DNA of 64,000 bases from Ramlibacter albus (GTDB lineage: Bacteria; Pseudomonadota; Gammaproteobacteria; Burkholderiales; Burkholderiaceae_C), in contig NZ_JACORU010000007.1 in assembly GCF_014297445.1 (NCBI RefSeq), positions 248,001 through 312,000 of the forward strand, written 5' to 3'. Positions 1 through 64,000 of the stretch are shown in pieces. The translations under genes were made by a program, and so were the position numbers. The number at the start of each line of letters is the position of its first letter. Within the stretch, counting starts at the first letter, position 1. The notes under the pieces were generated by a model. That model was not told where the DNA came from. It searched no databases and was given only the letters and a program-made list of their open reading frames with translations.

Positions 1-1113
1 GTCACGCCCTGGGCCGCGCCCGGCATGACGGGCAAGGTCCTGCGCCACCTGCTGAGCCGCCACGCACCCGTGCGCGTCGTGCCGCCGCTGCGCGCCCGCG
101 ACATCGCGTGGATGTTGAAGTGGCGCAGCGCGTGCAAGCTCGAGACGTACCTCGCCAACCGCGCGCGGATGCAGCGCCTCGCGTTCTACAGCCGCACGCG
201 GCTGCACGCGATCACCGACAAGCTGCAGCTGGAATACGACCGCAGCCCGGGCTACATGGTGGTTTTGCGGGCCGAGAAGGACCGGCGCATGGTGCAGCCG
301 GGGCTGCAAGTGCTGCGCGATGCAGGCGTCAATTTCCGCGAGATCGATGCGGCGGCGGCGCGCGAGATCGAACCGGCGATCAATGCCGACACCGAGTTCG
401 CCGGTGCGATCCACCTGCCGGACGACGAGGTGGGCAACTGCCGCCAGTTCGCGCTGCTGCTGAAGAACGAGGCGCAGGCTCTCGGCGCCGTCTTCGAGTT
501 CAACGCGTCCGTGGCGCCGCTTTCGACGGCGCAGCCCAACCAGTTGCGTATCTCGACGCCGGATGGCGAGAGCACGCGGCGCTTCGATGCGGTCGTCGTG
601 TGCGGCGGCGTCGAGTCGGCGGAACTGCTGCGCCCCGTCGGTCTGAAGATCCCGATTGCCCCGGTGCACGGCTACTCGATCAGCGCGCCGATCCGCGAGC
701 CGTTGAACGCGCCGCGCAGCGGGCTCATGGACGAACGCTACAAGGTCGCCATCTCGCGCCTGGGCAACCGCGTGCGCGTGGCCGGCAGCGCCGAGATCGG
801 CGGGAACCCTGCCTACAAGCGGCCGGCGGCGATCCAGACGCTCTACAAGGTCCTGCACGACTGGTTTCCGGGCGCGGCGCAGCTGGCGAACACCGGCGCG
901 GCGGTGCAGGAGTGGAAAGGTGCACGGCCGATGCTGCCGGACGGGCCTCCCGTCCTCGGGGCCAGCGGTGTACCCGGTGTATGGCTGAACCTCGGGCATG
1001 GTTCGAGCGGCTGGGCGCTGTCGTGCGGCAGCGCGCGAGCCGTGGCCGACTTGATGGCCGGGCGGGCGCCGGAGATCGATATCGAGGGCCTCGGGGTCGA
1101 GCGGCTGGCGTGA
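1..1113 (+). CDS. dadA: D-amino acid dehydrogenase, C-terminal part (5' end outside window)
   Basis: FAD-dependent oxidoreductase of the DAO family that oxidatively deaminates D-amino acids (typically D-alanine) at the inner membrane and passes electrons to the respiratory chain. The reading frame is open from base 1. The first residues visible (TPWAAPG) match the segment that follows the N-terminal FAD-binding region in DadA, so roughly the first 50-60 residues are missing. The C-terminal part carries the glycine-rich GHGSSGWALSCGSA segment that closes the FAD site in this family. The stop is followed after 4 bp by a palindromic repeat. The ATG at position 25 is internal, not the true start. 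An alternative would be another glycine/D-amino acid oxidase, but the segment order fits DadA best. Confidence 0.85.
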   Translation, partial: VTPWAAPGMTGKVLRHLLSRHAPVRVVPPLRARDIAWMLKWRSACKLETYLANRARMQRLAFYSRTRLHAITDKLQLEYDRSPGYMVVLRAEKDRRMVQPGLQVLRDAGVNFREIDAAAAREIEPAINADTEFAGAIHLPDDEVGNCRQFALLLKNEAQALGAVFEFNASVAPLSTAQPNQLRISTPDGESTRRFDAVVVCGGVESAELLRPVGLKIPIAPVHGYSISAPIREPLNAPRSGLMDERYKVAISRLGNRVRVAGSAEIGGNPAYKRPAAIQTLYKVLHDWFPGAAQLANTGAAVQEWKGARPMLPDGPPVLGASGVPGVWLNLGHGSSGWALSCGSARAVADLMAGRAPEIDIEGLGVERLA

Positions 1114-1117
1114 AACT

Positions 1118-1187
1118 GTCATGCCGGACTTGATCCGGCATCCACGGTTGCGCGCTGCCATGGATGCCGGATCAAGTCCGGCATGAC
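1118..1187. repeat. Palindromic repeat with perfect 27-bp arms
   Basis: Arms at 1118-1144 and 1161-1187 are exact reverse complements, separated by a 16-base loop. The core reads ATGCCGGACTTGATCCGGCA, a type of palindrome widely dispersed in proteobacterial genomes (family knowledge; copy number in this genome was not checked). It begins 4 bp after the dadA stop and ends 24 bp before the next gene, so a transcript across it would form a long hairpin that could act as a terminator or mRNA stabiliser. Confidence 0.85.
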
Positions 1188-1211
1188 GCAGGAGAGGGGC
1201 ACAATCGGCTC

Positions 1212-2639
1212 ATGCACCGCATCGTCCCAGGCCGCGACTGGCCGCTGTTCGACACGGCAGCGATCCGCCGCATCGAGCAAGGCGCTGCTTCGGCGTTGCC
1301 ACCTCACACGCTCATGGAGCGGGCCGGGCTGGCGGTCGCTCGGCTGGCACTGGCGATTGCACCTCATGCACGCACGGTGTGGGTTGCTGCCGGGCCGGGC
1401 AACAACGGCGGCGACGGGCTCGAAGCGGCGATGCACCTGAAGCAGTGGGGCAAGGACGTCACCGTGAGCTGGCTCGGTGAAGAAAGTCGCGCGCCGGCGG
1501 ATGCGAAGGCTTCGCTGAAGCGGGCCCGGGACGCGGGGGTCACGATCGTCACGGAACCGCCTCCTGCGTGGGACCTCGCCATCGACGCGCTGCTAGGCAT
1601 CGGCACCGCTCGCGCGCCGGAAGGCGCGATGCGCGAATGGATCGCGCTGATGAACGCGGCGAACAGGCCGGTGCTCGCGGTCGACCTGCCATCGGGTTTG
1701 TCGGCGGACACGGGCCGCGGCGAATCGGTCATTGCCACGCACACGCTCAGCCTGCTTGCGCTGAAACCCGGGCTCTTCACCGGCCGCGGGCGCGACGCCG
1801 CCGGCGAGGTCTGGTTCGACGACCTGCAGCTCGAGCTGCCGGAGGCGGAAGCCGCCGCGCGGCTGGGCGGATCACCGCAGCAGACCTCACGCCTGCACGA
1901 CTCGCACAAAGGCAGCTACGGTGACGTCGCGATCATCGGCGGCGCAATGGGCATGACGGGCGCTGCATTGCTCGCGGCGACCGCGGCGCTTCACCACGGC
2001 GCAGGACGCGTATTCGTCGGGCTGCTCGATGGCGGCTCGCTCGCCGTCGACCCGCAGTTGCCCGACGCGATGTTCCGGCCGTGGGAGTCGTTGCGGTTCG
2101 ATGCGCTTGCGGTCGCCTGCGGCTGCGGCGGCGGTGACGCGGTTCGCGGTGCCCTGCCCCGCGTGCTCTCGACGGCGAAGTCGCTCGTGCTGGATGCCGA
2201 TGCACTCAACGCGATCGCGGCGGATCCGCAACTGCAGGCCCTGTTGAAATCGCGGGCGAAGCGCGCCCCGACGGTGATCACCCCGCATCCGCTCGAAGCG
2301 GCGCGGCTGCTGGAGATCACTTCCGCCGAAGTGCAAGGCAATCGCCTGTCCGCTGCGCGCGAGCTCGCGCAGCGGTTCGGCGCCGTGACGGTGCTGAAGG
2401 GCTCCGGCACCGTCATCGCAGCGCCGGGCGAGACGCCCCGCATCAACCCGACGGGGAATGCGCGGCTCGCGATCGCGGGGACAGGTGATGTGCTCGCCGG
2501 GATGATCGCGGCCCGGCTTGCATCAGGTGCAAGCGCGTGGGACGCGGCGCTGGACGCCGTCTACATGCACGGCGCGGCGGCCGACAGCTGGCCGGCGAAC
2601 AAGACGCTGACGGCTTCGGCGCTCGCGCGCGGCGGCTAA
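1212..2639 (+). CDS. nnr: Bifunctional NAD(P)HX epimerase / ADP-dependent NAD(P)HX dehydratase
   Basis: Repairs hydrated, damaged NADH and NADPH in the cytoplasm. The N-terminal YjeF_N half epimerises R-NAD(P)HX to the S form; the C-terminal ribokinase-like half dehydrates S-NAD(P)HX using ADP. The predicted 475 residues match the fused form. The N-terminal half contains GPGNNGGDG (residues 61-69). The C-terminal half contains the sugar-kinase-type motif GTGDVLAG (about 423-430), preceded by the NPTGN element. The start at 1212 (MHRIVPG) was chosen because translation from the upstream ATG at 1164 would run through the palindromic repeat. The 3' end overlaps the convergent dehydrogenase gene by 4 bp. 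Confidence 0.93.
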
Positions 2640-3391
2640 CCCCGCCCCACGAAGGGCATCTTCGTCGCCATCACCGTGTGGAACAGCACGTTGGCCTCCA
2701 GCGGCAGGTTGGCCATGTACAGCACCGACTGCCCCACGATGTTCACGTCCATCAGCGGCTCCACGGCGATCTCGCCATTGGCCTGAGGCACGCCCTTGGC
2801 CATGCGCGCGGCCAGGTCCGTGAGCGCATTGCCGATGTCGATCTGCCCCACGGCGATGTCGTAGCGGCGGCCGTCGAGCGCGGCTGTCTTCGTCAGGCCC
2901 GTCACCGCATGCTTCGTCGCCGTGTACGCAATCGAGAACGGCCGGGGCGCATGCGCCGAAATCGAGCCGTTGTTGATGATGCGGCCACCCATCGGCTTCT
3001 GCGCCTTCATCACCTTGAAGGCCTCGCGGATGCAATAGAACACGCCGTTGAGGTTGGTGTCCACCACGCGCTTCCAGTCCTCGATGGCGAGGTCCTCGGG
3101 CGAAGCGCCCGCACCGATGCCGGCGTTGTTGAACACGAGGTCCACGCGGCGCCACTTGGCGGTCACCGCCGCGAACAAGGCCTCGACCGAAGCCGGATCC
3201 GTCACGTCGGTCGGCACGGCAAGCCCGCGTTCGGCCGCTCCCGATTCTTCCAGCGCCTGCTTCAGCGCATCCGCGCGCCGCCCGGCGACCGCAACGCGCC
3301 ATCCATCGCGCAGCAGCGCATGCGCCGCCGCCTTGCCGATGCCACTGCCGCCACCCGTGACGATGGCCACGCCCTTTTCATTTCCTGCCAT
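2636..3391 (-). CDS. SDR-family NAD(P)-dependent oxidoreductase
   Basis: Classical short-chain dehydrogenase of 251 residues. Visible motifs are the cofactor-binding TGGGSGIG near residue 13, the NNAG motif, the catalytic Ser in NNGSIS, and the YTATK active-site Tyr/Lys. The substrate cannot be told from sequence. It lies 32 bp downstream of rnr on the same strand, so it may be transcribed with it, and it converges on the NAD(P)HX repair gene with a 4-bp overlap of stop codons. Confidence 0.85.
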
Positions 3392-3423
3392 GACTGCTCT
3401 CCTCGAATCCGTTCTTCAAATGA

Positions 3424-5685
3424 TCAGCGCCGCCGATGGCCCTTCGCCTTTGCCGCCGCCTTCTTCGCCGCCGCCTTCAACCCGGCGATCGGCGACTTGC
3501 CCTTCTTCGCGCCCTTCTTGGCCGCCGCGTTCTTCTCCGCCTTGGCGGCCTCGCGCAGGTTGGCGGGCACGCCCTTGTCCTTCATCGCGCGCTCGAGCAG
3601 CGGGTCCGCGCCCTCGCGCACCAGGCGGAAGTCGATGCGGCGCCCGTCGAGGTCCACGCGGCTGACCTGCACGCGCAGCTTCGTGCCGATGGCATAACGG
3701 ATGCCCGTGCGCTCGCCGCGCAGCTCCTGCCGCGCCTCGTCGAACTTGAAGTACTCGCCGCCCAGCTCGGTGATGTGCACCAGGCCCTCGACGTACAGCT
3801 GGTCGAGCGTGACGAAGATGCCGAAGCTCGTTGCGGCCGTGACGACGCCGGAGTATTCCTCGCCGAGGTGGTCGCGCATGAACTTGCACTTGAGCCACGC
3901 CTCGACGTCGCGGCTTGCCTCGTCGGCACGCCGCTCGTTGGCGCTGCAATGCAGCCCGGCGGCTTCCCACGCCTGCACTTCGCGCGAAGGCGGCGGCGGG
4001 GGCTTCCTGCGATTGAGGATGGGCGACTTGGTCGCGAGCCGGCGCGCGAGCTTCTCGTGCGCCTCGCCCGGCGTCGGCAGGTTCGGCAGCTCGTAACGCT
4101 CGCCATTGAGGATGGCCTTGATGACGCGGTGCACCAGCAGGTCCGGGTAGCGCCGGATGGGGCTGGTGAAGTGCGTGTAGGCCTCGTAGGCCAGCCCGAA
4201 GTGGCCGCTGTTGATCGGCGTGTAGATCGCCTGCTGCATCGAGCGCAGCAGCATCGTGTGGATCTGCTGCGCGTCGGGGCGGTCCTTGGTGGCCTCGGCG
4301 ATGCGCTGGAACTCCGCGGGTTTCGGGTCCTCGCTGATTGTCATGCCCACGCCCATCGCCTTGAGGTACTGGCGCAGGATCTCCTTCTTCTCCGGCGTCG
4401 GCCCCTCGTGCACGCGGTAGAGGCCGGGATGGCCCGACTGCTGGATGAAATCGGCCGCGCACACGTTGGCGGCGAGCATCGATTCCTCGATCAGCTTGTG
4501 CGCGTCGTTGCGTACGCGCGGCACGATCTGCTCGATGCGGCCGCTGTCGTCGCAGATGATCTGCGTCTCCGTCGTCTCGAAGTCGACCGCGCCACGGGCA
4601 TTGCGCGCCTTCAGCAGCGCGCCATACACGTCGTGCAGGTTCAGCAGGTGCGGCACCAGCTCCTTGCGGCGGTTGGCCTCCGGCCCGCGCGTGTTGCCCA
4701 GGATCGCGGCGACCTCGGTGTACGTGAAGCGCGCATGGCTGTACATCACGGCCGGGTAGAACTGGTAGGCGTGGATATCGCCGCTACCCGTGATCAGCAT
4801 GTCGCAGACCATGCAGAGGCGGTCCACCTCCGGGTTCAGCGAGCACAGGCCGTTGGAGAGCTTCTCCGGCAGCATCGGGATGACGCGGCGCGGGAAGTAC
4901 ACGCTCGTCGCGCGGTCGTACGCATCGACGTCGATCGCGTTGCCCGTGCCCACGTAGTTGCTCACGTCGGCGATGGCGACCAGCAGGCGCCAGCCGTTGC
5001 CGCCCTTGCCGCGGCCGATCTTCGCGGGCTCGCAGTACACCGCGTCGTCGAAGTCGCGCGCGTCCTCGCCGTCGATGGTGACCAGCGGCACGTCCGTGAG
5101 GTCGACGCGATGCTTCTTGTCCTGCGGCCGCACCTTGTCCGGCAGGCCGCGCGCGAGCGCGATGCACGCGTCGGAGAACTCGTGCGGCACGCCGTACTTG
5201 CGCACCGCGATCTCGATCTCCATGCCGGGGTCGTCGATCTCACCCAGCACTTCCTTCACGCGGCCCACGGGCTGGCCGTAGAGGCTTGGCGGTTCGGTGA
5301 GTTCGACGACGACGACCTGCCCTGCTTTCGCAAGGCCCGTCGCGCCCTTGGGGATCAGCACGTCCTGGCCGTAGCGCTTGTCTTCCGGCGCCACGAGCCA
5401 CACGCCGCTTTCGTGCAGCAGGCGGCCGATGATGGGTTGCGGCGGCCGCTCGACGATCTCGACGACGCGGCCTTCGGCGCGGCCCTTGCGGTCGTAGCGC
5501 ACGACGCGCGCCTTGACGCGGTCGCGATGCAGCACCGCGCGCATTTCGTTGGGGGGCAGGTAGATGTCGGGCTCGCCGTCGTCGCGCACCACGTAGCCGT
5601 GGCCGTCGCGGTGGCCCTGGATCACTCCCTCGAATTCATCGAGAAGGGCGCCGCCCGTTGTTCGTTCCAGATTCTTGATATACAA
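3424..5685 (-). CDS. rnr: Ribonuclease R
   Basis: Processive 3'-5' exoribonuclease that degrades structured RNA and acts in rRNA quality control and trans-translation. The order is N-terminal cold-shock/OB domains (GHRDGHGYVVRD), the RNB catalytic domain with the metal-binding segment DGEDARDFDDAVYC, the conserved HFTSPIRRYPDLLVHR block, a C-terminal S1 domain (YSGVVTAATSFGIFV), and a Lys/Ala-rich basic tail. The start is uncertain. The open frame reaches a GTG at 5730, but that lies antisense inside tRNA-Leu. I chose the TTG at 5685, which has an AGGA box 9 bases upstream and gives 753 residues. A GTG at 5625 is another option. Confidence 0.9.
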   Translation of the reverse strand: MYIKNLERTTGGALLDEFEGVIQGHRDGHGYVVRDDGEPDIYLPPNEMRAVLHRDRVKARVVRYDRKGRAEGRVVEIVERPPQPIIGRLLHESGVWLVAPEDKRYGQDVLIPKGATGLAKAGQVVVVELTEPPSLYGQPVGRVKEVLGEIDDPGMEIEIAVRKYGVPHEFSDACIALARGLPDKVRPQDKKHRVDLTDVPLVTIDGEDARDFDDAVYCEPAKIGRGKGGNGWRLLVAIADVSNYVGTGNAIDVDAYDRATSVYFPRRVIPMLPEKLSNGLCSLNPEVDRLCMVCDMLITGSGDIHAYQFYPAVMYSHARFTYTEVAAILGNTRGPEANRRKELVPHLLNLHDVYGALLKARNARGAVDFETTETQIICDDSGRIEQIVPRVRNDAHKLIEESMLAANVCAADFIQQSGHPGLYRVHEGPTPEKKEILRQYLKAMGVGMTISEDPKPAEFQRIAEATKDRPDAQQIHTMLLRSMQQAIYTPINSGHFGLAYEAYTHFTSPIRRYPDLLVHRVIKAILNGERYELPNLPTPGEAHEKLARRLATKSPILNRRKPPPPPSREVQAWEAAGLHCSANERRADEASRDVEAWLKCKFMRDHLGEEYSGVVTAATSFGIFVTLDQLYVEGLVHITELGGEYFKFDEARQELRGERTGIRYAIGTKLRVQVSRVDLDGRRIDFRLVREGADPLLERAMKDKGVPANLREAAKAEKNAAAKKGAKKGKSPIAGLKAAAKKAAAKAKGHRRR

Positions 5686-5686
5686 T
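5658..5686 (+). promoter_or_regulatory. Probable sigma-70 promoter of tRNA-Leu
   Basis: A TTGTTC box at 5658-5663 and a TACAAT box at 5681-5686 are separated by 17 bases and lie 16 bases upstream of the mature tRNA. The promoter lies inside the opposite-strand 5' end of rnr. Prediction by eye only. Confidence 0.5.
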
Positions 5687-5702
5687 CCTTGTTTTCCTGA
5701 AA

Positions 5703-5787
<85 letters not shown>

Positions 5788-5796
5788 GCAGATCAT

Positions 5797-5824
5797 AAGC
5801 CGCCATTTGGCGGCTTTGTCGTTT
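5797..5824 (+). terminator. Rho-independent terminator after tRNA-Leu
   Basis: An 8-bp perfect stem (AAGCCGCC / GGCGGCTT) with an ATTT loop is followed by a T-rich tract (TTTGTCGTTT is the right flank). It ends 10 bases after the tRNA and abuts the rimO stop codon, so it may also end rimO transcription from the other side. Confidence 0.75.
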
Positions 5825-7186
5825 CTAGATGGGCAATGCAATGAGGTCGTGGCCTTGCGTCGACATGACGCGCGCCTTGGTGAACTCGCCCACCTTGAGC
5901 TGCTTGCTCAGCTTTTCCGGCGGGAGCAACTTCACCGTTCCGTCGATCTCCGGCGCGTCCGCGTAAGAACGGCCGACGCCGCCCTTCTTGCCGAGACCGG
6001 GTGCGTTGTCCACCAGCACCTGCATCGTCGCGCCCACACGCTCACGCAGCTTCGCCGCCGACACTTCCTCGGCCACGGCCATGAAGCGCGCGCGACGCTC
6101 CTCGCGCACCTCGGCGGGCACGGCGCCCGGCAGCTCGTTCGCCGAAGCGCCCTCGACCGGGCTGTAGGCAAAGCAACCCGCGCGGTCGATGCGCGCCTCG
6201 CGCACGAAGGCCAGCAAATCCTCGAACTCCGCTTCCGTCTCGCCGGGGAAGCCCGCGATGAACGTGCTGCGGATCACGAGCTGCGGGCACATCTCGCGCC
6301 AGCGCTGGATGCGCTCGAGGTTCTTCTCGCCGCTGGCCGGCCGCTTCATCCGCCGCAGCACGTCGGGGTGGCTGTGCTGGAAGGGCACGTCGAGGTAAGG
6401 CAGGACCTTGCCCTGCGCCATCAGCGGGATCACGTCGTCCACATGTGGGTACGGGTAGACGTAGTGCAAGCGCACCCACGCGCCGTAGGGCTCGGCGAGC
6501 TTGCCCAGCTCTTCGACCAGGTCCAGCATGCGCGTCTTCACCGGCTTGCCGTCGAAGAAGCCCGTTCGGTATTTCACGTCGACGCCATAAGCCGACGTGT
6601 CCTGGCTCACCACGAGAAGCTCCTTCACGCCGCCTTCGAACAGCGCGCGGGCTTCCTTCAGCACGTCGCCCACCGGCCGGCTCACGAGGTCGCCGCGCAT
6701 CGACGGGATGATGCAGAAGGTGCAGCGGTGGTTGCAGCCTTCGCTGATCTTCAGGTACGCGTAGTGCTTGGGCGTGAGCTTGATGCCGGCCGCGGGCACG
6801 AGGTCGATGAACGGGTCGTGCGGCTTGGGCAGGTGCGCGTGCACGTGGTCCATCACCTCCTGCGTCGCGTGCGGGCCCGTCACGGCCAGCACGGAGGGAT
6901 GGATTTCCTTCACCAGGTTGTCGCTCGCGTGGCCCGCCTTCGCGCCGAGGCAGCCGGTGACGATCACCTTGCCGTTCGCGCTGAGCGCCTCGCCGATCGT
7001 GTCGAGGCTTTCCTTCACCGCGTCGTCGATGAAGCCGCAGGTGTTGACGATGACGAGGTCCGCGCCTTCGAAGGTCTTGGACGTCTGGTAGCCCTCGGCA
7101 CTGAGCTGCGTGAGGATGAGTTCTGAATCGGTGAGCGCCTTCGGGCAGCCGAGGCTGACGAAGCCCACCTTGGGGATATCTTGCAT
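5825..7186 (-). CDS. rimO: Ribosomal protein S12 methylthiotransferase RimO
   Basis: Radical-SAM enzyme with two iron-sulfur clusters that adds a methylthio group to Asp88 of ribosomal protein S12. The 453-residue protein has an N-terminal UPF0004 domain with Cys at SLGCPKA and NTCGF and a third at VTGCLGA, the radical-SAM motif CNHRCTFC around residue 150, and a C-terminal TRAM domain. The [12 protein letters not shown] start is typical of RimO rather than MiaB. It starts 16 bp downstream of the DUF2065 gene, so it is probably part of the hfq-hfl transcript here. Confidence 0.95.
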
Positions 7187-7202
7187 AACCCCCTATTGTC
7201 GT

Positions 7203-7394
7203 TTACATCGAAATTACCAGGAGGAATGCAAGGCCGCTCGCGATGCTCACGAGGCCGAAGAACCTCAGCTGTCCGTCGGTCAGCTGCATGAGCTTGGCGA
7301 AGGTGTTGCGCCAGCCGCCCGGCGACAGGAAGGGGAACAGCCCTTCCAGCACCAGCATCAGGCCCAGCGCCATCCAGAACGTCTGGCTGTCCAA
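7203..7394 (-). CDS. DUF2065 family small membrane protein
   Basis: A 63-residue protein with two hydrophobic segments (about residues 5-24 and 43-62) separated by a short loop rich in polar residues (SPGGWRNTFAKLMQLTDGQLR). Family DUF2065 (YjeT-like) is habitually found just after hflC in proteobacteria, as here (3-bp gap). Function unknown; the context suggests an accessory role near the HflKC-FtsH membrane complex. Confidence 0.85.
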   Translation of the reverse strand: MDSQTFWMALGLMLVLEGLFPFLSPGGWRNTFAKLMQLTDGQLRFFGLVSIASGLAFLLVISM

Positions 7395-7397
7395 CGC

Positions 7398-8309
7398 TTA
7401 CTTCTTGCGCGGCTCGGCGGGCGCGGCGCTGCCGCCGCTGCCGCGGAAGGCGCGGAAGAAGTCGGAACCCTGGGGGTCCACCACCACCACGTCGCTCTTC
7501 TTGTTGAAGCTCTGCTTGTACGCCTCGAGGCTGCGGTGGAACTGCGCGAACTGCGGGTCGCGGCCGAAGGCCTCGGCGTAGATCGCGGCGGCCTGCGCGT
7601 CGCCCTCGCCCTTGGTCTTCTGCGCGTCGCGGTAGGCGTTGGCGATGGCCACTTCGCGCTGGCGCTCGGCGTCCGCGCGGATGCGCTCGCCCTCCGCCGC
7701 GCCAGTGGAGCGCAGCTCGTTGGCCACGCGCTTGCGCTCGGCCTCCATGCGGCGGTACACCGACTCGGTGATCGCCTCCACGTAGTCGGCGCGCGTGATG
7801 CGCACGTCGATCACGTCGATGCCCCAGGGCTTGCTGCCCTTCACGACTTCCAGCACCTCGCGCTTGACGTCGTTCATCAGCTGGTCGCGCTTGGTGGAGA
7901 GCAGCTCGCGCACCGTGCGGCGGTTGATCTCTTCCTGGAATGCGTTGCGCACCACGCGGTTGAGCTGGATGGCGCCCGCCTGCTCGTCGAGGCCCACGTT
8001 GCGGATGTACTGCAGCGGGTCGGTGATGCGCCAGCGCACGAACCAGTCGATCACCACGCGCTGCTTTTCCGCCGTGAGCATCGGCTCGGAGTCCGGCGTG
8101 TCCAGCGTGAGCAAACGCTTGTCGATGTAGGTGACGTTCTGCAGCGGCGGCGGCAGCTTGAAGTGCAGCCCCGGCTCCTTGATGACGTCCTTGATCTCGC
8201 CCAGCGAATAGACCACGCCGAACTGGCGCTGGTCCACCACGAAGAGCATGGAGCTGAGCAGCGCGAGCACCACCAGCAGCGAGGAGACGATGAATCCGAT
8301 CCTGTTCAT
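7398..8309 (-). CDS. hflC: HflC, FtsH protease modulator
   Basis: SPFH/prohibitin-family protein anchored by one N-terminal membrane segment (about residues 5-24) with its bulk in the periplasm. With HflK it forms a large ring that encloses and modulates the membrane protease FtsH. The 303 residues show the SPFH domain (VVDQRQFGVVYSLGEIKD onward) and an Ala/Glu/Arg-rich coiled-coil region (AERKRVANELRSTGAAEGERIRAD in part). The start was placed at MNRIGF (8309), not at the far upstream start of the open frame, because this gives the membrane anchor at the N terminus and a 13-bp gap from hflK. Confidence 0.95.
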   Translation of the reverse strand: MNRIGFIVSSLLVVLALLSSMLFVVDQRQFGVVYSLGEIKDVIKEPGLHFKLPPPLQNVTYIDKRLLTLDTPDSEPMLTAEKQRVVIDWFVRWRITDPLQYIRNVGLDEQAGAIQLNRVVRNAFQEEINRRTVRELLSTKRDQLMNDVKREVLEVVKGSKPWGIDVIDVRITRADYVEAITESVYRRMEAERKRVANELRSTGAAEGERIRADAERQREVAIANAYRDAQKTKGEGDAQAAAIYAEAFGRDPQFAQFHRSLEAYKQSFNKKSDVVVVDPQGSDFFRAFRGSGGSAAPAEPRKK

Positions 8310-8322
8310 GTTCTTGTCCCCC

Positions 8323-9660
8323 TCAGCGGCTTTCGCGCTCGCGGCCGCGCGCGTTGTCGCGCGCGCGCGGGTCGGCTGTCGCCGGGGCCGGCGCGGGCGC
8401 CGGTGCGGTCGAGGGCACCACCTGCTCGGGCGGCGCCGGTGTGGCGGCGGCGCCCGTGGCCGCCACGCCCTGCATGATCTTGTCCAGCGGCAGGAACAGC
8501 ATGTTGCCGCCCTGGCGCGTCTCCACCATGATCTTGGTGACGTTGCCGTAGATCTGCTGCATGGCCTCGATGTAGAGGCGGTCGCGCGTGACCTGCGGCG
8601 CGCGCTGGTACTCCGCCAGCAGCGACTTGAAGCGCTGCGCATCGCCCTGCGCCTGCGCCACGATCTTCGCCTTGTAGCCCTCGGCCTCCTGCGCCAGGCG
8701 CGACGCGCCACCGCGCGCGCGCGGGATCACGTCGTTGGCATAGGCCTGCGCCTCGTTCTTGGCGCGCTCGCGTTCCTGGCCCGCCTTGAGCACGTCGTCG
8801 AACGCCGCCTGCACCTGCTCGGGCGGGCGCACGCCGCCTTGCTGCAGGTTGACGCCCACGACCTCGATGCCGACGTTGTAGCGGTTCAGGATGTTCTGCG
8901 TGAGCTGGCGCACGCGCGGCGCTATCTGGTCGCGCTCCTCGGCCAGCGCCGAGTCCATCTTCATCTTGCCCACCACCTCGCGCACCGCGCTCTCGGCGGC
9001 CTGCACCACCGCGTCCTGCGGGTTCTTGCTCTCGAAGAGGAAGGCGCGCGCGTCGTTCAGCCGGTACTGCACGGCGAACTTGATCTCCACGATGTTCTCG
9101 TCCTCCGTGAGCATCGCGGACTCTTTCAGCCCCGTTGCGCGGATCACCGCGTCGCGGCCCACGTCCACCGAGCGGATCTGCGTGAAGTTGATGACGTCGT
9201 GCCGCTGGATCGGGTACGGCAGGCGCCAGTTGAAGCCCGCGCCCACCGTGCTCTTGTACTTGCCGAACTGCGTGATGACGGCCTGCTGGCCTTCCTGCAC
9301 GATGAAGAAGCCGGTGCCCAGCCAGATCAGCACGACCACCGCGACGATCAGGCCGGCGCCGACGCCGGCGCTCTTCATGTCGGGCTGGAAGTTGCCGCCG
9401 CCGCCCCCGCCGAAATTGCCGCCGCCGTTGTCGCTGCCGCGGCGGCCGCGGCCGCCGAACAGGCCGCCGAGCTTGCGGTTGAAGTCACGCCAGAGCTCGT
9501 CGAGGTCCGGCGGGCCCTGGTTGGGGCCGCGGTTGTTGCCTTCGGGCTTGTTGGGCTCCGGCTTGTTGCCCTCGGGCGGCGGCTTCTCGTCGCCGCCACG
9601 GCCCCAGCGCGGGTCGTTCAGGTTGAACATGCCGAGCGCGCGCGCCAGCTTCAGTTTCAT
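8323..9660 (-). CDS. hflK: HflK, FtsH protease modulator
   Basis: Partner of HflC. A cytoplasmic N-terminal region of about 95 residues rich in Gly, Asn and Pro (with a run of glycines near residue 80) precedes the single membrane segment at about 101-121. The SPFH domain and coiled coil then follow in the periplasm. The C-terminal tail is Pro/Ala-rich, then charged. At 445 residues it is slightly longer than the E. coli protein, mostly through these low-complexity ends. Its start codon overlaps the hflX stop by 4 bp (ATGA), which indicates translational coupling. Confidence 0.95.
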   Translation of the reverse strand: MKLKLARALGMFNLNDPRWGRGGDEKPPPEGNKPEPNKPEGNNRGPNQGPPDLDELWRDFNRKLGGLFGGRGRRGSDNGGGNFGGGGGGNFQPDMKSAGVGAGLIVAVVVLIWLGTGFFIVQEGQQAVITQFGKYKSTVGAGFNWRLPYPIQRHDVINFTQIRSVDVGRDAVIRATGLKESAMLTEDENIVEIKFAVQYRLNDARAFLFESKNPQDAVVQAAESAVREVVGKMKMDSALAEERDQIAPRVRQLTQNILNRYNVGIEVVGVNLQQGGVRPPEQVQAAFDDVLKAGQERERAKNEAQAYANDVIPRARGGASRLAQEAEGYKAKIVAQAQGDAQRFKSLLAEYQRAPQVTRDRLYIEAMQQIYGNVTKIMVETRQGGNMLFLPLDKIMQGVAATGAAATPAPPEQVVPSTAPAPAPAPATADPRARDNARGRERESR

Positions 9661-10826
9661 TCTTCGGTCTCTTGGAGGTCAGCGGGAGCATTGTGCACAA
9701 CTCCGCGGCCGTCCTGTTGCGCTGCCTCAGCCAGCAGGCCGCGCAGCTCGGGCAGCCCGGCGCCGGTGAGGCTGCTGACGAAGACGCGCGGCACCTGCGC
9801 GCCCTCGATCTCGAACGTGTCCACCTTGCGGCGCGGCCGCTGGCCGGCCGGCACGGCGTCCAGCTTGTTGAACACCAGCAGCTGCGCCACGCCGTCCGCG
9901 CCGATCTCGCGCAGCACGCGCTGCACCTCGTCCACCTGCTCCATCCAGTGCGGGTTGGAGGCGTCCACCACGTGCAGCAGCAGGTCGGCCTCGGCCGCCT
10001 CGTGGAGCGTGGCCTGGAAGGCGTCGATCAGGTTGTGCGGCAGGTCGCGGATGAAGCCGACCGTGTCCGACAGCGCCACCGAGCGCCCGGCCTCGGCCAG
10101 GTACAGCTCGCGGGTGGTGGTGTCCAGCGTGGCGAACAGCTGGTTGGCCGCATAGGCCCGCGCCTTGACCAGCGCGTTGAACAGCGTCGACTTGCCCGCG
10201 TTGGTGTAGCCCACCAGCGAGACGTTGTAGGTGTCGCGCCGCTCGCGCTGCCTGCGCTGCGTGTTGCGCTGGCGCTTGACCTTCTCCAGCCGCTCCTTGG
10301 TGCGCTTGATGGCGTCGCCGATCATCCGGCGGTCCAGCTCGATCTGCGTTTCGCCCGGGCCGCCGCGGGCGCCGATGCCGCCGCGCTGGCGCTCCAGGTG
10401 GGTCCACCGCCGCACGAGGCGCGTGCTCAGGTACTGCAGCCGCGCCAGCTCCACCTGCAGCTTGCCCTCGTGGCTGCGGGCGCGCTGCGCGAAGATCTCC
10501 AGGATGAGCAGCGTGCGGTCGTTGACCGGCCGCTCCATGAAGCGCTCCAGGTTGCGCTGCTGCGCGGGCGACAGCGCCTGGTCGAACAGGATCTCGCTGG
10601 CGCCCGTCTGTTCGGCGAGTGCCTTGATCTCCTCGGCCTTGCCGCTGCCGACGAACAGCGCCGCATCGGGCGCCTTGCGCTTGGCGGTGACGCGCCCGAC
10701 GGGCTCGAGGCCGGCCGTCTCGGCCAGCAGGCCGAGCTCTTCCAGCTCGCTGTCGAAGTGGGGGAGGCCCAGGTCCACCCCGACCAGGACGGTGGTCGGG
10801 GCCGGGTTGGCGGAAAATGGTGTCAA
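9657..10826 (-). CDS. hflX: GTPase HflX
   Basis: Ribosome-associated GTPase that binds the 50S subunit and splits stalled 70S ribosomes under stress. The 389 residues comprise the HflX N-terminal domain (VGVDLG onward), the glycine-rich GGIGARGGPGETQIE linker that characterises the family, a coiled-coil linker, and the G domain with G1 GYTNAGKST, G3 DTVGF and G4 NKLD. The assigned start is a TTG at 10826 with no convincing ribosome binding site; downstream GTG/TTG codons are possible. It lies 28 bp downstream of hfq. Confidence 0.95.
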   Translation of the reverse strand: MTPFSANPAPTTVLVGVDLGLPHFDSELEELGLLAETAGLEPVGRVTAKRKAPDAALFVGSGKAEEIKALAEQTGASEILFDQALSPAQQRNLERFMERPVNDRTLLILEIFAQRARSHEGKLQVELARLQYLSTRLVRRWTHLERQRGGIGARGGPGETQIELDRRMIGDAIKRTKERLEKVKRQRNTQRRQRERRDTYNVSLVGYTNAGKSTLFNALVKARAYAANQLFATLDTTTRELYLAEAGRSVALSDTVGFIRDLPHNLIDAFQATLHEAAEADLLLHVVDASNPHWMEQVDEVQRVLREIGADGVAQLLVFNKLDAVPAGQRPRRKVDTFEIEGAQVPRVFVSSLTGAGLPELRGLLAEAAQQDGRGVVHNAPADLQETEE

Positions 10827-10854
10827 ACGGGGTGCGGCGGCGCGCCGCTTCTTG

Positions 10855-11103
10855 TCAGCTGTTGCTGCTTTCGGTTCCTTCGGACGGCTGGAAGTTCACA
10901 GCGCGGCCCGGAACGATGGTGGAGATCGCGTGCTTGTAGACCATCTGCGTCACGGTGTTGCGCAGCAGCACGACGTACTGGTCGAACGACTCGATCTGGC
11001 CCTGCAGCTTGATGCCGTTGACCAGGTAGATCGACACCGGCACGTGCTCTCTGCGCAGCGTGTTGAGGAAGGGGTCTTGTAGTAGCTGCCCTTTGTTGCT
11101 CAC
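10855..11103 (-). CDS. hfq: RNA chaperone Hfq
   Basis: Sm-like hexameric RNA chaperone that pairs small RNAs with target mRNAs. The 82-residue protein carries the Sm1 motif ([20 protein letters not shown] region), the conserved [13 protein letters not shown], and the Sm2 motif around [10 protein letters not shown]. The start is a GTG at 11103 (MSNKGQLLQ), decided by a GGAGA box 5 bases upstream and by family conservation; an in-frame ATG further upstream would add 16 unconserved residues. It heads the hfq-hflX-hflK-hflC-DUF2065-rimO run. Confidence 0.97.
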
Positions 11104-11108
11104 GATAT

Positions 11109-11113
11109 TCTCC
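11109..11113 (-). promoter_or_regulatory. Ribosome binding site deciding the GTG start of hfq
   Basis: GGAGA on the minus strand, 5 bases before the GTG at 11103. No comparable box precedes the upstream ATG. Confidence 0.7.
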
Positions 11114-11206
11114 GTGTTCGAAAAATGTTTTTGGAAGCTGCACATTACCACAGCAGGCGGCTGAAGATGTGCCTTTCGGTTTAACAGGAACCGAATGCTT
11201 AACGAG

Positions 11207-11280
11207 CCCCCACGCTCCCCGCTTCGCGAGGTTCGCTGCCCCCCGAGGGGGCTGTAGCGCCTTGGGGCGGCCCGGCGGCG
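11207..11280. repeat. GC-rich palindromic intergenic repeat between der and hfq
   Basis: This stretch directly after the der stop contains a GCCCCC...GGGGGC hairpin (11238-11252) within a longer C/G-rich segment. Its wording (CGCTTCGCGAGGTTCGCTGC followed by a CCCCGAGGGG core) resembles the dispersed intergenic repeats common in Comamonadaceae genomes, from memory rather than from a search. It fills most of the 177-bp gap between der and hfq and may attenuate read-through into hfq. Bases 11114-11206 show no gene and must contain the hfq promoter and leader. Confidence 0.6.
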
Positions 11281-12621
11281 CTACTCTTTGTCCGCGTAGG
11301 GGTTCTTCGAGGTGCGCATCTCGATGCGCAGCGGCGTGCCCACCAGGTTGAACTCCTTGCGGAAACGGCCTTCGAGGAAGCGCTTGTACGCGTCGGTCAC
11401 GTGTTCCAGCGAATTGCCGTGGACCACGATCACGGGCGGGTTCTGCCCGCCCTGGTGCGCGTAGCGCAGCTTCGGCCGGAACATGCCCGAGCGCTTGGGC
11501 TGCTGGAACTGCACGGCCTCATGTAACAGCCGCGTGAGCACCGGCGTGGTCATCTTGGTGAAGGCCGCCTTGTACGCCTGCGCGATGGAGCCCCAGAGCG
11601 GCCCGATGCCCTGCCGCTTCTTCGCGGAGATGAGGTGCAGGTCGGCGAACTTCAGGAAGGCAAGCCGCGCCTCGATCTGCCGGCGCACCGTCTCGCGCTC
11701 GTACTCGTCCACCGCGTCCCACTTGTTGATCGCCAGCACCACCGCGCGCCCGCTTTCGAGGATGTAGCCGGCGATGTGCGCGTCCTGGTCGGTCACGCCC
11801 TGCGTGGCGTCCAGCAGCAGCAGCACGACGTTGGCCGACTCGATGGCCTGCAAAGTCTTGACCACCGAGAACTTCTCGATCGCCTCGAAAACCTTCCCCT
11901 TGCGGCGCAGCCCGGCCGTATCGATGAGCTCGAAGCGCTGGCCGTTGCGCTCGAAAGGCACCGAGATGGCGTCGCGCGTGGTGCCCGGCAGGTCGAAGGC
12001 GACGAGGCGCTCCTCGCCCAGCCAGGTGTTGATGAGCGTGGACTTGCCGACGTTGGGGCGGCCGGCCACCGCCAGCTTGATCACGCCGGTCTCGGCTTCG
12101 CTCGCGCCGTCTTCCGGCTCCTCGGGCAGGTTCAGCGGCTCCAGCGCCTTCTCGACGAGGTTGCGCACGCCCTGCCCGTGCGACGCCGACACCGGCTCCA
12201 CCTCGCCCAGCCCCAGCTCGTAGAACTCGGCCAGGTGCGCGCTGTCCTGCATGCCCTCGGCCTTGTTGGCCGCCAGCACCGTGGGTTTGCCCAGCTTGCG
12301 CAGGAAGTTGGCGATGTCGTGGTCCTGCGCGGAGACACCCGCGCGCGCATCGACGACGAAGACGACCACGTCCGCCTCGGCGACGGCCTGCCGCGTCTGC
12401 TTGGCCATCTCCATGTAGATGCCCGTCTCGGCCGTCGGCTCGAAGCCGCCGGTGTCGATGACGATGAATTCGTGCTGGCCATGCCGCGCGTTGCCGTAGT
12501 GGCGGTCACGCGTGAGGCCGGCGAAGTCCGCGACGATGGCGTCGCGGCTCTTGGTGAGGCGGTTGAAGAGCGTCGACTTGCCGACGTTGGGGCGGCCGAC
12601 AAGGGCCATGACGGGCTTCAT
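11281..12621 (-). CDS. der: Ribosome biogenesis GTPase Der (EngA)
   Basis: Essential double GTPase required for maturation of the 50S ribosomal subunit. The 446 residues hold two tandem G domains, each starting with GRPNVGKST (near residues 8 and about 185), with DTGGF and [10 protein letters not shown] as G3 motifs and NKAE/NKWD as G4 motifs, and a C-terminal KH-like domain. It lies 18 bp downstream of bamB, the usual beta-proteobacterial order. Confidence 0.97.
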
Positions 12622-12639
12622 GGCCTTGTTCCGTTGGGA

Positions 12640-13863
12640 TTACTGGGGGGCGAAGGCGAACACGCCTCCATTTTGCGTGACGACCACGAGGTTGTTGCCC
12701 ACCACCACCGGCGCCGCCGCGATCGCGGAGCCGTCCGTGGAAAGCCGGTTGAGCAGCGAACCGTTCTCGCGTGAGAGCAGGTGCACGAAACCGTAGCTGT
12801 CGCCCACCACGACCGAACGGCCGAGCACCAGCGGCGCGGTCAGGCCGCGATGCGCCAGCGAGTCGACCATCCACGCGCGCTGGCCCGTGTCGCGCCGCCA
12901 GGCCATCACCTTGCCGTCGCTCTCGGCGCCGAACACGTTGGCGGCATCGCCGTGCACGCCCTCAGCGCCGGCCGCCTTCTGCGTCCACAGCAGCTGGCCG
13001 CGCGCGGCGTTCACGCAGCCCACCGCGGCCTGGAAGGCTCGGGCGCAGACCACGTCGCCCTCGCGGCTCACACGGCCCACGAGGTCCACCAGGCGCTCGA
13101 CGTCGTTGATGCCGCGCGGCGTGGCCAGCGGCACTTCCCAGCGGATGCTTCCATTGATCGGGTTCAGGCCGACGAGGCGGCCGCCCTGCCCCACGACGAG
13201 CTGGTCGCCCACCGCGAGGATCACACCCGCTTGCCGCAGCACGAGCGGCTCGCCCTGGCGCTGCTGCACCCACAGGCGCGTGCCCTTCTGGCCGTCGAGC
13301 GCGGTGACGGAGCGGTCGCCCGCCAGCACGAACACGCGGCCGCCGGCCACGAAGGGCGCGGTGTAGCCCTGCGCGGGCAGCTTGTAGCGCCAGATCTCCT
13401 TGCCGTTTTCCAGCGCGACCACGTCGTTGGTGCGCGTCACCACGGCCGTGACCTTGCCGTCGCTGCCGACGCCCGCCGCGATCCGCGCGCCGGCGCTGCC
13501 GCGCCACATTTCCTGTCCCGTGGTGGCGTCGATGGCGGTCACGGTGCCGTCATCGGACGCCAGCGTGAGCGTGTTGCCGCTGACGTGCGCGGCGAGCGGG
13601 TAGCCCACGTTGCCGATCCTGGCGGTCCACGATGCGCGCACGCCCAGCAGGTTGGGGTTGGGCTGCAGGTCGGCCGGCTTGGGCTTGTCGCTCGGCCCAC
13701 CGAGGAAAGAGGGCAGCGACAGCTGCGGCATGTACGAGCACCCGGACAGCACCAAGGCCAGCGTCATTCCCGCGAAGGCGGGAATCCAAGGCTTCCGGGC
13801 GCTTTGGATTCCCGCCTTCGCGGGAATGACGGCCTCGGGGGTGTGCATGTTCTTCTGGTTCAT
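12640..13863 (-). CDS. bamB: Outer membrane assembly lipoprotein BamB, with repeat-derived signal peptide
   Basis: Outer-membrane lipoprotein and beta-propeller scaffold of the BAM complex that inserts beta-barrel proteins. The 407 residues contain PQQ-type propeller repeats (e.g. TAIDATTGQEMWR, TALDGQKGTRLW, GLNPINGSIRWEV). The start was placed at MNQKNM (13863) because it overlaps the stop of the upstream gene (ATGA). Lipobox LSGC puts the acylated Cys at 42. Residues 12-34, lying between the start and the lipobox, are encoded by a perfect palindromic repeat (13763-13830), so part of the signal peptide comes from a repeat element. An alternative start inside the repeat (MTLALVLSGC) would give a leader with no basic residue. 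Confidence 0.93.
   Translation of the reverse strand: MNQKNMHTPEAVIPAKAGIQSARKPWIPAFAGMTLALVLSGCSYMPQLSLPSFLGGPSDKPKPADLQPNPNLLGVRASWTARIGNVGYPLAAHVSGNTLTLASDDGTVTAIDATTGQEMWRGSAGARIAAGVGSDGKVTAVVTRTNDVVALENGKEIWRYKLPAQGYTAPFVAGGRVFVLAGDRSVTALDGQKGTRLWVQQRQGEPLVLRQAGVILAVGDQLVVGQGGRLVGLNPINGSIRWEVPLATPRGINDVERLVDLVGRVSREGDVVCARAFQAAVGCVNAARGQLLWTQKAAGAEGVHGDAANVFGAESDGKVMAWRRDTGQRAWMVDSLAHRGLTAPLVLGRSVVVGDSYGFVHLLSRENGSLLNRLSTDGSAIAAAPVVVGNNLVVVTQNGGVFAFAPQ
13763..13830. repeat. Palindromic repeat with perfect 27-bp arms inside bamB
   Basis: Arms 13763-13789 and 13804-13830 are exact reverse complements with a 14-base loop. The core GTCATTCCCGCGAAGGCGGG is a type seen dispersed in many proteobacterial genomes. 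Translated in the bamB frame it gives VIPAKAGIQ...WIPAFAGMT, the usual protein signature of this repeat when it lies in a reading frame. Here it is in frame with no stop and sits in the signal peptide region. Confidence 0.9.
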
Positions 13864-14558
13864 GGTTTCGCGGCTTGCGATGCGGCGGCTGCCGGTGCGG
13901 CGGGCGCCTTCAGCGTGTTCGTGTCGATGCCCAGCGCGCCCAGCTTGATCTCGACGAGGCGGCGGTAGTCCACGCGGTCTTCGAGGCCCTGCCATGCCTT
14001 GGTGTATTCGGCCTTGGCCTCGGCCACCTTGTTCTGCAGGTTGTAGACGTCGCCGCGGCGGTCGGCGGCCAGCGCCTCGAACTCCTTGGGCATCGGCTGC
14101 GCGAGCTGCTTGAGCGCGTCGTCGTACTGCTTGGCGTCGATCATCAGGCCTGCGAGCCGCAGGCGCGCGATGGCCTGGTAGCCCTCGTCGGTGCCGCTGT
14201 CCGCGACCCAGGCGAGCGCCGAACGTGCGGCATCGGGCTTGCCGCGCTCGGCCAGCAGCTTGGCGGCCAGCAGGCCGGCCTGCTGCGCGTAGGTGGTGCG
14301 GCCGTACTTCTCGCGCACGTCGTTGAACGCGCGCTCCACGCGGGCCGCGTCGCCGCTTTCGGCGGCGCGCTCCACTTCGTCATAGAGCACGGAGGCCTGG
14401 TTGGCCTGCGTGCGCTGCCAGTAATGCCAGCCGTTGAATGCGGCGATGGCGCCGAAACCGATGATCAGCAGCCACGTGATGAGGTTGCCGTACTGGTTCC
14501 AGAAGTGCTTGAGTTCGTCAAGCTGCTCCTGTTCTTCGAGGTCGAGGTGTCGCGCCAT
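13860..14558 (-). CDS. yfgM: YfgM-family tetratricopeptide membrane protein
   Basis: Inner-membrane protein with a short cytoplasmic N terminus (MARHLDLEEQEQLDELKHFW), one membrane segment at about residues 25-46 and a periplasmic TPR-like domain. In E. coli, YfgM is an ancillary SecYEG partner that links to periplasmic chaperones. The 232 residues and the hisS-yfgM-bamB-der order match. The tail is Ala/Pro-rich. Its stop overlaps the bamB start by 4 bp; it begins 11 bp after hisS. Confidence 0.88.
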   Translation of the reverse strand: MARHLDLEEQEQLDELKHFWNQYGNLITWLLIIGFGAIAAFNGWHYWQRTQANQASVLYDEVERAAESGDAARVERAFNDVREKYGRTTYAQQAGLLAAKLLAERGKPDAARSALAWVADSGTDEGYQAIARLRLAGLMIDAKQYDDALKQLAQPMPKEFEALAADRRGDVYNLQNKVAEAKAEYTKAWQGLEDRVDYRRLVEIKLGALGIDTNTLKAPAAPAAAASQAAKP

Positions 14559-14569
14559 GTGTCTTCAGG

Positions 14570-15874
14570 TCAAGCGTGGGATTGTAGGGCCGCCGTTACA
14601 GCGGCCGGCGTGGCGCTTGCCAGCGGCATCGGGGTGGCTTGCGCGTCCCGGTCGCGCAGCGGCTTGACCGTCACTTGCGCGGCGTCGAACACGAGCGCGT
14701 GTTTCGCGCCGCTCGCGTCGGCCTTCTTCATCTGGCTTTTGGCCGAGGTGGAGCCCGAGTGCAGGACGACCGTGACGCCGCTTGCCCGCAGTTCCTCGAT
14801 GAGCGGCATGGCCGTGGCGAGCGATCCCTCTTCGGACACGATCGCGTAGACATCGGGCGAGGCGTCCGGCTGCGTCACCTGCAGTTCCTGCACCAGCAGC
14901 AGCAGGCGCTCGATGCCCAGGCCGAAGCCGATGGCGGGTGCGCTCTTGCCGCCGATCTGCTCGATGAGGTCGTCGTAACGGCCGCCCCCGCAGATCGTGC
15001 CCTGCGAGCCGAGGTGGTCCGTCACCCACTCGAACACGGTGAGGTTGTAGTAATCGAGGCCGCGCACGAGCCGCGGGTTGATGCGGTAAGGCTGCCCCGC
15101 CGCGTCGAGCAGCGCGCGCAGGCCGTCGAAATGCGCGCGCGACGCCTCGCCGAGGAAGTCCATCAGCCTGGGCGCCGCCTCGATCATCGGCTGCATCGCC
15201 GGGTTCTTGCTGTCGAGGATGCGCAGCGGGTTGGTGTGCAGGCGCCGGCGCGCGTCCTCGTCCAGCACGCCCGCATTCGCCTCGAAGTGCTTGACCAGCG
15301 CCTCGCGATGCGCACGCCGCTCCTCGGGCTGACCGAGCGTGTTGAGCTCGAGACGGTAGTGCTCGCCTTCCTTCAGCCCCATCTCGCGCCAGAGCGCGCG
15401 GCCCATGAGGATCAGTTCCGCGTCGATGTCCGGACCCGGGTAGCCCAGCGCCTCGACGTCGAGCTGGTGGAACTGGCGGTAGCGCCCTTTCTGCGGCCGC
15501 TCGTGGCGGAACACCGCGCCCTGCGCCCAGACGCGCAGCGGGCCGTTGTACAGCGCGTTGTGTTCGACGACGGCGCGCACGATACCTGCCGTGATCTCGG
15601 GCCGCAGCGTGAGCTTGTCGCCGTTCATGGTGTCGGTGAAGGAATACATCTCCTTCTCGACGATGTCGGTCGCCTCGCCGATGCCGCGCACGAAGAGCTG
15701 CGTGGGCTCCACCACCGGCGTGATGATGTACTGGTAACCGTAGCGCGCCATCACGCGCTTCACCACGTCGTCGAACCACTCCCAGGTGGCCGCGCGCGGC
15801 AGGATCTCCTTGCGCGGCACGGACGCCGGCAGGATGTCGTTCATGCCTTTGACGGCACTCAGTTTCTCGGCCAT
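14570..15874 (-). CDS. hisS: Histidyl-tRNA synthetase
   Basis: Class II aminoacyl-tRNA synthetase of 434 residues that charges tRNA-His. Visible are the N-terminal VKGMNDILP, motif 2 with [16 protein letters not shown], the histidine-specific [12 protein letters not shown] and CGGGRYDDL, and motif 3 [12 protein letters not shown]. The C-terminal anticodon-binding domain follows. The start at [10 protein letters not shown] (15874) fits family length and leaves an 11-bp gap after ispG; the frame is open further upstream but that part is the shadow of ispG. Confidence 0.97.
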
Positions 15875-15885
15875 TTTCGAAGCTG

Positions 15886-17160
<1,275 letters not shown>

Positions 17161-17166
17161 TGGGGG

Positions 17167-18177
17167 TTACCTAACTTCGAAGCGCGCGACGTTGCCCTGC
17201 AGGTGGGGCGCCACGTCGAACGGCTGGCCGCGCACTTCCACGGTGGTGGTCTTCGCGTTGCCGACCGTCACGGACAGCGGCAGCGCACCGGAGGCGCCCG
17301 CCGATTCTCCCGCGGTCATCAATTTCTGGAAGACGGTGGTGCCTTTGGCGTCCGTCACTTTCACCCAGGACTCGCCGGTGGCGCGGAAGACGACGACGCC
17401 GGACACCGGGCCGGTCGCCGCGCTGGCCGCCGGGGCCGCCGACGCCGCGGCAACCGCCGCGGAGGCCGCCATGCGCGGCGTTGAAGACGAAGCCATCGGC
17501 AGCGCGGGCGCCACAGGGGCTGCAGGTGCGGGCACCACGGACAGGTTGGTCGAAGGTGCGAGCACAGGCGCCGGAGGCGGCGTTGCGCCGGCCGGGCCGG
17601 CGCCGGACGCCGCCACCCCGGGCATGGCCGCAGGCGCTGCGGCGACGTTGGCCGCGGGCGGCGGTTCGGCAGGTGCAGGCGCCGCCGGTGCGGGCGCGGG
17701 CGCGCTCGCGGGCTTCGCTGTCGTGACCACCGGCTCCTCGTTGCGCGACGGCAGGAAGATCAGCACGACGGCCCCGAGCAGCAGCGCGATCACGGTCAGC
17801 ACCACCGGCCGCGACACCTGCTCCGGCCAGGCCTGCTGCGGCCCATCGCCGGGTGCACGGAACGGCGCGTTGATGCCATCGTCGCGGTGCATCAGCCGGG
17901 GCGTCGCGACTTGCGGCAAGCGCTCCAGCACGGGCTGCGCGTCGATCTTGAGCGTGCGGCACACGCTCGACGCCAATGCACGCACGAAAACCGCATCCGG
18001 CAACAGGTCGTAACGGTCTTCTTCCAGCGCTTCGAGCTTGCGCACCGGCACCTTCAGCGCGACCGCGAGCGTGGCCACGTGCAGGCCGGCGGCCTCGCGC
18101 GCCTGCCGCATCAGCTGGCCGGCGGTGGGACCCGGGGGCGCGGCCGCTTCGGCCGGCTGGGGCGCCGCCTCACTCAT
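17167..18177 (-). CDS. rodZ: RodZ-like helix-turn-helix membrane protein
   Basis: Cytoskeleton-associated protein. A cytoplasmic Cro/CI-type HTH (about residues 20-85, LMRQAREAAGLHVATLA...) is followed by one membrane segment (124-143), a long Ala/Pro-rich periplasmic linker and a C-terminal DUF4115 beta domain (about 260-336). RodZ links MreB to the envelope and supports rod shape. The architecture, 336-residue length and context (between pilW and ispG) all agree. The linker is unusually rich in Ala and Pro. It overlaps pilW by 8 bp. Confidence 0.85.
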   Translation of the reverse strand: MSEAAPQPAEAAAPPGPTAGQLMRQAREAAGLHVATLAVALKVPVRKLEALEEDRYDLLPDAVFVRALASSVCRTLKIDAQPVLERLPQVATPRLMHRDDGINAPFRAPGDGPQQAWPEQVSRPVVLTVIALLLGAVVLIFLPSRNEEPVVTTAKPASAPAPAPAAPAPAEPPPAANVAAAPAAMPGVAASGAGPAGATPPPAPVLAPSTNLSVVPAPAAPVAPALPMASSSTPRMAASAAVAAASAAPAASAATGPVSGVVVFRATGESWVKVTDAKGTTVFQKLMTAGESAGASGALPLSVTVGNAKTTTVEVRGQPFDVAPHLQGNVARFEVR

Positions 18178-19003
18178 CGAACGCCCCCCTGTCGAAGGCC
18201 GCCTTTTCCTTCGATTGCGGGAACCGGCGGCGCAGCTGGTCGGCCAGCTGCTGCATCGCCACGCGGTCGTTCAGGCGCCGCTCGACGCGGATGCCGAGCC
18301 ACAGCGACTCGGAATTGGCGAGGTCGCTGTTGTTCAGGCGGCGGATGTAGAAGCGCGCGCGCTCGTAGTCGCCGCGCGTGTAGAGAAGGCGAGCGAGGTT
18401 GTAGCCCGTGACGGGGTTGCCCGCGTCGAGCTCGTACGAACGCGCGAGCGTCTTCTCCGCTTCGGCATTGCGGCCCGCGCGCGCCTGGCACACGCCCATC
18501 GACATCAGCGTCTTGGCGCGCTCGCCGTACAGCGGGCTCGCCATGGCCTGCTCGAAGGAGCGGAACGACTCGTCGTAGCGGCCCTGGTTGCACTGCAGCC
18601 AGCCGAGGTTGTGGTACGCGTTGGCGTCGCGCGGGTTGAGCGCGAGCGCGCGGCGGAAGTTCTCCTCGGACGCGCGGTTGTCGCCGGCGCGCATGAAGAT
18701 CAGGCCGCGCAGCACGAACGCGTCCGAGTAGTTCGGGTCGATCGCGAGCACCTGCTTGAGCTCGTCGAGCGCGATCTCGGTCTTGCCTTCCTCGAAGTAG
18801 CCCACGGCCAGCTCGAGGCGGATGCGCGCGCGCCGGCGCTGCTCGGTCTCGTCCGAAGGCGTGACGATGTTGTCGACGGAGGAGGAGCCCTGGTTGCCCT
18901 GCTGGGACGCGCAGCCCCCGAGCGCAAGGAGCGCCATCCCCAGCAGGCCGGCCCAGGCCCACCCCGCACGTATGTGTAGCGCCGCCGCACTTGCCCTCGT
19001 CAT
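18170..19003 (-). CDS. pilW: Type IV pilus biogenesis TPR lipoprotein PilW/PilF
   Basis: Outer-membrane lipoprotein (pilotin) that helps the PilQ secretin assemble in type IV pilus systems. The 277 residues begin with a lipoprotein signal peptide ending in LGGC (Cys31), followed by about six tetratricopeptide repeats (e.g. ANAYHNLGWLQCNQGRYDES). The rlmN-pilW-rodZ order is typical. No secretin or pilus motor genes are in this window, but an orphan pilin lies at 42.2 kb. Confidence 0.88.
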   Translation of the reverse strand: MTRASAAALHIRAGWAWAGLLGMALLALGGCASQQGNQGSSSVDNIVTPSDETEQRRRARIRLELAVGYFEEGKTEIALDELKQVLAIDPNYSDAFVLRGLIFMRAGDNRASEENFRRALALNPRDANAYHNLGWLQCNQGRYDESFRSFEQAMASPLYGERAKTLMSMGVCQARAGRNAEAEKTLARSYELDAGNPVTGYNLARLLYTRGDYERARFYIRRLNNSDLANSESLWLGIRVERRLNDRVAMQQLADQLRRRFPQSKEKAAFDRGAFDE

Positions 19004-19017
19004 GATCTCGTCGTCTC

Positions 19018-20145
19018 CTACTGCGCGGAGCCGGACCTCACGGGCTGCAGCACGATGGTGCGCTGCTGGGCGATGCGCTCGCCCACCCGGGTGCGGTCCT
19101 TGACATCGCCGGCCAGCTGCCCGCAGGCCGCGTCGATGTCGTCTCCTCTGGTCTTGCGCACGGTCGTGACGATACCAGCATCGCTCAGCACTTTCGCGAA
19201 AGCGGCGATGCGGTGTTGCGGCGAACGCTTCAGGCCGGAGGCGGGGAAGGGGTTGAACGGGATCAGGTTGAACTTGCAGGAGACGTCCCAGTGCCGCACC
19301 AGGCGCACCAGCTCCTGCGCGTGCTCGGGCGAGTCGTTGACTTCGTCGAGCATGCAGTATTCGAAGGTGATGAAGTCGCGCGGGGCCACCTGCAGGTAGC
19401 GCCTGGCGGTTTCCATCAGGTCGGCGAGATTGTGCTTGCGATTGAGCGGCACCAGCTTGTCGCGCAGTTCGTCGTTGGGCGCGTGCAGCGAGATGGCGAG
19501 CGCCACGGGGCAGTCCTCGCCCAGCCGGTCCATGATGCGCGTCATGCCCGACGTGGACACGGTGACGCGACGGCGCGACAGGCCGTAGCCATGGTCGTCC
19601 AGCATGGTCCTGAGCGCCGGCACGAGCGCCGAGTAGTTCTGCAGCGGCTCGCCCATGCCCATCATCACCACGTTGGAGATGACGCGTTCATCGGTCTTGA
19701 GGTGCTTGCGCAGGAAGTGCTCGGCAAACCACAGCTGCGCGACGATCTCGCCGGTGGTGAGGTTGCGGCTGAAGCCCTGGTGGCCGGTGGAGCAGAAGCG
19801 GCAGCCGACGGCGCAGCCCGCTTGCGACGACACGCACAGCGTGCCGCGGTCGTCCTCGGGGATGAACACGGCTTCGACGGCGTTGCCGTCGCCCACGTCG
19901 AACAGCCACTTGATCGTGCCGTCCGAAGACTCGTGCTGGGAAATGATGGACAGGCCCTCGATGCGGGCGCGGCCCTTGAGCTTCTCGCGCAGGCTCCTGG
20001 CGAGATCGGTCATCTCGTCGAAGCCCTTCGCGCCCCGCTGGTGGATCCAGCGGAACAGCTGGGTGGCGCGGAAGCGCTTCTCACCCAGCGATTCGCAATA
20101 CGCGGCCAGACCCTCGAGGTCGTAATCGAGCAGGTTGGCCGTCAT
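19018..20145 (-). CDS. rlmN: Dual-specificity 23S rRNA/tRNA adenine-C2 methyltransferase RlmN
   Basis: Radical-SAM enzyme that methylates A2503 of 23S rRNA and A37 of some tRNAs. The 375-residue protein has the N-terminal accessory domain, the cluster motif with Cys111, Cys115 and Cys118 (CAVGCRFC), the MGMGEPL motif and the C-terminal catalytic Cys in DIDAACGQL. It begins 7 bp after ndk and ends 14 bp before pilW. Confidence 0.97.
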
Positions 20146-20152
20146 CGCATGT

Positions 20153-20578
20153 TTATCGGGAATAGACGTGCATGCCGGGGAAGAAGAAGCTCACTTCCAC
20201 CTTGGCGGTTTCGGGCGCGTCGGAGCCGTGCACGGCGTTCGCGTCGATGCTGTCCGCGAAGTCGGCGCGGATGGTGCCGGGGGCGGCCTTCTTCGGGTCC
20301 GTGGCGCCCATCAGGTCGCGGTTCTTCAGGATGGCGTTCTCGCCTTCGAGCACCTGGATCATCACCGGGCCGGAGATCATGAACTCCACGAGGTCCTTGA
20401 AGAAGGGGCGCTCCTTGTGCACTGCGTAGAACTGCTCGGCTTCGCCGCGCGAGAGGTGCGCCATGCGGGCGGCGACGATCTTCAGGCCCGCGCCTTCGAA
20501 ACGCGCGTAGATCTGGCCGATGACGTTCTTGGCGACGGCGTCGGGCTTGATGATGGAGAGGGTGCGTTCGATGGCCAT
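20153..20578 (-). CDS. ndk: Nucleoside diphosphate kinase
   Basis: Transfers the gamma phosphate from ATP to other nucleoside diphosphates through a phosphohistidine. The 141 residues contain the full family signature NAVHGSDA with the catalytic His117, and KPDAVAKN near the start. Located immediately upstream of rlmN, the usual betaproteobacterial order. Confidence 0.98.
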
Positions 20579-20636
20579 GGTCGTTATGTCCTGAGCTGGT
20601 TTTAGGGTTTCGCCGGAGGCAAAAAGTTCGGCAAAG

Positions 20637-20657
20637 CCCGCAATTCTACTGTGCGGG
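20637..20657 (-). terminator. Weak hairpin after rluB, possible terminator
   Basis: On the minus strand, CCCGCA and TGCGGG form a 6-bp stem around a 9-base loop just after the rluB stop, followed by CTTTGCC and, further on, five Ts. It lies in the 84-bp gap between rluB and ndk. Stem and T tract are both weak. Confidence 0.35.
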
Positions 20658-20662
20658 TGTGA

Positions 20663-22122
20663 CTAACGCCCGCGTCCGCCACCACCACCGCCGCCACGGC
20701 CGCGGTTGCCGCCACGGCCACCACCGCCCATGCCGCCGCCGCCGCCCTGCCCCTGCCGGTGGCGGGTGAAGCTGTCGGCGCCGATGTAGCCGAAGGAGGT
20801 CTTCATCGGGTCGGGCTGGCCACCGCCGCCGCCGCCGCCCTGGCCGCCACCGCCGCCCTTGTTGCGGCGCTGGTTGTTGTTGTTGTTGCCCTGGCCCTGC
20901 TTGGGCATCGGCCCGCCTTGCGGACGCGGGCCGTCGCCGCGGCCGCCGCCCCGGCGGCGCTTGTTGCGCCCGCCGCGGTCGTCACCCTCGCGTTGCTGCT
21001 GCTGGGGTTGCGGCATGCCGGCGGCCTGGGCGATCAGGCGGATGTCGCGCTCGTCCAGCTCCATCCACGCACCGCGCTTGAGGCCGCGCGGCAGCACCAT
21101 GGCGCCGTAGCGGATACGGATGAGGCGGCTCACGGCGTGGCCCACGGCCTCGAACAGGCGGCGCACCTCGCGGTTGCGGCCTTCGCTGATCGTCACCTGG
21201 TACCAGACGTTGGAGCCTTCGCCGCCGCCCTCCTCGATGGAGCTGAAGGCGGCCTTGCCGTCGTCGAGGTCCACCCCGTCGAGCAGGCGCTGCCTTTCTT
21301 CCGTCGAGAGCGCGCCGAGCACGCGAACCGCGTACTCGCGCTCCAGCCCGAAGCGCGGATGCATGAGCTTGTTGGCCAGCTCGCCCGAATTCGTGAAGAG
21401 CAGCAGGCCCTCGGTGTTGAGGTCCAGCCGGCCCACCGACTGCCACTTGCCCTGCTGCAGCTTGGGCAGCTTGCGGAACACGGTGGGGCGGTTCTGCGGG
21501 TCGTCGTGCGTGACGACCTCGCCGACGGGCTTGTGGTACGCGATCACGCGCGGCGGCGGCGGCGCGATGCGCACCTTGATTGGCCGGCCGTTGACCTTGA
21601 TCGAGTCGCCGAACTGGATGCGCTGGCCGATGTGGGCGGGCTCGTTGTTGACCGAGATGCGCCCCTCCATGATGAGCTGCTCCATCTCCAGGCGCGAGCC
21701 GAGGCCGGCCTGCGCGAGCACCTTGTGCAGCTTGGGCGTTTCGGGCTGCGGGCCCAGCACGCGCTTGGCCGGGCCGGCGTCGGGGCTTTCCTCGTCGGCG
21801 TCGAAGCGGCCGGTGATGACGTCCTCGAAGCGCACGGCCTCGGGCGGCTCGGGCTGCACCTGCTGGCGGTCCCGGCGGGCGCCGCGCCCGGCACGCGGGC
21901 CGTCGCCCTCTTCGTCCTCGTCCTCGTCGTCCTGCCCGTCGCCATCGTCCTGGTCGTCGTCGTCTTCGGCGGCTGCGCGCGGCTCGGCCCGGGGCGTGCG
22001 CGGCTGCGGCTGCGCCTCGGCCTGCGGCGGGATGGCCGCGCCGTCGTCCGCCTGCGGCGGCCCGGCCGTGTCGTCGTCGTTCGGGACAGGGGCGCGCGCG
22101 GTGTCGTCGGCAGTGGGTTCGT

Positions 22123-22126
<4 letters not shown>
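20663..22126 (-). CDS. rluB: 23S rRNA pseudouridine synthase RluB with long disordered tails
   Basis: Makes pseudouridine 2605 in 23S rRNA. The core has an S4 domain (from about residue 132, [14 protein letters not shown]) and the RsuA-family catalytic domain with Asp235 in [11 protein letters not shown]. The core is flanked by a roughly 130-residue N-terminal tail dominated by Asp, Glu and Pro and a roughly 100-residue C-terminal tail made of Gly, Arg, Asn and Gln (RGG-like). Total length 487, well above the E. coli protein of about 290. The two oppositely charged tails are the odd feature. It overlaps scpB by 4 bp. Confidence 0.93.
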
Positions 22127-22923
<797 letters not shown>

Positions 22924-22974
22924 GGTTTTCTTACTTCGGGAACGGGCACCGCTGGTGCGGCGCGGGGGGCCTGT

Positions 22975-23970
22975 TCAGGCCCGGGGAGGTTGGCCCGGGG
23001 GCCACTCGATTTCATTGTAACGCAGCCTCCACGCGGCCAAGGCCTGCAGGAGATCGCCGGGCGGCCGCGCGTGGAAGGCAAGCGACACGCCCGTGGCGGG
23101 GTGCGCGAACGCGAGCCGGTACGCATGCAGCGCCTGCCGCGTGAGCCCCGCGGCCGGCGCGCCGCCATAGAGCTCGTCGCCCACCAGCGGGTGCCCGATG
23201 TGCGCCATGTGCACGCGGATCTGGTGCGTGCGGCCGGTGTGCAGCTTCGCGCGCACCCAGCAGCCCGCGTCGGCGTTCTCGATCAGCTCCAGCGTCGTCG
23301 AAGCCGCCTTGCCGGGATGACGCTGCAAGTCGACCACCGCCATGCGCAGGCGGTTGCGCGGGTCGCGGCCGATCGGCGCATCGACGTGCCGCACGGGCGC
23401 GCCTTCCCAGGGCCGATGCGCGAGCGCGAGGTACTCGCGTGCCACTTCGCGCGCCGCGATCATCTGCACCAGCCGGTCCATCGCCGCGCGCGTGCGCGCC
23501 ACCACCATCAACCCGCTCGTGTCCTTGTCGAGGCGGTGCACGATGCCCGCGCGCGGCAGCGCCGCGGCACGCGGGTCGCGGCCGAGCAAGGCATTGAGCA
23601 GCGTGCCCGACCAGTTGCCCGGCGCCGGGTGCACCACGAGGCCCGCGGGCTTGTCGATGACGAGCAGGTGTTCGTCCTCGTGCACGACATCCAGTGCGAT
23701 GTCCTCCGGGCGGAAAGCCTGGCTTTGCGGCGTGGGCTTGAGCTCGATCTCGCCGGCGTCGCCCGCCTTGACCTTGGCCGACGCCTTGGTCGCGGGCCGC
23801 CCCGCGAGTTGCACCGCACCGGCTTCCACCAGCTGCTGCAGGTAGCTGCGCGAGAACTCCGGCACGAGCTGCGCGAGCGCGCGGTCCAGCCGCTCGCCGT
23901 GCAGCGCGGAAGTGATGGTGAACGAGCGCCGCTCGACGCCTTCGTCGTCTTCCGCGCCTTCGTCGGACAT
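22975..23970 (-). CDS. rluD: 23S rRNA pseudouridine synthase RluD
   Basis: Makes pseudouridines 1911, 1915 and 1917 in helix 69 of 23S rRNA. The 331-residue protein shows an S4 domain (LDRALAQLVPEFSRSYLQQL), the catalytic GIVHRLDKDTSG with Asp148, and the RTHQIRVH motif. It is divergent from bamD, a widely conserved arrangement (rluD/bamD), with 56 bp between the start codons. Confidence 0.95.
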   Translation of the reverse strand: MSDEGAEDDEGVERRSFTITSALHGERLDRALAQLVPEFSRSYLQQLVEAGAVQLAGRPATKASAKVKAGDAGEIELKPTPQSQAFRPEDIALDVVHEDEHLLVIDKPAGLVVHPAPGNWSGTLLNALLGRDPRAAALPRAGIVHRLDKDTSGLMVVARTRAAMDRLVQMIAAREVAREYLALAHRPWEGAPVRHVDAPIGRDPRNRLRMAVVDLQRHPGKAASTTLELIENADAGCWVRAKLHTGRTHQIRVHMAHIGHPLVGDELYGGAPAAGLTRQALHAYRLAFAHPATGVSLAFHARPPGDLLQALAAWRLRYNEIEWPPGQPPRA

Positions 23971-23991
23971 GGGCGCGAGAGGGTCGGTCGA

Positions 23992-23997
23992 TATAAT
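23992..23997 (+). promoter_or_regulatory. Perfect -10 box (TATAAT) upstream of bamD
   Basis: TATAAT lies 29 bases before the bamD ATG in the rluD-bamD divergent gap. No good -35 hexamer is visible at 16-18 bases upstream, so assignment rests on the -10 box alone. Confidence 0.4.
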
Positions 23998-24026
23998 GAT
24001 TTCGCCCTTTTCCCGAGAGTTAACGC

Positions 24027-24833
24027 TTGATGCTTCGCCTTCAATTATCCGTGGTCGCCCTCGTCATGGCCGGCGTTCTTGCCGGCTGCGCTTCGACGGA
24101 GGAAGACAAGACCGCCGCGTGGAGCCCCAACAAGCTCTACGCCGAAGCGAAGGACGAGCTCGCCGCCGGCGCGTACGACCGCGCCATCCCGCTGTTCGAG
24201 AAGCTCGAAGGCCGCGCCGCCGGCACGCCGCTCGCGCAGCAGGCGCAGCTGGAGAAAGCCTACGCGCAGTGGAAGGCCAACCAGCAGCCCGAAGCCATGG
24301 CCACGCTGGACCGCTTCATGAAGCTGCACCCGGCCAGCCCCGCGTACGACTACGCGCTGTACCTCAAGGGCCTGGTCAACTTCAACGACAACCTGGGCCT
24401 GCTGTCGTTCCTGTCGCGGCAGGACCTGTCGGAGCGCGACCAGAAGGCCGCGAAGGAATCGTTCGAGGCCTTCAAGGAGCTCGTGGCGAAGTACCCCGAC
24501 TCCAAGTACGCGCCCGATTCGCGCGTGCGCATGGCCTACATCGTCAACTCGCTCGCGCAGTACGAGGTGCACGTCGCCCGCTTCTACTACAGCCGCGGCG
24601 CGTACGTCGCGGCGATCAACCGCGCGCAATCGGCCATCGCCGAATACCGCGACGTGCCCGCGCTCGAAGAGGCGCTGGGCATCCTGATGCGCTCCTACGA
24701 CGCGCTGGGCATGGCCAAGCTGGCGAGCGACACGCGCCGCGTACTCGAGAAGAGCTATCCGCAAAGCGCGTGGCTGGGCGGCACGGGCAGCGGCCCCGGC
24801 GCTACGCAGAAGCCGTGGTGGAAGCTCTGGTAA
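24027..24833 (+). CDS. bamD: Outer membrane assembly lipoprotein BamD
   Basis: Essential TPR lipoprotein of the BAM complex. The 268 residues begin with a lipoprotein signal peptide (lipobox LAGC, Cys20), followed by TPR units (LYAEAKDELAAGAYDRAIPLFEKLE and others). Together with bamB at 13 kb, two of the BAM lipoproteins are encoded in this window. Its 3' end overlaps the convergent helicase gene by 32 bp. Confidence 0.95.
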   Translation: MMLRLQLSVVALVMAGVLAGCASTEEDKTAAWSPNKLYAEAKDELAAGAYDRAIPLFEKLEGRAAGTPLAQQAQLEKAYAQWKANQQPEAMATLDRFMKLHPASPAYDYALYLKGLVNFNDNLGLLSFLSRQDLSERDQKAAKESFEAFKELVAKYPDSKYAPDSRVRMAYIVNSLAQYEVHVARFYYSRGAYVAAINRAQSAIAEYRDVPALEEALGILMRSYDALGMAKLASDTRRVLEKSYPQSAWLGGTGSGPGATQKPWWKLW

Positions 24834-26805
24834 GCGCGTCGAGCGCCTCCAGGAACTCCTCTTGCGATTGCAGCCGCCGCATCGGCGGCAGCGCAGCCAT
24901 CAGGCGCCGGCCGTAGCCCATCGCGGCCAGCCGCGTATCGCACACCACCAACAGGCCACGGTCCGACTCGCGCCGGATCAACCGCCCTGCCCCCTGCTTG
25001 AGCGCCACCGCGGCCTCCGGCACGAAGTAATCGTTGAACGGGCTGCGGCCTTCCGACTCCAGCCGGCGCGAACGCGCCTCTACCAGCGGGTCGTTCGGCG
25101 GCGGGAACGGCAGCTTGTCGATGATGACCAGCTGCAACGCATCGCCCGGCACGTCCACGCCTTCCCAGAAAGACGCGGAGGCCACCAGCACGCAACCCGG
25201 GCGGCCCTGCGTGGCGCCTTCGCGGAACCGGTCGATCAGCGCGCGCTTGGGCCACTGGCCCTGCACCAGCACTTCGACTTCCTGTGAGCCTTCGAAGCGC
25301 CGCTGCAGGTCCTCGCCGATCGCGCGCAGCGCGCGCAGCGTGGTGGTGAGCACCATCGTGCGCCCGCCGAGGCGCCGCACCGCATCGGCCGCAAGCGCCG
25401 CGACGGCGGGGCTGTGCCCCGGCTCGTTCGGCCGCGGCATCGCACGCGGCACGTACACGCCCGCCTGGGACGCGTAGTCGAACGGGCTGTCGACGCGAAT
25501 CACATCGGCCTCCTGCAGCCCGCACGGCTCGGTGAACCACGTCAGGCGCGCATCGTCGCCGAGCGTCGCGGAGGTGAAGACCCAGGTGCGCTGCGAGGTC
25601 TCCTCGCCGGCCTTGAGCAGCTTCGTCTGCACGGCCTGGGCAATGTCCAGCGGCGACTCGACGAGGCGCAGGTGGTTGCCGACATCGACCCAGCGCACGG
25701 AGCCTTCCTGCGGGTCGCGCGCAAAGGCCGCCGCGCGTTCCGCGAGCGACGCCGCGCGTTCGTGCAGCCGCACGAAGTCGGGCGCGATCTCGCTGACGGT
25801 GCCCAGCCCTTCCATCGCATCGGCGCAAGCGCCCTGCAGGGTCTCGAGCGCGTCGAACCACGCCTGCGGCGCCACGCCTTCGGGCGACTCGCCGTTCCAG
25901 CGCAGGCGCGCCCCCGGCGTGTTGCGGCCCACGACCAGCCGCAGGTCGCGCGCCGCCCGTTCGCAGCTTGCGGCCAGCGCCTGCCAATCCACGAGGCCGC
26001 GTGCCTGCTGCAGCCCCGCGGCCAGCATGTCGCGCGTGAAGTCGAGCAGTTGCCCGGTCCCCAGCTGCTTGCCGAGGAACTGCACGCCGGTTTCATTGAG
26101 CTGGTGCGCCTCGTCGAAGATGGCCACGCGCACCGTCGGCAGCAGCTCGGCCATGCCCGACTCGCGCACCGCGAGGTCGGCGAAGAACAGGTGGTGGTTC
26201 ACCACGACCACATCGGCCTGCAGCGCCTCGCGCCGGGCGAGGTTGACGTGGCAGCTGCGGAACTTCGGGCATTCGCCGCCCAGGCAGTTCTCGCGCGTGG
26301 AGGTCACGAGCGGGATCACGGGCGAGCGCTCGTCCAGGCCCGGCATCTCCGCCAGGTCGCCGGTGCGCGTGACTTGCGCCCATTGCTCCACCTTCGCGAG
26401 CACGCGCACGGCGGTGCGGTCCGGCAGCGTCGAATCGCGCCGGGCCTGCTCCAGGCGGTGCAGGCACAGGTAGCTGCCCCGCCCCTTGAGCAGCGCCATG
26501 CGAACCGGCAGCCCCAGCGCCTCGGCCAGGCGCGGCAGGTCGCGCCCGAACAGCTGGTCCTGCAGCGTCTTGGTGGCGGTGGACAGCAGCACGCGCTCAC
26601 CGCTGAGCAGGCTGGGCACCAGATATGAGAACGTTTTGCCGACGCCGGTGCCCGCCTCGACCACCAGCGCGCCGCCCGTCTCGATGGCGCGCGCCACGGC
26701 CAGCGCCATGTCGGTCTGGCCCGAGCGGGGGCGGAATTCGTCGGCCGCGCGCGAAAGCACCCCGCCCGGGGCAAAGGCCTCACGGGCCGATTCACTCAGG
26801 GACAT
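24802..26805 (-). CDS. DinG/YoaA-family ATP-dependent DNA helicase
   Basis: XPD-like superfamily 2 helicase with an iron-sulfur cluster. Walker A at residues 51-58 (AGTGVGKT), DEAH box near 231, and four candidate cluster cysteines at 114, 174, 179 and 185 (YLCLHR; ENCLGGECPKFRSC). The 667 residues and single-polypeptide layout fit YoaA better than DinG, but the two are hard to separate by eye. The roles known for the family are R-loop removal and repair of stalled forks. Its last 32 bp overlap bamD tail to tail. Confidence 0.88.
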   Translation of the reverse strand: MSLSESAREAFAPGGVLSRAADEFRPRSGQTDMALAVARAIETGGALVVEAGTGVGKTFSYLVPSLLSGERVLLSTATKTLQDQLFGRDLPRLAEALGLPVRMALLKGRGSYLCLHRLEQARRDSTLPDRTAVRVLAKVEQWAQVTRTGDLAEMPGLDERSPVIPLVTSTRENCLGGECPKFRSCHVNLARREALQADVVVVNHHLFFADLAVRESGMAELLPTVRVAIFDEAHQLNETGVQFLGKQLGTGQLLDFTRDMLAAGLQQARGLVDWQALAASCERAARDLRLVVGRNTPGARLRWNGESPEGVAPQAWFDALETLQGACADAMEGLGTVSEIAPDFVRLHERAASLAERAAAFARDPQEGSVRWVDVGNHLRLVESPLDIAQAVQTKLLKAGEETSQRTWVFTSATLGDDARLTWFTEPCGLQEADVIRVDSPFDYASQAGVYVPRAMPRPNEPGHSPAVAALAADAVRRLGGRTMVLTTTLRALRAIGEDLQRRFEGSQEVEVLVQGQWPKRALIDRFREGATQGRPGCVLVASASFWEGVDVPGDALQLVIIDKLPFPPPNDPLVEARSRRLESEGRSPFNDYFVPEAAVALKQGAGRLIRRESDRGLLVVCDTRLAAMGYGRRLMAALPPMRRLQSQEEFLEALDALTRASTTASA

Positions 26806-26809
26806 GGGT

Positions 26810-27022
26810 TCAGGCAGGCTCTTTCGGGTCCAGGACGAGTTCCAGGCGCGCGATCTCGTCGCGCAGCGCCAGGCGCCGCTTCTTGAGGCGCCGTAGCATC
26901 AACTCGTCCACCGGGGTCTGGTCGGCCGCGCGGTCGATCAGCGCGTCGAGGTCGGCATGCTCCATCTTCAGCTCGATCAGCCGCCTTTCCGGGGAGTGCA
27001 GGTTGGAGTCCAGGGCTGACAT
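26810..27022 (-). CDS. YdcH (DUF465) family small protein
   Basis: A 70-residue, mostly helical, highly charged protein. The sequence ERRLIELKMEHADLDALID followed by LKKRRLALRDEIARL matches DUF465/YdcH. Function unknown. The start at MSALDSN (27022) was preferred over an ATG at 27133 that would add 37 residues outside the family. It ends 4 bp upstream of the helicase start, so the two are probably co-transcribed. Confidence 0.8.
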   Translation of the reverse strand: MSALDSNLHSPERRLIELKMEHADLDALIDRAADQTPVDELMLRRLKKRRLALRDEIARLELVLDPKEPA

Positions 27023-27116
27023 GCGAGGCGCGGAGCGGTTCACTTCGATAATACGTCTTTCGCAAGTAATAATCGAGGAAGACCCGCCCTGCCATTCAGG
27101 GCATGATGCTCTCAGC

Positions 27117-27887
27117 ATGGCCACATCCAACAAAGGTTACCGACTCACCGCCTCGACCGGCATCCACAAGGGCGACCGCGAGTACCAGCAGGACCAGATC
27201 GCGCTGCTTTCCCATCCCCGGATCAGCGGCTGCGTGCTCGGCGTCGTCGCGGACGGCATGGGCGGCCGCAGCGGCGGCCGCAAGGCGAGCGACCAGGTGA
27301 TGCTCACGGCCAAGCAGCTGTTCGAGCGCTACTCGCCCGACCACGACGACCCGCCGGTGCTGCTGAAGCAGGTGGTGTCGGAGTCGCACCTCGTCATCAA
27401 GCTCACGGCCATCTCGTCGGAGCAGGAGCCGCACAGCACGATCGCGGCCTTCCTGATCAACCCGAACGGCGAATGCCACTGGATCCACGCCGGCGACTCG
27501 CGCATCTACCACTACCACGGCAGCAAGCTCGTCAAGCGCACGATGGACCATTCCTACGTGCAGACGCTGGTGGACGCGGGCCAGCTCACCGAAGAAGAAG
27601 CCAACGTGCACCCGCAGTCCAACATCCTCATGGGGTGCCTGGGCGCGGAGGAAGAGCCGCCGATGGACCTGCACCACATCTCGCAGCTGCGCCCCGGCGA
27701 CGTGCTGATGGCGTGCAGCGACGGCGTGTGGCACTACTTCAGCCCGGCGGAGCTGGGCTCGGTGCTGTCGTCGCTGTCGCCGCGCGAGGCGACGGAGTTC
27801 CTGATCGAGAAGGCGCGCTCGCGCGCGCGGGGCGGCGGCGACAACCTGTCGCTGGTGATCGTCAAGCTCGAACCGCTCGACGCCTGA
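27117..27887 (+). CDS. PP2C-family serine/threonine protein phosphatase
   Basis: Metal-dependent phosphatase of 256 residues. Motifs in order: GDREYQQDQ, VADGMGG (metal-binding Asp), HAGDSRIY, SDGVW and GGGDNLSLV. No membrane segment or regulatory domain is attached. Phosphatases of this type often pair with Hanks-type kinases or PASTA/type VI systems, but no kinase gene lies nearby. The start is set at MATSNKG; the frame extends far upstream only as a shadow of the helicase. Confidence 0.88.
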   Translation: MATSNKGYRLTASTGIHKGDREYQQDQIALLSHPRISGCVLGVVADGMGGRSGGRKASDQVMLTAKQLFERYSPDHDDPPVLLKQVVSESHLVIKLTAISSEQEPHSTIAAFLINPNGECHWIHAGDSRIYHYHGSKLVKRTMDHSYVQTLVDAGQLTEEEANVHPQSNILMGCLGAEEEPPMDLHHISQLRPGDVLMACSDGVWHYFSPAELGSVLSSLSPREATEFLIEKARSRARGGGDNLSLVIVKLEPLDA

Positions 27888-27889
27888 CC

Positions 27890-28522
27890 TCAGGGTGCCT
27901 TCGGCGGCGGCAAGTCCGACGCCGCCGGCTTCTTGCGCTGCGCGATGCGCTTCTGCGTCTGCGCGCGATGCTCCTGCGCATCCTTCTGGCGCTTCTCGTA
28001 CTCGGCCCGGTGCGCCGCCGCTTCCTGCGCCTTGTCCTGCTGCGCCTTCGCGGCGCCGGCCTCGCGCTGGCGGATCCGGTTTTCCTGCTCCGCCGCGCGC
28101 TGCTGCCGCGCGCCTGCGGACTCCGGTTTCTTCGCGGCCTTGTCCGCCGCGCGCTCCTCGCGCGCCTTCTGGTCGGCCTGGGCCTTGGCGCGCTGCTGCG
28201 AGGCTTGCTCCTGCTTCGCGGCGGCGCTGCGCTCTTCCAGCTCGCGCTGGCGTTCGGCGGCGCGCTGCTTGCGCTCCTTGTCGTTCAGCGCGATCTCCTG
28301 GCGGCGCAGGTCGGCGATCACCTCGCGGCGGCGCGCCTTGGCCTCCTTCACGCAGTCGGTCACCGCGAACTTCGCATAGCAGGCCTTGTGCTCCTCGGCA
28401 AACAGCTGCTCCGCCTTCCTGCGCTCGGCCGCGATGCGTGCGCGCTCGGCGCCCGTGTCCAGCTGCGCGTGCGCTTGCGCGGCGAGCAGCAGGACGGTTG
28501 TGACGAGCGCAAGGCGTTTCAT
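27890..28522 (-). CDS. Secreted coiled-coil protein of unknown function
   Basis: A 210-residue protein with a clear signal peptide (MKRLALVTTVLLLAAQAHA), a short region with two cysteines (KACYAKFAVTDCVKEAK) and then about 140 residues of Lys/Arg/Glu/Gln/Ala-rich predicted coiled coil. I recognise no enzymatic motif. Proteins of this look are regularly found after zapE in Comamonadaceae (recollection). It overlaps the zapE stop by 4 bp, so it is the last gene of the odh operon. Confidence 0.75.
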   Translation of the reverse strand: MKRLALVTTVLLLAAQAHAQLDTGAERARIAAERRKAEQLFAEEHKACYAKFAVTDCVKEAKARRREVIADLRRQEIALNDKERKQRAAERQRELEERSAAAKQEQASQQRAKAQADQKAREERAADKAAKKPESAGARQQRAAEQENRIRQREAGAAKAQQDKAQEAAAHRAEYEKRQKDAQEHRAQTQKRIAQRKKPAASDLPPPKAP

Positions 28523-29619
28523 GTGAGGCGGGTGTCGACGGTGCGGTGTTCGAGGGCCAGGAACTCGGTGGACTGCATCTCGTTGAGGCGGGACACCGTG
28601 CGCGGGAACTCGTGGGCCAGCGGCCCCTCGGTGTACAACGCCTCGGGTTCGACCTCGGCCGACAGGATCAGTTTCACGCGGCGATCGTAAAGAACGTCCA
28701 CCAGCCACGTGAAGCGCCGCGCCTCGGACGCGAGCCGGATCGACATCTTCGGCACGTCCGACAGCAGCACCGTGTGGAACTGCGACGCGATCTCCAGGTA
28801 GTCGTTCTGCGAGCGCGGGCCGCCGCACAGCTGCTTGAAGTCGAACCACACCACGCCGCCCGCCTTGCGCCGCGCGCGGATCTCGCGGTGCTCGATTTGC
28901 AGCACCGGGTCCTCGTCGTGCATCTCGGCCAGCCGGGTGAAGGCCGCGTTCATCTCTTCGTCCGCCTGCGGGCCCAGGGGCGTGTGGTAGAGCTTGACCT
29001 GCTCCATCGTGCGGCGTCGGTAGTCCACGCCGTTGTCCACAGAGAGCACTTCCAGCTTTTCGTTCAGGAGGGCGATCGCGGGCAGGATGCGGTCGCGATG
29101 CAGCCCGTTGGGGTACAGGTCGTCCGGCTTGAAATTGGACGTGGTGACGAAGCCCACGCCGTTGTCGAACAGCGAGTCGAGCAGACGGTGCAGGATCATC
29201 GCGTCCGTGATGTCCGCGACGTGGAACTCGTCGAAGCAGATCAGGCGATACCGCTTGGCGATGTTCTCGCCCAGCGCATCGAGCGGGTTCACGGTGCCTT
29301 GCAATTCGGCCAGCTCGCGGTGCACCTCGCGCATGAACTCGTGGAAGTGCAGCCGCGTCTTGCGGCGGATCGGCACGGCCTGGAAGAAGCAGTCCATCAG
29401 GAAGCTCTTGCCGCGGCCGACGCCGCCGTGCATGTACACGCCGCGCGGGATGGCGGGGCGGTTCAGCAGCTTCTTCAGGACGCTGGAGCGCTGCTCCTTG
29501 TACTCGGCCCAGTCGCGCGCGCAGCGGTCCAGCGCGTCGACGGCGCGCAGCTGCGCGGGGTCGCTCTGGTAACCCCGCGCGGCCAGCTCGGTTTCGTAGA
29601 CTTCGCGAACCGAGAGCAC
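28519..29619 (-). CDS. zapE: Cell division ATPase ZapE (AFG1 family)
   Basis: AFG1-like P-loop ATPase that in E. coli associates with FtsZ and the late divisome. The 366 residues show Walker A at 65-72 (GGVGRGKS), Walker B with ICFDEFHV near 127-134 and the TTSNF sensor. It starts 10 bp downstream of the odh lipoamide dehydrogenase, a linkage often seen in betaproteobacteria. Confidence 0.93.
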   Translation of the reverse strand: MLSVREVYETELAARGYQSDPAQLRAVDALDRCARDWAEYKEQRSSVLKKLLNRPAIPRGVYMHGGVGRGKSFLMDCFFQAVPIRRKTRLHFHEFMREVHRELAELQGTVNPLDALGENIAKRYRLICFDEFHVADITDAMILHRLLDSLFDNGVGFVTTSNFKPDDLYPNGLHRDRILPAIALLNEKLEVLSVDNGVDYRRRTMEQVKLYHTPLGPQADEEMNAAFTRLAEMHDEDPVLQIEHREIRARRKAGGVVWFDFKQLCGGPRSQNDYLEIASQFHTVLLSDVPKMSIRLASEARRFTWLVDVLYDRRVKLILSAEVEPEALYTEGPLAHEFPRTVSRLNEMQSTEFLALEHRTVDTRLT

Positions 29620-29629
29620 TGCGTCTCGA

Positions 29630-31042
29630 TCAGAAGTTCAGGCTGCGCTTGTCGACGGCCAGTGCCGCTTCCTTCGTCGCTTCGGACAGCGACGGGTGCG
29701 CATGGCAGATGCGGGCGATGTCCTCGCTCGACGCGCGGAACTCCATCGCCACCACGGCTTCGGAGACCAGCTCGCTGGCCATGGGGCCGACGATGTGCAC
29801 GCCGAGGATCTCGTCCGTCTCCGCATGGGCGAGGAACTTCACCATGCCCGTCGTGTCGCCCAGCGCACGCGCACGGCCGTTGGCCATGAACGGGAAGGTG
29901 CCGGCCTTGTACTTCACGCCGGCGGCCTTGAGCTGCTGCTCGGTCTGGCCCACCCACGCGATCTCGGGGCTGGTGTAGATCACCCACGGGATGGTGTTGA
30001 AGTTGACGTGCCCGTGCTGGCCCGCGATGCGCTCGGCCACCGCCACGCCCTCCTCCTCCGCCTTGTGCGCGAGCATCGGGCCGCGCACGACGTCGCCCAC
30101 CGCCCACACGTTGGGCAGGTTGGTGCGGCACTCGTCATCGACCACGATCGCGCCACGCTCGTCGAGCTTCAGGCCCACCGCTTCGGCATTCAGGCCGATG
30201 GTGTTGGGCACGCGGCCGATGGACACGATCAGCTTGTCGACTTCCAGCACCTGGGCTTCGCCCTTGGCGTTGGTGTAGTTGACGGTGACCGTGTTGCCGT
30301 TCTTGATCTCGCCGACCTTCACGCCCAGCTCGATCTTCAGGCCCTGCTTGTCGAACGCCTTCTTCGCTTCCTTGGCGATCTGCTCATCGACGGCGCCCAG
30401 GAACGTGGGCAGCGCTTCAAGCACGGTCACTTCCGCACCGAGGCGGCGCCACACCGAGCCCATCTCCAGCCCGATGACGCCGGAGCCGATCAGGCCCAGC
30501 TTCTTCGGGATGTTGGCGATGGACAGCGCGCCGTCGTTGGACAGGATGTTCTTCTCGTCGAAGGGCGTGCCGGGCAGCGCGCGGGCATTGGAACCCGTGG
30601 CGATGATCACGTGCTTGGCAACGAGCGTCTCGTCGCCGACCTTCACTTCCGTGCCTTCGGCCGAGGTCTTCACGAACGAGCCGCGGCCGTGGAAGAACGC
30701 CACCTTGTTCTTCTTGAAGAGGAACAGGATGCCGTCGTTGTTCTGCTTCACCACCTGGTCCTTGCGGGCCAGCATCTTCGCGATGTCGACCTCGAGGCCG
30801 CTCACCTTGATGCCGTGGTCGGCGAAGTGCTTCGAGGCGTGCTCGTAGTTCTCCGACGACTGCAGCAGCGCCTTGGACGGGATGCAGCCCACGTTGGTGC
30901 AGGTGCCGCCGGGGGCGGGCTTGCCGCCCTTGGTCCACTCGTCGATGCAGGCCGTGTTGAAGCCCAGCTGGGCCGCGCGGATGGCGGCGATGTAGCCGCC
31001 GGGGCCGCCACCGATGACGACCACGTCAAAGTTCTTTGCCAT
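29630..31042 (-). CDS. lpdA: Dihydrolipoyl dehydrogenase of the 2-oxoglutarate dehydrogenase operon
   Basis: E3 subunit that reoxidises dihydrolipoyl groups using NAD+. The 470 residues lack a lipoyl domain, unlike the second copy at 43-44.8 kb. Visible: FAD-binding [17 protein letters not shown], redox pair in [16 protein letters not shown]-binding [13 protein letters not shown], and the C-terminal HAHPSLSEA with the catalytic His. It lies 10 bp downstream of odhB, so it most likely serves OGDH. Confidence 0.95.
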
Positions 31043-31052
31043 GGCGCGCCCC

Positions 31053-32312
31053 TCAGATGTCGAACAGGAGGCGAGCCGGGTCTTCCAGCGCTTCCTTCAT
31101 CGCCACCAGCCCCAGCACGGCTTCGCGGCCGTCGATGATCCGGTGGTCGTAGCTCATGGCCAGGTAGTTGATCGGGCGGATCACGACCTGCCCGTTCTCC
31201 ACCACCGCGCGGTCCTTCGTGGCGTGCACGCCGAGGATGGCCGACTGCGGCGGGTTGATGATGGGCGTGGAGAGCATCGAGCCGAAGACGCCACCGTTGG
31301 AGATGGAGAACGTGCCGCCGGTCATCTCGTCGATGCCCAGCTTGCCGTCGCGCGCCTTCTGGCCGAACTCGGCGATCTTCTTCTCGATGTCGGCGAAGGA
31401 CATCTGGTCGGCGTTGCGCAGGATCGGCACCACCAGGCCGCGCGGCGAACCCACCGCGATGCCGATGTCGAAGTAGCCGTGGTAGACGATGTCGTTGCCG
31501 TCCACCGACGCGTTGAGCACCGGGTACTTCTTCAGCGCGTGCACCGCGGCCTTCACGAAGAACGACATGAAGCCGATCTTCACGCCGTGCTCCTTCTCGA
31601 ACTTCTCCTGGAAGCGCTTGCGCATCTCCATCACGGGCGCCATGTTCACTTCGTTGAAGGTCGTGAGGATGGCGTTGGTGGACTGCGACTGCAGCAGGCG
31701 CTCGGCCACGCGCGCGCGCAGGCGCGTCATCGGCACGCGCTGCTCGGGGCGGTCGCCGAGGTCCGGCGCGCCGACGGGCGCGGCCACTTGCGGCAGCGCC
31801 GCCTTGGGCGCGGTGGACACGGGCACCGGCGAGCCGGCGGCCGGCCTGGCAGCGCCACCGGCCAGCGAGCCGATCACGTCGCCCTTGGTCACGCGGCCGT
31901 CCCGGCCGGTGCCGGGCACGGAGCCGGCCGCCATGTTGTTGTCCGCCATCATCTTGGCGGCGGCGGGCATCGCCACGCCGGCCTTGCTGCCACCCGCGGG
32001 GGCGGCAGCGGCGGCCGCCGGTGCAGCCGCTTGCGCGGGCGCTGCAGCCGGCGCGGCGGCCGAAGCCTTGCCCTCGGTGTCGATCTTCGCGATCAGCTGG
32101 TCGGCGGTGACGGTTGCACCGTCACCCTGCACGATCTCGGCCAGCACGCCCGCGGCGGGCGCGGGCACTTCGAGCACGACCTTGTCGGTTTCGATCTCGA
32201 TCAGGATCTCGTCCAGCGCGACCTGTTCGCCGGGCTTCTTCTTCCACTGCAGCAGGGTCGCTTCTGCAACTGATTCGGACAGTTGCGGGACCTTCACGTC
32301 AACGATAGCCAT
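31053..32312 (-). CDS. odhB: Dihydrolipoyl succinyltransferase (2-oxoglutarate dehydrogenase E2)
   Basis: E2 core of the 2-oxoglutarate dehydrogenase complex (TCA cycle). It has one lipoyl domain with the lipoylated Lys44 (ETDKVVLEV), an Ala/Pro linker, a peripheral subunit-binding domain ([11 protein letters not shown]...GRVTKGDV), and the acyltransferase domain ending in [11 protein letters not shown] (catalytic His390). The 419-residue length is normal. It starts 18 bp after odhA. Confidence 0.96.
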
Positions 32313-32330
32313 TTGAGTTGTTCCGTCTTT

Positions 32331-35204
32331 TTATTTCGTGAGGACGAAGCCCTTGAGCTTCGCGAACGCCGCGTCGACCAGGGCCTTCTGCTGCTCCTGG
32401 TGCAGGTGCGAATAGCCCACCGCCGGCGAGGCGCTGGCCGCACGGCCCGCGTAACCGAGCTTCTGGCCCTCGGCCATGTTCTCGTGGATGTTGTGCTGGA
32501 TGAAGAACCACGCACCCTGGTTCTGCGGCTCGTCCTGGCACCACACCAGGTCGGTCACGTTGGGGTACTTCTTCAGCTCGGCGGCGAAAGCCTTGTGCGG
32601 GAACGGGTAGAGCTGTTCCACGCGCAGGATGGCCACGTCGTCGGCGCCCTTCTCCTCGCGCTTCTTGGCCAGGTCGTAATAGACCTTGCCCGAGCACACG
32701 ATCACGCGCTTGACCTTGTCGGCCTTGAGGTCCTTCTGCTCCGGGATCACCGTCTGGAAGCCGCCCTTGGTGAACTCGGCCAGCGGCGACGTGGCGTCCT
32801 TGTGCCGCAGCAGCGACTTGGGCGTCATGATGATCAGCGGCTTGCGCAGCGGGCGGATGCACTGGCGGCGCAGCAGGTGGAAGATCTGGCTGGCCGTGGT
32901 GGGCTGGCACACCTGGATGTTGGTGTCGACCGACAGCTGCATGAAGCGCTCCAGGCGCGCCGAGCTGTGCTCGGGGCCCTGGCCCTCGTAGCCGTGCGGC
33001 AGCATGAGCGTGATGCCGTTGACGCGGCCCCACTTCACCTCGCCCGAGGCGATGAACTGGTCGATGACGACCTGCGCGCCGTTGGCGAAGTCGCCGAACT
33101 GCGCTTCCCAGATCACCAGCGTGTGCGGGTCGTTGGAGGCGTAGCCGTACTCGAACCCGAGCACCGCTTCTTCCGACAGGATCGAATCGATCACGACGAA
33201 GGGCGCCTGCGACTCGGACACGTTGCACAGCGGCGTGTACGTGCCCTCGCTCCACTTCTCGCGGTTCTGGTCGTGCAGCACCGCGTGGCGGTGCGTGAAC
33301 GTGCCGCGGCCGCAGTCCTCACCCGAGAGGCGCACTGCGAAACCGCTGGCGACGAGCGAGGCAAAAGCCATGTGCTCGCCCATGCCCCAGTCCACGTTCA
33401 CTTCACCGCGGCCCATCGCGGCGCGGTCTTCCAGCACCTTCTTGACCAGCGGGTGCACCGTGAAGCCTTCGGGCACGGTCGTGATGCGCTCGGCCAGGCG
33501 CTTCCACTCGGCCAGCGGCACCGCCGTGTCGGCCGCGTCGGTCCACTTCTTGCCGAGGAACGGGCGCCAGTCGACGGCGTACTTGCTCTTGAAGTTGGTC
33601 AGCACCGGGTCCACCGTGTGCTTGCCCGCGTCCATGGCGGCGCGGTAGGCCTTGACCATGTCGTCGCCGATGGTCTCGCCGAAGCCCTGCGCCGACAGCT
33701 TGTCCGCGTACAGCTTGCGCGTGCCGGGGTGCTGCGCGATCTTCTTGTACATCAGCGGCTGGGTGAGCGAGGGCGTGTCCTGCTCGTTGTGGCCCAGCTT
33801 GCGGAAGCACACGATGTCGACCACGACGTCCTTGTTGAACTCCATGCGGTACTCGAGCGCGAGCTGCGTCGCGAGCACCACGGCCTCGGGGTCGTCGCCG
33901 TTCACGTGCACCACCGGCGCCTCGATCATCTTGACGATGTCGGTGCAGTACAGCGTGGAGCGCGAGTCGCGCGGGTCGCTGGTGGTGAAGCCGATCTGGT
34001 TGTTGATGACGATGTGCACCGTGCCGCCCGTGTAGTAACCACGGGTCTCGGCCAGCGCCAGCGTCTCCTGCACCACGCCCTGGCCGGCGATGGCGGCGTC
34101 GCCGTGCACCAGCACCGGCAGCACCTGGTTGCCCTTGGTGTCCGCGCGGCGGTCCATGCGCGCGCGCACGGAGCCCTCGACCACCGGGTTCACGATCTCC
34201 AGGTGCGAGGGGTTGAAGGCCAGCGTCAGGTGCACGGGGCCGCCGGGGGTGGACACGTCGGAGCTGAAGCCCTGGTGGTACTTCACGTCGCCGGCGGGCA
34301 GGTCCTCGTCGGCCGTGTGGTCGAACTCGGCGAACAGGTCCTTGGGCATCTTGCCCAGCGTGTTGACCAGCACGTTCAGGCGGCCGCGGTGGGCCATGCC
34401 GATCACGATCTCCTGCACCCCCTTCTCGCCGGCGCGCTGGATGCACTCGTCGATCGCGGCGATGAAGCTCTCGCCGCCTTCGAGCGAGAAGCGCTTCTGG
34501 CCGACGTACTTGGTGTGCAGGAAGCGCTCCAGGCCCTCGGCGGCCGTCAGGCGGTCGAGGATGTGGCGCTTCTTGTCCGGCGTGAAATTGGGCTTGGAGC
34601 GGATCGACTCCAGCTTCTGCTGCCACCAGCGCTTGCGGCCCTGGTCGCTGATGTACATGAACTCGGCGCCGATGCTGCCGCAGTACGTTTCGCGCAGCGC
34701 GTTCAGCAGCTCGCGCAGCGACATGCTCTCCTTGCCGAAGAACGTGTTGCTGGTGTTGAAGATCGTCTCGTTGTCGGCGTCGGAGAAGCCGTAGAAGGAC
34801 AGCTCCAGCTCGGGGATGTGCTCGCGCTCGGTGCGCTTGAGCGGGTCCAGGTCGGCCCAGCGGCAGCCCACGTTGCGGTACGCGGCGATCAGCTGCTGGA
34901 CGGCCGTGCGCTTGCGGGCGGTCTCGAGGTCGGCGCCCGCCGCCACGACCACCTTCGTGCCACCGGACTTGGCGCGCTCGGCGAACGCGTTGACCACCGG
35001 CAGGTGGGGCACGTCGCGCGCGTTGCTGCCGTCGACGGCGGGCACGTTCTGCAGCGCGTCGAAGTAGTCGCGCCACATGTCGGGCACGCTGGTGGGGTTG
35101 GCGAGGTAGTTCTCGTACATCTCCTCGACGTACGGCGCGTTGCCGCCGAAGAGGTACGAATTGCCCTGGTAGGCGGTGTAGACGGAGCGGGGCTCGCTAC
35201 TCAT
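32331..35204 (-). CDS. odhA: 2-oxoglutarate dehydrogenase E1
   Basis: Thiamine diphosphate-dependent decarboxylase of the TCA cycle, 957 residues. Recognisable segments: N-terminal NSYLFGGNAPYVEEMYENYL, the ThDP region VLVHGDAAIAGQG (PVLVHGDAAIA), VHVNGDDPEA, and the C-terminal LMLPHGYEGQGPEHSSARLERF. First gene of odhA-odhB-lpdA-zapE-coiled coil, all on the minus strand with gaps of 10-18 bp or overlaps. Confidence 0.97.
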   Translation of the reverse strand: MSSEPRSVYTAYQGNSYLFGGNAPYVEEMYENYLANPTSVPDMWRDYFDALQNVPAVDGSNARDVPHLPVVNAFAERAKSGGTKVVVAAGADLETARKRTAVQQLIAAYRNVGCRWADLDPLKRTEREHIPELELSFYGFSDADNETIFNTSNTFFGKESMSLRELLNALRETYCGSIGAEFMYISDQGRKRWWQQKLESIRSKPNFTPDKKRHILDRLTAAEGLERFLHTKYVGQKRFSLEGGESFIAAIDECIQRAGEKGVQEIVIGMAHRGRLNVLVNTLGKMPKDLFAEFDHTADEDLPAGDVKYHQGFSSDVSTPGGPVHLTLAFNPSHLEIVNPVVEGSVRARMDRRADTKGNQVLPVLVHGDAAIAGQGVVQETLALAETRGYYTGGTVHIVINNQIGFTTSDPRDSRSTLYCTDIVKMIEAPVVHVNGDDPEAVVLATQLALEYRMEFNKDVVVDIVCFRKLGHNEQDTPSLTQPLMYKKIAQHPGTRKLYADKLSAQGFGETIGDDMVKAYRAAMDAGKHTVDPVLTNFKSKYAVDWRPFLGKKWTDAADTAVPLAEWKRLAERITTVPEGFTVHPLVKKVLEDRAAMGRGEVNVDWGMGEHMAFASLVASGFAVRLSGEDCGRGTFTHRHAVLHDQNREKWSEGTYTPLCNVSESQAPFVVIDSILSEEAVLGFEYGYASNDPHTLVIWEAQFGDFANGAQVVIDQFIASGEVKWGRVNGITLMLPHGYEGQGPEHSSARLERFMQLSVDTNIQVCQPTTASQIFHLLRRQCIRPLRKPLIIMTPKSLLRHKDATSPLAEFTKGGFQTVIPEQKDLKADKVKRVIVCSGKVYYDLAKKREEKGADDVAILRVEQLYPFPHKAFAAELKKYPNVTDLVWCQDEPQNQGAWFFIQHNIHENMAEGQKLGYAGRAASASPAVGYSHLHQEQQKALVDAAFAKLKGFVLTK

Positions 35205-35222
35205 GGGTTTTCGCTACTTTCC

Positions 35223-35239
35223 GCTTCCCTTGGGGAAGC
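35223..35239 (-). other. Small hairpin in the odhA leader
   Basis: GCTTCCC and GGGAAGC form a 7-bp stem with a 3-base loop, 18 bases upstream of the odhA ATG. It would sit in the 5' leader of the operon. No T tract follows. The remaining 35240-35347 gap shows no gene. Confidence 0.4.
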
Positions 35240-35347
35240 TTCAGCTGGTTGATAGAACCTTCCGCGTCGCGGCTTAACCGGTTGGCGGATGCGACTGGCG
35301 CTGGAAGGAGCCGAGGTTGCAGGGCGCGATTGTGCCACCCTTTCCTT

Positions 35348-37240
35348 TCAGCCGCCTACCAGTTCCCGGATTTGCTGGAGGGCGGTGGGGTCCTCGATGG
35401 TGGTCAGGTCGCCGGCGTCCCGTCCTTCGCACACGGCCTGGATCGCCCGGCGCAGCAACTTGCCGCTTCGGGTCTTGGGCAGTACCGTCACGAAGCGCAC
35501 GCGGGCGGGCCGCGCGACGGCGCCGAGCTGCTGCTCGACCACCTTCATCACCTCGCCCTCGAACTTGAGCTTCGCGGCTTCGTCGACCAGGCCCGACGCG
35601 TCCTTGGGCACGGCGAAAGCCATGGCGACCTGGCCCTTGAGCTGGTCGGCCACGCCCACCACCGCCACTTCGGCGATGTTCGGGTGGCTCGAGATGCTCT
35701 CCTCGATCTCGCGGGTGCCGAGCCGGTGGCCGGCCACGTTGATCACGTCGTCGGTGCGGCCGAGGATGAAGAAGTAGCCGTCCTCGTCGCGGATGCCCCA
35801 GTCGAAGGTGCTGTACACCAGCTTGCCGGGGATGCTCTTCCAGTACGTGTTGACGAAGCGCTCGTCGTCGCCCCACACGGTCTGCATGCAGCCGGGCGGC
35901 AGCGGCCCCTCGATGGCGACCACGCCCTTCTGGTTGGCGCCTTTCAGCTCTTCACCGGTGTTCTCGTCCAGCAGCTTCACGTCGAAGCCGTACACGGCCT
36001 TGCCCGGGCTGCCGAACTTGCTGGGCGCCTTCTCGATGCCGTTGCAGATGGTCAGGATCGGCCAGCCCGTCTCGGTCTGCCAGTAGTTGTCGACGATGGG
36101 GCGGCCCAGGCCCTCGGCGATCCACTGCGCGGTCGGCTCGTCCAGCGGCTCGCCGGCGAGGAACAGCGCGCGCAGGCTCGACAAGTCGTATTTCTTGAGG
36201 AAAGAAGGGTCCTGCTTCTTCAGGACACGCACCGCCGTGGGCGCGCTGAACATCGAGGTGACCTTGTACTTCTCGACCAGGCTCCACCAGATGCCCGCGT
36301 CGGGGCGGATCGGCAGGCCCTCGTACATGATGGTCGCCATGCCCGCGATGAGCGGGCCGTAGACGATGTAGCTGTGGCCCACCACCCAGCCGATGTCGCT
36401 GGTGGAGAAGTACGTCTCGCCGGGCTTGCCCAGGAAGATGTGCTTCATGCTGGCGGCCAGCGCGACCGCGTAGCCGCCGGTGTCGCGCTGCACGCCCTTG
36501 GGCCTGCCCGTGGTGCCGCTCGTGTAGAGGATGTAGCTCGGGTGCGTGGCGTCGACCCACTCGCAGGGCACCTTGGCCTGCAGGTGCCGCTCGCGCAGCG
36601 TTGCGTAGTCCTGGTCGCGGCCCTCGGCCTTGTCGAACGGCGCGAGGCCGCGGTCGACCATCAGCACCGCCTGCGGCTTGTGCTTCGACAGGCGGATGGC
36701 TTCGTCGAGCAGCGGCTTGTACGCCACCACCTTGCCCGCGCGCGAGCCCGCGTCGGCGCTCACGATGACCTTGGGCGTGGCGTCCTCGATGCGCGAAGCG
36801 AGCGACACCGAAGCGAAGCCGCCGAACACCACGGAGTGGATCGCGCCGATGCGCGCGCAGGCGAGCATGGCGAACGCCGCTTCCGCGATCATCGGCATGT
36901 AGATGAGGACGCGGTCGCCCTTTTTCACGCCCAGCCCGAGCAGGATGGCGGCCATGCGCTGCACCTCGGCCTGCAGCTCGGAGAACGTGTAGACGCGCTC
37001 CTGCTGCGTTTCCGTGGAAACGTAGATGAGCGCCGGCTTGTCGCCTTGCGCGCCGACGTGGCGGTCGACCGCGTTGTAGCAAAGGTTGGTGGTGCCGCCC
37101 GCGAACCACTTGGCGAACGGCGGCCGGCTGTAGTCGCACACCTGCTTCGGGGCGCTTTCCCAGTGAACCAGCTGCGCCTGCTCGGCCCAGAACTCGTCGC
37201 GTTGCTCGATCGAGCGGCGGTAGATGTCGGCAAATCCCAT
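35348..37240 (-). CDS. prpE: Propionate-CoA ligase (acetyl-CoA synthetase family)
   Basis: Activates propionate (and likely acetate) to the acyl-CoA through an acyl-adenylate. The 630 residues contain the AMP-binding loop YTSGTTGRPKG, the DNYWQTETGWP motif, FILGRTDDVINVAGHR, and the C-terminal PKTRSGKLLRR whose Lys is the acetylation-regulated residue in this family. The length and TETGWP variant fit PrpE better than Acs, but substrate is an inference. It lies downstream of the isochorismatase-like gene on the same strand. Confidence 0.9.
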   Translation of the reverse strand: MGFADIYRRSIEQRDEFWAEQAQLVHWESAPKQVCDYSRPPFAKWFAGGTTNLCYNAVDRHVGAQGDKPALIYVSTETQQERVYTFSELQAEVQRMAAILLGLGVKKGDRVLIYMPMIAEAAFAMLACARIGAIHSVVFGGFASVSLASRIEDATPKVIVSADAGSRAGKVVAYKPLLDEAIRLSKHKPQAVLMVDRGLAPFDKAEGRDQDYATLRERHLQAKVPCEWVDATHPSYILYTSGTTGRPKGVQRDTGGYAVALAASMKHIFLGKPGETYFSTSDIGWVVGHSYIVYGPLIAGMATIMYEGLPIRPDAGIWWSLVEKYKVTSMFSAPTAVRVLKKQDPSFLKKYDLSSLRALFLAGEPLDEPTAQWIAEGLGRPIVDNYWQTETGWPILTICNGIEKAPSKFGSPGKAVYGFDVKLLDENTGEELKGANQKGVVAIEGPLPPGCMQTVWGDDERFVNTYWKSIPGKLVYSTFDWGIRDEDGYFFILGRTDDVINVAGHRLGTREIEESISSHPNIAEVAVVGVADQLKGQVAMAFAVPKDASGLVDEAAKLKFEGEVMKVVEQQLGAVARPARVRFVTVLPKTRSGKLLRRAIQAVCEGRDAGDLTTIEDPTALQQIRELVGG

Positions 37241-37306
37241 GGCTGTCTCCTTCGCCCCGCGATTGTCGGGACCGGGCTTGCCGCACGCTGACGCGCGGCC
37301 CTGGGC

Positions 37307-37906
37307 CTATTTGACCAGTGTCAACACGTCCTTGAACAGCGGGTGTTCCGCGGTCCCGAGCCACTCGAACGCCACCATCTCGGTGGTGACGAGTTCGCAG
37401 CCGGCGCCCGCGAGCCGGTCGAACGCGGCGTCGCGGTTGCGCTCGGTGCGCGAGCTGCAGGCGTCGGTGACGATCCACACGTCCAGCTCCTCTTCCAGCA
37501 GGTCCAGCGCCGTCTGCATCAGGCACACGTGGGCTTCGCAGCCGGCCAGCACCACGCTGCCGCGCTCGGGCGCGGGCGGCGCGGCTTTCTGCAGGTGCTT
37601 GGGCAGGCTGCGGGCGTTGCCGCCGCCCTGCCTGGCCGGCGGGCGCAGGTGCGGCATCAGCACCTCGCGGGCGCTGAAGGCCATCTTGTGCACGACCTTG
37701 CCGGTCAGGCCGTCGAGTTCGCCCACGGTGGGGCCGAGCCCCACCGGGTTCTCCTCGGTGGTGAACACCGGCACCTGCAGCAGGCGCGCGATGCGGGCCA
37801 GCCGCACGGCGTTCGCCACGACGGCTTGCGCGTCGTGGATGGAGGGCATGAGCTTGCGCTGGTAATCGACCAGCACGAGTTGGGATTCCTGGGTGTCCAG
37901 CAGCAT
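37307..37906 (-). CDS. Isochorismatase-like cysteine hydrolase
   Basis: A 199-residue member of the isochorismatase/YcaC-like hydrolase superfamily. The putative triad is Asp14 (LVDYQ), the Lys in VVHKMAFSA, and a Cys in AGCEAHVCLMQTA. Members hydrolyse amides or enol ethers of small molecules; the substrate here is not identifiable. A Gly/Arg/Pro-rich insertion (HLRPPARQGGGNARSLPK) is larger than usual. The start at MLLDTQES leaves 14 bp from the upstream GGDEF gene. Confidence 0.83.
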   Translation of the reverse strand: MLLDTQESQLVLVDYQRKLMPSIHDAQAVVANAVRLARIARLLQVPVFTTEENPVGLGPTVGELDGLTGKVVHKMAFSAREVLMPHLRPPARQGGGNARSLPKHLQKAAPPAPERGSVVLAGCEAHVCLMQTALDLLEEELDVWIVTDACSSRTERNRDAAFDRLAGAGCELVTTEMVAFEWLGTAEHPLFKDVLTLVK

Positions 37907-37920
37907 CCCGCCGATGTTAC

Positions 37921-38544
37921 TCAGGCGGGCAATGCCATGGGGCGCGAATGGCGCTCGCGCTCGCGCTGCAGCCACTGCACCCGCCGCATCTCGTCGTGCC
38001 GCGCCTTGGCCAGGCCGCGGGAGATCTCGTCGTGCACCTCGACGAGCGACTCGCCGTCGTTCGCGACGTTGTCCGCCACGATCTCGGGCACGAGGACGAT
38101 CTCGCAGTCGCCCGCGTCGAACTCCACGCGGCTGGGCTTGCCCAGCACGCGGTGCACGGCGGCGCAGGCCGCGTCGCGGTTCGCGCCGGGCAGCAGCACG
38201 GTGAACTCGGTGCGGCCGGTGCGCAGCGCCGCGCCGCGCGGGCCGGCCAGCAGGCGCAGCTTGCGCACGACGCGCTGCACGACACGGCGCGCGGTCTCGG
38301 TGCCGTAGATCTCGCGCACTTCGGTGAGTTCGCTGAAGTCCAGCACCACGATCGAGAAGGGGCGGCCGTCGCGGCGCGCTGCGTCGAGCATCGGCTGGCC
38401 GATGCCCGCCAGCCCGCCGTGGTTGCCCAGGCCTGTGGTCGTGTCCAGGAACTCGCGCGCCGCCGGCGAGCGCCCCTGCAGGGCCGCGGCCACCCGGGCG
38501 AACGCGGAAACGAGGGCGGCGGCAGGCAGCAGGGCGGTGTTCAT
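37921..38544 (-). CDS. Degenerate GGDEF-domain protein
   Basis: A 207-residue protein whose middle resembles a diguanylate cyclase domain: the TTGLGNHGGL start, the LDFSELTEVREIYG segment, and a beta-hairpin where GGDEF is replaced by GRTEF (residues 110-114). Loss of the second Gly and the metal-binding Asp makes cyclase activity unlikely. No I-site (RxxD) precedes it and no sensor domain or membrane segment is evident. It may bind c-di-GMP or GTP, or be a relic. The start at 38544 was chosen over an ATG at 38601 for lack of conserved sequence in between. Confidence 0.65.
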   Translation of the reverse strand: MNTALLPAAALVSAFARVAAALQGRSPAAREFLDTTTGLGNHGGLAGIGQPMLDAARRDGRPFSIVVLDFSELTEVREIYGTETARRVVQRVVRKLRLLAGPRGAALRTGRTEFTVLLPGANRDAACAAVHRVLGKPSRVEFDAGDCEIVLVPEIVADNVANDGESLVEVHDEISRGLAKARHDEMRRVQWLQRERERHSRPMALPA

Positions 38545-38668
38545 GGCCGTTATCAGACCATCCGGCGCCGGCCGCGCCCTAAGCAATATCGAGGGAAACA
38601 CCTAGGGATTTGGCTTAACCCCCGCACCCTTACACTTCGCGGCAACAAGCACGAAGTACGGGGGGCCC

Positions 38669-39760
38669 TTGCGAAGCACCACTGCCGAACCACAGGTGAT
38701 CCGCCTCCTCTGCGTGGAGGACAACCCGGACGACGTGGAGCTCGTCTCGCTCGCGCTTGAGCGCGCGGACCCGCAGCGCCGCTACGAGCTCACGCGCGTG
38801 GACGAGGCCACCAGCTTCGTCGCCGCGCTCGAGCGGGACTACGACGCGATCCTGTGCGACTTCAACATGCCGCGCTTCTCGCCCTACGCGGCGCTGCAGA
38901 TCCTGATGGCGCGCCGCTGCACGACGCCCCTCGTCGTGCTCACGCGTGCGATCGGCGAGGACGCCGCCGTGCACGTGCTGCGCTGCGGCGCCAAGGACTA
39001 CGTCACCAAGGACAAGATGGGCACGCTGCCGCAGATCATCGAGCGGGTGATGGGCGAGCGGCAGCGCGCGCTGGACAAGGAGCGGCTGGACCGCGAGCTC
39101 GAAGCCGCGTACGGCCGCCTGAAGAAACTCTCCGCGCGCCTCGTCGTGGCCCAGGAGCGCGAGCGGTCCCTCATCTCGCGCGAGCTGCACGACCAGCTCG
39201 GCCAGACGCTCACCGGCGTGACGATCCACCTGCACGCGGCCAACCGCGCCGGCAACCCCGACGCCGTGCGCAAGCACACCGACACCGCCATGGAGATGGC
39301 GACGGCCGCGGTCGAGCAGCTCAAGACGCTCTCCTTCTCGCTGCGCCCGGCCCAGCTCGACCTGCTCGGGCTGGTGGCCGCCGTGCAATCCGCCGTGCAG
39401 CGCGTGGCGGACCCGGCGGGCATCGCCTTCGAGGTCACCTCGCGCGGCAAGGAGCCGGCGCGCCCCGGCGTGAACGCGGCCGTGGTGATGCGGCTCGTGC
39501 AGGAAGCCCTGAACAACATCGTGCGGCATGCGCGCGCCTCGTGCATCCAGGTGCGCCTGCGCTTCCTGCCGGACGGCCGCATCGGCGTGCTGGTGGTCGA
39601 CGACGGCGTGGGCTTCGACAAGCACGCGCTGCTGGACGGGCAGCAGAGCGAGCGCAATTTCGGCCTGTACGGGATGATCGAGCGCACCGAGCTCGCCGGC
39701 GGCCGGCTGCTCATCCGCACGCGCCCGGGGCGAGGCGTCGCGCTGCGCGCCGTGCTGTGA
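38669..39760 (+). CDS. Soluble sensor kinase with N-terminal receiver domain (NarX-type HisKA_3)
   Basis: The order is a receiver domain (about residues 10-130; phosphoacceptor Asp64 in ILCDFNMP, acidic pair in CVEDNPDD, Lys in YVTKDK), a coiled-coil linker, HisKA_3 with His174 in SRELHDQLGQ, and an HATPase_c domain (RLVQEALNNIVRHA, VVDDGVGF). No membrane segment, so it is cytoplasmic and probably takes its input as phosphate on the receiver or from another protein. The start used is a TTG after a G-rich stretch; a GTG 27 bases downstream is also possible. It is followed 26 bp later by its likely response regulator. Confidence 0.88.
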   Translation: MRSTTAEPQVIRLLCVEDNPDDVELVSLALERADPQRRYELTRVDEATSFVAALERDYDAILCDFNMPRFSPYAALQILMARRCTTPLVVLTRAIGEDAAVHVLRCGAKDYVTKDKMGTLPQIIERVMGERQRALDKERLDRELEAAYGRLKKLSARLVVAQERERSLISRELHDQLGQTLTGVTIHLHAANRAGNPDAVRKHTDTAMEMATAAVEQLKTLSFSLRPAQLDLLGLVAAVQSAVQRVADPAGIAFEVTSRGKEPARPGVNAAVVMRLVQEALNNIVRHARASCIQVRLRFLPDGRIGVLVVDDGVGFDKHALLDGQQSERNFGLYGMIERTELAGGRLLIRTRPGRGVALRAVL

Positions 39761-39786
39761 GATAAGCTGCAACACAAGGAGGACGA

Positions 39787-40431
39787 ATGAAGAACGAGAC
39801 CCCGCGCCAGATCCGTGTCGTGCTGGCCGACGACCACGACCTCGTGCGCTCCGGCATCAAGGCCCTGCTGCAGATGGTGCCCGGCGTGGAGGTGATCGCC
39901 GAAGCGCGCAACGGGCGCGAGCTCGTCACCCTCGTCGAGGACCTCCAGCCGGACGTGGTGATGACCGACATCTCGATGCCCGAGATGGACGGCATCAGCG
40001 CGATCGGCGAGATCCATTCGCGCCACCCGGGCGTGCGCATGCTCGTGCTGTCGATGTACGACACGGTGGACTTCGTCAAGCGCGCCGTGGCGCACGGGGC
40101 CTGCGGCTACCTGATGAAGGACGCGCCGCCCTTCGAGCTGGAACAGGCCATCCGCAGCGTGATGGCCACCGGCAGCTACTTCAGCCCGGCGATCGCGCAG
40201 CGGCTGCTGCAGCCCTCCGAACCCACCGCGGACGACGAGCTCACCCACCGGCAGGTGGAGATCCTCAAGCTGATCGCGCAGGGCAGGGCGTCGAAGGAGA
40301 TCGCGTTCGAGCTGGGCCTGTCGCCCAAGACGGTGGACGTGCACCGCGCGCGAATCATGGAGCGGCTGCAGCTGAACGACATCGCGAGCCTCACGCTGTA
40401 TGCCGTCCGCAAGGGGCTGGTCAAACCCTGA
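39787..40431 (+). CDS. NarL/FixJ-family response regulator
   Basis: A 214-residue transcription regulator. Receiver domain with Asp61 (VVMTDISMPEMDG) and conserved Lys in LMKDAPP, then a LuxR-type HTH (LTHRQVEILKLIAQGRASKEIAFELGLSPKTVDVHR in outline). It is the obvious partner of the preceding HisKA_3 kinase. Target genes are not evident. Its stop codon directly abuts the stop of the convergent dehydrogenase gene. Confidence 0.93.
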   Translation: MKNETPRQIRVVLADDHDLVRSGIKALLQMVPGVEVIAEARNGRELVTLVEDLQPDVVMTDISMPEMDGISAIGEIHSRHPGVRMLVLSMYDTVDFVKRAVAHGACGYLMKDAPPFELEQAIRSVMATGSYFSPAIAQRLLQPSEPTADDELTHRQVEILKLIAQGRASKEIAFELGLSPKTVDVHRARIMERLQLNDIASLTLYAVRKGLVKP

Positions 40432-41538
40432 TCAGGGCTTCAGCCGGATGAGCTTGCCGTTGCCCTCGTCGGTGAGCACGTAGAGCCAGCCGTCGGGGCC
40501 CTGCCGCACGTCGCGCACGCGGTCGCCGATCTCGGCCCATTTCGTCTCGCGCCTGACCTTGCCGTTTTCCAGCTCGAGTCGGGCCACGTAGCCGAACTTG
40601 AGCGAGCCGACGAACAGGTCGCCCTTGAGGTCCGCGCCGTAGCGGTCGCTGGTGAGGAAGGCCATGCCCGAGGGCGCGATCGACGGCACCCAGTAGTGCA
40701 GCGGCTGCTCCATGCCGGCCTTGGCGCTGCCCTCGCCCATCTTGCCGCCGCCGTACTGCTCGCCATGGGTGATCACCGGCCAGCCGTAGTTGCGCCCGGG
40801 CAGCGGCACGTTGATCTCGTCGCCGCCTTGCGGGCCATGCTCGTGGGTCCAGACGCGGCCGTCGGGGCCGAGCGTGGCGCCCTGCATGTTGCGGTGGCCG
40901 TAGCTCCAGATCTCGGGCGCCGCGCCGCTGCGGCCGACGAAGGGGTTGTCGGGCGGGACCGCGCCGTCCTTGGTGATGCGCACCATCTTGCCGATGTGGT
41001 TGGCCAATCGCTGCGCGTCGTCGCGGCGCGAGTTGCGCTCGCCCATCGTGAGGAACAGCGTGCCGTCCTGCGCTTCGACGATGCGGCAGCCGAAGTGGTA
41101 GCTGCTGTCCACCTTGGGCAGTTGGCGGAAGATCACCTTCACCTCGTCGAGGCGCGTGGCGTCGGCCGACAGCTTCGCGCGCGCCAGTGCCGTGCTGTTG
41201 CCGCCGTCGCCGGGTTCGGCGTAACAGAAGTAGACGGTGCGGTTGCCCGCAAACGCCGAATCCAGCACCACGTCCAGCAGGCCGCCCTGCCCGCGCGCGG
41301 CCACCGTCGGCACACCGACCAACGGCGCCCCGACGCGGCCATCGGCGTCGACAATGCGCATCCGGCCCGGCCGTTCCGTCACGAGGAAGCGGCCTTCGGG
41401 CAGGAAAGCGACCGCCCACGGGTGGTCCAGGCGGCTCGCCACCACCTCCTGCTGCACCGCCCCTGCAACCCCTGCGGAAGCCACCAGCGTCGCGAAAAAC
41501 GCGCGCCGGAGCGCCTTGGCTGCGAAATTCATGGTCAT
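40432..41538 (-). CDS. PQQ-dependent soluble aldose/sugar dehydrogenase family protein
   Basis: A secreted six-bladed beta-propeller of the glucose/sorbosone dehydrogenase family, 368 residues. A signal peptide (cleavage near AGVAGAVQQ) precedes the conserved DHPWAVAFLPEGRFLVTERPGR. Further motifs are GGLLDVVLD, SSYHFGCR (candidate catalytic His), SYGHRNMQG and THEHGPQGGDEIN. Members oxidise aldoses in the periplasm with PQQ; no PQQ synthesis genes are in the window. The second Met (41532) may be the real start. Confidence 0.88.
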   Translation of the reverse strand: MTMNFAAKALRRAFFATLVASAGVAGAVQQEVVASRLDHPWAVAFLPEGRFLVTERPGRMRIVDADGRVGAPLVGVPTVAARGQGGLLDVVLDSAFAGNRTVYFCYAEPGDGGNSTALARAKLSADATRLDEVKVIFRQLPKVDSSYHFGCRIVEAQDGTLFLTMGERNSRRDDAQRLANHIGKMVRITKDGAVPPDNPFVGRSGAAPEIWSYGHRNMQGATLGPDGRVWTHEHGPQGGDEINVPLPGRNYGWPVITHGEQYGGGKMGEGSAKAGMEQPLHYWVPSIAPSGMAFLTSDRYGADLKGDLFVGSLKFGYVARLELENGKVRRETKWAEIGDRVRDVRQGPDGWLYVLTDEGNGKLIRLKP

Positions 41539-41615
41539 CCTTGCTTACAAATCAACGGCTTACACAGCATACCTCGCTTGACTTCGCAAGTGGCCCACAG
41601 GTAAGCTCCCGCCCC

Positions 41616-42179
41616 ATGCCCCGCAAGCTCAGCCTTGGGCTCGCCGCCCTGCTCGTCACGCTGTCCGCGCACGCCGCCCCGCCGGCCGCGGCGGAGGACG
41701 ACATCGGCCGCTTCATGGCCGAAAAGGGCCTCCTGTCGCGCTTGGAGCAGGTGCGCGCCACCGTCGCCGACCGCACGGGCGAACTCGTCGTCACGGCCAT
41801 GGGTTTCCTCGGCGTCCCCTACCGCCGCGGCGGCAACAGCGTGGACATGGGCGGCTTCGACTGCAGCGGTTTCGTCAAGGCGATGTACGAGCAGACGCTG
41901 GGCCTCATCCTGCCGCGCCGCGCCAATGAACAGGCCGCGGCCACGCAGAAGATCGACCAGCAGGACCTGCAGCCGGGCGACCTCGTGTTCTTCAACACGA
42001 TGCGCGCGGCGTTCAGCCACGTGGGCATCTACGTCGGCGACGGCAAGTTCATCCATTCGCCCAAGCCCGGCGCCGAGGTGCGCGTCGAGGACATGGGCAT
42101 GAGCTACTGGTCGCGCCGCTTCGACGGCGCGCGCCGCGTGGTGCCTGTTGCCGGCACCGCGTCCAGCCAACAGCCGTGA
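41616..42179 (+). CDS. NlpC/P60 (C40) family peptidoglycan peptidase
   Basis: A secreted cell-wall hydrolase of 187 residues: a signal peptide (about 1-20), then the NlpC/P60 domain with Cys83 in FDCSGFV, His135 in FSHVGIYVG and a third polar residue in KFIHSPK (His147). Cleaves D-glutamyl-meso-DAP links in stem peptides (family knowledge). Its stop overlaps the GTG start of the pilin gene. The start at MPRKLS was chosen because it opens a signal peptide. Confidence 0.9.
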   Translation: MPRKLSLGLAALLVTLSAHAAPPAAAEDDIGRFMAEKGLLSRLEQVRATVADRTGELVVTAMGFLGVPYRRGGNSVDMGGFDCSGFVKAMYEQTLGLILPRRANEQAAATQKIDQQDLQPGDLVFFNTMRAAFSHVGIYVGDGKFIHSPKPGAEVRVEDMGMSYWSRRFDGARRVVPVAGTASSQQP

Positions 42180-42667
42180 CCGCCGCGCCGCGTGCGCGCG
42201 GCTTCACCCTGCTCGAACTGATGGTCGCGATCGGCGTGCTCGCGATCCTGCTGCTGATCACCTTGCCCTCGTACATGGACCGCATCGTGCGTGAGCAGGT
42301 GCTGGAGGCGCTGCCGCTGGCCGACCTGCTCAAGCCGCCTGTCGAGGCTGCGTGGCGCAACAAGCAGCCTTTGCCGGCCGACAACGCTGCTGCCGGGCGG
42401 CCCGCGGCGGAGAAGATCGTGAACCAGGTGGTGAGCTCGGTGGCGCTGCAGGACGGGGCGATCCACGTCACCTTCGGCAATCGCGCGAATGGTGCGTTGA
42501 AGGGCAAGGTGCTGAGCATCCGGCCGGCGGTGGTCGAGGACGAGCCGATCGTGCCGGTGACGTGGTTGTGCGGGAACGCGCCGGCGCCGGAGAAGATGGT
42601 CGCCAAGGGTGCCAATCGCACGGATATCCCGAACGGGCTTCTGCCTTTGCGCTGCCGCGCGGGTTGA
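42176..42667 (+). CDS. Orphan type IV pilin-like protein
   Basis: A 163-residue protein with a classic class III signal: short basic leader, prepilin peptidase site after Gly9, Phe10, Glu14 (GFTLLELMVAIG), and a hydrophobic N-terminal helix. The C-terminal part has the pilin-type disulfide region (VTWLCGNA ... IPNGLLPLRCR), so it looks like a full pilin rather than a GspH/FimT minor pilin. It starts with GTG overlapping the peptidase stop (GTGA). No other pilus genes are next to it; pilW is at 18 kb. Confidence 0.82.
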   Translation: MTAAPRARGFTLLELMVAIGVLAILLLITLPSYMDRIVREQVLEALPLADLLKPPVEAAWRNKQPLPADNAAAGRPAAEKIVNQVVSSVALQDGAIHVTFGNRANGALKGKVLSIRPAVVEDEPIVPVTWLCGNAPAPEKMVAKGANRTDIPNGLLPLRCRAG

Positions 42668-42674
42668 TCTTTTT

Positions 42675-43035
42675 GCGTCCGTAAGCGCAGTCTCGAGCTC
42701 GCCACTCGTATGTGCGTTGCTCTCCCCATCCCTCCCCCCGCCCTCCCCTCCCCTCCGGGGAGAAGAGGGAGCTAAATCGGACAGCCGATTTGGGCTCGTC
42801 GGGTCGATTGGCGGCCGAAGACATATGCGTGGGCAGGTACTCGACATGAAGGAACGATCCTCACGTTCGCCCACCACCCGACGTCTCCCGATTCGGCCGT
42901 GTCCGGCTCGACGAGCCCAAATCGGCTGTCCGATTTAGCTCCCTCTCTTTCCCGGAGGGGAAGGGAGGGCGGGGGGAGGGATGGGGAGAGCAACGCACAC
43001 AAGAGTGGCGAGCTCGAGACTACGCTTACGGACGC
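42675..43035. repeat. Large inverted repeat: two 127-bp arms around a 107-bp centre
   Basis: Arms 42675-42801 and 42909-43035 are reverse complements with about seven mismatches. Each arm runs from a common outer end (GCGTCCGTAAGCG) through a pyrimidine-rich tract with a CCCTCCGGGG-type core to a common inner end (CCGATTTGGGCTCGTCG). The centre is unique sequence apart from a short GGCCGAA match next to each arm. The element begins 7 bp after the pilin stop and ends 14 bp before the lpdA stop, filling the only gene-free stretch above 300 bp. No coding potential is convincing; the short frames across it are only mirror images of one another. It could work as a two-way terminator or be a miniature mobile element. 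Confidence 0.9.
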
Positions 43036-43049
43036 CCCCGAACCAAAAC

Positions 43050-44825
43050 CTACTTCCGCGCCGGCGGCACGTCCGTACACGTCCCATGCGCAATCTCGGC
43101 CGCCATGCCGATCGATTCGCCGAGCGTCGGGTGCGGATGGATCGTCTTGCCGATGTCGATCTCATCGGCACCCATCTCGATGGCCAGCGCCACCTCGCCG
43201 ATCATGTCCCCGGCATGCGTGCCGACGATCCCGCCCCCAAGGATGCGATGCGTCTCGGCATCGAAGAGCAACTTCGTGAACCCCTCGTCGCGCGTGTTCG
43301 CGATCGCGCGCCCGGAGGCAGTCCACGGGAAGTGCCCCTTCTTGATCGCGATGCCCTGCGCCTTCGCCTGGTCCTCGGTAAGGCCCACCCACGCGACCTC
43401 GGGGTCGGTATAGGCCACGCTCGGGATCACGCGCGCATTGAACGCCGACTTCTCGCCCATCGCGGCTTCGGCGGCCACGTGCGCCTCATGCACCGCCTTG
43501 TGCGCCAGCATGGGCTGGCCCACGATGTCGCCGATGGCGAAGATGTGCGGCACGTTCGTGCGCATCTGGATGTCCACCGGGATGAAGCCGCGGTCGCTGA
43601 CGGTCACGCCCGCCTTCTCCGCGCCGATCTTCTTGCCGTTGGGGCTGCGGCCCACGGCCTGCAGCACCAGGTCATAGAGCTGCGGCTCCTTCGGTGCCTG
43701 CTCGCCCTCGAACTTCACGAGGATGCCGTCCTTCGTCGCTTCCGCGCCGACGGTCTTCGTCTTGAGCATGATGTTGTCGAAGCGCGGCGTGTTCATCTTC
43801 TGCCAGACGCGCACGAGGTCGCGGTCCGCACCCTGCATCAGGCCGTCGAGCATCTCGACGACGTCGAGCCGCGCGCCGAGCGTGGAGTACACGGTGCCCA
43901 TTTCGAGGCCGATGATGCCGCCACCGAGGATCAGCATCTTCTTCGGCTGGCCGCGCAGTTCCAGCGCACCGGTGGAATCCACCACGCGCGGGTCGTCCGG
44001 CATGAAGGGCAGGCGCACGGCCTGGGAACCCGCCGCGATGATGCAGTTGCGGAAGCTGATCTTCTTCTTCGTGCCGGTCTTGTCCTGGCCCGTGCCCGTC
44101 GTCTCTTCGACTTCGATGGTGTGCGGGTCGACGAACGAACCGTAGCCGCGCACGATCGTCACCTTGCGCATCTTGGCCATGGCCGCAAGACCGCCGGTGA
44201 GCTTGCCCACCACCTTGGTCTTGTGCGCCCGCAGCTTGTCGAGGTCCACCTGCGGCTTGCCGAAGGTGATGCCGAGCGTGTCCATGTGGCTCACCTCGTC
44301 CATCACCGCGGCCACGTGCAGCAGCGCCTTGGACGGGATGCAACCCACGTTGAGGCACACGCCGCCGAGCGACGCGTAGCGCTCGACGAGGATGGTCTTC
44401 ATGCCGAGGTCGGCGGCGCGGAACGCGGCGGAGTAGCCACCGGGGCCGGCGCCGAGGACGAGCATGTCGCAGTCGTATTGGCCGGAAGGCGGCGCGATCG
44501 ACGCGGCGGGCTCCTGCTCCCGCCCCCTCGAGGGGGCGGGCTGGGGTGGGGGGGAGTCCATTGCGCCTGGAAGGGGCTGCGTAGCGCTGGTCTCGACCAG
44601 CGCGAGCGTAGACCCTTCGCTGACCTTGTCGCCGACCTTGACCTTGATCTCCTTGACGACCCCGCCATGCGTCGAAGGAATCTCCATCGACGCCTTGTCG
44701 CTCTCCACCGTGATGAGCGATTGCTCCGGCTTGATCGTGTCGCCGGGCTTCACCAGCACTTCGATGACAGCCACGTCCTTGAAGTCCCCGATGTCGGGGA
44801 CTTTCACTTCCGTCGTCGCACTCAT
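43050..44825 (-). CDS. lpdA: Dihydrolipoyl dehydrogenase with N-terminal lipoyl domain (PDH E3)
   Basis: E3 of pyruvate dehydrogenase, 591 residues. An N-terminal lipoyl domain (Lys44 in ESDKASMEIP) is joined by a Pro-rich linker (about 80-117) to the flavoprotein part: GAGPGGYSAAFRAADLG, redox cysteines 157 and 162 ([13 protein letters not shown]), NAD-binding GGGIIGLEMGTVY and the C-terminal HPHPTLGES. Lipoyl-E3 fusions are known from Neisseria and Cupriavidus-type PDH. The linker contains a 22-bp palindrome-derived PAPSRGR. Its start overlaps the BPH stop by 4 bp. Confidence 0.95.
   Translation of the reverse strand: MSATTEVKVPDIGDFKDVAVIEVLVKPGDTIKPEQSLITVESDKASMEIPSTHGGVVKEIKVKVGDKVSEGSTLALVETSATQPLPGAMDSPPPQPAPSRGREQEPAASIAPPSGQYDCDMLVLGAGPGGYSAAFRAADLGMKTILVERYASLGGVCLNVGCIPSKALLHVAAVMDEVSHMDTLGITFGKPQVDLDKLRAHKTKVVGKLTGGLAAMAKMRKVTIVRGYGSFVDPHTIEVEETTGTGQDKTGTKKKISFRNCIIAAGSQAVRLPFMPDDPRVVDSTGALELRGQPKKMLILGGGIIGLEMGTVYSTLGARLDVVEMLDGLMQGADRDLVRVWQKMNTPRFDNIMLKTKTVGAEATKDGILVKFEGEQAPKEPQLYDLVLQAVGRSPNGKKIGAEKAGVTVSDRGFIPVDIQMRTNVPHIFAIGDIVGQPMLAHKAVHEAHVAAEAAMGEKSAFNARVIPSVAYTDPEVAWVGLTEDQAKAQGIAIKKGHFPWTASGRAIANTRDEGFTKLLFDAETHRILGGGIVGTHAGDMIGEVALAIEMGADEIDIGKTIHPHPTLGESIGMAAEIAHGTCTDVPPARK
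44519..44540. repeat. 22-bp perfect palindrome in the lpdA linker
   Basis: CCCGCCCCCT and AGGGGGCGGG flank a central CG, making a perfect palindrome followed by a G-rich run up to about 44554. It encodes residues 96-102 (PAPSRGR) of the PDH lipoamide dehydrogenase. Its make-up resembles the dispersed palindromes whose translation reads PPPQPxPSRGRE. Confidence 0.75.
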
Positions 44826-45412
44826 TTTGTTTCTTTCGCTTTGATCGTGAAGATGTCGCACGGCCCGGCGGAGTTGCGGTCGAACTCGCAACCGGCGGCG
44901 ATCCCGGCTTCCGCCACTTCGCGGGCGGTCTTTGCCTTGGCATAAGCGGCATGCATCGCGCCCAGCGCGAAGCTGCGCCCGGACCCGATCCCCCAGAACT
45001 CCTTGAACTCGAAGACCTCGCGGTACGAGTACAGCCCGTAGATGCCGCTCGCGTTGGCGATGACCACGCTGAACTGGCTGGACTCGTACGGGTCGCTGTC
45101 CTCTTCCTTCGTCTGCAGGAAGAAGTTGTCCTTCAGGTACGGATGCAGCTTGGTGAAGGTGTCGAACACCTCGTCCTTGCTGCCCAGCTTGAGGATCTCG
45201 CGCGGCATCGAGCCCATGGCCTTGCGCAACACCGGGAAGTGCGCCACGGTGCCGGCCATGCCGATGTAGCTGGGGCCGCCGTCGGTCTCGACCTGGAAGA
45301 TCTTGCTGTTGTCCTCGAAGCGGTGGGCCAGGCGGGTGTCCCCGAAAGTAACCAGCGTGTCGGCCGCGATCGCGATCTGGCCCGCTTTTCTCACCACTAC
45401 GACAGTCGTCAT
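44822..45412 (-). CDS. Betaproteobacterial proteasome homolog (BPH), HslV-like N-terminal threonine protease
   Basis: A 196-residue Ntn-hydrolase of the proteasome/HslV family. After Met removal the chain starts with Thr-Thr. In mature numbering Thr1 and Asp17 (IAAD) match HslV, and a Lys at 36 (DNSKIF) corresponds to HslV Lys33 after a three-residue insertion. GIGSG at 141-145 matches the HslV GSG motif. It is longer than HslV (about 175). There is no hslU in the window. Published work on the family (BPH of Thiobacillus and Cupriavidus) describes tetradecameric double rings without a known unfoldase. Here it lies between aceF (22 bp upstream) and lpdA (4-bp overlap), so it is co-transcribed with PDH. 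Confidence 0.88.
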   Translation of the reverse strand: MTTVVVVRKAGQIAIAADTLVTFGDTRLAHRFEDNSKIFQVETDGGPSYIGMAGTVAHFPVLRKAMGSMPREILKLGSKDEVFDTFTKLHPYLKDNFFLQTKEEDSDPYESSQFSVVIANASGIYGLYSYREVFEFKEFWGIGSGRSFALGAMHAAYAKAKTAREVAEAGIAAGCEFDRNSAGPCDIFTIKAKETK

Positions 45413-45434
45413 CTTTGCGTTTGTTGCTTCTTCT

Positions 45435-47081
45435 TCAGAGCAGCACCCGCCGGAAGTCCGCCAGGATCTGCCCCAGGTAGGCGTTGAACCGCGCGGCCGC
45501 CGCGCCGTCGACAGCGCGATGGTCCCAGGAGAGCGACAGCGGCAGCATCAGCCGCGGCTGGAACTGCTTGCCGTCCCACACGGGCTCGGTCGTGCTCTTG
45601 CACACCCCGAGGATAGCGACTTCCGGCGCGTTGATGATGGGTGTGAAGTACCGGCCGCCGATGCCGCCGAGCGAAGAAATCGTAAAAGTTGCACCCGACA
45701 TGTCGGCAGGGCCGAGCTTGCCGTCGCGCGCCTTCTTCGCCAGCTCACCCATTTCCTGGCTGATCTGCAGCACGCCCTTCCTGTCGGCGTCCTTGATCAC
45801 CGGCACCACCAGGCCATTGGGCGTGTCCGCCGCGAAGCCGATGTGCCAGTAGTTCTTCATCACCATCTCGTCGCCGTCGAGCGAGCTGTTGAACTCGGGG
45901 AATTTCTTCAGCGCGGCAACGCTGGCCTTGATGAGGAAGGCCAGCATCGTGACCTTGATGCCGCTCTTCTCGTTTTCCTTGTTGAGCTTGACGCGGAAGG
46001 CTTCGAGCTCGGTGATGTCGGCATCGTCGTGGTTGGTGACGTGCGGGATCATCACCCAGTTGCGGTGCAGGTTGGCGCCGCTGATCTTCTTGATGCGCGA
46101 CAGCGGCTTGCGGTCCACCGGGCCGAACTTCGCGAAGTCGACCTTCGGCCACGGCAGCAGGCCGAGCGCTTCGCCGCCGCCACCCGCCGGCGCTTTCGCC
46201 GACGCAGCCTTCGTCTGCTTGTCACCGGCCATCACGGCCTTGGTGAAGGACTGGATGTCCTCATGCAGGATGCGACCCTTGGGGCCGGAGCCCTTCACTT
46301 CCTCCAGCGGCACGCCGAGCTCGCGCGCGAACTTGCGCACGGACGGCGATGCATGCGGCAGGTTGGTCGTGGGCGCGGTGGGTTCGTGCGGCGGCAGCGC
46401 GGCCGTGGGCGGCGTGCGCTCTTGCGCGGGCGCAGGTGCGCTCGCGGATGCCGTCGCGGGCGCGGGCGCCGCGGCTTGCGCCGCCGGTGCCGGTGCGGCT
46501 GCACCCCCGGACCCTTGAACGATCGCGATGAGGTCGCCGATGTTCACCTTGTCGCCGACCTTGACCTTCAGCTCCTTGAGCACGCCCGCGGCGGACGAGG
46601 GAATCTCCATCGAAGCCTTGTCCGACTCGACGGTGATGAGCGACTGCTCGACCTTGACCGTGTCGCCCGGCTTCACGAGCACTTCGATAACGGCGACGTC
46701 CTTGAAGTCGCCGATGTCGGGGACCTTGACTTCGATCGGGCCGGCGCCAGCGGCCGGCGCCGGCGCGGCGGCCTGCGGTGCCGGCGCTGCTGCTTGCGGC
46801 GCGGGCGCGGGCTGCGCCGCGGGCGCCGGTGCGGCAGCCGCACCAGCAGCGTCGATCACGGCGATCACCGAACCCTCGGAGACCTTGTCGCCCAGCTTGA
46901 CCTTCAGCTCCTTGATCACCCCCGCGTGCGACGACGGGATCTCCATCGACGCCTTGTCGCTCTCGACGGTGAGAAGGGACTGCTCCGCCTTGACGGTGTC
47001 GCCGGGCTTCACCAGCAGCTCGATGACGGCGACGCTCTCGAAGTCCCCGATGTCGGGGACCTTGATTTCAACCAGTGCCAT
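45435..47081 (-). CDS. aceF: Dihydrolipoyl acetyltransferase (pyruvate dehydrogenase E2)
   Basis: E2 core of pyruvate dehydrogenase, 548 residues. Two lipoyl domains with Lys43 and Lys155 (both in ESDKASMEIP) are separated by Ala/Pro linkers. Then come the E1/E3-binding domain (SPSVRKFARELGVPLEEVKGSG in outline) and the acetyltransferase domain ending in LSWDHRAVDGAAAARF (catalytic His521). Starts 27 bp downstream of aceE. Confidence 0.97.
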   Translation of the reverse strand: MALVEIKVPDIGDFESVAVIELLVKPGDTVKAEQSLLTVESDKASMEIPSSHAGVIKELKVKLGDKVSEGSVIAVIDAAGAAAAPAPAAQPAPAPQAAAPAPQAAAPAPAAGAGPIEVKVPDIGDFKDVAVIEVLVKPGDTVKVEQSLITVESDKASMEIPSSAAGVLKELKVKVGDKVNIGDLIAIVQGSGGAAAPAPAAQAAAPAPATASASAPAPAQERTPPTAALPPHEPTAPTTNLPHASPSVRKFARELGVPLEEVKGSGPKGRILHEDIQSFTKAVMAGDKQTKAASAKAPAGGGGEALGLLPWPKVDFAKFGPVDRKPLSRIKKISGANLHRNWVMIPHVTNHDDADITELEAFRVKLNKENEKSGIKVTMLAFLIKASVAALKKFPEFNSSLDGDEMVMKNYWHIGFAADTPNGLVVPVIKDADRKGVLQISQEMGELAKKARDGKLGPADMSGATFTISSLGGIGGRYFTPIINAPEVAILGVCKSTTEPVWDGKQFQPRLMLPLSLSWDHRAVDGAAAARFNAYLGQILADFRRVLL

Positions 47082-47108
47082 GTTTCTTGCCTTGTCTCTT
47101 GTTCTTGC

Positions 47109-49820
47109 TTATGCGTACAGGGGGTTGATCTTGTCGGCCTTGATCCCGTACTTCTTGATGGCATCGGCGACCTTCGCAACCGGCACGGTACCGTCTTCCG
47201 ACAGCGCCTTCAAGGCCGCCACGACGATGTAGTGGCGATTCACCTCGAAGTGCTCGCGCAGCTTGCTGCGGAAGTCGCTGCGCCCGAACCCGTCGGTGCC
47301 CAGCACCTTGTACGTGCGGCCCTTGGGCATGAAGGGGCGGATCTGCTCGGCGTACGCCTTCATGTAGTCGGTCGACGCGATCACCGGGCCGTCGTGCTTG
47401 TCCAGCTGCTGCGCGACGAAGGAGACGCGCGGCTTGTCGGTGGGGTGCAGGAGGTTGAAGCGCTCGCAGTCGAGGCCCTCGCGCGCCAGCTCGTTGAAGC
47501 TCGGGCAGCTCCACACTTCGGCGGCGACGCCCCAGTCCTTTTCCAGCAGGTCGCGCGCGGCGATCGACTCGCGCAGGATCGTGCCGCTGCCCAGCAGGTT
47601 CACGCGCGGGCCCTTGGCGATCTTGGGCGCGTCGAGCAGCGAGTACATGCCCTTGACGATCTGCTGCTCGGTGCCGGGCTTCAGGCCGGGCATCGGGTAG
47701 TTCTCGTTGAGCAGGGTGATGTAGTAGAAGACGTTCTCCTGCTTCTCCACCATGCGGCGCAGGCCATCCTGCATGATCACCGCCACTTCGTGCGCGAAGG
47801 TCGGGTCGTAGGAGATGCAGTTGGGGATGGTGCCCGCCATGATGTGGCTGTGGCCGTCCTCGTGCTGCAGGCCTTCGCCGTTGAGCGTCGTGCGCCCCGA
47901 CGTGCCGCCCAGCAGGAAGCCGCGCGCCTGCATGTCGCCCGCCGCCCAGCACAGGTCGCCCACGCGCTGCAGCCCGAACATCGAGTAGTAGATGTAGAAC
48001 GGGATCATGATGCGGTTGCTCGTCGAGTACGACGTGGCCGCGGCGATCCAGCTGGCCATGCCGCCCGCTTCGTTGATGCCCTCCTGCAGGATCTGGCCGG
48101 CCACGTCTTCCTTGTAGTAGGAGACCTGGTCGCGGTCCTGCGGCGTGTACTTCTGGCCTTCGGGGTTGTAGATGCCGATCTGGCGGAACAGGCCTTCCAT
48201 GCCGAAGGTGCGCGCCTCGTCGACGAGGATGGGCACCGTGCGCGGGCCCAGCTCCTTGTCGCGCAGCAGCGTGGTGAGGAAGCGCACGTAGGCCTGCGTC
48301 GTGCTGATCTCGCGGCCTTCGGCCGTCGGGTCCGTCACGGCCTTGAACGCGTCGAGGCCCGGCACCTTCAGCTGCTCGTCCGCCTTGGGGCGGCGCTTGG
48401 GCAGGTAGCCGCCGAGGGCCTGGCGGCGCTCGTGCAGGTACTTCATCTCCGGTGTGTGCTCTTCCGGCTTGTAGAACGGGATCTCGGCGAGCTTGTCGTC
48501 CGGGATCGGGATGTTGAAGCGGTCGCGGAAGGCCTTGATGTCGTCGTCGCCCAGCTTCTTGGCCTGGTGCGCGATGTTCTTGCCCTCGCCCGCCTTGCCC
48601 ATGCCGAAGCCCTTGACGGTCTTCACGAGCAGCACGGTGGGCTGGCCCTTGGTGGTCGTCGCGCGATGGAAGGCCGCGTAGACCTTCTGCGGGTCGTGGC
48701 CGCCGCGGTTCAGGCGCCAGATGTCGTCGTCGCTCATCTTCGCGACCATCTCCAGCGCCTTGGGGTGGCGGCCGAAGAAGTTCTTGCGCACGAAGGCACC
48801 GTCGTTGGCCTTCATGGCCTGGTAGTCGCCGTCGAGCGTCTCCAGCATGATCTTGCGCAGGATGCCTTCTTTGTCGCGCGCGAGCAGCGGGTCCCAGTAG
48901 CTGCCCCAGATCAGCTTGATGACGTTCCAGCCGGCGCCGCGGAACTCGCCTTCCAGCTCCTGGATGATCTTGCCGTTGCCGCGCACCGGGCCGTCCAGGC
49001 GCTGCAGGTTGCAGTTGACGACGAAGATCAGGTTGTCGAGCTTCTCGCGGGCGGCCACGCCGATCGCGCCGAGCGATTCCACTTCGTCCATCTCGCCGTC
49101 GCCGAGGAACGCCCACACCTTGCGGTTCTCGGTGTTGGCGATGCCGCGCGCGTGCAGGTACTTCAGGAAGCGCGCCTGGTAGATCGCCATCAGCGGGCCA
49201 AGGCCCATCGACACCGTGGGGAACTGCCAGAACTCGGGCATCAGCTTCGGGTGGGGGTAGGAGCTCAGCCCCTTGCCATCCACTTCCTGCCGGAAGTTGA
49301 GCAGCTGCTCCTCGCTGATGCGGCCTTCCATGAAGGCACGCGCGTAGATGCCGGGCGCGCTGTGGCCCTGGATGTAGAGGCAGTCGCCGCCGTGGTTCTC
49401 GTTCTCGGCGTGCCAGAAGTGGTTGAAGCCCGCACCCAGCATGGTGGCGAGCGAGGCGAAGGAGGAGATGTGGCCGCCGAGGTCGCCGCCGTCCTCGGGG
49501 TGCAGGCGGTTGGCCTTCACGACCATCGCCATCGCGTTCCAGCGCATGTAGGCGCGCAGGCGCTCTTCCATCTCGAGGTTGCCGGGGCAGCGCTCCTCGT
49601 CGCCCGGCTCGATGGTGTTGACGTAGCCTGTCGTGGCCGAGAACGGCATGTCGATGCCGTGCTGCCGCGCTTCCTCGAGCAGCTGCTCGATCAGGAAGTG
49701 GCCGCGTTCGCGGCCCTCGGATGCGATGACGGCGCCGAGGGCGTCGAGCCATTCACGGGTTTCCTGGGCATCCGCGTCGTTGGCGGCGGCACCGAAGAGT
49801 TTCTCGGGTTGTGCAGACAT
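47109..49820 (-). CDS. aceE: Pyruvate dehydrogenase E1, homodimeric type
   Basis: ThDP-dependent decarboxylase that feeds pyruvate into acetyl-CoA. The 903 residues match the AceE (homodimeric) type. Motifs: SSYPHPKLMPEFWQFPTVSMGLGP, the ThDP/Mg-binding FLGDGEMDE ... NLIFVVNCN, and GTSGRTTLNGEGLQHEDGHS. First gene of aceE-aceF-BPH-lpdA; divergent from a membrane sensor kinase. Confidence 0.97.
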   Translation of the reverse strand: MSAQPEKLFGAAANDADAQETREWLDALGAVIASEGRERGHFLIEQLLEEARQHGIDMPFSATTGYVNTIEPGDEERCPGNLEMEERLRAYMRWNAMAMVVKANRLHPEDGGDLGGHISSFASLATMLGAGFNHFWHAENENHGGDCLYIQGHSAPGIYARAFMEGRISEEQLLNFRQEVDGKGLSSYPHPKLMPEFWQFPTVSMGLGPLMAIYQARFLKYLHARGIANTENRKVWAFLGDGEMDEVESLGAIGVAAREKLDNLIFVVNCNLQRLDGPVRGNGKIIQELEGEFRGAGWNVIKLIWGSYWDPLLARDKEGILRKIMLETLDGDYQAMKANDGAFVRKNFFGRHPKALEMVAKMSDDDIWRLNRGGHDPQKVYAAFHRATTTKGQPTVLLVKTVKGFGMGKAGEGKNIAHQAKKLGDDDIKAFRDRFNIPIPDDKLAEIPFYKPEEHTPEMKYLHERRQALGGYLPKRRPKADEQLKVPGLDAFKAVTDPTAEGREISTTQAYVRFLTTLLRDKELGPRTVPILVDEARTFGMEGLFRQIGIYNPEGQKYTPQDRDQVSYYKEDVAGQILQEGINEAGGMASWIAAATSYSTSNRIMIPFYIYYSMFGLQRVGDLCWAAGDMQARGFLLGGTSGRTTLNGEGLQHEDGHSHIMAGTIPNCISYDPTFAHEVAVIMQDGLRRMVEKQENVFYYITLLNENYPMPGLKPGTEQQIVKGMYSLLDAPKIAKGPRVNLLGSGTILRESIAARDLLEKDWGVAAEVWSCPSFNELAREGLDCERFNLLHPTDKPRVSFVAQQLDKHDGPVIASTDYMKAYAEQIRPFMPKGRTYKVLGTDGFGRSDFRSKLREHFEVNRHYIVVAALKALSEDGTVPVAKVADAIKKYGIKADKINPLYA

Positions 49821-49856
49821 GGGCTTGTCTCCTTGTTATGCCGGGTGAATTTAGTA

Positions 49857-49876
49857 CGCCACCGCGTACGGTGGCG
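49857..49876. promoter_or_regulatory. Perfect inverted repeat in the aceE upstream region
   Basis: CGCCACCG and CGGTGGCG flank a 4-base CGTA centre, 36 bases upstream of the aceE start. It could be a leader hairpin or an operator. Further upstream, at 49880-49896, TGTGA occurs twice on the minus strand with 7 bases between, another possible regulator site. No promoter boxes of good quality were found in the 151-bp divergent gap. Confidence 0.45.
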
Positions 49877-49971
49877 CGAGTCTCTCACAGAATTCTTCAC
49901 ATTTCAAATGGTGCCGACTGGTTTCATAATGTGGGTTTTACGTAGCCAGCCCGGCCTACACTAGCGGTTTG

Positions 49972-52503
49972 ATGCAAGACAACCTTCCGGCCCCGGACCA
50001 AGAGCCCGAGCCCGCCGCCCCGCCCGCCTGGTGGCGGCACTGGTGGCGGCGCCAGACGCCGACCCGCCAGGACCGCTTCGCGATGCTCGCGCCGCTCGCC
50101 GCGGTGCTGCTCTTCCTCGCCGCCATCGTGTCGGCCTTCTGGTACCTGCGGCTGGAGGAGATGGACCGCGAGCAGGAGGCCGTCAAGCGCGACGTCGAGT
50201 ACGCGCAGCAGCGCGTGCGTTTGCGCCTGCTGGAGCGGCAGGAGCAGCTGATGCGCCTGGCGCGCGACGTGGCCAACAAGGAGGTGGACCCCGAGGAGTT
50301 CATGGGCCGCGCCGAGTCGATGGTGGTGCAATACCCGGAGCTACAGGTGCTGACGTGGATCGACGAGCGGCGGCGCATCAAGGCCACCTACTCGGCGCCC
50401 AGCGTTTCGAGCAACAACATGCGGGCCAACGGCGAGATCCTGCGGCCGGGCGAAACCGAGAGCATGTACAGCCTGGCGCGCGACCTGCAGCAGCCGGTCT
50501 ATTCGCAGCCCGCGGCGGGTGCCGAGCGCGGCCTGCTGCAATTGCACGTGCCGATGACCGACCAGGGGCGCTTCGGTGGCGTGGTGCTCGGCGAGTATTC
50601 GATCGACGGACTGCTGCGCTATGGCGTACCGGCCGAAGTGGCCGCGAAGTACGCCGTGGCGCTGCTCGACGGCAAGGGCCGCGTGATCGCGGGCACCTCG
50701 GTGCCGCCGCGCAACCCGGCGACGCAGTTGCTGCCGTGGGCCGCGCAGCCCAACGAATACGAAGTGCCCGTCTCGCCCGTGGGCAACGGGCTGATCCTGC
50801 GCGCGCAGGCGTATCGCACCGGCCTCGGCGTGATCGGCAGCGGGTTGTTCTGGCTGGTGGGTGCGCTCTCCGCGATGACGGCGTGGATGCTGATCGCGAA
50901 CTGGCGGCACACGCGCCGCCGCGTGCAGGCGCAGCACGCGCTGGTGGCCGAGACCAACTTCCGCCGTGCGATGGAGAACTCCATGCTCACCGGCATGCGC
51001 GCGCTGGACCACCAGGGCCGCATCACTTACGTGAACGCCGCGTTCTGCCAGATGACGGGCTGGAGCGAGGCGGAGCTCGTGGGCCGCACGCCGCCCTTCC
51101 CGTATTGGCCCGACGAAGACCGCGACATGCTCGCGGCGCGCCTCGAAGACGAGCTCAACGGCCGCACCGCGCCGGGCGGCCTGCAGGTGCGCGTGAAGCG
51201 CCGCGACGGTTCGCTCTTCGATGCGCGTTTGTACGTGTCGCCGCTCGTGGATGCCAAGGGCCACCAGACCGGCTGGATGACGTCGATGACGGACATCACC
51301 GAGCCGAACCGCATCCGGGAGCAGTTGCAGGCGTCGCACGAGCGCTTCACGACCGTGCTGGAAGCATTGGATGCATCTGTTTCCGTCGCGCCGCTCGGCA
51401 GCGAAGAGCTGCTCTTCGCCAACAAGCTCTATCGGCTGTGGTTCGGTGGGCAGGCCGCGGGCCACTTGCAGATGGTGGCGCAGGCTGGCGTTCCGGCGCA
51501 GCGGCCCGAACAGACGCTCGACGACGTCGACGCGTTCGCCGGACTGCCGACCGGCACCCTCACGACCGCGCAATCGGAGAACGCGGAGATCTACGTGCCC
51601 GAGCTCGGCAAATGGCTCGAAGTGCGGTCGCGCTACCTCAACTGGGTGGACGGGCGCCTCGCGCAGATGGTGATCGCCACCGACATCACGCCGCGCCGCC
51701 ACGCGGAAGAGCAATCGGCCGCGCAGGCCGAGCGCGCGCAATCCGCCAGCCGCCTCGTGACCATGGGCGAGATGGCCTCGAGCGTCGCGCACGAGCTCAA
51801 CCAGCCGCTCACCGCCATCCTCAACTACAGCAACGGCCTCGTCTCGCGGATCAAGAGCAAGCAGATCAACGAGGAGGACCTGCTGGCCGCGCTCGACAAG
51901 ACGGCACGGCAGGCGCAGCGCGCGGGCCAGATCATCCAGCGCATCCGCTCCTTCGTGAAACGCAGCGAACCCAACCGCACGCCGTCGGACGTGCACGTGA
52001 TGGTGAACGAGGCGCTCGAGCTCGCCGAGATCGAGCTGCGCCGACGCAACGTTCGCCTGTCGCACTACGTCGCCGCGCGCCTGCCCAAGCTGATGGTGGA
52101 CCCGATCCTCATCGAGCAGGTGCTGGTGAACCTGCTGAAGAACGCCGCCGAATCCATCGAGCACGCCAAGCGGCCCGCGAGCCGGCGCAGCGTGGAGCTG
52201 CGCGCGATCCCGAAGCAGGTGGACGACCAGCAGGTGGTGGAGTTCTCGGTGCTCGACTCGGGCTCGGGCCTCGCGCCCGAAGTGATGGACCGGTTGTACG
52301 AGGCCTTCTTCTCGACGAAGGTGGAAGGCATGGGCATCGGCCTGAACCTGTGCCGCAGCATCGTGGAGTCGCACCACGGGAGGATGCACGCGGAGAACAT
52401 CTACAATGGGGTGGAAGTCGCCGGGTGCCGTTTTTCCTTCTGGATACCGGTCTCCGGCGCTATCAATACAGTAGCAGGCAAGGACGCCGGGGTGACAGTA
52501 TGA
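49972..52503 (+). CDS. Membrane PAS sensor histidine kinase
   Basis: An 843-residue hybrid of sensing modules: cytoplasmic Pro-rich N terminus, membrane segment at about 36-58, periplasmic sensor region to about 285, second membrane segment near 285-305, a PAS domain (about 331-440, [18 protein letters not shown]), a second, degenerate PAS (about 455-575), HisKA with His607 in [10 protein letters not shown], and HATPase_c ([31 protein letters not shown]). This layout is FixL/DctB-like. The start is the ATG at 49972, not the TTG just before it. It is divergent from aceE and overlaps its response regulator by 4 bp. Confidence 0.93.
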
Positions 52504-53126
52504 GTTTGATTCCCAAAAAGGGAACCGTGTACGTCGTCGACGACGACGAGGCCGTCCGCGATTCGCTGCAGTGGCTGCTGGAGGGCAAGGACTACCGCGT
52601 CCGCTGCTTCGACTCCGCCGAATCCTTCCTCGCCCGCTACGACCCGCGCGAGGTGGCCTGCCTGATCGTCGACATCCGCATGGGCGGCATGACCGGGCTG
52701 GAGCTGCAGGACCGTCTGGTCGAGCGCAAGTCGCCGCTGCCCATCGTCTTCATCACAGGCCACGGCGACGTGCCGATGGCGGTGAACACGATGAAGAAGG
52801 GCGCGATGGACTTCATCCAGAAGCCCTTCAAGGAAGACGAGCTGGTGTCGCTGGTCGAGCGCATGCTCGAGCGCGCGAAGGACACGTTCGCCGAATACCA
52901 GTCGCAGGCCAGCCGCGACGCGCTGCTGTCCAAGCTGACCTCGCGCGAGGCGCAGGTGCTCGAGCGCATCGTCGCGGGCCGCCTGAACAAGCAGATCGCC
53001 GACGACCTGGGCATCAGCATCAAGACGGTGGAGGCGCACCGCGCCAACATCATGGAGAAGTTGAACGCCAACACCGTGGCCGACCTGCTGAAGATCGCGC
53101 TCGGCCAGACACCCCCGAAAGCCTGA
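52500..53126 (+). CDS. FixJ-family response regulator
   Basis: A 208-residue regulator: receiver with Asp58 ([13 protein letters not shown]), Thr/Lys switch residues (FITGHGD; Lys108 in FIQKPF), and a C-terminal LuxR-type HTH ([15 protein letters not shown] ... [15 protein letters not shown]). Partner of the preceding kinase by its 4-bp ATGA overlap. Its stop shares one base with the folD start (TGATG), so kinase, regulator and folD are translationally linked. Confidence 0.95.
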
Positions 53127-53977
53127 TGGCCGCACAGATCATCGATGGCAACGCGCTTGCCAAGCAGGTCCGCGCCGAAGTCGTGGGCCGGGTCGAAGCG
53201 CTGAAGGCCCGCGGCGTCCAGCCGCACCTGGCCATCGTGCTCGTGGGCGAAGACCCGGCCAGCCAGGTCTATGTGAAGCACAAGGTCAACGACAGCGAGC
53301 AGACGGGCCTGAAGGCGACGCTGGAGCGCTACCCGGCCACGCTCGCCGAAGCGCAGCTGCTCGAACGCATCCACGCGCTCAACGCGGACCCCACGGTGCA
53401 CGGCATCCTCGTGCAGCTGCCATTGCCGAAGCACATGGACAGCCACAAGGTGATCGAGGCGATCTCGCCGGCCAAGGACGTCGACGGTTTCCACGTGTCC
53501 AGCGCCGGCGCGCTGATGGTGGGCCAGCCGGGCTTCTGGCCCTGCACGCCGCACGGCTGCCTGAAGATGCTCGAGTCGATCGGCTACGACTTGAAGGGCA
53601 GGAACGCCGTGGTCATCGGCCGCAGCAACATCGTCGGCAAGCCGATGGCGATGATGCTGCTGGCGAAGGACGCCACCGTGACGATCTGCCACAGCCGTAC
53701 GAAGGACCTCGCCTCTTTCACGCGCAACGCGGACGTCGTGGTCGCGGCCGTCGGCAAGCGCAACGTGCTGACCGCCGACATGGTCAAGCCCGGCGCCGTC
53801 GTCATCGACGTGGGCATGAACCGCAACGACGAAGGCAAGCTCTGCGGTGACGTGGACTTCGCCGGAGTTTCCCAGGTTGCCGGCTGGATCACGCCGGTTC
53901 CCGGCGGTGTGGGCCCGATGACGCGCGCGATGCTGCTCGTCAATACGATCGACGCCGCGGAGCGCGCCACACGTTGA
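53126..53977 (+). CDS. folD: Bifunctional methylenetetrahydrofolate dehydrogenase/cyclohydrolase
   Basis: Interconverts methylene-, methenyl- and formyl-tetrahydrofolate, with NADP+. The 283 residues include the catalytic Tyr49/Lys53 pair (YVKHK), [10 protein letters not shown], the cofactor loop [12 protein letters not shown] and the C-terminal [11 protein letters not shown]. The start at MAAQIIDG overlaps the regulator stop by one base. A gap of 31 bp separates it from the M3 peptidase gene. Confidence 0.97.
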
Positions 53978-54008
53978 AACGCGCGCTCGTGCCGCAAAAT
54001 ACGGCAGC

Positions 54009-56030
54009 ATGAGCAACGCCCTCCTCGATTTCAACGACCTGCCCTTGTGGGACAAGGTCCAGCCGGCCGACGTCGGCCCCGCCGTCGATGAACTCCTTGC
54101 CCAGGCCGACGCGGCGCTGGAGCAGGTGACGAAACCCGACTTCCCCACCGAGTGGAACGCGATCGCCAAGGTGCTCGACACCGCCACCGAGCGGCTCGGC
54201 CGCGCCTGGGGCATGGTGGGCCACCTCAACGCCGTGGCCGACACGCCCGAGCTGCGCGCCGCGTACAACGCCGCCCTGCCCCGCGTCACCGAGTTCTGGA
54301 CGCGCCTGGGCGCCGACGAGCGCCTGTACGCCAAGTACAAGGCCATCGACGTGCGGCAGCTCAACGCCGAGCAGAAGCAGGCGCACAAGAACGCCATCCG
54401 CAACTTCGTGCTTTCCGGCGCCGAGCTGCAGGGCGCGGCCAAGGAGCGGTTCGCGCAGATCCAGGAGCGGCAGGCCGAGCTGGCGCAGAAGTTCAGCGAG
54501 AACGCGCTCGACGCCACCGACGCCTTCTCGTACTACGCGAGCGCGGAAGAACTCGAAGGCGTGCCCGAGGACGTGGTGCAGGCCGCGCGCGCCGCTGCAG
54601 AAGCCGAAGGCAAGGCCGGCCACAAGCTCACGCTGAAGATGCCGAGCTACCTGCCAGTGATGCAGTTCGCGCGCAACCGCCAGTTGCGCGAGCGCATGTA
54701 CCGCGCCTACGTCACGCGCGCCAGCGACCAGGGCGACGCGAAGTTCGACAACAGCGAGCTGATGCGCGAGATCCTCTCGCTGCGCCGCGAAGAGGCGCAG
54801 CTGCTTGGCTACAAGAATTTCGCCGAAGTCTCGCTCGTGCCGAAGATGGCGCAGTCGCCCGAACAGGTGGTCACCTTCCTGCGCGACCTCGCGAAGCGCG
54901 CGCGGCCGTATGCGGAGAAGGACCTGCAGGACATGCGCGAGTTCGCCGCGCAGAAACTCGGCATCGCCGACCCGCAGGCCTGGGACTGGTCCTTCATCGG
55001 CGAGAAGCTGAAGGAGGAGCGCTATGCCTTCAGCGAGCAGGAGGTGAAGCAGTACTTCACCGCGCCCAAGGTGCTGGCGGGCCTCTTCAAGATCATCGAG
55101 ACGCTGTTCGAAGTGGCGATCCGCCGCGACTACGCGCCCGTGTGGGCGCCGACGGTGGAGTTCTACCGCATCGAGCGCGAAGGCAAGCTCGTGGGCCAGT
55201 TCTACCTGGACCCCGACGCGCGCACCGGCAAGCGCGGCGGCGCGTGGATGGACGACGTGCGCGCGCGCTGGGCGCGCCCCGACGACGGCAAGCTGCAGAC
55301 GCCGGTGGCGCACCTCGTGTGCAACTTCGCCGAAGGCGTCGAAGGCAAGCCGCCGCTGCTGACGCACGACGACGTCATCACCCTCTTCCACGAGTCGGGC
55401 CATGGCCTGCACCACATGCTCACGCAGGTGAACGAGCGCGACGTCTCGGGCATCAGCGGCGTGGAATGGGACGCGGTGGAACTCCCGAGCCAGTTCATGG
55501 AGAACTTCTGCTGGGAATGGGGCGTGCTCAAGCACATGACGGCGCACGTGGACACCGGCGAGCCGCTGCCGCGCCCGCTCTTCGACAAGATGCTGGCCGC
55601 GAAGAATTTCCAGAGCGGCCTGGGCACGCTGCGGCAGATCGAGTTCGCGCTTTTCGACATGCTGTTGCACACGGACCACGATCCGTCCGCCGACTTCATG
55701 CCGCTGCTCGAGAAGGTCCGCGACGAGGTCGCGGTGCTCAAACCGCCCGCGTTCAACCGCATGGCGCATACTTTCAGTCACATTTTCGCGGGCGGCTACG
55801 CGGCCGGCTACTACAGCTACAAGTGGGCCGAAGTGCTTTCCGCCGACGCGTACGCCGCGTTCGAGGAAACAGCGGGTAATGACGGTATGCCCAGCGTGGA
55901 AACGGGTAGAAAATACCGCAGAGCCATACTCGAGGCGGGCGGCAGCCGGCCGGCGATGGAGTCGTTCAAGGCCTTCCGCGGCCGCGAGCCCACGCTGGAC
56001 GCCCTGCTGCGGCACCAGGGCATGGCCTGA
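54009..56030 (+). CDS. prlC: M3 family oligopeptidase (oligopeptidase A type)
   Basis: Zinc metallopeptidase of the thimet-oligopeptidase family that degrades short peptides in the cytoplasm, including cleaved signal peptides in E. coli. The 673 residues contain the HEXXH site at 461-465 (LFHESGHGLHH) with the downstream Glu ligand region (SGVEWDAVELPSQFMENF). No signal peptide. Probably in the same transcript as folD. Confidence 0.95.
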   Translation: MSNALLDFNDLPLWDKVQPADVGPAVDELLAQADAALEQVTKPDFPTEWNAIAKVLDTATERLGRAWGMVGHLNAVADTPELRAAYNAALPRVTEFWTRLGADERLYAKYKAIDVRQLNAEQKQAHKNAIRNFVLSGAELQGAAKERFAQIQERQAELAQKFSENALDATDAFSYYASAEELEGVPEDVVQAARAAAEAEGKAGHKLTLKMPSYLPVMQFARNRQLRERMYRAYVTRASDQGDAKFDNSELMREILSLRREEAQLLGYKNFAEVSLVPKMAQSPEQVVTFLRDLAKRARPYAEKDLQDMREFAAQKLGIADPQAWDWSFIGEKLKEERYAFSEQEVKQYFTAPKVLAGLFKIIETLFEVAIRRDYAPVWAPTVEFYRIEREGKLVGQFYLDPDARTGKRGGAWMDDVRARWARPDDGKLQTPVAHLVCNFAEGVEGKPPLLTHDDVITLFHESGHGLHHMLTQVNERDVSGISGVEWDAVELPSQFMENFCWEWGVLKHMTAHVDTGEPLPRPLFDKMLAAKNFQSGLGTLRQIEFALFDMLLHTDHDPSADFMPLLEKVRDEVAVLKPPAFNRMAHTFSHIFAGGYAAGYYSYKWAEVLSADAYAAFEETAGNDGMPSVETGRKYRRAILEAGGSRPAMESFKAFRGREPTLDALLRHQGMA

Positions 56031-56067
56031 CGACCGAACAGAACCAAAGACGTTGGAGTAACCCGAG

Positions 56068-56727
56068 ATGTTCCAAGCGCGACCCGTGGTTGGCGCGGCC
56101 CTGCTGGGGCTGGCGGCTCTGTGCAGCATCGGTGCCGGGGCGCAGACGATCTACCGCATCGTCGGCCCGGATGGCAAGGTCACGTTCTCCGATCGGCCGC
56201 CCGAAGACGCGAAAGCCAAGGCCTCGCTCGCGCCGACGGTGAGCGGCGCGAATAGCACGCAGAGCCTGCCGTTCGAGCTGCGCCAGCCCGCCCAGCGCTA
56301 CCCCGTCACGCTGTACACGGCCGCCAACTGCGCACCCTGCGGCAACGCGCGCAACTTCCTCTCCTCGCGCGGCATCCCGTTCACCGAGCGCACGGTGGGC
56401 AGCAACGAGGACATCGAAGCCTTGCAGCGCCTGGCCGGGTCGCCGACGGTGCCCTTCGCCACCATCGGCGCGCAGCAGCTCAAGGGATTCTCGGAATCGG
56501 AGTGGTCGCAGTTCCTCGACGCCGCGGGCTACCCGAAGACGTCGATCCTGCCCGCGGGTTATCGCAACCCGCCGCCCTCGCCGCTCGTGGCGGTGCAGGC
56601 ACCCACGCAGCCACGCGCGCAGGGTGGTGACGGGCAGCAGCCCACGGCGCAGAACACGCCGGGGCAGCAACAGCCGCCGCGGCCGCCGGCCGAGAACCCG
56701 GACAACCCCGCCGGGATCCGGTTCTAG
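56068..56727 (+). CDS. Secreted DUF4124-glutaredoxin-like protein
   Basis: A 219-residue protein with a signal peptide (about 1-25), a DUF4124 segment ([22 protein letters not shown]), a glutaredoxin-like fold with the CAPC redox pair (Cys88, Cys91) and the cis-Pro loop [11 protein letters not shown], and a Pro/Gln-rich tail of about 50 residues. Predicted periplasmic thiol-disulfide protein; partner unknown. Its TAG stop shares the CTAG palindrome with the stop of convergent rpiA. Confidence 0.83.
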
Positions 56728-57404
56728 AACTCCAGCGTCTTCACGCCCGCCGCCGTGCCCAGCAGGCACACGGCGGCCTTCTGGTGCGCGAACACGCCCA
56801 CCGTCACCACGCCGGGCCACTGGTTCACTTCGCTTTCGAACGCGAGCGGATCGCCGATCGCGAGCCCCGTCACGTCGAGGATGTGCTGGCCGTTGTCCGT
56901 GACGAGCGGTGCGTTGTCCTTCATGCGCAGCTTCGCGGTGCCACCCTTCGCAGCGAAGAGTGCCGTGATGCGCTTCGTGGCCATGGGGATCACTTCCACC
57001 GGCAACGGGAACTTGCCCAGCGTGTCCACCAGCTTCGACTCGTCGGCGATGCACACGAAGCGCTTCGACTGCGCCGCGACGATCTTCTCGCGCGTGAGCG
57101 CCGCGCCGCCACCCTTGACCATGTAGCCGCGGCGGTCGATCTCGTCGGCGCCGTCGATGTACACGGAGAGTTCGCCCACCTCGTTGGCATCGAACACCTG
57201 GATGCCCAGCGCGCGCAGGCGCTCGGTGGAAGCGTTGGAGCTGGAGACCGCGCCGGGGATCTTGTCCTTCATCGCCGCGAGCGCATCGATGAACTTGTTG
57301 ACCGTGGAGCCGGTGCCCACGCCGACGATCTCGCCCGGCACCACGTATTGCAGCGCGGCCTGCCCGACCAGCGCCTTCAGTTCGTCCTGCGTCATTTGCG
57401 ACAA
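56724..57404 (-). CDS. rpiA: Ribose-5-phosphate isomerase A
   Basis: Interconverts ribose-5-phosphate and ribulose-5-phosphate in the pentose phosphate pathway. The 226 residues show [54 protein letters not shown] (in part) with the catalytic acid/base region. It is divergent from pyrD with only 25 bp between start codons. Confidence 0.96.
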
Positions 57405-57429
57405 TCCTTTCGAAGCAAGGGATTATCCG

Positions 57430-58488
57430 ATGTCGCTGTTGCCCTATTCGCTGGCCCGCCCGTTCCTGTTCGGGCTCGATGCCGAGGTCGCGCACGAGCT
57501 CACGCTCGGCTCGCTCGCGCGCGTGCAGGGCACGCCGCTCGCGCTGGCGTATCGCAACAGGTTCGTGGACGACCCTGTCGAGCTCGCCGGGCTGCGCTTC
57601 CCCAACCGCGTGGGGCTCGCCGCCGGGCTGGACAAGAACGCGCGCTGCATCGACGGGCTCGGTGCGATGGGTTTCGGTTTCGTCGAGGTGGGCACCGTCA
57701 CGCCCAAGCCGCAGCCGGGCAACCCCAAGCCGCGCATGTTCCGGCTGCCGCAGGCGGATGCGCTGATCAACCGGCTGGGCTTCAACAACGACGGGCTCGA
57801 GGCTTTCATCGGCAACGTCAAGCGCTCTTCCTTCCGCTCGCGCGGCCGGTTGCTCGGGCTGAACATCGGCAAGAACGCGGCGACGCCGATCGACAAGGCC
57901 ACGTGCGATTACATCGTGTGCCTCGAAGGCGTGTACCCGCACGCGGACTACGTCACCGTCAACATCTCCAGCCCCAACACGCAGAACCTGCGTTCGCTGC
58001 AGAGCGACGAGGCGCTGGACGGCCTGCTCTCCGCGCTCGCGCGCCAGCGCGAGGCGCTGGCCACGCAGCATGGCCGACGCGTGCCGATGTTCGTGAAGAT
58101 CGCACCGGACCTGGACGAGAAGCAGGTGGAAGTGATTGCGGCGACGCTGCGGCGGCAAGGCATGGACGGCGTGATCGCGACCAACACCACGATCGCGCGC
58201 GATGCGGTGAAGGGCTTGCCGCATGCGGAGGAAACCGGGGGCCTGAGCGGGGCGCCGGTGCGCGAGATGAGCAATCGCGTGATCTCGCAACTGCGTGCTG
58301 CATTGGGACCCGGCTTCCCGATCATCGGCGTAGGCGGCGTCATGAGCGCGCAGGACGCCGTGGACAAGGTGCAGGCGGGTGCGGACGTGGTGCAGATCTA
58401 CACCGGCCTCATCTACCGCGGGCCACAGCTTGTCGATGACGTCGCGCGTGCGCTGAAGCGGATGAGCGCTTCAAAGAGCCCTGCGTAG
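57430..58488 (+). CDS. pyrD: Dihydroorotate dehydrogenase (quinone), class 2
   Basis: Membrane-associated flavoenzyme of pyrimidine synthesis that reduces quinone. The 352-residue protein has the N-terminal helical extension of class 2 enzymes ([22 protein letters not shown]), [18 protein letters not shown] (catalytic Ser region), and [10 protein letters not shown] near the FMN site. The start at MSLLPYS was chosen for family fit. Its last 18 bp overlap the convergent TonB receptor gene. Confidence 0.96.
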
Positions 58489-60519
58489 GGCGAGCTTCAG
58501 GCTGTATTGCCGCCCCGGCGCCGGCTCGAAGAATCGCGAATTGCCTTCGTTCACGATCACCGATCCCGCATAGCGGCGGTCCGTGACGTTGTCCACGCGC
58601 AGCGTCGTGTCCAGCGTCCAGTCGCCCATGGGCTTGCGCCAGCCTGCGTGCAGGCCGAACGTGGTCCACGAGCCGGCAGCATCGCTGTTCGCATCGTTCA
58701 CGAACACCTTCGCAGAACGGCGAAGCTCCGCGCCCGCGCGCCAGCCCTGCGCGGGTTCGTACGCGAGGTCCACGCCCGTGAACGAACGCGCGATGCCGGG
58801 AATGCGATTGCCCGTGTCGTCGTACTTCGCCGAGATCCACGTCTGCGCCACCTGCGCGCGCCAGTCGCGCGCGAACTCGAGCGCGGCGCCGAGTTCCGCA
58901 CCGCGACGCGACGTCTCACCCGCATTGCGGAAGGTGCTGCGCCCGCCCACGTTGGACTGGGTGACGATCTCGTCCCGCGTACCCACATCGAACACCGCCG
59001 CCGACCACTCGTAGCGCAGCGTCGCATCGCGCGCCGAACGGCCCTTGAGCCCCGCCTCGATGTTGCGGCTGCGCGCGGGCTTGAGCGCGAAGTTCAGCCC
59101 CGCACGCCCGTCCGGCCGATACGCCAGCTCGTTGAACGTCGGCGTCTCGAACCCCTTGCCCGCCGACGCATACGCATGCAGCCGCGGCGAGAAATTCCAC
59201 ATCGCGGCCAGCACCGGCAGCGCCGCGCTGTAGCTCACCGACCCGCTGTCGTCGCCGTTGGTGCCGACGATGTAGCGGTCGCTGGAACGGAAGCGCACGC
59301 TCGAGTGGCGCACGCCGGCAGTGAGGGTCCACGCATCGGACGGCTTCCACACGGCCTGCACGTAGGGGTCGAGGTTCGTCACGTCGTTGCGCTCGTCGCG
59401 CCGCAACGCGCCCTGCACGCCGAGCGTGGAGCCGACGAAGTTCTGCCAGCCGCGGCGATCCTCTTCGAGTGCGTCGTACGAAAGCCCCGCCACCGCTTCC
59501 AGCGGCCCGCGCTTCGCGGTCCAGCGCACGTCCACGCCACCATAGCGGCGCGTGAGGTCGATCATGCCGCCGGGGTGCAGCGGGTTGGCCTGCGCCGCCG
59601 CGGGGATCGCCTGGTATTGGTCGGTGCCGCGCTCGCCCGTGTAGACCATCACGCGCAGCTTGTCGTCGCCCGCGATGCGCCGCTCGTGCACGAGCCCCAC
59701 CTGCGACTGATGAACGGTCTTGCGCGTGTTGAACGTGAGCGCATTCGCATCGACACCGCGCGGGTTCGCATCGAACTGCGCGCGCGACAGGCCCAGCGGG
59801 TCGTCGGCGCGCAGGTCGAGGATGTTGGCGACGAACATCCATTCGCCGCCGCCTTGCGGCTTCCAGTCGAGGCGCAGGTTGCCGACGCTGCGCTCCGCCG
59901 CGCTGTGGTCACGCCAGCCATCGGTGGAGAAGCGGCTTGCGCTCGCGCTGACACCGACGGCACCTGTCGCACCCGTCACGCGCAGCGCGGGCTTGAGCAG
60001 GCCGTCGCTTCCAGCAACGACCGAGCCCGTTACCGCACCGCGCCCCTCGCCCGCCTCGGTGAACATCTGCACCACGCCGCCCGACGAGTTGCCATACAGC
60101 GCGGAGAACGGCCCGCGCAGCACTTCCACCCGGCTCGCCGACGACAGGTCGAAGTGCGAGAGCTGGCCTTGCCCGTCGGGCATCGTGGCCGGTACACCGT
60201 CGACATACAGCCGCACGCCGCGCACGCCGAACGTGGAGCGCGCGCCGAAGCCGCGGATCGACAGCTGCAGGTCCTGCGCGAAGTTCTGCCGGTCGCGCGC
60301 CGTCACGCCCGGCACGAAAGCCAGCGCCTCGGACAGCTGCACTTCGGCGCGCCCCGACGCGCGCAGGCGCTCGCCGTCGATCACGTCCACCGACGCAGGC
60401 ACGTCGAAAGGCGCGGCCTCGGTCCGCGTCGCCGTGACCGTCACTTGCGGCAGCACTTGTGCCGCGGCAGCGCCGCACGCGAGCGCGCCCGCGCTAGCGA
60501 AGAATCTCGCTCGCCACAT
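58471..60519 (-). CDS. TonB-dependent outer membrane receptor
   Basis: A 682-residue receptor: signal peptide (ending near GAAAAQ), TonB-box-like VTVTATRTE, plug domain ([39 protein letters not shown] in part, [15 protein letters not shown]) and a beta-barrel ending in an aromatic/hydrophobic strand ([11 protein letters not shown]). The ligand is unknown; the plug resembles the FecA/PupA-like and 'PQQ-dependent' receptor types. Its start lies 26 bp inside the upstream FAD oxidoreductase gene, so the two are co-translated. Confidence 0.92.
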
Positions 60520-61612
60520 ATTCGCCGATCGCCAATGAACTCGTGAGCCCCGGCGACTCGATGCCGAACAGGTTCACCAAACCGGGCACGCCGTGCAAGG
60601 CCGGCCCGTCGATGCGGAAGTCCGGGGCCTTCTCGCCCGGGCCGTAGATCTTCGGCCGCACGCCGCTGTAGCTGGGTGCCAGCGCGCCGTCCGGCAAGGC
60701 GGGCCAGTAGCGCCGCACTTCCGCATAGAAGCCTTCCGCCCGCGCGGGGTCCACCGCGTAGTCGATCTGCTCGGGGCTGCGCACGTCGAGCCACTCGAGG
60801 TCCGGGCCGAACTTCGCCTGCCCGCCCAGGTCCAGCGTGAGGTGCACGCCCAGCCAGGCATCGGCCGGCGCGGGGTAGATCAGGCGCGTGAACGGCGCCT
60901 TGCCCGCGAGGCTGTAGTAGTTGCCCTTCGCGAAGAACTCGCGCGGAATGTGGCGCGCATCGAGCCCGTCGAAGCGGCGCGCGAGCGCGGGCGCATGCAG
61001 CGACGCAGAATTCACGAGGACGTTACAGGCCAGCTCGCTGCCGTCCTGCATTTGCACGACGTGCGGGCCGCTGCGCGACAACACCGCCGATTTCACCGGC
61101 GAACCCAGGGCCACCATGCCGCCGGCGGATTCGAGGTCGCCCTGCAGCGCGAGCATGAAGCCATGGCTGTCGACGATACCCGTCGTGGGCGACGACAGCG
61201 CCGCCGTGCAGCGCAGTGCCGGCTCCAGCGCCACGGCCTGCGCGGCGGTGAGCCACTCCACCGGCACCCCGTTGGCGGCCGCGCGGTCCGCTAGCGCGCG
61301 CAAGCCCGCGGCCTCTTCCTCGGTGTTGGCCACCACCAGCTTGCCGCAGTTGCGGTGCGGCACGCCATGGCTTGCGCACAGCTCGTACAACAAGGCCTTG
61401 CCGCGGACGCACATGCGCGCCTTCAGCGAGCCGGGCGTGTAGTACAGGCCGGCGTGGATCACCTCGCTGTTGCGCGAGCTCACGCCCTGGCCGATGGCGC
61501 CCTCGGCCTCGGCCACGATGGTTTCGCGGCCGGCCCCAGCCAGCGCGCGCGCCACCGCCAGGCCCACCGCCCCGGCGCCGATCACCAGCGCATCAACGCT
61601 GTCCATCATCAA
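60494..61612 (-). CDS. FAD-dependent oxidoreductase, L-2-hydroxyglutarate dehydrogenase-like
   Basis: A 372-residue DAO-family flavoprotein: N-terminal FAD motif [19 protein letters not shown], then [21 protein letters not shown], which closely matches L-2-hydroxyglutarate oxidase/dehydrogenase (LhgO/L2HGDH). The C-terminal [14 protein letters not shown] and [15 protein letters not shown] also fit. It would oxidise L-2-hydroxyglutarate or a similar 2-hydroxy acid to the keto acid. Overlaps the TonB receptor by 26 bp; divergent from the cNMP-binding gene (71-bp gap). Confidence 0.87.
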
Positions 61613-61683
61613 AGGTAGGGAGATTCATGCGTCGATTGTGGCCCAGCGGCACCATAATCGGGGCGAGGCGGAGGCTCACCACA

Positions 61684-62172
61684 ATGAATGCATTCCTGGT
61701 GCCCAAGAAGCCGGACATCTCCCGGCTGGTCGAAGCAGTGCGCGCCAACACGAGCGAGGACACGTTGTCGCGGTTCATGCCGGACTCGGCGTGGGACGTG
61801 GTCGCCGAATACCTGTCACCCGAGAAGATCGAACGAGGCCACGTGCTCATCGCGCAGGGCGCGCTGGACCGCACGCTCTACTTCGTGGAAAGCGGCATCC
61901 TGCGCGTGCACCGCGGCCACCACAACGCCGAACTGCAACTGGCCGTGCTCGGCCCCGGGGCCGTCGTGGGCGAAGGCGCATTCTTCTCGCACGTCGAGCG
62001 CAGCGCCACGGTGCAGGCCACGCAGCCCACCGTGCTGTGGGCACTGACGCCGCGCCGTTTCGACAAGATGAGCAAGGCTCACCCGGAGGCGGCGCTCGCG
62101 CTGTCGATGGCGCTGGGCGCCGTCGTGTCCACGCGCATGCTCAACGTCGCGCGCAAGATCAGCATCACGTAG
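61684..62172 (+). CDS. Cyclic nucleotide-binding domain protein
   Basis: A 162-residue protein consisting of a single cNMP-binding beta-roll (YLSPEKIERGHVLIAQGALDRTLYFVESGILRV, in part; GPGAVVGEGAFFSHVERSATVQA). No HTH follows, so it is not a full Crp/Fnr regulator. It may be a small effector-binding adaptor. A GGAGG box 9 bases before the ATG at 61684 supports that start; an ATG at 61627 is an alternative. Confidence 0.85.
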   Translation: MNAFLVPKKPDISRLVEAVRANTSEDTLSRFMPDSAWDVVAEYLSPEKIERGHVLIAQGALDRTLYFVESGILRVHRGHHNAELQLAVLGPGAVVGEGAFFSHVERSATVQATQPTVLWALTPRRFDKMSKAHPEAALALSMALGAVVSTRMLNVARKISIT

Positions 62173-62180
62173 TCACGCCG

Positions 62181-62708
62181 TCACGAAAGCGCGTTGCGCC
62201 ACGCCACCGCGTCGGCCGACGCGGTGTCGCCCTGGAAGATCAGGTCCGCCAACGGCTTGCGCGGGTGCACGAGCCGCATCTCGCCATCCTTGGACAGCCA
62301 CACGGGTACGTGCACCGAAGCGCGCGCGAGGTAGTCGATGACCTGCTCCACCTTGGCGAGGTCCACGGTGGATGGATCGCGCAGGTAGCGGCCGACGAAG
62401 TAGCGGCGCTCGAACGGGTTGGCGCTTGCGGATTGCGCCTCGTACGAGAACATCACGCCCAGCAGGTCGGGGCGGAAGTCCTCGGGGATTTCCGGCGCAC
62501 GCATCCAGGTGCACAGCCACTCGCGGCACACCTGCGGGCGCTGCTCGTAGATGCCGCAGCCCTTGCCGGTGCAATTGGGGCACAGCACGCCGGACTGTTT
62601 CTGCAGCTGCGGCGAATCGATGCGCAGGGCCTGGCAGCAGGCCACGCACTCGCCGCATTGGCGGGGCGCGGGCTTCGCCGGCTGGAGGTTGTAGCGGACC
62701 GAATACAT
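62181..62708 (-). CDS. YkgJ-family cysteine cluster protein
   Basis: A 175-residue protein with a cluster of cysteines at its N-terminal half (CGECVACC, LCPNCTGKGCGIYEQRPQVCREWLC) typical of the YkgJ/CxxCxxCC zinc- or iron-binding family. Biochemical role unknown. The start at MYSVRYNL is preferred; an ATG 27 bases upstream is possible. Convergent with the cNMP-binding gene (8-bp gap). Confidence 0.85.
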   Translation of the reverse strand: MYSVRYNLQPAKPAPRQCGECVACCQALRIDSPQLQKQSGVLCPNCTGKGCGIYEQRPQVCREWLCTWMRAPEIPEDFRPDLLGVMFSYEAQSASANPFERRYFVGRYLRDPSTVDLAKVEQVIDYLARASVHVPVWLSKDGEMRLVHPRKPLADLIFQGDTASADAVAWRNALS

Positions 62709-62760
62709 GGGACGGCGCGAGCGTAGCAGACGCACGCGGCCGCCCCTTTGCGAATGCCGC

Positions 62761-63117
62761 TTACTCGCCCGAAGCGGACACTTCGCGCGTGGAGCGGTTG
62801 TAGCGGATCGTGATCTTGTCCAGCTCGCACAGGTCGACGTTCTCCCACGTCACCTTGGAGTTGTCGTCGTCGAACACGACCTGGATGTCCTGCTTGCAGG
62901 CGGCCTTGTCCGAGAACGCGAAGCGCTTGGACTTGCCGTTCTCCAGCATGCCGTCGCCCATGCGGTCGCGGCCCCAGTTGTTGCTCTTCGTGGGCGAGAT
63001 GTAGACCTCGCGGATGTCGTAGCCGGTGCGGTTGACCAGCGTGAAGTCGGCATCGCCGGCGTGGGCGGCCACGGCCAGCGCGCTGGCGGCCAGCGCGAAA
63101 AGGAACTGCTTCTTCAA
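62761..63117 (-). CDS. Small secreted protein of unknown function
   Basis: 118 residues with a signal peptide (KKQFLFALAASALAVAAHA) and a mature part of about 98 residues with two cysteines (KAACKQD, VDLCELD) and a beta-rich look (FTLVNRTGYDIREVYISP). The start is a TTG at 63117, decided by a GAGGG box (63123-63127) 5 bases upstream; a longer frame to 63234 lacks a binding site. The mature domain resembles secreted single-domain proteins whose function is not known. Confidence 0.75.
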   Translation of the reverse strand: MKKQFLFALAASALAVAAHAGDADFTLVNRTGYDIREVYISPTKSNNWGRDRMGDGMLENGKSKRFAFSDKAACKQDIQVVFDDDNSKVTWENVDLCELDKITIRYNRSTREVSASGE

Positions 63118-63250
63118 GGGAACCCTCTTGTTTGAACTTCTGCGCGACTTTGCGCATGGCGATGCTGCCGCGCATTGCAACAAGATGCAACAGAAATGCG
63201 CGTAACAGGCTAATCCCTGAGGGGTTTGCGCCACGCCACTGCGACGGGCA

Positions 63251-64000
63251 TCACTTCAACCCCGCCACCCCCTGCTGCTGGTAGTACTTCAGCGCGCCCG
63301 GATGGAACGGGACGCTCGTGTTGTGCACCGCGTTGGCCGCGCGCGTCGGGCCCGCGAGCGCATGCAGCGCCGTGGGGTCCGCCACCGAAAGGACGGTGCG
63401 GGTGATCCAGTACGCGTCGGCCTCGGGGAAGTCCTTGTGGACCAGCGCGAAGTTCCAGGCCGACACGCTGCGCAGCGCGGTGGCCTGCCCTTTGTACGTG
63501 CCCGGCGGCACCGCGGACTCGCCCAGGTAGGGGAACACGCGCCGCACGGCCGCCACTTCGTCGCCGCTGAAACCGAAGACCACGGCATCGGCCGCGTCCG
63601 CGACGGTCTTGATGCCTGGCACGGGTATCGCGCCGCCCTGGAACATCGCGTCGATGCGTCCTGCGATGACGCTTGCGGCCAGTTCTGCCGGCGTGCCGTT
63701 GATGGGAACGAAGTCCAGGCCGACCGCGGCGGCAAAGCCCTTGAAGTAGACCTCCGAGGGGCCGCCCGAAGGGCCGACGCCCACGCGCTTGCCACGCAAG
63801 GAGCTCATATTCGTGATGCCGCTCGATCGCAGCGCGACGGCCTGGTACGCCGCTTCGTACATCGGGAATAGCGCGCGCAGGTTGTCGTGCTTCACGCCCT
63901 GTGTCCACGCGGCCTGGCCGGTGTACGCCTCGTGGGCGGTGCTCATGAGGACCAGCGCCATGCCCTGCGGGTCGGCGTTGATGCGCCGTGCGTTTTCCAC
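63251..64000 (-). CDS. TAXI-family TRAP transporter solute-binding protein, partial (5' end outside window)
   Basis: The visible 249 residues are the C-terminal part of a periplasmic binding protein of the TRAP-associated extracytoplasmic immunogenic (TAXI) family. Recognisable: STAHEAYTGQAAW, LRALFPMYEAAYQAVALRSSGI, LRGKRVGVGPSGGPSEVYF, GRIDAMFQGGAIPVP, and the C-terminal PFHPGALKYYQQQG. These proteins deliver small carboxylates or amino acids to a TRAP permease, which is not in the window. The frame runs off the right edge; the signal peptide is missing. Confidence 0.87.
   Translation of the reverse strand: MENARRINADPQGMALVLMSTAHEAYTGQAAWTQGVKHDNLRALFPMYEAAYQAVALRSSGITNMSSLRGKRVGVGPSGGPSEVYFKGFAAAVGLDFVPINGTPAELAASVIAGRIDAMFQGGAIPVPGIKTVADAADAVVFGFSGDEVAAVRRVFPYLGESAVPPGTYKGQATALRSVSAWNFALVHKDFPEADAYWITRTVLSVADPTALHALAGPTRAANAVHNTSVPFHPGALKYYQQQGVAGLK

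Follow-up and report, generated by a model that had tools for sequence, protein, structure and literature searches.

A BPH-family proteasome-like gene in the pyruvate dehydrogenase operon of Ramlibacter albus and the operon contexts of its relatives

The gene between aceF and lpd

The window analyzed here, a 64,000-nucleotide stretch of Ramlibacter albus contig NZ_JACORU010000007.1, carries the genes for the E1, E2, and E3 components of pyruvate dehydrogenase (PDH), all of which exceed the cut-offs of their NCBIfam equivalogs (TIGR00759, TIGR01348, and TIGR01350). Between the E2 and E3 genes lies bph, which encodes a putative proteasome-like protease (Table 1). The first-pass annotation, made from the letters alone, had described an HslV-like threonine protease of 196 residues at this position, 22 bp behind aceF and overlapping lpd by 4 bp, with Thr1, Asp17, a Lys at mature position 36, and a GSG motif. 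Recomputation returns the same coordinates, spacing (+22 and -4), length, and residues (the GSG motif being G142-S143-G144 in mature numbering), and adds the strand, minus, which that annotation had omitted. The ATGA overlap is consistent with translational coupling of bph to lpd. Ala/Pro-rich linkers are visible in the E2 sequence and are probably disordered. Upstream of aceE and divergent from it, frames at 49969-53126 on the plus strand resemble, by eye, a PAS sensor kinase and a response regulator.

Table 1. Features of the bph locus and the PDH operon in the window
Feature	Position	Strand	Basis
bph, putative proteasome-like (BPH) protease, 196 codons including Met, mature Thr1	44822-45412	-	ORF, PDB, PF00227
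bph start codon ATG	45412-45410	-	
bph stop codon TGA	44824-44822	-	
lpd start codon ATG	44825-44823	-	
ATGA overlap of bph stop and lpd start, 4 bp	44822-44825	-	sequence
aceF-bph gap, 22 bp	45413-45434	-	sequence, recomputed +22 and -4
lpd, dihydrolipoyl dehydrogenase (E3), N-terminal lipoyl domain	43050-44825	-	TIGR01350 484 bits, PF00364 residues 6-75
aceF, dihydrolipoyl acetyltransferase (E2), two lipoyl domains	45435-47081	-	TIGR01348 745 bits, PF00364 x2
aceE, pyruvate dehydrogenase E1	47109-49820	-	TIGR00759 1441 bits

What kind of protease does bph encode? A PDB search at E 0.001 matched only the two solved BPHs, 5ovu from Cupriavidus metallidurans (Cm-BPH; 2e-63 over residues 2-192) and 5ovs/5ovt from Thiobacillus denitrificans (Td-BPH; 4e-31 for 5ovs). 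PF00227 scores 27.2 bits, just over its gathering score of 22.4, and the HslV equivalogs give 27.2 and 26.1 bits against cut-offs of 137 and 157.75. The catalytic residues are accompanied by an acidic pore loop, KEEDSDPYE; the ATG immediately precedes Thr1, leaving no propeptide; and the protein is nested within the BPH tree in both of our reconstructions. Among the best 80 of 173 named relatives, a set biased toward close kin, the closest are from Ramlibacter, at up to 95% identity. By these sequence criteria the window gene is a member of the BPH family, as first proposed.

The absence of hslU nearby, also pointed out by the first-pass annotation, holds, since the neighbors of bph are aceF and lpd. 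The genome contains three PF00227 loci, namely BPH, HslV, and Anbu. On another contig lies HslV (282 bits, TIGR03692) with HslU (654 bits, TIGR00390) behind it, and the Anbu (L173:5719-6534) reaches 1e-94 in its matches to solved Anbu structures. Given the separate HslV-HslU pair, the window gene is not the genome's HslV, and the case in which it was to be simply that enzyme is void. Weak matches to HslV models and HslV-like catalytic residues might still suggest a displaced HslV working with HslU, but the complete pair elsewhere refutes it as the only HslV, its scores lie below the HslV cut-offs, and HslU was not found with Cm-BPH (PMC5777263), leaving this reading practically no probability. 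Nor is BPH a substitute for HslV in the order at large, because 53 of the 57 BPH-bearing genomes in our order sample also keep HslV (the exceptions being G024, G046, G068, and G126), compared with 65 of the 93 without BPH.

The window protein shares with Cm-BPH its family, acidic loop, lack of a propeptide, and PDC operon; Cm-BPH comes from another species. It shares family and catalytic residues with Td-BPH, which is encoded in an argG operon rather than with PDH. With HslV, from which BPH descends according to Fuchs et al. (PMC5777263), it has in common Thr1, Asp17, and the Lys base, but it differs in lacking an adjacent hslU, in scoring below HslV cut-offs, and in belonging to an organism with its own HslVU. 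Anbu shares the proteasome-like superfamily but is a separate gene of the same genome.

The literature on Cm- and Td-BPH, the only two for which the architecture is published, describes a heptameric double ring, a tetradecamer, with internal active sites as in the proteasome and HslV, and an exposed Thr1 that is labelled by epoxomicin (PMC5777263). If the form of these two relatives holds for the window protein, it would be a homomeric, double-ring, N-terminal-nucleophile protease derived from HslV, matured by removal of the start Met alone, with Thr1 as the nucleophile, Lys36 as the base, and Asp17 as the third residue. No AAA+ or ATPase candidate for BPH is reported in section 6 of PMC5777263. 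BPH would act without an AAA+ unfoldase, which should limit it to disordered, damaged, or small substrates that enter past the acidic pore loop.

Persistence and limits of the PDH linkage

BPH occurs in 40 of 150 genomes of the window's own family (36 of the 133 that remain when 17 genomes below 90% completeness or above 5% contamination are set aside; 12 of the 150 show no strong aceF match). The gene lies behind aceF in 40/40 and in front of lpd in 39/40, the remaining contig ending at bph. The expected aceF-bph-lpd order therefore persists wherever BPH occurs in this sample, and the opposite picture, BPH genes scattered among relatives with no PDH linkage, is rejected. Among the best 80 of 173 named relative loci, aceF is upstream in 80 and lpd downstream in 78, the other two (L019 and L037) stopping before lpd.

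In 150 genomes sampled from the order, mostly from other families, the distribution is different. Here 57 genomes carry BPH, in 57 places besides the window's own gene (one genome has two): five PDH-linked, in families f3 and f8, 20 in an arg context (ARG), 20 in an Hsp33 context (HSP33), and 12 classed as other. Context was read as far as each stretch extends, and within the stretches examined none of the 52 non-PDH places has aceF upstream or lpd downstream. Because this sample comes mostly from other families, the low PDH share weighs lineages and not events. In two further genomes, of family f32, aceF precedes bph and lpd comes after it.

In quick tree searches with SH-aLRT support only, all 29 distinct PDH-linked BPH rows fall on one side of a branch with a support of 99, and all 13 do so again in the wider tree. 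The alignment dropped BPHs shorter than 170 residues (L039, L211, and L212) and identical copies, leaving 162 of 176, and the broken copy at L303 was excluded from the wider tree. Since the PDH-linked BPHs form one clade, we read the linkage as a single capture followed by inheritance; bph would have entered the PDH operon once, in the ancestor of this burkholderialean clade. The linkage is strong inside that clade and unseen outside it.

The gene bears the marks of selection. Comparison of the window bph with 15 relatives gives dN/dS values of 0.055-0.119, indicating purifying selection, and this together with the gene order preserved in 40 family genomes argues that the gene is not a chance reading frame. 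Across 110 distinct linked sequences, Thr1 and Lys36 are present in all and Asp17 in 108, being replaced by Glu in the PDH-linked L078 and L210; in the pore loop, E102 and E109 are found in 110/110 and D106 in 109/110. A bph/lpd junction could be measured in 106 linked loci, the window included, and with the lpd start picked by script 57 of them show an overlap of exactly 4 bp. Between aceF and bph, the median distance is 14 bp (n=111); as the linked loci are related, these junction counts are not independent. Where the overlap exists, bph is probably translationally coupled to E3, so that in roughly half the linked loci, with the stop fused to the lpd start, E3 translation would follow that of bph.

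What occupies the slot in relatives without bph? A BPH match is absent from 110 of the 150 family genomes, and the junction downstream of aceF was read in 40 of these, mostly the less fragmented ones. In 37 of the 40, lpd directly follows aceF, with an estimated gap of 93 bp or less; of the other three, L231 and L239 carry another frame in the slot, and L235 has no lpd in its stretch. The frames in the slot, both on the aceF strand, span about 648-1343 in L231 and 729-1613 in L239. On a tree of lpd with 82 rows, from which L235 is missing as it has no lpd nearby, the presence of BPH changes at least 9 times if starred branches only are counted and 18 times as drawn. This pattern fits repeated clean loss, regain by whole-operon exchange being another route; as the tree is one of lpd and not of species, it does not separate the two. 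Separately, a pairing of BPH with lipoyl-bearing E3 is unsupported: among the 39 BPH-less relatives with lpd after aceF, 38 lpd matches start at query residues 3-6, with the lipoyl domain included. The mixture of PDH operons with and without bph inside one family provides a natural experiment on function.

Arg, Hsp33, and riboflavin-operon contexts

Where else does bph reside? Fuchs et al., who credit Valas and Bourne 2008, describe three contexts, the argG operon, the PDC operon of C. metallidurans, and Hsp33 (PMC5777263), and the embedding of BPH in a PDH operon has thus been in print since 2017-18. In our order sample, the arg context reads argG-bph-yajQ, usually preceded by argD and argF, with argG upstream in 20 places and a same-strand yajQ downstream in the same 20, once at a distance of 2.8 kb. 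The text of PMC5777263 names argG, argD, and argF and does not name yajQ, the gene that follows bph at the ARG loci L150-L171. hslO, encoding Hsp33, lies downstream of bph in 20 places. For ArgG, YajQ, and Hsp33, a single example of each was tested and scored above cut-off. Among the 12 other places, L155 belongs to the ARG clade and is counted as other because its stretch starts 140 bp before bph, and in four places an S4 motif resembling that of Hsp15 follows bph at a distance of 9-70 bp; one such frame, cut at the motif, scores 93 bits with the Hsp15 model, below the cut-off of 148.

A jump of bph into PDH from an adjacent arg operon has too little support: argF-argG lies beside PDH in one of the five f3/f8 genomes read, at L225 (G002), where it is divergent and adjoins the bph-bearing PDH operon. 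The argD matches in two other f3/f8 genomes are weak (38-40% identity) and are probably paralogues.

When 274 genomes of the class were searched with a profile (E 1e-20), 36 gave a match, 35 of them besides the window's own genome. Of these 35 other gammaproteobacteria, 24 carry the match behind ribD of the riboflavin operon, 23 copies being intact (L269-L290 and L292) and one broken (L303, G480). At L282, the distance from ribD is 0.3 kb. The next gene is ribE in 22 of the 23 intact loci (L285 ends before it), and a ribB or ribBA frame is present in 21; RibD, RibE, and the RibB domain were checked on L269 and lie above cut-off. In a phylum sample of 398 genomes (E 1e-25), the 12 genomes with a match all belong to this class. 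The main text of PMC5777263 and of PMC8665760, figures and supplements aside, does not mention the riboflavin operon, and a literature search over titles and the beginnings of abstracts, mostly outside subscription journals, did not find the ribD-bph-ribE arrangement. It is a fourth BPH context and the new lead of this survey, and it supplies a set of hosts and neighbors independent of those above.

Published accounts hold that BPHs outside the Betaproteobacteria carry Ser1. Ser directly follows the start codon in 23/23 intact riboflavin-operon copies, and the 11 other matches of the 35 have Ser in five and Thr in six. The six Thr1 rows (L293, L296-L299, and L302) are more distant and sit on long branches; taken at face value they contradict the rule, but they may lie outside BPH proper. 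Three Burkholderiales BPHs (L149, L150, and L163) carry Ser1, again contrary to the rule, the GTDB order possibly differing in scope from the Betaproteobacteria. Rooting with HslV made long branches meet, and the tree therefore gives no polarity for Ser1/Thr1 or for the order of contexts.

Is PDH a substrate or an expression partner?

Clues to the role of BPH are few, and its operon context is among them. Neither PMC5777263 nor PMC8665760 names a BPH substrate in its text, and the latter, a 2021 survey, reports no function-suggesting genomic contexts for its new proteasome homologues. We consider it likely that bph, captured once long ago, encodes an accessory protease that works without an unfoldase and is expressed together with PDH, and not a dedicated PDH factor. 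The gene would be retained in its slot by co-transcription with a steadily used operon, and it would be accessory in that lpd directly follows aceF where bph is absent; PDH would be its expression partner and not its dedicated substrate. Linkage in one clade is what we would expect of a bph with its own function profiting from a steadily expressed operon, and it does not single out PDH as a substrate; as one inherited event, it is weak evidence for one. However, retention of the slot in 40/40 genomes and the recurrent ATGA would also be expected of a PDH-specific partner, and proteolysis by BPH is itself unproven, the solved BPHs having shown no activity on casein or on various peptides (PMC5777263).

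The first-pass annotation had gone further and tied the substrate or regulator of BPH to the PDH complex. Its identification of a BPH distinct from HslV and its persistent gene order stand; the tie to PDH is unsupported, though not refuted, in view of a single capture, the other contexts, the 110 of 150 family genomes without BPH, and a negative pull-down. In the form of dedicated quality control, BPH would remove unassembled, oxidised, or unlipoylated E2 or E3, for example by cutting the Ala/Pro-rich linkers of E2, which, if disordered, would need no unfoldase. Such a role would suit the constant position behind aceF, with lpd next in all but the one family genome whose contig ends, the exact 4-bp overlap in 57/106 loci, and the mention by Fuchs et al. 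of carbonylated PDC as a degradation target (PMC5777263). In C. metallidurans, however, pull-downs recovered no PDC subunit with BPH, nor HslU (PMC5777263, section 6), and carbonylation patterns were unchanged; the pull-down is a single result from another genus with data not shown. BPH also lies outside PDH in 52 of the 57 non-own places of the order sample, and 37 of the 40 BPH-less relatives read pass directly from aceF to lpd. We regard dedicated quality control of PDH as very unlikely.

Must BPH be a general protease at all? The inertness of the solved BPHs despite an exposed, epoxomicin-reactive Thr1 would also suit a peptide ligase or transpeptidase, or a highly specific processing enzyme, and connectase, of a proteasome-like family in the same superfamily, is a ligase (PMC8665760). 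Set against this are the double ring with internal active sites, resembling the proteasome and HslV, and the lack of any known ligation substrate, and we think such an activity quite improbable. A purely neutral hitchhiker, kept for an unrelated function of its own in a location without functional meaning, is unlikely as well. Contexts do vary between clades and are inherited within them, as it would predict, but the exact -4 overlap with lpd recurs and bph sits in the interior of PDH, arg, and rib operons alike, which suggests that being expressed together with core genes matters.

A broader reading, which we offer tentatively and consider rather improbable, is that BPH settled separately inside several core operons (PDH, argFG-yajQ, hslO/hslR, and ribD-bph-ribE) and was stably inherited in each. 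If so, the protease would do work that is tied to growth and needs no ATP, for instance removing failed assemblies of enzymes made in large amounts, and the host operon would matter for its level of expression. The Ser1 branch of the riboflavin operon would then be a separate variant in which to seek a substrate. At L303, what is left of a broken BPH gene still stands between ribD and ribE, which suggests decay in place.
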